Part shown: in pieces, positions 1 through 23,090 of the stretch
How positions within the stretch are numbered: the stretch's first letter is position 1
Layout of the letters: each line of letters begins with the position of its first letter
Origin: a virus
DNA: 23,090 bases
Virus record (IMG/VR): IMGVR_UViG_3300031553_000038
Location: 1 to 23,090 of that record
Reading direction: 5' to 3' (one strand)
Position numbers and translations under genes: made by a program
Notes under the pieces: model-generated
What the model was told of the DNA's origin: nothing
Databases searched by the model: none
What the model saw: the letters and a program-made list of their open reading frames with translations, nothing else

Positions 1-344
1 TGCACAGGCATTTTTGTGGCTACTTTGTGGCTACTTTGTGGCTGTGCCGATGCTACTGTTTTGATGAATGCTGTTTGCAGGTCGCCCATCTTCAGCGCCA
101 AATCCGTAAGCGCCGACTGTGTGCCAGTGTTGCTGTCTATGACTTCTTTGCCGAGCGCCTTAACCGCCTCAACCATGATGGTTAGCTGTTGTTCCAGTTC
201 ATGTAGCATGTTCTGCACTGTTTTCTGTTCCCGCATCACGTCGATAAGCGTGTACTCGGGCATAGTCACCTCTTCTAGTGTTGTGATTTCCTCTTCAGGA
301 AGGTCTTTCTTTGCGGTTTTTTCTTGCGGTTTAACCATTTTCAT
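1..344 (-). CDS. Coiled-coil hypothetical protein, 3'-truncated by the window edge
   Basis: Open from ATG 344 (MKMVKPQEKTAKK...) to the window end with no stop, giving at least 114 residues. AGGAG at 356-360 lies 11 nt upstream of the start. The N-terminus is Lys/Glu-rich. Residues about 35-95 have heptad-like Leu/Met/Val spacing (MREQKTVQNMLHELEQQ, then LTIMVEAVKALGKEV), which suggests a helical or coiled-coil protein. No enzymatic motif is visible. It starts 15 nt after the stop of the 55-aa gene upstream, so the two are probably co-transcribed in the - strand arm. An 11-bp tandem repeat (16-37 on +) lies in its 3' part. Function unknown. Confidence 0.6.
   Translation of the reverse strand, partial: MKMVKPQEKTAKKDLPEEEITTLEEVTMPEYTLIDVMREQKTVQNMLHELEQQLTIMVEAVKALGKEVIDSNTGTQSALTDLALKMGDLQTAFIKTVASAQPQSSHKVATKMPV
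16..42. repeat. 11-bp tandem repeat, about 2.4 copies
   Basis: GTGGCTACTTT at 16-26 is repeated exactly at 27-37 and starts a third time (GTGGC). It lies inside the - strand gene at the window start. The unit is not a multiple of three, so copy-number change would shift that gene's frame. Confidence 0.7.
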
Positions 345-359
345 TCTGTTTTTGTCTCC

Positions 360-527
360 TTACCCACCATAACCGATTCTCCTTAATTGCACAATTCCCT
401 TCAAGGCTTTGATGATTTGCTCTGTTTTTTTTGAGTCTAAACTGGGTATGTTGATGTTGTATAATCCATATTCATAAAAGATTTTTCCCTCAACAACTGT
501 TTTGGGTTTTCCAGTTAGGCAAGTCAT
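360..527 (-). CDS. Small hypothetical protein, 55 aa
   Basis: ATG at 527 is preceded by GGAGGG (534-539) at good spacing. The frame is open for 55 codons to TAA at 360-362. The product begins MTCLTGKPKTVVEGKIFYEY and ends LRRIGYGG. Alternating hydrophobic residues suggest a small beta-rich fold, and I recognise no family. The strong SD, the tight 15-nt spacing to the next - strand gene and clear protein-like composition support a real gene. It is below the length that many gene callers report. Confidence 0.6.
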   Translation of the reverse strand: MTCLTGKPKTVVEGKIFYEYGLYNINIPSLDSKKTEQIIKALKGIVQLRRIGYGG

Positions 528-572
528 ATTTTACCCTCCAATCTCTTAATCCAATATTTTTTGGTTTATACG

Positions 573-719
573 TCATTGACTCTGTGTCTCCTTCAGTAGT
601 TTAAGCCATGCATCTAGAGCTTCATCGATCAAAGTTTTCACTTTCACGCCTCGCCGTGTAGCCTCGTACACGAGTTCTGCGTATTTGCTGTCAGGAACAT
701 AATAGTTAATTGCAGGCAA
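573..719 (-). CDS. Possible ribbon-helix-helix DNA-binding protein, 48 aa
   Basis: The preferred start is TTG 719, because AGGAGA (727-732) sits exactly 7 nt upstream. A longer in-frame TTG start at 770 has no SD. From TTG 719 the product reads (M)PAINYYVPDSKYAELVYEA, then RRGVKVKTLIDEALDAWLK. A short beta-strand followed by two helices, of a length typical of MetJ/Arc-type regulators, fits a ribbon-helix-helix fold. This is inferred from pattern only. The start overlaps the end of a 37-aa ORF in another frame (706-819), which suggests translational coupling. If the fold is right, the role would be autoregulation or control of the early arm. It could also be an unrelated small helical protein. 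Confidence 0.55.
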   Translation of the reverse strand: MPAINYYVPDSKYAELVYEATRRGVKVKTLIDEALDAWLKLLKETQSQ

Positions 720-819
720 TTTCTGATCTCCTAAATAATGTGGGTTGTTTTGGTGCGTGTATTCTTTCAAAATATGCTTCTGCTTCTAATTTATTCATTT
801 TGTTTGTTTCATCCTCCAT
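706..819 (-). CDS. Tiny ORF, 37 aa, possible leaderless leader gene
   Basis: ATG 819 lies about 27 nt after the centre of a TATA box (843-850, TTTATATA on -), so it could be read from a leaderless transcript. An internal ATG at 798 has GGAGG (813-817) 14 nt upstream and gives 30 residues (MNKLEAEAYFERIHAPKQPT..., ending SEIACN). The frame ends at 706-708 and overlaps the SD-preceded TTG 719 start of the next gene. It may be a genuine small protein, a leader ORF for coupling, or the N-terminal part of a frameshifted gene. No family recognised. Confidence 0.35.
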   Translation of the reverse strand: MEDETNKMNKLEAEAYFERIHAPKQPTLFRRSEIACN

Positions 820-842
820 ACTTACACAATCAACAACAACAA

Positions 843-850
843 TATATAAA
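843..850 (-). promoter_or_regulatory. Archaeal TATA box
   Basis: TTTATATA on the - strand. Its centre is about 27 nt before ATG 819, which is the expected TATA-to-TSS distance in archaea. Predicted to drive the - strand run from 819 towards the window start. Confidence 0.55.
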
Positions 851-954
851 ACTATACGTCACAGAACAGACACATCCAAACCTATGTTTACGAATTTAGC
901 ACCGTAATTAACTGTTTTATTATCGGCGGGTCAGGCACATCAACGTTCCTCAAA

Positions 955-1368
955 CTAAAGTTCTGTTGCAACTGTATCGTCTTTAGGTATAACATATTTT
1001 CCATGTTTTCGTGACTTTTTTCTATGACAAGCAAAGCATAAAAACATCAAATTTTCAGCGTTGTTGTTATGGAAGTCTCCATCTAAATGGTGTAGTTCCA
1101 TTCTATCAGATTTTTGGTTACATTCTTGACAAGTATAATTGATAATGTTTAAAGCAAAACTTCGATATGCTTTGAGGCGATTGTAACAGTTAGTCTTTTT
1201 ACTTATTTTATGTTTATTGTAATATTTTCTGATTGATTTGTAAACACATTTTTTGAAGCAATCGTTACATACAAACCACCGTTTAGGTAATTTAGTCATA
1301 TGATGAGTAAAATTTTCTGAGGTTAATTTAACTCCACAATGAATACAATGAGTTTTAGGTTTTCTCAT
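955..1368 (-). CDS. HNH endonuclease with N-terminal zinc ribbon
   Basis: 137 residues from ATG 1368. CxxC pairs at C8/C11 and C34/C37 form a zinc ribbon. A second pair, C80/C83, precedes the HNH core: HH at 93-94 in ELHHLDGDFHNNNAEN, N106, and CFACH with H115. This is the beta-beta-alpha-metal nuclease of the free-standing homing type common in viruses. A basic, Lys/Tyr-rich linker (38-75) suits DNA binding. The gene is AT-rich compared with the structural genes and appears to have its own TATA box, both typical of a mobile endonuclease gene. It probably nicks or cuts a specific site and spreads by recombination. It resembles the HNH gene at 19958-20515 in plan but is not a copy. Confidence 0.88.
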   Translation of the reverse strand: MRKPKTHCIHCGVKLTSENFTHHMTKLPKRWFVCNDCFKKCVYKSIRKYYNKHKISKKTNCYNRLKAYRSFALNIINYTCQECNQKSDRMELHHLDGDFHNNNAENLMFLCFACHRKKSRKHGKYVIPKDDTVATEL

Positions 1369-1391
1369 AACAATCTCTCTAACAGAAAAAT

Positions 1392-1414
1392 ATTATATAG
1401 AATTATTATTTAAA
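1392..1414 (-). promoter_or_regulatory. TATA-box region for the HNH gene
   Basis: Two candidate TATA boxes on -. TATATAAT (1392-1399) is centred about 27 nt before ATG 1368, which implies a leaderless mRNA. TTTAAATAAT (1405-1414) would instead give a roughly 15-nt leader. Confidence 0.45.
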
Positions 1415-1459
1415 CGAACCGTTTTAAGAAAACTCCCGCGCTTTTAACTAAAGAAAGAC

Positions 1460-1499
1460 TGTGTTTTTGTTTGTTTCAACGTTGTGTTTTTGTTTGTTT
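1460..1499. repeat. Two 17-bp direct repeats
   Basis: TGTGTTTTTGTTTGTTT at 1460-1476 is repeated exactly at 1483-1499 (period 23, 6-bp spacer). A fourfold CTTTT tract follows at 1509-1528. The region between the HNH and HTH genes (1369-1578) otherwise holds only T-rich, low-complexity DNA. Confidence 0.7.
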
Positions 1500-1559
1500 G
1501 TACTAAAACTTTTCTTTTCTTTTCTTTTAAAGACTACACCAACAGGTGAAAGGAATATC

Positions 1560-1566
1560 AAAAAAA
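1560..1566 (-). terminator. T7 tract downstream of the HTH gene
   Basis: Seven consecutive T on the - strand, 13-19 nt after the HTH stop codon. U-rich tracts alone can terminate archaeal transcription. The (CTTTT)n region on + reads A-rich on - and does not add to it. Confidence 0.35.
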
Positions 1567-1578
1567 GAGAACATCTGC

Positions 1579-1860
1579 TTATGGGGGTCTTTCAGCCTCG
1601 CCACATAACCATGCAATCCACTTATCCATCAGATTCAACAATGTTTGGCGCCTTAAACTGGATGTTCTACGTCTTACTAGGTTCGGCAGTTTTCTATTCG
1701 AAAATCTTCTGAGTACTCCTAAGGATTCGGCGTTTTTGATGACACGGTGAACTTCAGAGAGTGACCTGCCGAAGGCTTCTGCGATGTGATTCATGCTTAC
1801 GCCTTGTCTGCGGATTTTGATTATTGCAACTCGTTCTCTTTGCAGAAAAGGAATTTTCAT
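1579..1860 (-). CDS. Helix-turn-helix transcriptional regulator
   Basis: 93 residues from ATG 1860. Residues about 8-50 form a helix-turn-helix: RERVAIIKIRRQGVSMNHIA, then EAFGRSLSEVHRVIKNAESLG, with the usual turn Gly (G20) and a recognition helix around SLSEVHRVIKN. The C-terminal half is Arg-rich and may extend DNA contacts. There is no effector domain, so it is a small repressor or activator. It is transcribed away from the divergent control region, which carries a 14-bp palindrome, so that region is the natural target. No SD is visible upstream. A TTAAAAAA-type box near 1885-1892 would suit a leaderless start. Confidence 0.75.
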   Translation of the reverse strand: MKIPFLQRERVAIIKIRRQGVSMNHIAEAFGRSLSEVHRVIKNAESLGVLRRFSNRKLPNLVRRRTSSLRRQTLLNLMDKWIAWLCGEAERPP

Positions 1861-2007
1861 GATAAATGATTAGTTGATTATATCCTTTTTTAAGGGCTTT
1901 TATCTAAATAATTGATGCTCGGTATACAAAAAATTTTTTCTCTATTTCTTCGATAATATCTTTGAGATGCTGTTAATCCATTTTCATCTCTTTTAGCATT
2001 AACCATA

Positions 2008-2021
2008 AATATCATGATATT
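2008..2021. promoter_or_regulatory. 14-bp perfect palindrome, likely operator
   Basis: AATATCATGATATT is self-complementary over 14 bp and ends 14 bp upstream of the TATA box at 2036. The position suits a dimeric regulator, probably the HTH protein encoded next door. That partnership is an inference. Confidence 0.5.
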
Positions 2022-2035
2022 AAACGATTAAAGAG

Positions 2036-2043
2036 TATATAAA
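2036..2043 (+). promoter_or_regulatory. Archaeal TATA box for the predicted small RNA
   Basis: TATATAAA preceded by a purine-rich BRE-like AAAGAG. Transcription would start near 2063-2066, at the first hairpin of the predicted RNA. Confidence 0.55.
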
Positions 2044-2062
2044 ATGTTTGGACTAACACTTT

Positions 2063-2130
2063 ACACCTGTTTGAAGGTGGCTACCAGAAATAAGTAGACT
2101 CATTGTAGAGTCTACCTCCACATTTTTTTA
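2063..2130 (+). ncRNA. Predicted ~65-nt structured small RNA
   Basis: A good TATA box (2036-2043) points to a start near 2063-2066. The transcript would fold into hairpin 1, CACCT (2064-2068) with AGGTG (2075-2079), and hairpin 2, GTAGACTC (2094-2101) with GAGTCTAC (2108-2115), and end in T7 (2123-2129). No ORF is present. Between the last stem and the T tract lies CTACCTCCAC, which contains CCTCC, the same word as the anti-Shine-Dalgarno end of 16S rRNA. It could therefore pair with SD sites, but this is speculative. An upstream leader or attenuator of the + operon is the alternative. Confidence 0.45.
2094..2129 (+). terminator. Hairpin plus T7 terminator
   Basis: A perfect 8-bp stem (2094-2101/2108-2115) with a 6-nt loop, followed 7 nt later by TTTTTTT. 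No + strand gene precedes it, so it most likely ends the small transcript that starts near 2063. Confidence 0.5.
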
Positions 2131-2164
2131 TTTACTTCAACTTTTTAGAGTAAACTATAGAACA

Positions 2165-2176
2165 TTTTAAATATAA
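2165..2176 (+). promoter_or_regulatory. TATA box of the + strand operon
   Basis: TTTTAAATATAA predicts a start near 2199 and a leader of about 90 nt before the TTG start at 2288. A second, weaker box (GTATATG near 2195) would give a leader of about 65 nt. The leader can form GTGAA/TTCAC pairing. Confidence 0.4.
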
Positions 2177-2287
2177 CCTTATTCTTTAAACTCTTGTATA
2201 TGTCATGGTGAAGACATAGATAGTCGAGACACTTTCACGTCGCCGAGCGTGCCCTATTTAGACTACGGCATCTCTGGGAGGATTATC

Positions 2288-2581
2288 TTGTCAAACAAAA
2301 GAAGCAAACAAGCAAGAAAACGAAAAAAAGAATTACAACAAGAAAGAAGCCGTAGACAAGAAGAACTTGAGACAGCACACTCCATCGTTTTAAGGTACAG
2401 CTGGAGAGATAAACAAAAAATCATAGGCGAACTGGTTTACAGGCCAGAAAACGTTGATATTATAGAACAAAAACTTAAAATGCAATTCAAATATATCCCA
2501 AACCACGCTTTAAATCACGATTTTGGCGAAGTGCTTAACTTATTTCGACTAAAAGCACCACCAATTCACACTTATGTTTAG
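2288..2581 (+). CDS. Small basic hypothetical protein, 97 aa
   Basis: The start is taken at TTG 2288 because GGGAGG (2276-2281) is 6 nt upstream. An in-frame GTG at 2249 lacks an SD. The first 30 residues are extremely basic (SNKRSKQARKRKKELQQERS), then a mixed helical part follows (residues about 33-97, ending KAPPIHTYV). The basic tail suggests binding to nucleic acid or to the inner membrane surface. No family recognised. It is the first gene of the GTPase operon. Confidence 0.65.
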   Translation: MSNKRSKQARKRKKELQQERSRRQEELETAHSIVLRYSWRDKQKIIGELVYRPENVDIIEQKLKMQFKYIPNHALNHDFGEVLNLFRLKAPPIHTYV

Positions 2582-2585
2582 GGTT

Positions 2586-2605
2586 CTCTTAGATAATTAA
2601 GAGAC
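2586..2605. promoter_or_regulatory. Intergenic hairpin before an SD
   Basis: TCTCTTA (2586-2592) pairs perfectly with TAAGAGA (2599-2605) around a 6-nt loop. It lies between the first and second operon genes, just ahead of AAGGAGGTGAG. It could be an mRNA processing or stability element. There is no T tract, so it does not look like a terminator. Confidence 0.35.
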
Positions 2606-2628
2606 AAGAAGGAGGTGAGAAAGAAAAA

Positions 2629-2973
2629 ATGCCAACAGTAAAAAAGAAAATGTCAACAAGCGCATACATACTAATAGCATTAATGATAATCACAGTTGTT
2701 TCCTTACCGATACTTCATGTTGTTGGCGTCTTAGACCTATCCTTTATTGGGATAGGATTCGAAAATATACTAATGTGGGCTGCAACTGACACACTCAACG
2801 GAGTAATATTGATTGGAGGCGTTTTTGTAGGAGGAGCACTATTCTTTTACATCGTAAAAACATATCTTCTCGGCACACAAATATCAACAACCACTGTAGG
2901 ACAATATAATCCGATGGGGCAACAAATAAGTCAACCACAGCAACAGGAACAAGAAACGGTTGTGAGTGACTAA
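2629..2973 (+). CDS. Two-TM membrane protein with Gln-rich tail, 114 aa
   Basis: ATG 2629 follows a strong SD (AAGGAGGTGA). Residues about 12-33 (YILIALMIITVVSLPILHVV) and about 56-80 (NGVILIGGVFVGGALFFYIV) are two hydrophobic spans. The start is Lys-rich (PTVKKK) and the tail after residue 82 is polar and Gln-rich (QQISQPQQQEQETVVSD). This predicts an integral membrane protein with both ends on the same side, probably cytoplasmic by the positive-inside rule. Its stop TAA overlaps the ATG of the GTPase by one base, so the two are translationally linked and it is a plausible membrane anchor for the GTPase. Confidence 0.75.
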   Translation: MPTVKKKMSTSAYILIALMIITVVSLPILHVVGVLDLSFIGIGFENILMWAATDTLNGVILIGGVFVGGALFFYIVKTYLLGTQISTTTVGQYNPMGQQISQPQQQEQETVVSD

Positions 2974-4058
2974 TGGTTTTTAATGCTCTCAAAGATCTCA
3001 TAGGATACGAACCCCCACAACAAAACCAAAAAAGCAACATGGGAGACCTCTTAGACATAGAAGCAGACAAAAACCTGCTAACAATGATAGGAACAATGGG
3101 AGCAGGAAAAAGCGCACACCTAGGCGGATTACTCATAGCAGCAGACCGCAAAGTATCAAAAAGCAGAGGCACAGAATACCCATTCAGATACTTCATAGAC
3201 GAAGGAAGCAGCAACATAGAAAACGACAAATCAGCCCTACGCGCTGGACATTTCCCACCCAAAACCGGACTAATGAAAGCATCCACAGTGGAGCCTGCCG
3301 CAACCTTCGAGTGGAGCCACGTCAAATACTTAGCTGGCAGAGAAATAACTCTATCAAAAAGCCAAGCAAAAATGAGTATCGCAGACATGGCAGGAGAAGA
3401 CCTCGTAAACCTTATAGAGCAAGTTAACCGAACACGCACACTGCAGCAAGCATCTAAACTAAACATGAACAAGTCAATCAATCTAGTCTGCAACAGCTCC
3501 GCATTAATGTTAATCATCAAAGCAACCCGAGCGCAAGGCTTAGAGATTGAATTAGAAAAGGAACCTACAGGTATCGATGGATTAAGCATCTACAGTGACG
3601 CTAACCTAACCCGAATAGTGAAGGGCATAGTAAGATTTAAGAGACAAAACCCCAACTCCCCCAAACTCAAAAACCTATGCATAGTCGTCACAGCATGGGA
3701 CGGACTCGCACCCGTGGCAAAACAAATAAGCCAAATAACCGGACAACCATTCGATCCCCTAGACACAAAAATGAGCGCAGAAGCCCTAGACAAATTCGTT
3801 TACGCATTCTATCCATCCACACACGCCACAATCCACAGCCTCGGACTAAGCAACATCAGATATTTCCCTAGTTTCTTTGAAATAGAACGCGACAACAAAG
3901 GTAACCCAATATGCTGGGATAAGGGCAGCAGCCCAAAGATTAAGCGCCCAGAAATCTTTGATCGTGGCCGTAACTGGGAAGATAATGTGAACACAATAAA
4001 ATCTAGTGAGTTCTGGTTCTTCAAGGAACTGGATTGGCTACAGGAGCTAGCAAACTAA
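2973..4058 (+). CDS. TRAFAC-type P-loop GTPase (DO-GTPase-like)
   Basis: 361 residues. Walker A/G1 is GTMGAGKS (40-47). G3 is DMAGE (138-142), preceded by hydrophobic residues. G4-like TAWD (240-243) follows the strand LCIVV. The stretch GHFPPKTGL (92-100) and the DxxGE form resemble the 'double-GTPase' (DO-GTPase) group of TRAFAC GTPases known from bacterial conflict-type operons with GTPase-associated proteins. I infer membership from motif spacing, with no search behind it. There is no TM segment. The gene is flanked by single-base overlaps with a two-TM protein gene and a 49-aa gene, and is followed by membrane-anchored proteins, so it probably switches a membrane complex. An ATPase is possible because the G4 motif is not a canonical NKxD. 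Confidence 0.75.
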   Translation: MVFNALKDLIGYEPPQQNQKSNMGDLLDIEADKNLLTMIGTMGAGKSAHLGGLLIAADRKVSKSRGTEYPFRYFIDEGSSNIENDKSALRAGHFPPKTGLMKASTVEPAATFEWSHVKYLAGREITLSKSQAKMSIADMAGEDLVNLIEQVNRTRTLQQASKLNMNKSINLVCNSSALMLIIKATRAQGLEIELEKEPTGIDGLSIYSDANLTRIVKGIVRFKRQNPNSPKLKNLCIVVTAWDGLAPVAKQISQITGQPFDPLDTKMSAEALDKFVYAFYPSTHATIHSLGLSNIRYFPSFFEIERDNKGNPICWDKGSSPKIKRPEIFDRGRNWEDNVNTIKSSEFWFFKELDWLQELAN

Positions 4059-4207
4059 TGAGTGAACTTGAAGAATACAAAAACACTCAATCGCAAGAAA
4101 TTGAAGACTTCTTGAACAAGGCTCGTGAAGACATAAACAAAGAATGTGGTTGCAAAGTTATGCCCTACAAAGCAGACGTTAGATTTCTTAGGGTGAAAAA
4201 AAAGTGA
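4058..4207 (+). CDS. Small hypothetical protein, 49 aa
   Basis: ATG 4058 overlaps the GTPase stop (TAATG), and the TGA at 4205-4207 overlaps the GTG start of the next gene. The product is charged and helical at the N-terminus (MSELEEYKNTQSQEIEDFLN), then has CGC at residues 32-34 and a basic end (RVKKK). Tight overlaps on both sides make it a credible operon member. A small adaptor between the GTPase and its neighbour is possible, but this is a guess. Confidence 0.65.
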   Translation: MSELEEYKNTQSQEIEDFLNKAREDINKECGCKVMPYKADVRFLRVKKK

Positions 4208-4602
4208 AGTCTGGTCAAGTCGTAACAGGAATCATAAACGGCATCGCGGACCAATACGAAACCCCAGACATCCTACAACTACTCCCCAACGGCAAACTCG
4301 CACAGCTCATAGATCGAGAAACCCTAGGCGCCTACAGGCGCGTATTCGTCTCTGACAGGGTAGTAGCGCAGACAATGGTTACCAAATCCGAACCAGACGA
4401 GCACGGCAGAGACGGAATAGTGAACCACACAGTCCTCTACAAATTCGATGCCTCCACAACACACGATAACATACAATACGTTTTCGATTATAACCAATTC
4501 ACAGATGACGCTTTAGCTGGCAAATACGCTTTCGCTATGCCTCCAATACCCGAACTGAAGCATCCTCTAGACCCGCCACCAGAAATGGAGATAACACCAT
4601 GA
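4204..4602 (+). CDS. Possible GTPase-associated protein (GAP1-N-like), 132 aa
   Basis: GTG 4204 lies after an AGGGTG SD and overlaps the preceding stop. The core at residues about 58-80 (TKSEPDEHGRDGIVNHTVLY) has the form D-x2-GR-x-G-x-V-x-H-[TA]-hydrophobic. That recalls the N-terminal domain of GTPase-associated protein 1 (GAP1-N), found beside DO-GTPases in bacteria. Its position two genes after the GTPase fits. The rest is an alpha/beta domain with no TM segment, and the Pro-rich C-terminus (HPLDPPPEMEITP) may be a linker. The homology is remote and from memory of the motif, so the family call is tentative. The gene itself is solid. Confidence 0.6.
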   Translation: MKSGQVVTGIINGIADQYETPDILQLLPNGKLAQLIDRETLGAYRRVFVSDRVVAQTMVTKSEPDEHGRDGIVNHTVLYKFDASTTHDNIQYVFDYNQFTDDALAGKYAFAMPPIPELKHPLDPPPEMEITP

Positions 4603-5021
4603 AACAAAGATTCTGGCTCATAGTAGGCGCCATATTATTCATCTTATTTATTGTGGTAGTGGCAGCAGCCTCCAACACTAGCACAAACCAAAGCAGCACC
4701 CAATATCGACCCGATCCAAAATATAAAGCCACAATAACCGCAGACACAGTAGGACTAGATTTCATAGTAATCACAAACGAAAACATACCCGCACAAAAAA
4801 TAGTGTTACCCCAAGCCTTACCCTACACCATGAACTTCGCAAAAGATGACATACTCACATTCACAGTACACACAAAAGACGGGTACAGATTTAACAGCTT
4901 TGACTTAGGAGATGGAACATTCAGAAGCGACAATCCAATGGCAACAAAACCAAACAAAAACTTTCAGATACATGCTTGTGTAATGCCAGAAGACGTGATA
5001 CCTTGGGACATAACCCAGTAG
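4599..5021 (+). CDS. Single-TM anchored exported protein, 140 aa
   Basis: The start overlaps the previous stop by 4 bp (ATGA). One strong N-terminal hydrophobic segment (residues about 5-24, FWLIVGAILFILFIVVVAAA) is followed by a Ser/Thr/Asn/Gln-rich linker. A beta-rich domain with regular hydrophobic alternation follows (FIVITNENIPAQKIVL, DILTFTVHTKDGYRF). This predicts a signal-anchor with the domain outside the cell membrane. No enzymatic motif. As part of the GTPase operon it may be the external arm of the complex. Confidence 0.7.
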   Translation: MKQRFWLIVGAILFILFIVVVAAASNTSTNQSSTQYRPDPKYKATITADTVGLDFIVITNENIPAQKIVLPQALPYTMNFAKDDILTFTVHTKDGYRFNSFDLGDGTFRSDNPMATKPNKNFQIHACVMPEDVIPWDITQ

Positions 5022-5030
5022 ACTCTTCGT
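5021..5030 (+). repeat. GACTCTTCGT motif, copy 1 (+)
   Basis: It begins at the last base of the stop codon of the upstream membrane gene, in a 28-bp gap before the next gene's SD. Confidence 0.7.
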
Positions 5031-5049
5031 CACTTAGAGGACTAAACAA

Positions 5050-5568
5050 ATGCTCAAAACCATACTAATAATTGCACTCATAGTAGCAGCCGCATTCTCA
5101 GGGCTATTAATCTGTGCTTACATCCTCAAAGTAGAATTCGCCATAAACCTTATGGACACCATCAAAGAACCATTCACTAGCCTATCTGTAAACAAATTAA
5201 ACTTGGGAACCATAGCCTCAGGCGCCTCAGTGGCAACCGCAGCCACCACCGCCCTCGGCTGGATAAAAACCAACAAAGAAAAAGCCCTAGCCATGAAAGA
5301 CAACGCACAGAAGCAACTAGAAAACAGCGGCTTACTCGAACAGGTTGAATCTGTCAAAGACGCAAAAACACAGCTAGAAGGACAAATCACAGAAATAACC
5401 AAAATCAAAGACAACGCATTGGCAGAGGCAGAAGCCGCAAAAAACCAACTCAGCCAACAGACAGAGGAGCTGCAAAAAGCACAAAACACCATAGACACAC
5501 TCCATGATACTCTTCGCAGAAACAAGCTTACCGACGGAGAATCCATCGTGAAAACAGTTATAAAATAA
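5050..5568 (+). CDS. Membrane-anchored coiled-coil protein, 172 aa
   Basis: ATG 5050 follows GAGGA. Residues about 4-27 (TILIIALIVAAAFSGLLICAY) are a TM helix. A second weakly hydrophobic, Ala/Thr-rich stretch lies at about 53-70 (GTIASGASVATAATTALGW). Residues about 74-160 form a long Ala/Glu/Gln/Lys coiled coil (QLEGQITEITKIKDNALAEA, then EELQKAQNTIDTL). The product predicts a membrane protein with an extended helical rod. Tape-measure proteins also combine coiled coil and TM segments, but this one is far too short and is not in a tail module. It probably oligomerises within the GTPase membrane module. Confidence 0.7.
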   Translation: MLKTILIIALIVAAAFSGLLICAYILKVEFAINLMDTIKEPFTSLSVNKLNLGTIASGASVATAATTALGWIKTNKEKALAMKDNAQKQLENSGLLEQVESVKDAKTQLEGQITEITKIKDNALAEAEAAKNQLSQQTEELQKAQNTIDTLHDTLRRNKLTDGESIVKTVIK

Positions 5569-5584
5569 AATTGGAGAAAACAAC

Positions 5585-6058
5585 TTGAACCTCAAAAACT
5601 GGTCCCTCCAAATTTGGGCACTCATAGCAATCCTAACCCTAATAGGCTCAATCGGAGCAATCTACGTCTACGGCACATACTTCGCCGAACCCACACAAAT
5701 CCCCACAGGCGGAACAATCGAGCCCACAGAGTCAATACTTCTCGCCAACCCGTCAATCATCGACTGGGGCAACATCATCGTCTACAACAACGTCACCAAA
5801 ACCGTAACCCTGAAAAACAACAGCAGCAACATCTACGACAAAATCGTAGACATGACCTTCGAAACCGCAAACTGGCAGAATATAACAGACCTCGGCTTAA
5901 CTCTAACATGGAACTACACGGGCACAGACATCTACCCAACAGACTCCAGACCCATAGCATTCACCCTAACCTCAGAAACGGTCCCCGAAGACGAAACAAC
6001 CACAACCTTCAGCTTCGACATACTCGTCACCCCTATAATGCAAGGAGACTCTCAGTGA
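5585..6058 (+). CDS. Single-TM surface protein with Ig-like beta domain, 157 aa
   Basis: TTG 5585 is supported by GGAG 10 nt upstream and by the signal-anchor that follows (residues about 8-33, LQIWALIAILTLIGSIGAIY). After a Pro/Thr linker the domain reads as an Ig/cadherin-like beta sandwich typical of archaeal surface proteins (IDWGNIIVYNNVTKTVTLKN, ending TFSFDILVTPI). Several N-x-S/T sequons (NNVT, NNSS, NWQNIT, NYTG) are compatible with N-glycosylation outside the cell. Its stop overlaps a GTG start by 3 bases (GTGA). A role at the cell or virion surface is inferred. Confidence 0.7.
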   Translation: MNLKNWSLQIWALIAILTLIGSIGAIYVYGTYFAEPTQIPTGGTIEPTESILLANPSIIDWGNIIVYNNVTKTVTLKNNSSNIYDKIVDMTFETANWQNITDLGLTLTWNYTGTDIYPTDSRPIAFTLTSETVPEDETTTTFSFDILVTPIMQGDSQ

Positions 6059-6177
6059 ACCTCAAAAAACTGTTCTTCTGCAAACTTCTCCACTGGCACA
6101 GCTACGCTACATACTACAACTATGCCACAGGCAAAAAATGGAGACAATGCATAGACTGCGGAAAACAGCTAGACTAA
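6055..6177 (+). CDS. Tiny zinc-knuckle protein, 40 aa
   Basis: GTG 6055 overlaps the previous TGA. The product is MNLKKLFFCKLLHWHSYATY..., ending WRQCIDCGKQLD. C9, H14 and H16 plus the CxxC at C33/C36 look like one zinc site. Small proteins with C-x4-H-x-H...R-x-C-x2-CG occur often in phages and archaeal viruses, function unknown. It starts with the same MNLKxx residues as the gene before it. Confidence 0.6.
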   Translation: MNLKKLFFCKLLHWHSYATYYNYATGKKWRQCIDCGKQLD

Positions 6178-6233
6178 GCTTCTCTTACACTTCTCTGGGT
6201 TAACGCCTCAGCCAGCCACAACAAACGACTTCT

Positions 6234-6249
6234 CACCTCACGAAAGGTG
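6234..6249. promoter_or_regulatory. Small intergenic hairpin
   Basis: CACCT (6234-6238) pairs with AGGTG (6245-6249) around a 6-nt loop, the same stem sequence as hairpin 1 of the predicted small RNA at 2064-2079. An outer ACAACA/TGTTGT pairing is possible. The 6178-6300 region has no ORF that I accept. Confidence 0.25.
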
Positions 6250-6300
6250 TTGTTGATTCACCACGACTGACTGAAGCAACCAAACGGAGACGTAAGACAC

Positions 6301-6408
6301 ATGACACAACCAAAAAGAGACGGCTCAGGCAAAGGAACCAGAGCCAATCGTGGACGCGGAGGATGCAAACCAACCCGAAACAAAGGAAGAGGAACCAACA
6401 GAAAATAA
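6301..6408 (+). CDS. Tiny Gly/Arg-rich protein, 35 aa
   Basis: ATG 6301 has GGAG 11 nt upstream. The product, MTQPKRDGSGKGTRANRGRG followed by GC and a basic tail, resembles the DGTGP-x-GRGxGxC small-protein pattern (DUF5320-like) seen in archaea. It is strongly basic and may bind nucleic acid. A second open frame overlaps it (to 6457, Glu/Pro-rich) and ends in an ATGA overlap with the terminase small-subunit start, so which frame is translated, or whether both are, is uncertain. Confidence 0.45.
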   Translation: MTQPKRDGSGKGTRANRGRGGCKPTRNKGRGTNRK

Positions 6409-6453
6409 ACTTTCCTCCACTAGTTCCCCAATCAGTAACAGAGCTGTCCAAAA

Positions 6454-6879
6454 ATGACCACAAAAGCTGACATGATATGTCGCCAAAAAGACCTACTAGA
6501 CAGTCTAAACAACAACACATTCAACAAGCAACAGTTCCTCAAAAAACACAAAATCCTAGATCGTACACTACGCAGAGACCTAAATGCACTTGCAGAACGT
6601 GGAGAAATCTTCGAGGAAAGACTAGGGTATCTACGCAAAAAATGCTTAGGCAACCTCACACAAAAAGCTCATGACGGCAAACTATCAGACGGATTAATGT
6701 ATAGCATAGTCATGTCTGGAGTAACCCAGAAAGCCGAAATCAGAACCGACATAACAGAAAAGAAGGAGTACACAGTCAAAATTGACAGTCTCAACCCAGA
6801 CGAAAGAAGCTTCCTTAACGCCGTTGCACGAAAGTATATTAAAGCAAACAATACGGCAGAATCTGCTGCTATTCACTGA
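6454..6879 (+). CDS. Terminase small subunit (putative)
   Basis: 141 residues. The N-terminal part has a winged-helix pattern (FLKKHKILDRTLRRDLNALA, then ERGEI, residues 28-52) of the DeoR/terS kind, suited to recognising packaging sites on viral DNA. The C-terminal half is helical and charged. The main evidence for the role is position: it lies immediately before the large terminase, and its last 98 nt overlap the likely TerL start in another frame. No strong SD precedes ATG 6454, so it may be coupled to upstream translation. It could instead be a general HTH regulator. Confidence 0.7.
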   Translation: MTTKADMICRQKDLLDSLNNNTFNKQQFLKKHKILDRTLRRDLNALAERGEIFEERLGYLRKKCLGNLTQKAHDGKLSDGLMYSIVMSGVTQKAEIRTDITEKKEYTVKIDSLNPDERSFLNAVARKYIKANNTAESAAIH

Positions 6880-8179
6880 ATGGATGGGCTACAAAAACGC
6901 AGCCTTCCACCAACAATGGTACAAGTTCCTACAGAACGACTTTAGCTGCATAAAAACAGACCCAAACAACAAAACAAGCCTCCACAAATACCTGCAACTC
7001 TGGCCAAGAGGACACGGAAAAACCACAGGAATCATCCTATACATCCTCTGGCTAATCGGCAACAACCCAGACATAAACGTGCAAATCGTAAGCAAAACCG
7101 CGAGTCAAGCAGAAGCAATATGCACAGCCTTGATGTCCACCATAGAGCACGACGAGAACTATATCAGACTCTTCGGCAACCTCAAACCAGCACAACCAAT
7201 AAAGTGGACTAGCCAACAATTCATCATAAAACGAAACGAAATAAGCAAGAACCCCACAGTCAAAGCAACCGGGTTAATGGGTCCAATCACAGGGGGAAGA
7301 AACGACCTAATCATAGACGACGACATCATAGACGAAGAAAACGTGAGAACCCGCTTGCAACTAGAAAAGGTAAGCACATGGTTCAACAAGATTCTGTATC
7401 CAACTTTGTATCCATGGGGCGGAATCATAGTCATAGGCACAAGATGGAGCTACGCCGACCTCTACGCAGAACTCATCGAAAAGTGGCCCCACAGCGTACT
7501 AGCCGCCATAGAACAAGACGAACACAAAAAACCAACAGGCAACGTGCTCTGGCCCCAATACTGGCCCCTCAAAAAACTGCTAGAACGTAGAAACGAAATA
7601 GGCTCAACAATCTTCGACTGCCAATACCAGAATGACCCCACAGGCATGGAAGGATCACTACTCAAGGCAGAGTGGCTACGCAGCTACGACACGCCAAAAC
7701 CGTACAAGCTCACATGGCTCGGAGTCGACCCCGCACTAGGCGAAGGCGACAAACACGGCATCGCAGTCATAAGCCAAACCCACACACTAGACCGCTACCA
7801 CCTAAGAGAAGTGTGGTGCCAACGCGTACCCTTCCCCCTGTTCCTGAAGCAACTGAAAGAAATGGCAAGTACATATAATCCAGCCAAAATCTACATAGAA
7901 TCAAACGCCTTCCAGAAAGTGCTAATCTTCCTCCCTGAACTGCGTGGATTGCCCATAGTGCCCACCCAGACCCTTCGTGACAAAGAGTCGCGATTCATTG
8001 CCATGAGCAGCCACTTTGAGGCAGAACGCATAAGAATCAACCCAATCCTTAACAGTCAACAAAGCGAGTTCTGGAACCAGTGGGTGCAGTTTCCACGCGG
8101 ACAATACGACGATGCTTTAGACGCGGTGGAAATCGTCAGCCGCAACACTGTGGGGCACCAAACAGGATTCTTCGCATAA
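6782..8179 (+). CDS. Terminase large subunit (TerL)
   Basis: From TTG 6782 it has 465 residues. Walker A is PRGHGKT (75-81), Walker B is DLIIDDD (175-181), and motif GTRW (219-222) follows the strand IIVI. The RNase-H-like nuclease has the LGVDPALGEGD strand-Asp, IYIESN and a C-terminal DDALDAVEI Asp pair. It packages DNA into the prohead as an ATPase motor and cuts concatemers. TTG 6782 has AAGGAG 13 nt upstream and keeps residues 13-45 (LTPLHESIL...FHQQWYKFL), which look like a normal TerL N-terminus. ATG 6884 just after the TerS stop would remove them, so I prefer the overlapping start. Confidence 0.93.
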   Translation: MTVSTQTKEASLTPLHESILKQTIRQNLLLFTEWMGYKNAAFHQQWYKFLQNDFSCIKTDPNNKTSLHKYLQLWPRGHGKTTGIILYILWLIGNNPDINVQIVSKTASQAEAICTALMSTIEHDENYIRLFGNLKPAQPIKWTSQQFIIKRNEISKNPTVKATGLMGPITGGRNDLIIDDDIIDEENVRTRLQLEKVSTWFNKILYPTLYPWGGIIVIGTRWSYADLYAELIEKWPHSVLAAIEQDEHKKPTGNVLWPQYWPLKKLLERRNEIGSTIFDCQYQNDPTGMEGSLLKAEWLRSYDTPKPYKLTWLGVDPALGEGDKHGIAVISQTHTLDRYHLREVWCQRVPFPLFLKQLKEMASTYNPAKIYIESNAFQKVLIFLPELRGLPIVPTQTLRDKESRFIAMSSHFEAERIRINPILNSQQSEFWNQWVQFPRGQYDDALDAVEIVSRNTVGHQTGFFA

Positions 8180-8198
8180 TCATAAATGGTGAATCAAC

Positions 8199-8492
8199 AT
8201 GAAAGGTTTAAGCAAACTCAAAAGCTGGTTCAGGCGCACACACAAAATCGTGCCCCTCAACGTCTTCAACCCAACCAACCACCTGTCCACAGTGAAGGAG
8301 CACAGAGAAACCATCGAAGCCTACGCTTGCCCAAAATGCGGCAACAAGAACCTCCAAGTATTGTCTCTTGAGGAAGGCGACAAGGGATGGGAAGCCACCG
8401 TACAATGCAGCAGATGCCAGTCAAGCATGACTTTGAATAACACGGGGTTCAGAGCAAACTTTCAGGACAAAATCGGGATAGAAAAGAAATAG
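8199..8492 (+). CDS. Zinc-ribbon protein, 97 aa
   Basis: ATG 8199 has a GGTGAA SD 9 nt upstream. The basic N-terminus (KGLSKLKSWFRRTHKIV) is followed by a zinc ribbon: CPKCG at C44/C47 and CSRC at C70/C73. It is located directly after TerL. Small zinc ribbons near the terminase are common in archaeal tailed viruses, with no established function. It may bind DNA or act in head assembly. Confidence 0.75.
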   Translation: MKGLSKLKSWFRRTHKIVPLNVFNPTNHLSTVKEHRETIEAYACPKCGNKNLQVLSLEEGDKGWEATVQCSRCQSSMTLNNTGFRANFQDKIGIEKK

Positions 8493-8493
8493 C

Positions 8494-8652
8494 CTACGAA
8501 GAATCTTTCGGGCTAACAGATTTCTTTAATGGGTTAGTATTGTAATAATGACTGAGAAGGTGTACTAATGCTATGTTATCAGACAATTCTGTGAACTGAT
8601 AATCTATTTTCCATCTTTGAAGATAATCGTGTGTTGCTTTAGAAATATTCAT
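8494..8652 (-). CDS. Small - strand protein, 52 aa, possible RHH-type antitoxin-like
   Basis: ATG 8652 follows GGTGGG at 7-8 nt, and the frame ends with TAG at 8494-8496. The product (MNISKATHDYLQRWKIDYQF, then TELSDNIALVHLLSHYYNTN) has the strand plus two-helix rhythm of ribbon-helix-helix antitoxins (ISKATHDYL...LSDNIALVHLL). It ends in Asp-Ser-Ser, encoded by GATTCTTCGTAG, one mismatch from the recurring GACTCTTCGT word. It sits 19 nt downstream of the 68-aa - strand gene with a matching SD, so the two form a mini-operon. The antitoxin idea is inference. Confidence 0.55.
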   Translation of the reverse strand: MNISKATHDYLQRWKIDYQFTELSDNIALVHLLSHYYNTNPLKKSVSPKDSS

Positions 8653-8671
8653 CTCTTTTTCCCACCATTAA

Positions 8672-8878
8672 TTAATCCTGAATTAAATTATAATTTCCAG
8701 TTAATTTGTAAATTTTTCTCTTGATAACCCAAGTTGTGACTTCCACCCAAAGGTCACAAAATAATGGAATAGAATCAAAAAAGACTTCATATAATGGTTC
8801 ATGAAAATCTCCCGTTGCCCTATTACTTCTTATCAATGATTTTAATTGTTCTGTTTTTAACGGGTTCATTAATCTCAT
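8672..8878 (-). CDS. Small - strand protein, 68 aa
   Basis: ATG 8878 has a GGTGGG SD 8-9 nt upstream, nearly the same as its downstream partner's. The product (MRLMNPLKTEQLKSLIRSNR..., ending YKLTGNYNLIQD) has a helical start and a hydrophobic middle (LFCDLWVEVTTWVI). The DNA is AT-rich compared with terL and portal. It lies opposite to the late operon between two core virion genes, as expected of an inserted accessory gene ('moron'). Function unknown. A toxin-antitoxin or superinfection role is possible. Confidence 0.55.
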   Translation of the reverse strand: MRLMNPLKTEQLKSLIRSNRATGDFHEPLYEVFFDSIPLFCDLWVEVTTWVIKRKIYKLTGNYNLIQD

Positions 8879-8941
8879 GTTTTATTCCCACCAAAACAAA
8901 TATTCATTCTAATTCACCGTATTACTCTTCATAAACTTACC

Positions 8942-8949
8942 TTATAAAA
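8942..8949 (+). promoter_or_regulatory. TATA box before the portal gene
   Basis: TTATAAAA is centred about 25 nt before the portal ATG at 8970, so a leaderless start fits. The same AT-rich box reads TTTTATAAG on the - strand and could also serve the divergent 68-aa gene, with a leader of about 40 nt. Confidence 0.5.
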
Positions 8950-8969
8950 TCTTTGAACAGGTCATAGAA

Positions 8970-10241
8970 ATGCCGACTGGATTCAGAACCCAAGCAGGAC
9001 AACTAATCTCCCTGCAAGAAAAATTCAGGGGCTACTTCGCAACAGGACAACCCACCCACAGACGAAAAAAAATACACCTCGGCGAATACAGCTGGCGCAA
9101 ACGCTGCCAATACGCAGAACAAATCGTACAACAGCACCCCCTAGCCAAATCTCAAATCCTAACCATAGCAGGACAACTCATGGCAGACGGAGTATTCACA
9201 GAAGCAGCGTACACTGAGGGACCGCACAAACGCAGAGCAGAAGAAGCCAAAGACCACATCGACGAACTCAACAAAAAAATAGGACTCGACACCCTACTAT
9301 TCGACACCGCAACAGACATGGCAAAACTGGGCAGCTGCTTCTGGGAAAAAACCGAAACCCCAATCACCGACGTGCAAAGATTCACCCAACAGCAAACCAT
9401 AGAACCCGCAGAACAGGACATGAACGGCAACATAACCCGATGGCGCCAAAACAGCACAGAATGGACAACAGACAACATCATGCACTTCCCATGGAACATA
9501 ACCGCAATCACATGGCCCTACGGCACTACCCTCTTCAGCGGACTCGGCCTAGTCTTCGAAATACTGGAACAACTTCAAGTGGACGTGCAGGAGTTCATGC
9601 ACCACGCAGCCTTCCCCTTCGAACTATGGCAGGTAGGCGAAGGACAATACGTCCCACAGGGCACAGAAATAAGCAGCATCAGAAACGCCATAAAAAACTG
9701 GGAACCCGGAGAACACCACGTCACCAGCTACCCCATCGAATTGAAAACAGGAGGTACAGGCGACAAAACCATAACCAACCTCAACGAAATCCTAGACTTC
9801 CTCTACAACGAAGCCATAGATGGACTCATGATCCCTCCCATATCTAAGCAGTGGAGCAGCACCATGGCTTCAGCGCAGGAGATGCTGCCGTGGGCGCGCG
9901 CCAACCTCATCCAGCCCATGCAGCGGATAATCAAACGCAAAATCGAAAACGAGTTGTACACGCCCTATCTTGAGAGTCTCGGTTACAGTGTGAAGGTTTG
10001 TCCTCGCCTGTCGTTTGAGGCTCCAGACGCGCACAAGTTAGATGACATGGAGTACTGGATGGGGGCTGTGCAATCGAATATTGTACCTGCCGAGTATGCC
10101 GCGGAACAGCTTGGCTTTGATTTAGAGAAGATTAAGCGGTTACGTGACGAAGAGGCTCAGAGGCAGGCAGAGCAGATGCAGTACATGAAGGTACGGCAGC
10201 CACAGGGAGAGCCGAGTGAAATTAATGCTGACTCTTCGTGA
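8970..10241 (+). CDS. Portal protein
   Basis: 423 residues. The protein is helical with a wing region and a central domain. FPWNITAITWPYGTTLFSG (about 172-190) and the stretch DGLMIPPISKQW (286-297) followed by ARANLIQPMQRIIKRKIENE (about 310-329) match portal features: crown and clip, with the long stem helix leading into 'L..P..r.i...ie..l'. Position between TerL and a MuF protein is decisive. The portal forms the ring through which DNA enters. It is short for the family. The gene ends in Asp-Ser-Ser-stop, encoded by GACTCTTCGTGA, and overlaps the MuF gene by 26 nt. The start is a TATA-spaced ATG with only a weak AGGT SD. Confidence 0.88.
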   Translation: MPTGFRTQAGQLISLQEKFRGYFATGQPTHRRKKIHLGEYSWRKRCQYAEQIVQQHPLAKSQILTIAGQLMADGVFTEAAYTEGPHKRRAEEAKDHIDELNKKIGLDTLLFDTATDMAKLGSCFWEKTETPITDVQRFTQQQTIEPAEQDMNGNITRWRQNSTEWTTDNIMHFPWNITAITWPYGTTLFSGLGLVFEILEQLQVDVQEFMHHAAFPFELWQVGEGQYVPQGTEISSIRNAIKNWEPGEHHVTSYPIELKTGGTGDKTITNLNEILDFLYNEAIDGLMIPPISKQWSSTMASAQEMLPWARANLIQPMQRIIKRKIENELYTPYLESLGYSVKVCPRLSFEAPDAHKLDDMEYWMGAVQSNIVPAEYAAEQLGFDLEKIKRLRDEEAQRQAEQMQYMKVRQPQGEPSEINADSS

Positions 10242-10635
10242 ACAGGAAGACCGCACCGACCCCTACAATCCACATAACTGGTGGATATTCGACGCAAAGC
10301 AAACCAGCCCCAAAACCTGCCCAGTATGCCAATCACTTGACGGGTCACATTATAGAGGCGACGAGCTTCAAACAGCATTTCCGTATCACATCCAAATTTC
10401 AGCCAACAAAATCAAAGCATTAATTCATCCACGTTGCAGGTGCAAACTGGTTTGGACAGGCTACACCAAAGACGTGGTCACCAACCCCTACGGCATATTG
10501 AAGCGCAAACGGGAGAGGGTTGCTGTTCCAGATAAGGTGGCAGGAAAAAAGATTGACCTGTCACCTAGCCAGTCCCGCATGTTCAAGAAGGTGCAGAAGT
10601 ACAGCAGAGAAACATTCAGAGGCAGAAAACTTTGA
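10216..10635 (+). CDS. MuF-like minor head protein (short form)
   Basis: GTG 10216 has GGGAGA 5 nt upstream; ATG 10225 is an alternative. 139 residues. The C-terminal MuF metal-binding signature is clear: CPVCQSLDG (36-44) with a later HPRCRC (about 72-77), that is C-x2-C...ldG...hPxCxC. MuF-type proteins bind the portal inside the head. Usual family members carry a long helical N-terminal part, which is missing here, so the protein is either minimal or a remnant split from a larger portal/MuF region. The C-terminal 40 residues are very basic. Confidence 0.8.
   Translation: MKLMLTLREQEDRTDPYNPHNWWIFDAKQTSPKTCPVCQSLDGSHYRGDELQTAFPYHIQISANKIKALIHPRCRCKLVWTGYTKDVVTNPYGILKRKRERVAVPDKVAGKKIDLSPSQSRMFKKVQKYSRETFRGRKL
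10230..10239 (+). repeat. GACTCTTCGT motif, copy 2 (+)
   Basis: It encodes the last Ser-Ser of the portal (NADSS-stop) and lies inside the MuF gene start region. Confidence 0.7.
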
Positions 10636-10940
10636 GTCACCCAAGCCTACAATCAACCAATAAATCAGAACACTCTAGCCTGCAACTGACAGTAAAAGAA
10701 GGACATGCCAGCCTAGAGTACGTCGCCCCAGAGCCGCAGCCAGAAGAGCAAACCCACGAAGAGCCTCAAACCATACAGATACAGAATCTTCCCGATTTTC
10801 AGTCCACATTTCAGCCCATAGTCACCGAACTTCAGGGAATCCAGCAGACGCTCAGCAAACTATCCGCCGACACTGAGGAGCAGAACAGCCTCAAAAGCGA
10901 GGTGCTGAGGAAACTCAAAACAAAACTGGCGAATGTCTGA
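10632..10940 (+). CDS. Small acidic protein with 11-residue repeats, 102 aa
   Basis: TTG 10632 overlaps the MuF stop (TTGA). Three N-terminal repeats HPSLQ (3-7), HSSLQ (14-18) and HASLE (25-29) are spaced by exactly 11 residues. A Pro/Glu/Gln-rich linker and a coiled-coil tail follow (IVTELQGIQQTLSKLSADTE, then LKSEVLRKLKTKL). The stop overlaps the next ATG (TGATG). The position in the head operon suggests a virion or assembly component. No family recognised. Confidence 0.6.
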   Translation: MSHPSLQSTNKSEHSSLQLTVKEGHASLEYVAPEPQPEEQTHEEPQTIQIQNLPDFQSTFQPIVTELQGIQQTLSKLSADTEEQNSLKSEVLRKLKTKLANV

Positions 10941-11515
10941 TGGCTAATACAACACTTTACCCTACCGCCGATTCATACGTTAACGAAGGTGTCCCAAACA
11001 CCAACTATGGATTAGGCACAACTTTGTATGTTCGGACAGACCTTAACAATAACTTTCGAGGCTTCCTCAAGTTTGACATAAGCGGTTTACCAGTTGGGGC
11101 TACTATTACTTTGGCTAAACTAAGGATGAATTGCTTTGCCGTGTACGATTTGTCTTCTCCAGATAGTGACGTTCAAGCACGGCGTGTAGCTGACGACTCA
11201 TGGCTTGAAGACGAGATAACATGGAATAATCAGAAGGCTTACGGTGTTGTTGAGGATACACAGGTTTCTGCGGTTGGTTGGGTTGAATGGACTGTTACAC
11301 CTTTTGTGGTAGCTGAGTTTGCTGGGAACCAAACGGTAAGCATTTGCCTAAAATGCGTTACTGAAGGCAGCGACCCTACCACCCGTCAGTCTAACTATTG
11401 TTCAAAAGAATATAATGGTGATGACCCTGAACTATACATAGAATACACAGTACCCACCAGCATCCCCGTTTTTATGCACCATTACAACCGAATAAACAAG
11501 ATAATAAGAGGATAA
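10940..11515 (+). CDS. DNRLRE-domain carbohydrate-binding virion protein
   Basis: 191 residues. TLYPTADSYVNEGVPNTNYG (5-24), then LYVRTD, RGFLKFDISGLPVGATI, AKLRM and DDSWLEDEITWNNQ match the DNRLRE/CBM96-type beta-sandwich, which is also found in methanogen disaggregatases and binds polysaccharide. It has no signal peptide, so a virion surface location is likely, for example a receptor-binding or head-decorating protein that contacts the cell-wall glycan. The codon usage is more T-rich than in its neighbours, which hints at recent acquisition. A basic tail (HHYNRINKIIRG) follows the domain. Confidence 0.8.
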   Translation: MANTTLYPTADSYVNEGVPNTNYGLGTTLYVRTDLNNNFRGFLKFDISGLPVGATITLAKLRMNCFAVYDLSSPDSDVQARRVADDSWLEDEITWNNQKAYGVVEDTQVSAVGWVEWTVTPFVVAEFAGNQTVSICLKCVTEGSDPTTRQSNYCSKEYNGDDPELYIEYTVPTSIPVFMHHYNRINKIIRG

Positions 11516-11519
11516 AAAC

Positions 11520-12548
11520 ATGGGACTACTCCTCAAACAATCAACCGCAGTGGACGTTCTTATTGGTCCATTCATGGATGAAGACGATGGTAAAACCACA
11601 GAAGAAGCTTTAACAATCGAGGATGAACACGTTCTACTCAGCAAATTAGGGCAGGCATTGGCAGCAAAGAACGACGCCAATGATGCAACACATGATGACT
11701 TAGGATACTATAATTGCCCATTAAATGCAACAGACACTAACACTCTTGGCACTCTCCAACTATGCTGTCACATGGCAGGAGCCTTGCCAGTCTATCATGA
11801 GTATATGGTAGTCACAGCAAACGTCTGGGATACACTCTGCGGTACAGACCTCTTCCAAACCGACCTAACCCAGATGGGTGGAGTCGCACAGTCCGCAACC
11901 GACCTCAAAGACTTCGCAGATACAGGATACGACCCAGCAACACACAAGGTTGCAGCTCTAAGTGCATCAGGCATCGACGACATTTGGGACGAACCAATGG
12001 CTGGGCACGTAACCGCAGACACCCCAGCATACGTGCTACGTTCACTCCAAAGCATAGTCTCCGTCATCTCTCTCGCACAAGCAGGCGCAGCAGGCTCAAT
12101 CACACTCGCTGCCACATCAAGTGCAGTAAACGACTACTATAAAGGACAGACAATCTGCATCATAACAGGAACAGGCGCAGGACAAGCAAGAGCATGCTAC
12201 AGCTATAACGGCGGCACAAAAGTAGCAGACATCAGACCAAACTGGGCAACTGCCCCAGACAACACAAGCTACTACGCAATCCTCAACGTCGGCTCATCAG
12301 TTATGGCAGCCATAGAAGACGCCGCAATCGACTCGATACTCGACGAGGTGGTTGACGCCAACGCACCCGCAAACGCGGACACCCTAAGAGAATCAGTGAA
12401 CCTGATTGCCTCCATTGTAGCAGGCAAATCCAACGGAGGCGGAACCACAACCATCAAGTTCCGCGACCTCGGAGACACCAAAGACCGCCAAACCGCAACG
12501 GTAGACGCCGACGGCAACAGAACCGCAGTCACCGTGGACGGAACATAG
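11520..12548 (+). CDS. Phage-conserved fibre-like virion protein, 342 aa
   Basis: ATG 11520 follows GAGG. The first 110 residues (LLLKQSTAVDVLIGPFMDED, DGKTTEEALTI, NATDTNTLGTLQL, CHMAGALPVYHEYMVV, ANVWDTLCGTDLFQTDL) match a module that I recognise as widespread in phage fibre-like and other virion proteins. The middle (about 185-260) has Gly/Ala/Ser beta repeats with GQTICIITGTGAGQAR, a form common in carbohydrate-contacting fibre segments. Residues about 265-342 end with TIKFRDLGDTKDRQTATVDA. Likely a surface or adsorption component. The module is shared between bacterial and archaeal viruses. Confidence 0.75.
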   Translation: MGLLLKQSTAVDVLIGPFMDEDDGKTTEEALTIEDEHVLLSKLGQALAAKNDANDATHDDLGYYNCPLNATDTNTLGTLQLCCHMAGALPVYHEYMVVTANVWDTLCGTDLFQTDLTQMGGVAQSATDLKDFADTGYDPATHKVAALSASGIDDIWDEPMAGHVTADTPAYVLRSLQSIVSVISLAQAGAAGSITLAATSSAVNDYYKGQTICIITGTGAGQARACYSYNGGTKVADIRPNWATAPDNTSYYAILNVGSSVMAAIEDAAIDSILDEVVDANAPANADTLRESVNLIASIVAGKSNGGGTTTIKFRDLGDTKDRQTATVDADGNRTAVTVDGT

Positions 12549-12549
12549 A

Positions 12550-12876
12550 ATGGCACTAATCAAGAACGGCTACTTCCCAGACACCTACTGGGCAAGTCGA
12601 TACTGGCAGGAAGACTACTGGCCAGAATATGGGCCACCACTTCCAACCTTAATGGAAGATGGCTACTGGAACGTCAGGTACTGGCCTTCCCTCTATTGGC
12701 AAGCGAACTACTGGCCCAAATATGGCACACCAGCAGCCCCCGCCGCACCAACGGCAGCATCAAAACAGGGAATGTATCCCACACGTCGCAGATTTAAACG
12801 CCGCCTCGCCATACGCGATTGGCTGGACGACCCCGAAATTTTAGAGTTACTCACAATATTCATCGAATTAGATTAA
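12550..12876 (+). CDS. Tyr-Trp repeat protein, 108 aa
   Basis: A striking aromatic repeat: YF/YW pairs every five residues (Y13W, Y18W, Y23W), ended by PEYG. The block returns 31 residues later (Y39W, Y44W, Y49W, Y54W, then PKYG). After an Ala/Pro linker (62-72) comes a very basic patch (RRRFKRRLAIRDW) and an acidic C-terminus (LLTIFIELD). Similar YWxxxYW proteins occur in virion operons of tailed phages. A structural or glycan-binding role is possible. No catalytic motif. Confidence 0.65.
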   Translation: MALIKNGYFPDTYWASRYWQEDYWPEYGPPLPTLMEDGYWNVRYWPSLYWQANYWPKYGTPAAPAAPTAASKQGMYPTRRRFKRRLAIRDWLDDPEILELLTIFIELD

Positions 12877-12895
12877 AAAAAAGAGGAAAAAAAGG

Positions 12896-15112
12896 ATGCC
12901 ACCCTACAAAATCAAAGAATCGTTTAGATGGCTCAGCCCAGAATTCACCTACAACGATGCCCCCGGAGACAAAGTGATAATCAGAGGCACAGCACTGTTT
13001 AGCGCAGAAAAATACTTTGACAAAGGCATAAGCCAAAATATGCGACGCTACGTACAAGACGAACTCTTACGAAGTGCTCGTACCCTAAGAGGCGCATACA
13101 TTGATGTTAACCATGAAATGAGTCAATGGGAGGAAACAGGCAAACACGGACGAAAACCCACCCTGAAAGGACATGTACTCTTCGGCGAAGAAGAAGAAGG
13201 CACCATAGAATACGTCGCTGAAGTAAACCACTCTGAGTACACCCAAAAAATACGCGACACCGACAAAGTGAGAAACGGGACACTCTCTGAAGAAGCATAC
13301 ACTAACAAATGGGGCGTAAAACCCCTATTAGGCGTCAGCGTAGACGCAACCTTCAATCACCTACAATGCAAAATTTGTGGACAAAAATTCTATGACCCCA
13401 AAAAATTTGAAGAACACATGATAAATGAAGAACACATAAAAAACTTCAAATGGGAACCACGACAAATCGCCTTTAAAGGTCTCAGCATTGTAGAACCCCC
13501 AGCACAACCCGGAGTAAGTGGGGCAAATTTTGAAATTGTAGAAACAAGCCAAAAAGGCTTTTCACAGTTACTGGAAACGGTAATAAAAACAGCAAAGGAA
13601 AAAGAAACCATGAAAACCGCAGAAAAGAAAGGCGTACCCTACCTAATCAAAGAACAGGACGAAACCCCGCCTGAACCAGAAAAAGACGAGCATGGATGCG
13701 GACCCGACGAAGAATGGGACGGAACAAAATGTGTACCCAAAAAAGAGGAACCCACAGCCACAGAACAGGCAACCCCAGCCCCCAACACAGGCACACAATC
13801 TGAAGGCGAACCAGAAAAGCTAACCTGCCCAGAAGGATTCCACCTAGTCACCGACGATCAAGGCAACCAAACCTGCGAAGCAGACCTGCCGCCCCCGCCA
13901 ATCGACAAACCCACAGCCACAGAAGCAGACGCCAACCCAGTACAACCCGCAGTGTCCACGCAAGTAGCGCCACAAGCAGAAGACGGCGTCGTAGTAACGG
14001 TTACAGACACCCAATCCCCCTGCCCGACTGGACAGCACCGCGACCCAACCACTGGACTATGCATCGCAGACGACGCGGTTGTTGAGCCGCCCCCAAACAT
14101 TGCGACAGAAGCCGTCAAGTTGCCGCGAATCCTAAAACTGGGCGAACCCTTCGCAGGCTACAAGAACATGGATGACTGCATAGCCAAGAACCCTGATAAG
14201 GAAGACCCCGCAGCCTACTGCGCCACCATCATGCGTAAAGTCGAAGGCGACAAAGCAAGCGAAATCAAAGAATCAAAGGACATCTACGAGACACAGCAAA
14301 CTCTCACCAAGAAACTGCAGGAAATCGACACAAGAGGCTACGCAAGAGACGCACAGCTGGCAACATCAATCAACAGCGTCAACCGAGCGGCAGCCGCCAA
14401 CTATAGGCAGGCAGTCAACGTTCTAAACCACGTCAACGCCATAGCAGAAAAAACCCTGACAGACACCAAGAAACTGACCCGAAACGTGGAATCCGCAGCC
14501 AACCATAACCTGCTCGCAGAAACCAAGAAACTGCAAGCCTCAGACACAATGCTGCAGAGCCAAATCAAAGAAGTCACAGCAACATCCACGAAAAACCATG
14601 AGCAACTGCAGAGCCAAATCATAGAGGCAACAGAAGCCGCCACGAAGAGCCTCAAGCAACTGCAGGAGTACACCACAGCCCAAATCAGCAAACTAGCCAC
14701 ATCAGTGGCGAAAGACATGCAGGCTCTCCACAAAGCGAACCCTAAAACACTTAACGAGATGCAACAGTTAAGACATGAGATAGAGGAAACCAAGCAGCTG
14801 GCGACACAACAGAAAAAAGACTTCGAAACCATACTCGCAACCGCAGACAAAACAGTCGAAAACCTGCAGGAACAAGTGAAAACCCTAGAGGAATGGAAGG
14901 CAACCCAAGAGAAGCAACTGACAGAAACCCAAAAGAAAGAAAAAGACAGGAAAACCCAGCAGGACACAATCAAGGAGGCGCTTGAGCCACTGCAAACCCA
15001 AATCAGCAACCTCGAAGCCAAACTGCACGGCAACTTCAAACAAACCCACAAAACCCCGCCAAACGAAGAGTCAGCCGACGACTCAGACCAACTGCCATAC
15101 GACAGCGACTAA
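12896..15112 (+). CDS. Prohead protease fused to scaffold, with C2H2 zinc finger
   Basis: 738 residues; SD GAGGA. Residues about 1-212 are the capsid-maturation protease: catalytic candidates H73 (YIDVNHEM) and S148 (LLGVSVDATF), and the family-typical end GLSIVEPPAQPGVS (195-208). A classical C2H2 finger (C158, C161, H174, H180) is inserted just after the Ser strand. Residues 240-410 are a Pro/Thr/Glu linker with three Cys pairs (C268/C279, C311/C327, C376/C389). Then comes a CIAKNPDKEDPAAYCA motif (428-443), and residues about 455-710 form a long coiled coil typical of a scaffold. It would shape the prohead and then be degraded. The C-terminus is acidic. Confidence 0.85.
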   Translation: MPPYKIKESFRWLSPEFTYNDAPGDKVIIRGTALFSAEKYFDKGISQNMRRYVQDELLRSARTLRGAYIDVNHEMSQWEETGKHGRKPTLKGHVLFGEEEEGTIEYVAEVNHSEYTQKIRDTDKVRNGTLSEEAYTNKWGVKPLLGVSVDATFNHLQCKICGQKFYDPKKFEEHMINEEHIKNFKWEPRQIAFKGLSIVEPPAQPGVSGANFEIVETSQKGFSQLLETVIKTAKEKETMKTAEKKGVPYLIKEQDETPPEPEKDEHGCGPDEEWDGTKCVPKKEEPTATEQATPAPNTGTQSEGEPEKLTCPEGFHLVTDDQGNQTCEADLPPPPIDKPTATEADANPVQPAVSTQVAPQAEDGVVVTVTDTQSPCPTGQHRDPTTGLCIADDAVVEPPPNIATEAVKLPRILKLGEPFAGYKNMDDCIAKNPDKEDPAAYCATIMRKVEGDKASEIKESKDIYETQQTLTKKLQEIDTRGYARDAQLATSINSVNRAAAANYRQAVNVLNHVNAIAEKTLTDTKKLTRNVESAANHNLLAETKKLQASDTMLQSQIKEVTATSTKNHEQLQSQIIEATEAATKSLKQLQEYTTAQISKLATSVAKDMQALHKANPKTLNEMQQLRHEIEETKQLATQQKKDFETILATADKTVENLQEQVKTLEEWKATQEKQLTETQKKEKDRKTQQDTIKEALEPLQTQISNLEAKLHGNFKQTHKTPPNEESADDSDQLPYDSD
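15063..15072 (-). repeat. GACTCTTCGT motif, copy 3 (-)
   Basis: It lies in the last 50 bp of the protease/scaffold gene, encoding NEES on +. Confidence 0.6.
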
Positions 15113-15177
15113 GCCACGTCCTAACTTTTTATCATAATTCTTTCACATTCACCTAAGTTACTTACTCACAGTCACTA

Positions 15178-15211
15178 CCCTAGAAATAGGGCACACCACG
15201 CGAGAAACGTG
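15178..15211 (+). promoter_or_regulatory. Tandem hairpins in the leader of the capsid genes
   Basis: CCCTA-GAAA-TAGGG (15178-15191) is a perfect stem with a GNRA tetraloop. CACG...CGTG (15197-15211) forms a second small stem. Both lie between the scaffold gene and the SD (GGAGG) of the decoration protein gene. An AT-rich box near 15126-15134 could start a transcript near 15158. This leader may stabilise or separately express the high-copy capsid mRNA. Confidence 0.4.
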
Positions 15212-15234
15212 AAAAAAACATTGGAGGAAAAAAC

Positions 15235-15708
15235 ATGGCAGACACAGACAACTGGGAAACACAAGAAGGATACATCTGTCAAGGCAACGTAATCGGATTC
15301 GTTGAACTCGGCACAGCCGCAGTCGCGGGAGAACCCCTAGGCTTCGGCGACCCCGCCGCAAACAAGATAGTCATGAACCTGTACAGCGGCGAAGCCAACG
15401 CAGTAGGCGTCGCCCTCAAAGGCGGAGTCACAGGAGACAAAATCCCCGTCTGCTTCTACGGCGTCGTAAAGATGGTCGCATACAGCACCGTCACCGTCGG
15501 AGCCGCAGTAATCAACAGTGCCACAGCAGGAACAACCATCACCTACGGCAACGTCACCCCACTAACAGCAACAGACACAGGCAACCTCGTCGACGTTCTA
15601 GTCAGCAACAACGGAACAGGCACAGCATTCATTCTCGGCATGGCACTACAGGCAGGAACCACACTAGGAGACGAACTGCTCGTACTGGTAGGCGGCTTCG
15701 GACGCTAA
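15235..15708 (+). CDS. Capsid decoration (cement) protein
   Basis: 157 residues after a strong GGAGG SD. The small Gly/Ala/Val-rich beta protein reads GEPLGFGDPAANKIVMNLYS, then ANAVGVALKGGVTGDKIPVC and a VKMVAYSTVTVGAAV strand. This is the pattern of DUF2190-type head decoration proteins. The position directly before the major capsid genes is the usual one. It would bind the outer surface of the mature capsid and stabilise it. Confidence 0.75.
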   Translation: MADTDNWETQEGYICQGNVIGFVELGTAAVAGEPLGFGDPAANKIVMNLYSGEANAVGVALKGGVTGDKIPVCFYGVVKMVAYSTVTVGAAVINSATAGTTITYGNVTPLTATDTGNLVDVLVSNNGTGTAFILGMALQAGTTLGDELLVLVGGFGR

Positions 15709-15728
15709 ACACAAGGAGATGAACAAAG

Positions 15729-16880
15729 ATGACAATGAACCTGAAAGAAATCCTAGACGCAACCAAACCAAACCGCCAAGCAATCGGACGCTGCATGGAA
15801 CAGACAAAACCGTTCTTCCACCCCGAAGACGCAAGCATCTACACGGGACTTAAACAGCAACAGCAAAACGACATCCAAGAATACCTGACCAAAATCCCAC
15901 TCAAACGGCTAGTCGAAAAACTGGCAAGAGAAGACCCAAGCCTAAAAGAGTACCTCGGACACAGCGGAGCACTAACCACAGGAGCCACAGGAGAAGCAGG
16001 AGCCAACTACCTGCTGCCCGACAAAATCTACGCTGAACTCTTCGAAAACGCAAGATGCGCAGACATCACCCCAATCGTCAGCAACGTCGTAGACACACCC
16101 GGAGCAACACTTAAAATCGACGTAGAAAAAGACGGCACATTCAAGCCCCACTTCGGAGCATCAGGCGGAGAAGCCCCAGACGAAACAATAGAAACCGCGC
16201 AGGGCACCATCACCCCAAGACTCTTCAGCATCAACATAGGCGTAACCAACGAAATGATAGAAGACAGCCTCTTCGACCAGATGGAAACACACGTCAGAAT
16301 CGCAGGCAAAGCCATGGGCGAATGGAGCACCAAAATGTGCCTCTTCCCCATCATGGAAGACCACAGAGGAACAACAACCACATTCAGGGTCGAAGGCGCA
16401 TACAACGGCGTGAACAGCGGAGGCGCAACAACCTTCGACATCTCAGACGTGCTAGAAGCAGAAGGCGCAAACTCAACAGACGGATTCGACACAACACACC
16501 TGATCATACCCCCACACGGACCACAAACGCTATTGCTGGGAGCCGCAGGCTACCCGCACGACTGGACAAAACTGAAAGACGTAGTCAACCTATCCAACAA
16601 CCCCATAGCAAACATCTGCGGAATCGACGTAGTCAGAGTCAAACACATAACCACATCCGACACAAGCGACGAAACAAGCTACATCGCCGGACTCTACGCC
16701 ACAAGCTGGCACGCACTTGCAGTCAACAAAACCTACGGCATCCAAACCGTCAGGAAGCGGTGGCTCAAAATCGAAAACTACAGCGACCCCATCAGAGACT
16801 TGGTCGGCGCAGTCGTATCCGCACGGCAGGGACACCTAGTAGCCTACGCAGACGCATGCTGTGTAATCAACTACGCATAA
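15729..16880 (+). CDS. HK97-fold major capsid protein, copy 1
   Basis: 383 residues; AGGAG SD. The N-terminal helical region (1-75) is a likely delta/scaffold-like arm. LTTGATGEAGANYLLPDKIY (79-98) is the start of the HK97 core. INIGVTNEMIEDSLFDQMET (about 163-182) is the spine-helix entry typical of the fold. The P-domain and A-domain follow, with a late VRKRWLKIENYSDPIRDLVG. It forms the icosahedral shell. It is clearly paralogous to the next gene, sharing the order and wording of these blocks. Confidence 0.88.
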   Translation: MTMNLKEILDATKPNRQAIGRCMEQTKPFFHPEDASIYTGLKQQQQNDIQEYLTKIPLKRLVEKLAREDPSLKEYLGHSGALTTGATGEAGANYLLPDKIYAELFENARCADITPIVSNVVDTPGATLKIDVEKDGTFKPHFGASGGEAPDETIETAQGTITPRLFSINIGVTNEMIEDSLFDQMETHVRIAGKAMGEWSTKMCLFPIMEDHRGTTTTFRVEGAYNGVNSGGATTFDISDVLEAEGANSTDGFDTTHLIIPPHGPQTLLLGAAGYPHDWTKLKDVVNLSNNPIANICGIDVVRVKHITTSDTSDETSYIAGLYATSWHALAVNKTYGIQTVRKRWLKIENYSDPIRDLVGAVVSARQGHLVAYADACCVINYA

Positions 16881-16900
16881 GCGGAGACCTGAATCTCCGC
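16881..16900 (+). terminator. Strong hairpin between the two capsid genes
   Basis: GCGGAGA (16881-16887) pairs perfectly with TCTCCGC (16894-16900) around a 6-nt loop, right after the stop of capsid gene 1. A pyrimidine-rich run (CCCCAACTTCCCCTTTCTT) follows in place of pure T. It could be a partial terminator or a processing/stability element that sets the ratio of the two capsid proteins. Confidence 0.5.
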
Positions 16901-16930
16901 CCCCAACTTCCCCTTTCTTAAACAAAAACA

Positions 16931-16936
16931 TATAAT
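16931..16936 (+). promoter_or_regulatory. Possible TATA box for capsid gene 2
   Basis: TATAAT inside CATATAATTCC, about 32 nt before ATG 16966. The gene also has a GAGGTGA SD (16950-16956), so it can be translated from a read-through transcript too. Confidence 0.3.
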
Positions 16937-16965
16937 TCCTTTAAAAATAGAGGTGAAAAACCAGA

Positions 16966-18090
16966 ATGTTAAACATAAAAGAAGCAGTAGACAAAACGCG
17001 ACCACAACTAGCCAAAACAAAAGAATTCATGGAACAGCACAACTACTTCGACCCCCAACAATGCAACATCTACGCTGGACTCAAACGCAGCACACAACGC
17101 GAACTCTCAGAAACCCTACACAAATGCACGCTCCGCGACCTACTGAAGGGACTAAGCAAACGCGAACTAAAAGGACTCAAAGAGTTTCTGCCAACCGCAG
17201 GCGGACTAACCACAGGATCGCTCGGCACCGCAGGCGCACAGTACCTAGTTCCCACATGGATGAGCCAGAAACTGTACGCAGCAAGCACAGGTACAGACAT
17301 CGTGCCCCTAATCAGCGCAGACGTGTTTGAACCCAGAGGCGGCGACTGCACAGTCCCCATTGGCGTACTAGCCACCCAACAACTAGGCGAAGGAACAGTG
17401 GCACATGAAACAGTCAACGCAGACGCTGCAACAATAAAGCTGGTGAAAATCAGCGCCCCCATAGTCGCAACCAACGAGATGATAGAGGACACCGAGTACG
17501 GCTTAATCGAATGGCACATACAGAAGGCAGGCGAAGCCATGGGACGCACAGGCGGAAACCTAGCCCTCAATGTCCTAAAAACAGCCACAGACGGTTACGG
17601 TACAGTAGTAACTGGAGCGGCAAGTGCTTCTGAAACAAAACCAAACGAAATACTGGATATGTTCGAGGAAGTAAGCCGAGGGGACAGCGTCATCCAACCA
17701 GTCTGCGACACCATGATAATCACTCCAGAAGCATGGAGCCACAGCGCGTCAGGCGTAGAAGTGGCAGGAGGAACAGCAGGAGACTTCTGGAGAGGCGAAC
17801 CAATCACCCAACGAAGTCCCGCACAAGGATTTACCCTTGTCTACCACGGCATGGACACGCTATTCAGTGGATCAACAAGTATATGCACAGGCGGCGGAGG
17901 CGCAGCCATGACAGAATGCAAAACTATAGTGTTCGACAGAAAGCAAGCCATGGTGACTGCACGCAAGAACTGGCTCAGAATCGAAGACTACAGCAACCCA
18001 GTCATGGACTTGGCGGGCGCAATCGTTTCTGGCAGACAGGACAGCGTCACGGTTGTAGACTGCGCGATCGGAGTGGTGACAGAGGCATAA
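16966..18090 (+). CDS. HK97-fold major capsid protein, copy 2
   Basis: 374 residues; GAGGTGA SD. The same plan as the preceding gene: EAVDKTRPQLAKTKEFMEQ versus EILDATKPNRQAIGRCMEQ at the N-terminus, LTTGSLGTAGAQYLVPTWM, ISAPIVATNEMIEDTEYGLI, and KNWLRIEDYSNPVMDLAGAI near the end. Overall divergence is large, so the duplication is old or the two were combined from different viruses. Both look intact. The second copy may form pentamers, a minor part of the shell, or an alternative capsid. Confidence 0.85.
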   Translation: MLNIKEAVDKTRPQLAKTKEFMEQHNYFDPQQCNIYAGLKRSTQRELSETLHKCTLRDLLKGLSKRELKGLKEFLPTAGGLTTGSLGTAGAQYLVPTWMSQKLYAASTGTDIVPLISADVFEPRGGDCTVPIGVLATQQLGEGTVAHETVNADAATIKLVKISAPIVATNEMIEDTEYGLIEWHIQKAGEAMGRTGGNLALNVLKTATDGYGTVVTGAASASETKPNEILDMFEEVSRGDSVIQPVCDTMIITPEAWSHSASGVEVAGGTAGDFWRGEPITQRSPAQGFTLVYHGMDTLFSGSTSICTGGGGAAMTECKTIVFDRKQAMVTARKNWLRIEDYSNPVMDLAGAIVSGRQDSVTVVDCAIGVVTEA

Positions 18091-18127
18091 TTTAATGATG
18101 AACAAACTAAACAAAAGAGGGCATTAA

Positions 18128-18472
18128 ATGAGTTTTCAAGCTAAGGTAGAGTGTCCTCGCTGTCACCAAATCTGGACGCTCCCACAGGGAAGCCCCGGAA
18201 CATACTGCAACTGCCATCTATTCTGTCAGTATGGCACTAAGCCATCTGACTGCAGTTTGACAGATGCGTATTATGAGGGCAACTGGGGCTGGCCCGTGGG
18301 CAGTGACCAGAACCCGAAGGATGAGGGCGCGAAGGTTTGGGAGCGCACCAAGTACTGCAGTGTCCACGAAGTTTATAGCACTAAGGAACCAATTTGGTTG
18401 GAGGTGAACTGGGAAGAATGGTATCAAAAAAGAAGGTTACCAAGAAAGATGCGGGAACTGCAGAAAAGATAG
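18128..18472 (+). CDS. Cys-rich zinc-binding protein, 114 aa
   Basis: AGAGGG SD. CPRC (C9, C12) and YCNCHLFC (C27, C29, C33) suggest one zinc-ribbon site, with C42 and YCSVH (C77, H80) possibly a second. The C-terminus is charged (EEWYQKRRLPRKMRELQKR). The last 55 nt overlap the next gene. The position after the capsid genes is where head-tail connectors usually lie, but the Cys pattern is not that of a connector. Function unknown. Confidence 0.65.
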   Translation: MSFQAKVECPRCHQIWTLPQGSPGTYCNCHLFCQYGTKPSDCSLTDAYYEGNWGWPVGSDQNPKDEGAKVWERTKYCSVHEVYSTKEPIWLEVNWEEWYQKRRLPRKMRELQKR

Positions 18473-18765
18473 TAATGCCAATAGCTTTGGAAGATTCTGA
18501 AATACAGGATGGCGACGTAACACTTCCATTACTTAACGAAGAGTCTACTGATGAAGTTCCTGAAAAAGCAAGCACCGCCAAAACAGAAACCACAGAACAA
18601 CCCGTCGAGGAACCCAAAGTCGCGTTCGTTGACGAAACCACCAAACTGCTCAATCTGCTGGGCGAAGCTCCGTCTGTGCCCCTGATTCTATCGATAGAGG
18701 ACGCGGTCAAGTTCGTTGACAGGTACAGAGTGTGGAAACTGAAAGTCAAGGCAGAAACTGGCTAA
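18418..18765 (+). CDS. Small hypothetical protein with acidic linker, 115 aa
   Basis: ATG 18418 is chosen because GGAGGTGA (18400-18407) is 10 nt upstream; an in-frame TTG at 18394 lacks an SD. The start is basic (MVSKKKVTKKDAG), the middle acidic and Thr/Glu/Pro-rich (LLNEESTDEVPEKASTAKTE), and the C-terminal part has a helix (SIEDAVKFVDRYRVWKLKVK). It overlaps the previous gene by 55 nt. A disordered linker plus a small helical end suggest an assembly or adaptor protein. No family recognised. Confidence 0.6.
   Translation: MVSKKKVTKKDAGTAEKIVMPIALEDSEIQDGDVTLPLLNEESTDEVPEKASTAKTETTEQPVEEPKVAFVDETTKLLNLLGEAPSVPLILSIEDAVKFVDRYRVWKLKVKAETG
18536..18545 (-). repeat. GACTCTTCGT motif, copy 4 (-)
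   Basis: Inside the 115-aa gene, encoding NEES on +, as copy 3 does. Confidence 0.6.
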
Positions 18766-18772
18766 AGAAATC

Positions 18773-18779
18773 TTAAATA
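18773..18779 (+). promoter_or_regulatory. TATA box for the 88-aa gene
   Basis: TTAAATA is centred about 25 nt before ATG 18801. No SD lies between, so a leaderless mRNA is predicted. Confidence 0.5.
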
Positions 18780-18787
18780 CCTAATCC

Positions 18788-18797
18788 ACGAAGAGTC
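18788..18797 (-). repeat. GACTCTTCGT motif, copy 5 (-)
   Basis: It lies three bases before ATG 18801. With copy 6 it forms an 11-bp inverted pair (CACGAAGAGTC...GACTCTTCGTG) that flanks the 88-aa gene. Confidence 0.75.
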
Positions 18798-18800
18798 TAC

Positions 18801-19067
18801 ATGGTGGTGAATCAAAAAGTGACTGAGTTGAGAGCGGCAACAATTGAAGTTTCAGCACGTTGGCTTAAAGACATTTTGCTTGGAGCGAAAAAACCATACA
18901 AATCCAATATTCCAGAAGACATACAAATCTTTGATGTTCACTATGACAGTCGCCGTCATGTTTATAGTTTTGTTGGAATAAGCGACGAATTTGATGTTGT
19001 TCCAGAAGGAATGACTATCCCGTCTTTCATTCCGACTTACGAAATAATAGACGGTGACTCTTCGTGA
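18801..19067 (+). CDS. Hypothetical protein, 88 aa, flanked by inverted motif copies
   Basis: It has its own TATA box and no SD, so it is probably leaderless. The product (MVVNQKVTELRAATIEVSAR, then WLKDILLGAKKPYKSNIPED...) is a small alpha/beta domain with a helix followed by strands (IQIFDVHYDSRRHVYSFVGI). It ends GDSS-stop, encoded by GACTCTTCGTGA, and overlaps the GTG of the glycosyltransferase. Inverted copies of the motif sit at both ends of the gene, as if it were a mobile cassette. AT-rich compared with the next gene. Function unknown. Confidence 0.65.
   Translation: MVVNQKVTELRAATIEVSARWLKDILLGAKKPYKSNIPEDIQIFDVHYDSRRHVYSFVGISDEFDVVPEGMTIPSFIPTYEIIDGDSS
19056..19065 (+). repeat. GACTCTTCGT motif, copy 6 (+)
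   Basis: It spans the stop/start junction of the 88-aa gene and the glycosyltransferase gene. The surrounding 17 nt (GGTGACTCTTCGTGACT) are identical to copy 7. Confidence 0.75.
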
Positions 19068-19918
19068 CTCAGCAAATCGAAAAACAGCCCCAACCACAAA
19101 AACAGAAGCATCCCCGCATCTTCATAGGCATACCTACTGGCCCTCCGAAATTATACAGTACCTACATCATGGTAGCCGCACTCGCAAACCTCGACTACGA
19201 CAACTACGAAATCCACTGGGCAGTCACAGGAGGATACGACAACAAGCTCTTCGGCGACTTCAAACGTAGACTCAAAAAACTCAACGAAGCAGTCAAATGG
19301 CCCGACAACGTCACATGGCACATCCACTACGTGCCACTCAGCAAAAAAGAGCGCATGACCCGATACCAACCCATCCTCAGAAACAAAACAGTCCTCAGAG
19401 ACGCCTTCCTAGACACCGACATCCCCTACTTCCTGCTGCTGGGCGGAGACAACCCTCCCCCACGCAACGCCATCCACAGATTACAGAAAGCCGACGCGGA
19501 CATCAGCATCGGACTCTGCTACCAGCGCCCAAACGTAGACCAGAGATGCGGCACCTACCCGCTTGTGTGGCGCTACGCATGGATGCCGCAGGAGCTAGAG
19601 AAGTTCAAAGACGAGCTTGACCCGCTTGTGCTGGATGAGCTTCGGCTGGCGTGGCTTCACTGCCCCGTCATGATTCCCCTCATGTTCGACCCAAACTGGA
19701 AACGCAAACGGACAGTCTGGGGCATCACAGGCGGCGACGGCTGCGCCCTAATCAAACGCAGGGTGCTGGAGATGATTGACTGGGGCGTCACGCCCGACAA
19801 CGCGTACCACAGCGAAGACATCCACTTCATGACTCTAGCGTTGTGGCACGGCTTCACAACAGCCTGCGCCGTAGACTTGCACATCCCACACTTTGATGCT
19901 GATGGTAAAGCCTACTAA
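19064..19918 (+). CDS. GT-A-type glycosyltransferase (family-2-like)
   Basis: GTG 19064 overlaps the upstream stop; 284 residues. IFIGIPTGPPKLYSTYIMVA (19-38) is the nucleotide-sugar-binding start. FLLLGGDNPPP (123-133) stands where GT-A enzymes have the metal-binding Asp motif. ADISIGLCYQR (145-155) follows. SEDIHF (250-255) matches the late acidic pair (ED) near the catalytic base. There is no TM segment, so the enzyme is cytoplasmic. It probably transfers a sugar to a virion protein, host glycan, DNA base or lipid; the acceptor cannot be told. It is G+C-richer than its neighbours, and it leads a group with radical SAM and methyltransferase genes. Confidence 0.8.
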   Translation: MTQQIEKQPQPQKQKHPRIFIGIPTGPPKLYSTYIMVAALANLDYDNYEIHWAVTGGYDNKLFGDFKRRLKKLNEAVKWPDNVTWHIHYVPLSKKERMTRYQPILRNKTVLRDAFLDTDIPYFLLLGGDNPPPRNAIHRLQKADADISIGLCYQRPNVDQRCGTYPLVWRYAWMPQELEKFKDELDPLVLDELRLAWLHCPVMIPLMFDPNWKRKRTVWGITGGDGCALIKRRVLEMIDWGVTPDNAYHSEDIHFMTLALWHGFTTACAVDLHIPHFDADGKAY

Positions 19919-19925
19919 CAAAGAT

Positions 19926-19933
19926 TTTATATA
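19926..19933 (+). promoter_or_regulatory. TATA box for the second HNH gene
   Basis: TTTATATA is centred about 28 nt before ATG 19958, with no SD between, so the mRNA is likely leaderless. Confidence 0.55.
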
Positions 19934-19957
19934 CAACTTCGCATTGCATTAAATATC

Positions 19958-20515
19958 ATGCCTTACAGAATAACAGATGGAAAAAAAGTTCAATGCACCC
20001 ACTGCAATCAATTCATGTTGTCTGCAGCAAAAAAAGGTAGAACAATTTGCAAACATTGTCATAAACCATTCATCTTTAATAAGGAACTCTTCTTAAGAAA
20101 AACAAGAGAGTATGCTCATAAACCTGATGTGTACAAACGACGCAAAAAATGGGAACATGACAATCGTAAGCATCTTGCAGAACAAGCATTAAAACGCTAT
20201 TATAAAAAACATGACCATATAAGAAAACTTAACAATCTGGCTACTGCAAGAGCGAGAGGAGTTTCAGCAATTCCTATTGATGGACCTTGTGAAATATGTA
20301 ATCTTAAAAAGAACAAAATGTCTCGCCACCATCTATTGCCAAAATATGCGGGTGGAAAAAACACACGCCAAAATTTGGTTCGATTATGTAACAAACATCA
20401 CCAACAACTAGAACAAAAAGCCAAAAAAGAGCTAATTTTGGCGTTTCCAAACGAATATTTTGCCATAGGGCAGAAAATATTAATGGAGATGAAATCTAAT
20501 TTTAGACCTACATGA
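19958..20515 (+). CDS. HNH endonuclease with N-terminal zinc ribbon
   Basis: 185 residues. The zinc ribbon is C13/C16 plus C31/C34. The basic, Lys/His/Tyr-rich helical region (45-100) probably contacts DNA. The HNH core is C111/C114, HH at 124-125 (SRHHLLPKYAGG), N139 in TRQNLVRLC, and CNKHH (144-148). The gene is AT-rich, has its own TATA box and separates the glycosyltransferase gene from the radical SAM gene, with its stop overlapping the latter's ATG (ATGA). This is what a free-standing homing endonuclease insertion would look like. Same plan as the gene at 955-1368. Confidence 0.88.
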   Translation: MPYRITDGKKVQCTHCNQFMLSAAKKGRTICKHCHKPFIFNKELFLRKTREYAHKPDVYKRRKKWEHDNRKHLAEQALKRYYKKHDHIRKLNNLATARARGVSAIPIDGPCEICNLKKNKMSRHHLLPKYAGGKNTRQNLVRLCNKHHQQLEQKAKKELILAFPNEYFAIGQKILMEMKSNFRPT

Positions 20516-21456
20516 ATTTCTTGACAACCCCCCATTTCCAAAATTCATACAGTTTGAGACAGAACAGCTACTTTCCGTGGCTTTCCTCAAAAAACACTGT
20601 ATGTAACGCACGGTGCCTCATGTGCCCACACGACAAAATGGAGAAACGCCCACAAGCGCCGTGGAGTCTAATCTCAAAGATAATCCGCGAAGTCGCACCC
20701 AAAGTCGACGCGGTCTGCCCCTTCCTCATGCAGGAACCCACCCTCGAACCCCGCCTAGTCCCAATCCTAGCCAACATCAAACAACGCAACCCAGCCTGTC
20801 AGACAATCGTCTACAGCAACATGAACCACCTCCCTGACACAACAATCAAAGGCATAGTAGACACACAAATCCTCGACGAACTCCATATCAGCTTCTACGG
20901 ACCAACCGAAGAACTATACAGGAAATGGCAGCCCCCACTAAACCGAGAACGCACAATCATCAACATCAAAAAATTTTACCTCTACAGGCAACTAACCAAA
21001 CGGCTCAAACCAAAAATAACCCTGCACGTACTATCTGTGCCAGAAATCATGGATGCAATAGCAGGATACGGCGACGTCACAAGCTACGTTGACACAGTCG
21101 CAAACGTGCAGTACGACACCTTCCATGGCGACATCCCAGACCTAGCAGGCGATCAAACACGATACATGGGCAAGCCAGCCCCGCGTGTGCCCTGCCAGCG
21201 GCTGTGGACGGGAATGAACATCCACTCAAACGGCAACGTGGTGCCCTGCTGCATCGACTACAACGACGAATACGTCCTCGGCAACGTAACTGAACAATCA
21301 GCAGAGGAGGTGTGGAACAGCCTCGAATTCGCCAAATTCAGGAAACTGCACACAGAGGGCAGATGGAACGAAATCCCCATGTGCAGACGCTGCAGAGTAC
21401 ACGAGTACCAATTCAACAAAGAATGGACAAATTGGTGGCTAAACAAAGGTGAATAA
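20512..21456 (+). CDS. Radical SAM protein with SPASM-like domain
   Basis: 314 residues. The [4Fe-4S] radical SAM motif is CNARCLMC (C31, C35, C38). MQEPTLEP (73-80) matches the GEP motif that contacts SAM. The C-terminal auxiliary cluster region has C228 (VPCQRLW), CC at 246-247 after HSNGNVVP, a YVLGNVTEQSAEEVWNS stretch (254-270) and CRRC (291-294), as in SPASM/twitch enzymes. Such proteins modify peptides, sugars or lipids by radical chemistry. The substrate is unknown. Iron-sulfur chemistry fits an anaerobic host. The ATG overlaps the HNH stop, and the N-terminus may have been altered by that insertion. Confidence 0.88.
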   Translation: MNFLTTPHFQNSYSLRQNSYFPWLSSKNTVCNARCLMCPHDKMEKRPQAPWSLISKIIREVAPKVDAVCPFLMQEPTLEPRLVPILANIKQRNPACQTIVYSNMNHLPDTTIKGIVDTQILDELHISFYGPTEELYRKWQPPLNRERTIINIKKFYLYRQLTKRLKPKITLHVLSVPEIMDAIAGYGDVTSYVDTVANVQYDTFHGDIPDLAGDQTRYMGKPAPRVPCQRLWTGMNIHSNGNVVPCCIDYNDEYVLGNVTEQSAEEVWNSLEFAKFRKLHTEGRWNEIPMCRRCRVHEYQFNKEWTNWWLNKGE

Positions 21457-21458
21457 AA

Positions 21459-21602
21459 GTGTCTGAAAGCGTTAAAATTATGACATTAACAGGACACACA
21501 TATTTGATTCCTAAAAATGTTGCAGAACAATTGAAGAAAACGGGACGATTAGATGGACCATGTGAAACAAATTTAGCTTATTCATGTGGTGACTCTTCGT
21601 GA
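21459..21602 (+). CDS. Small hypothetical protein, 47 aa, ending GDSS
   Basis: GTG 21459 has AGGTG 8 nt upstream and lies just after the radical SAM stop. The product (MSESVKIMTLTGHTYLIPKN, then VAEQLKKTGRLDGPCETNLA...) ends CGDSS-stop, and the stop overlaps the GTG of the next gene. The DNA is AT-rich. The short beta-hairpin plus helix resembles an AbrB/SpoVT half-domain in rhythm (TGHTYLIPKNVAEQL), but this is weak. It may be a peptide substrate of the radical SAM enzyme, given its small size and adjacent position; untested. Confidence 0.55.
   Translation: MSESVKIMTLTGHTYLIPKNVAEQLKKTGRLDGPCETNLAYSCGDSS
21591..21600 (+). repeat. GACTCTTCGT motif, copy 7 (+)
   Basis: It spans the stop/start junction of the 47-aa gene and the 101-aa zinc-finger gene, in a 17-nt block identical to copy 6. 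Confidence 0.75.
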
Positions 21603-21904
21603 CTAAACAGAAAATAATCTACAGCCAAGTGCTCGAAAAACTCAGCCTGCCGCCGGACACAGACAAGGTTAAACGATGCAACTTCTGCGGCAACCTGCTT
21701 CACCTAATCAAAGTCAACGACATCGTCGGCTTCTGGGTACACAAAGGAGAGGACGTGCAGAAGTGTGGAGAGACAAACAAGATGTATCCGGGTAAGCCCA
21801 TGATAGTTCAGAACATGAACTTTTACCGCGAGATGAAAAACATCTGGATGGGAATAAGACAGGCAAAGGAGAACAGAAAAGATGGTGGGAATCCCAAAAA
21901 TTAG
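21599..21904 (+). CDS. Small zinc-finger protein, 101 aa
   Basis: GTG 21599 overlaps the previous stop. CNFCG (C27, C30) with a later H/C pair (WVHKGEDVQKCG) forms one probable zinc site. The C-terminal part is helical and basic (YREMKNIWMGIRQAKENRKD). The last 23 nt overlap the next gene. No family recognised; a nucleic-acid or protein-binding role is plausible. Confidence 0.65.
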   Translation: MTKQKIIYSQVLEKLSLPPDTDKVKRCNFCGNLLHLIKVNDIVGFWVHKGEDVQKCGETNKMYPGKPMIVQNMNFYREMKNIWMGIRQAKENRKDGGNPKN

Positions 21905-22094
21905 CGAATACAATCGCAGTTGCCTAAACTGCCACTGGTTCCAATTCAACCCAAAACGTCCCGCAAGACTCAACAGAGAATGCTGCTACCCCGGCAAAGT
22001 CACAACCAAACGAGGAGTCTGCATGATGTGGAAGGACACACGCACACTCTGGCAACGGCTGCGCGGAGAAAAAATAATGAAGGCATTCTGTTGA
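21882..22094 (+). CDS. Cys-rich small protein, 70 aa
   Basis: ATG 21882 follows AGGAG at good spacing. CLNC (C14, C17), then CC (34-35) and C47 in TKRGVCMMW give a four-Cys cluster, for zinc or possibly Fe-S. The C-terminus is basic (LWQRLRGEKIMKAFC). It overlaps the methyltransferase start (TTGA). Similar four-Cys proteins occur in archaeal viruses, function unknown. Confidence 0.6.
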   Translation: MVGIPKISEYNRSCLNCHWFQFNPKRPARLNRECCYPGKVTTKRGVCMMWKDTRTLWQRLRGEKIMKAFC

Positions 22095-22756
22095 CTGAAC
22101 TAGACACCCCTAACTATTACAGTCAATGGCAGAAGATGCCCGGAAACCCGCTAACATGGCAGAACACGCAAGAGCAAGTTAACCACAAAGGACGCGCATG
22201 GATTGCAGATCACATAAAGAAAACCAGCAAATCAGTCCTCGACATAGGCTGCGGTATAGGACTAGACTACGATCACTATAAAGACGGCTGCATCAAATAT
22301 CTGGGCGTAGACATCACCCCAAAGTTTGTTGAAGCCGCAAAACAGAGAGGTGCCCCCGCAGAAGTCGGCGACGTGCTTAACCTCAGATTCAAAGACGAAA
22401 GCTTCGACACCGTATACTGCAAAGACCTTCTCATACATCTGCAACCCGGAGAATGGCGCCGCGCCCTAAAGGAGATGGCGCGCGTCGCAAAAAAGCAGAT
22501 AATAACCCTAGAGGACAGATGGAGAAACGAAACCGTCTACGCGCTCATAGAGAAACATGCAAGCTTCAACGAAAGCAAACACGACTTCGAGATGCTGCTG
22601 TTCTTCCACAACACATACAACGAATCCGACTTTCTGAAGCAGGCATGCCTGCTGGGGCTGAACGTTGAAACCCGACTGGTGAAATGCAGTCCCCCAATCC
22701 GAAGTTTAGATGGTCGTGTACGCTTCAGTCAAATCACAATCTACACCAAAGAATAA
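22091..22756 (+). CDS. Class I SAM-dependent methyltransferase
   Basis: TTG 22091 overlaps the previous stop and gives 221 residues. The frame is open further upstream but only as an out-of-frame shadow of the Cys-rich gene. Motif I is VLDIGCGIG (49-57), the acidic loop is LGVD (71-74), and motifs II/III are AEVGDVLNL (90-98) and FDTVYCKDLLIHL (105-117). This is the small-molecule/UbiE-like Rossmann methyltransferase type (PF08241-like), with no DNA methylase NPPY motif. Together with the glycosyltransferase and radical SAM genes it points to modification of a sugar, lipid or peptide. Confidence 0.85.
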   Translation: MTELDTPNYYSQWQKMPGNPLTWQNTQEQVNHKGRAWIADHIKKTSKSVLDIGCGIGLDYDHYKDGCIKYLGVDITPKFVEAAKQRGAPAEVGDVLNLRFKDESFDTVYCKDLLIHLQPGEWRRALKEMARVAKKQIITLEDRWRNETVYALIEKHASFNESKHDFEMLLFFHNTYNESDFLKQACLLGLNVETRLVKCSPPIRSLDGRVRFSQITIYTKE

Positions 22757-22774
22757 CGTTGCCATCTTTGTGTG

Positions 22775-22792
22775 GTTTAGTCTAGCCTAAAC
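22775..22792 (+). terminator. Hairpin after the methyltransferase gene
   Basis: GTTTAG (22775-22780) pairs with CTAAAC (22787-22792), 6-nt loop. No T tract follows on +, so it is at most a weak terminator or mRNA 3' end. Confidence 0.35.
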
Positions 22793-22795
22793 AGC

Positions 22796-22821
22796 AAAAA
22801 AAGCTAAGGCGTATTTTTAGC
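22796..22821 (-). terminator. Hairpin plus T7 terminator for the - strand genes
   Basis: On -, GCTAA and TTAGC (22817-22821/22803-22807) form a stem that is followed at once by seven T (22802-22796). It lies just after the stop of the - strand gene at 22825. Confidence 0.5.
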
Positions 22822-22824
22822 CCG

Positions 22825-23025
22825 TTACTCTGTTTTCTTCAAGTCGCGTATCCGCATCACAATCTCTGAAATCCGCTTTTTTCGCGGCAAATCAATAACA
22901 AGTTTGCCGCGCTCCATACAGTCTATACACACATTGAAATCGATGCTTGTTCCATCATAGAACACAAACTTGCACGGATAAACGACTTTAACTTGGTCTC
23001 CGCAGCAGTCACACCAAAGCGTCAT
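22825..23025 (-). CDS. Small zinc-ribbon protein, 66 aa
   Basis: ATG 23025 follows GGGGGAT. CDCC (C5 to C8) and CIDC (C33, C36) give a four-Cys zinc ribbon, with a YPCKFVFYDGTSIDFNVC beta-hairpin between them. The C-terminus is basic (LPRKKRISEIVMRIRDLKKT). It is transcribed towards the + strand arm, so 22757-22824 is a convergent junction. A nucleic-acid-binding role is likely. Confidence 0.7.
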   Translation of the reverse strand: MTLWCDCCGDQVKVVYPCKFVFYDGTSIDFNVCIDCMERGKLVIDLPRKKRISEIVMRIRDLKKTE

Positions 23026-23026
23026 C

Positions 23027-23090
23027 CTATATCCCCCAGATGATAGTTAAGATGGTGAGGTTGTTTACTATAACAGCTGTGTAGATGCCG
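23027..23090 (-). CDS. 3' end of an upstream - strand gene (partial)
   Basis: One - strand frame is open from the window edge to TAG at 23027-23029, encoding GIYTAVIVNNLTILTIIWGI, which is hydrophobic and TM-like. The stop is one base before the next ATG, as expected in an operon. With only 20 residues visible this is tentative. Confidence 0.35.
   Translation of the reverse strand, partial: GIYTAVIVNNLTILTIIWGI

Follow-up and report, generated by a model that had tools for sequence, protein, structure and literature searches.

A candidate DO-GTPase/GAP1-N2 cassette coupled to membrane proteins in an archaeal tailed virus

We tentatively propose, from sequence comparisons, that a mobile accessory gene cassette of archaeal tailed viruses may constitute a reduced, membrane-coupled DO-GTPase/GAP1-N2 switch that excludes competing viruses. 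Two of its products are identified with greater assurance: a 361-aa protein is very probably a DO-GTPase that has kept all nucleotide-binding residues, and a 132-aa protein a stand-alone GAP1-N2 domain. The cassette resides in 23,090 nucleotides of tailed-virus DNA (IMG/VR record IMGVR_UViG_3300031553_000038, positions 1 to 23,090), the whole stretch analysed and hereafter termed the window, and the host of this virus is probably a member of the Bathyarchaeia, a group of uncultured archaea. DO-GTPase/GAP1 systems were predicted in 2020 to act as conflict switches, in a founding paper that covers cellular genomes only (PMC7159879).

RESULTS

Organization of the cassette

All open reading frames (ORFs) of the cassette lie on the + strand, directly 5' of the genes for the small and large terminase subunits (TerS and TerL). 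The original prediction had described tightly spaced or overlapping genes at this location, and every gene that it named was found where it had been placed, with stop/start overlaps confirmed at five junctions (2973, 4058, 4204-4207, 4599-4602 and 6055-6058). Its count of eight genes is corrected to nine ORFs. Searches with several seeds found viral homologs in L002, the nearest relative of the window, and in a second viral contig, G001, and in no other virus. The features are as follows.

2249-2581 (start perhaps TTG 2288), + strand: opening ORF of the cassette, 110 aa, basic and helical; an ORF of like character occupies the same place in G001, homology not established
2629-2973, + strand: two-TM protein, 114 aa, with an SD-like GGAGGTG upstream; 41% identity in G001
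2973-4058, + strand: DO-GTPase, 361 aa (P0001), with P-loop G40-x4-GKS47, T98, D138-x2-GE142 and TAWD243
4058-4207, + strand: charged 49-aa protein, optional, missing from G001
4204-4602, + strand: stand-alone GAP1-N2 domain, 132 aa (p132), with motif D65-x2-GR69-x5-HT76
4599-5021, + strand: TM-beta protein, 140 aa, with an N-terminal TM segment (5-23) followed by a beta domain
5050-5568, + strand: TM-coiled-coil protein, 172 aa, with TM 5-23, a possible weak second TM at about 52-71 and a coiled coil at 72-170
5585-6058, + strand: TM-Ig-like protein, 157 aa, TTG start, with TM 10-28 followed by a beta-sandwich-like domain
6055-6177, + strand: 40-aa Zn-ribbon-like ORF with CxxC, identical in L002 (100%); uncertain member of the cassette
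4480-5210, no strand: allelic replacement block relative to L002, with DNA identity of about 60%, against about 99-100% in the flanks

The 361-aa protein as a divergent DO-GTPase

The 361-aa protein carries the motifs GTMGAGKS (residues 40-47), ADMAGED (137-143) and TAWD (240-243). DO-GTPase1 is its sole Pfam match (E 0.0052), and a DO-GTPase is also the top Pfam match (E 0.013) of the G001 GTPase, which is 61% identical to it. Both matches, at 16.5 bits for the window and 15.3 bits for G001, miss the Pfam gathering cut-off of 27. Because this cut-off is curatorial, we claim the 361-aa protein as a divergent member of the DO-GTPases. Searches of Pfam, PHROGs, NCBIfam, PADLOC and PDB sequences were not decisive by themselves, and AlphaFold2 models built from two to three sequences (pLDDT 44 and 37) were too poor to use. 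A PDB sequence match to EvpC (E 0.0049) was judged to be due to chance, its E-value being 0.076 once a profile was used.

Profile-profile comparison (hhalign) with 12 archaeal DO-GTPases yielded a score of 69 over 245 columns (probability 96%, E 2.6e-9), whereas the highest control scores were 24.6 among 100 column shuffles and 19.8 with EF1A. Residues G40, G45, K46, T98, D138, G141 and D243 are identical in all 14 aligned GTPases, and E142 is shared by 13 of them. In this alignment GTMGAGKS forms a TRAFAC-type P-loop (Walker A), and ADMAGED supplies the conserved Walker B glutamate (DxxGE) that marks DO-GTPases (PMC7159879). The reference sequences used here and below pass the Pfam cut-offs for PF19975, PF19993 and PF20013, save for some Asgard GAP1-N2 rows, of which one falls just below its cut-off and another has no Pfam match. 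As the original prediction had anticipated, profile searches lead from the 361-aa protein to the DO-GTPases and to no other ATPase family.

The 132-aa protein as a GAP1-N2 domain

Neither the 132-aa protein, which carries DEHGRDGIVNH (65-75), nor its G001 homolog has a Pfam match up to an E-value of 1. However, hhalign comparison of the 132-aa protein with eight archaeal GAP1-N2 domains gave a score of 38.8 over 113 of 132 columns (probability 85%, E 6.3e-6), compared with at most 18.2 for shuffles and at most 16.2 for every other window protein. The similarity spans the domain and includes the GR-x5/6-HT motif. With the five Asgard GAP1-N2 sequences alone, one comparison returned no meaningful alignment and another placed its best alignment at the motif (E 0.079); a clear match emerged only once three Thermoproteota sequences were joined to them. 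The proposal that this product is a GAP1-N protein is thus borne out, specifically by its match to GAP1-N2.

The gene lies 3' of the DO-GTPase gene, with only the 49-aa gene between them in the window and direct adjacency in G001. The middle and C-terminal domains of GAP1 are absent from the viral proteins (132 and 134 aa), which comprise the N domain only, and the arrangement is therefore a reduced variant and a non-canonical DO-GTPase/GAP1 system. Its earlier description as a reduced, viral, membrane-linked version of such systems is fairly worded.

Conservation and exchange of the cassette

The order of six genes, encoding the GTPase, GAP1-N2, two-TM, TM-beta, TM-coiled-coil and TM-Ig-like proteins, recurs in G001 with identities of 61, 47, 41, 32, 26 and 25%, in that listing. 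The cytosolic GTPase is thus the best conserved (61%), and the membrane proteins are less so (25-41%). By tblastn, the rest of G001 has almost nothing in common with the window, and the conserved neighborhood that the original prediction had called for is therefore found in an otherwise dissimilar virus. In G001, too, the genes for the small and large terminase subunits directly follow the cassette. This shared site suggests late expression, which would suit egress too.

In L002, a block of about 730 bp is replaced amid nearly identical DNA, swapping the end of the GAP1-N2 gene, the whole of the TM-beta gene and the start of the TM-coiled-coil gene. A contiguous recombination tract of this kind need not imply that its parts interact. 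Between the window and L002 the 361-aa gene shows synonymous changes only, and dN/dS is about 0.18 for the TM-beta gene and 0.26 for the 132-aa gene. Positive selection on the TM-beta gene was rejected; the low dN/dS together with saturated dS indicates that its difference reflects replacement from a distant relative. These comparisons draw on three sequences per cassette protein, two of them from close relatives (the window and L002). We consider the genes to be real because the changes in L002 are mostly synonymous and because G001 keeps the gene order.

Membrane partners

The two-TM protein is predicted to have both termini inside (N-in/C-in). For the three proteins originally described as single-TM proteins with external domains, an N-terminal TM segment is present in all, and each carries a beta or coiled-coil domain. 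The coiled-coil protein perhaps has a weak second TM, however, which if present would leave its coiled coil cytosolic. The external placement of the C-terminal parts is less secure: the beta domains are presumed to lie outside the cell from N-terminal charge and hydropathy only. The G001 relative of the TM-beta protein has a sub-threshold InlB-B-repeat match, and that of the TM-Ig-like protein matches Big_3_5 (E 3.7e-6, below cut-off), a match seen for the G001 protein only. No FNIII match was found in the cassette, and no effector family was matched in it by Pfam, NCBIfam, PHROGs or PADLOC.

Distribution

None of the window proteins matched any of 50,697 phage records, and the G001 GTPase matched none of 72,556 plasmids. 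Queries with archaeal DO-GTPases and GAP1-N2 domains likewise gave no hit in the phage records, nor did the GAP1-N2 query in the plasmids. Archaeal genomes were reached with a query that joined part of EF1A, a universal protein, to a piece of TerL. Run against 257 Bathyarchaeia genomes, 350 of the Nitrososphaeria class and 222 of Asgard archaea, the viral GTPase profile gave no confident hit to a cellular protein; one match covers 58 residues (E 0.003). Full DO-GTPase/GAP1 systems are present in archaea, one of them beside a RelA/SpoT-type gene, and GAP1-N2 passed in just three of 398 sampled Thermoproteota genomes. The closest Bathyarchaeia proviral contigs (TerL 46-63% identical) lack the cassette next to their terminase. 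Because of this absence, and because the 257 Bathyarchaeia genomes yielded no confident GTPase match, the cassette is, judging from its distribution, an accessory, mobile module.

DISCUSSION

In two dissimilar viruses, the GTPase and GAP1-N2 proteins are accompanied by the same set of four membrane proteins, and we infer that the cassette most likely functions as a membrane sensor-switch directed against competing viruses. In such a mechanism, the TM-beta and TM-Ig-like proteins would display beta domains on the cell exterior, and the state of these domains would be relayed to GAP1-N2 by way of the TM segments and the coiled coil. GAP1-N2 would govern the nucleotide state of the DO-GTPase, which would then alter how the two-TM and TM proteins assemble in the membrane. 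The complex would act late in infection or in a carrier state, modifying the envelope such that rival viruses could not enter or finish infection, a role in superinfection exclusion and inter-virus conflict. Exclusion was among the possible roles suggested in the original prediction, along with egress and counter-defense.

The main alternative is egress or envelope remodeling, in which the GTPase would power or time the opening of the archaeal envelope by a membrane/coiled-coil complex. It would suit the location of the cassette immediately 5' of TerS and TerL in both viruses, where some phages keep lysis genes. The four membrane proteins are compatible with this, and no other lysis gene was recognized in the window. 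We nevertheless regard it as rather unlikely: absence of the cassette beside the terminase of related proviral contigs argues against a general requirement of the virus group, the cassette has no lytic enzyme, and DO-GTPase/GAP1 systems have been presented as switches in conflict (PMC7159879). Less probable still is a counter-defense decoy, wherein the viral GTPase and isolated GAP1-N2 bind and block a host DO-GTPase/GAP1 defense. Such targets exist in archaea, including the system by the RelA/SpoT-type gene, and paring to the N domain is what a dominant-negative would show, but four co-inherited membrane proteins are needless for a decoy, the motifs of the GTPase are intact and highly conserved, and the three GAP1-N2-positive genomes among 398 imply few hosts to block. 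Incorporation of the TM proteins into particles, with the GTPase serving assembly, is improbable, since G001 keeps the cassette with different portal and capsid sequences and there is no above-noise similarity to PHROGs structural families, even though the cassette adjoins packaging and head genes and virions commonly bear beta and Ig-like domains.

Returning to the sensor-switch, the cassette suggests that viruses captured and reshaped a cellular GTPase switch predicted in defense or conflict. We see an even chance that an archaeal DO-GTPase/GAP1-N2 pair was captured, pared to the GTPase and N domain, and joined to an exchangeable envelope sensor. If so, the cassette would give the DO-GTPase/GAP1 conflict systems their first virus-encoded member and would serve as a minimal model for GAP1-N2 regulation of a DO-GTPase. 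The GTPase and GAP1-N2 may be the minimal working core, so the working of such switches would be open to direct test with a pair of small soluble proteins. Archaeal tailed viruses would also gain a candidate membrane-based means of interacting with hosts or competitors.

Superinfection exclusion modules of phages and archaeal viruses are, like the cassette, accessory, membrane-located and exchanged among viruses. Known modules rely on small membrane proteins or CRISPR mini-arrays, and we know of none with a DO-GTPase.

The cassette shares several features with the DO-GTPase/GAP1-N2 systems of bacteria and a few archaea (PF19975, PF19993, PF20013; PMC7159879): the Walker B glutamate, GAP1-N2 directly downstream, a mobile neighborhood, and membrane-associated, fast-evolving beta-domain partners, described GAP1-N2 systems being membrane-associated with fast-evolving FNIII or beta-sandwich partners. 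In contrast to these systems, the cassette is virus-borne, has GAP1 as the N domain alone and a single GTPase without a Zn ribbon, has no recognizable FNIII repeat protein, tubulin, HSP70 or enzymatic effector, and has four small dedicated TM proteins. Compact Thermoproteota pairs (L109-L111) have GAP1 proteins of 355-602 aa, neighbors including a RelA/SpoT protein and a second variable protein, and none of the viral TM proteins. However, they resemble the cassette in having a GTPase of about 300 aa followed directly by GAP1-N2, with motifs ([KR]xGxFPxxT and GRxxxxYNHT-like) similar to the viral ones.

Cassette conservation across two viruses

Every gene listed in the original prediction of a viral membrane-GTPase operon is present on the + strand of the window (~2249-6177), and the genes are tightly packed, with overlaps of 1-4 bases at several junctions. 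Comparison with L002, the nearest relative of the window, places the diverged cassette genes under protein-level constraint. Cassette order is kept in G001 (IMG/VR 3300034123_000008, 37,395 bases), a second viral contig from which the 49-aa gene is absent, and in both viruses small (wHTH) and then large terminase genes lie downstream. The viral sequence set is limited to three members, two of which are close relatives.

Identity of G001 cassette proteins to those of the window
Two-TM protein: 41%
GTPase: 61%
132-aa protein: 47%
TM-beta: 32%
TM-coiled-coil: 26%
TM-Ig-like: 25%

Outside the cassette, matches between G001 and the window are confined to a short gpF-like segment, Zn-ribbon stretches and an HNH-like protein, and the two portals belong to different families. 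Because the remainder of G001 so barely matches the window, the cassette is judged to be far better conserved than the packaging and head genes that surround it.

A DO-GTPase with intact motifs

The window GTPase matches no Pfam family other than DO-GTPase1 (E = 0.0052), which is also the best Pfam match of the G001 GTPase (E = 0.013); neither match reaches the curated cut-off. To test DO-GTPase identity, verified archaeal relatives were gathered as a reference set. Of 227 Asgard genomes, 5 exceeded the PF19975 cut-off; for PF20013 (GAP1-N2), 3 of 398 Thermoproteota genomes did so. At the Asgard loci, DO-GTPases mostly occur as pairs and precede a large GAP1, the textbook layout. Thermoproteota loci, which Pfam confirmed, are compact, with a DO-GTPase of 292-327 aa directly followed by a GAP1-N2 protein of 355-602 aa.

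Archaeal loci
L102 8476-14001: Asgard DO-GTPase/GAP1 locus
L103 10279-12599: Asgard DO-GTPase/GAP1 locus
L104 7339-13063: Asgard DO-GTPase/GAP1 locus
L109 9093-11108: Thermoproteota compact DO-GTPase + GAP1-N2 pair
L110 290-3825: Thermoproteota compact DO-GTPase + GAP1-N2 pair
L111 7478-9521: Thermoproteota compact DO-GTPase + GAP1-N2 pair

The viral GTPase profile matched 12 archaeal DO-GTPases with a score of 69 (probability 96%, E = 2.6e-9, 245 columns). Control scores were at most 24.6 for column-shuffled queries (n = 100), 24.7 for the reversed query, 19.8 for EF1A and at most 17.9 for all other window proteins. In the joint alignment, G40, G45, K46, T98, D138, G141 and D243 are identical in 14/14 sequences, and E142, the Walker B glutamate that defines DO-GTPases in their founding paper (PMC7159879), occurs in 13/14. 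A GxFPxxT-like stretch followed by a conserved threonine is common to the viral and Thermoproteota proteins, and TQWD of one Asgard member aligns with the viral TAWD. By sequence comparison, the cassette encodes a DO-GTPase with intact motifs.

At L109, a RelA/SpoT-domain protein (E = 3.8e-20) adjoins the pair. On visual inspection, the C-terminal portion of this protein looks similar to that of a protein occupying the same place at L110 but unlike it elsewhere, which suggests that these neighbours are exchangeable effectors on a common adaptor domain. The L109 DO-GTPase (~9093-10100) is broken, with its P-loop part in another frame than the remainder, reflecting either a pseudogene or a sequencing error. 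Each of the three Asgard DO-GTPase/GAP1 loci is oriented divergently to an operon of genes for two small basic helical proteins, a Vps4-like AAA ATPase and, at 2 of the 3, a subtilase. The small proteins are ESCRT-III-like by eye only and gave no Pfam Snf7 match; a link between DO-GTPase systems and an accessory membrane-remodelling cluster is possible. An Asgard protein downstream of GAP1 (L103 819-4814) bears a PLD-like domain at its C-terminus (PF13091, E = 4.6e-16) and is a plausible effector.

A minimal GAP1-N2 partner

No Pfam family matched the 132-aa protein. Its most conserved stretch, TKSEPDE[HY]GR[DV]GIVNHTV, corresponds to the region of highest conservation in GAP1-N2, represented by RVAVALVRDAGLDHVGRSILLTHTL in Asgard L103 and IAYSIVKNMGIGYDGRRGTLYNHTF in Thermoproteota L110. 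The viral profile scored 38.8 against eight archaeal GAP1-N2 sequences (E = 6.3e-6, probability 85%, 113/132 columns), compared with at most 18.2 for shuffled queries (n = 100) and 16.2 for any other window protein; the window sequence used singly scored 30.9. The match to the five Asgard sequences alone is weak, and the assignment therefore leans on all eight rows. Gene position directly after the GTPase lends independent support. The protein stops where GAP1-M would start, which makes it a stand-alone, minimal GAP1-N2 domain.

Membrane proteins and allelic replacement

Hydropathy supports a two-TM topology for the 114-aa protein and a single TM segment at the N-terminus of TM-beta, TM-coiled-coil and TM-Ig-like alike. 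In both the window and G001, TM-coiled-coil contains another hydrophobic segment, less pronounced and with lysines after it, and thus its coiled coil may be in the cytosol. Sub-threshold matches were obtained for G001 TM-beta (InlB-type B-repeat) and TM-Ig (Big_3_5).

DNA identity between the window and L002 is ~99-100% from 2200 to ~4480, ~60% from ~4480 to ~5210, and mostly 94-100% from ~5210 to ~7100. The replaced block covers the final third of GAP1-N2 and TM-beta in full, then runs through the TM segment and outer loop of TM-coiled-coil. Because dN/dS is low within the block, its divergence is attributed to a swap with a distant allele; rapid point change is ruled out by the same measure. 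These data are consistent with the swapped parts forming one physical unit, of which a single tract is no proof.

Virus, host and accessory status

The window is one entire, linear IMG/VR record of a virus, 23,090 bases long. It carries genes for the terminase large subunit, portal, two HK97-type capsid proteins and other head proteins, which identify a tailed virus from gene content. Its terminase shares 65% identity, over nearly the entire protein, with a terminase from one Bathyarchaeia genome, and 48-49% with further Bathyarchaeia terminases; no match was found among 200 Nitrososphaeria genomes (the class of G010), and the best matches listed among phage records reach no more than ~30%. 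A prohead-protease-like gene (30% identity) is common to the window and one terminase-related Bathyarchaeia contig. Since the closest terminases sit in Bathyarchaeia genomes, the host is most likely a member of this group, although relatives do not constitute proof.

Other features of the window
15729-16880 and 16966-18090: tandem HK97-type major-capsid-like genes, 30% mutual identity (BLASTP E = 6e-40), possibly yielding a two-protein capsid
19064-22756: auxiliary genes following the head module, encoding an HNH-like protein, a radical SAM/SPASM protein, a methyltransferase and a putative glycosyltransferase-like protein without family match
5021, 10230, 15063(-), 18536(-), 18788(-), 19056, 21591: the 7 exact copies of the 10-mer GACTCTTCGT

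With up to one mismatch, this 10-mer has 15 copies against 1.05 expected, a count reached by 0 of 100 shuffles. Several copies are gene ends (GACTCTTCGTGA, D-S-S-stop) right before the next start, and L002 has an exact copy at a different gene end (4420). The pattern resembles that of an element dispersed across this virus at gene boundaries.

In the Bathyarchaeia contigs whose terminases are closest to that of the window, ordinary small genes occupy the stretch upstream of the terminase, none of them a cassette gene, and the viral DO-GTPase profile had no confident match in 257 Bathyarchaeia genomes. The cassette is thus optional and has passed between virus types.

Proposed role and relation to known systems

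The cassette membrane proteins are, from these comparisons, co-inherited with the DO-GTPase and GAP1-N2. We hypothesize that the cassette is an envelope sensor-switch, in which external beta domains would signal via TM segments to GAP1-N2, which would set the state of the GTPase and so alter membrane assembly. We consider exclusion of other viruses (inter-virus conflict) likelier than a general egress machine. The strongest argument for egress is the cassette's place at the start of the late region, but the cassette is accessory and exchanged between viruses, and its membrane-side parts are faster-evolving or replaced. A decoy would fit the GAP1 truncation but not the four membrane proteins.

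Tblastn with the viral and archaeal proteins found no match among 50,697 phage records, and the main text of a Bathyarchaeia virus survey makes no mention of any GTPase. A literature search found one paper treating double-GTPase/GAP1-N2 systems (PMC7159879), whose passages on them report DO-GTPase/GAP1 systems from bacteria and a few archaea, and no viral copy. The GAP1-N2 systems described in those passages are membrane-linked and have variable beta-domain partners, as does the viral cassette.
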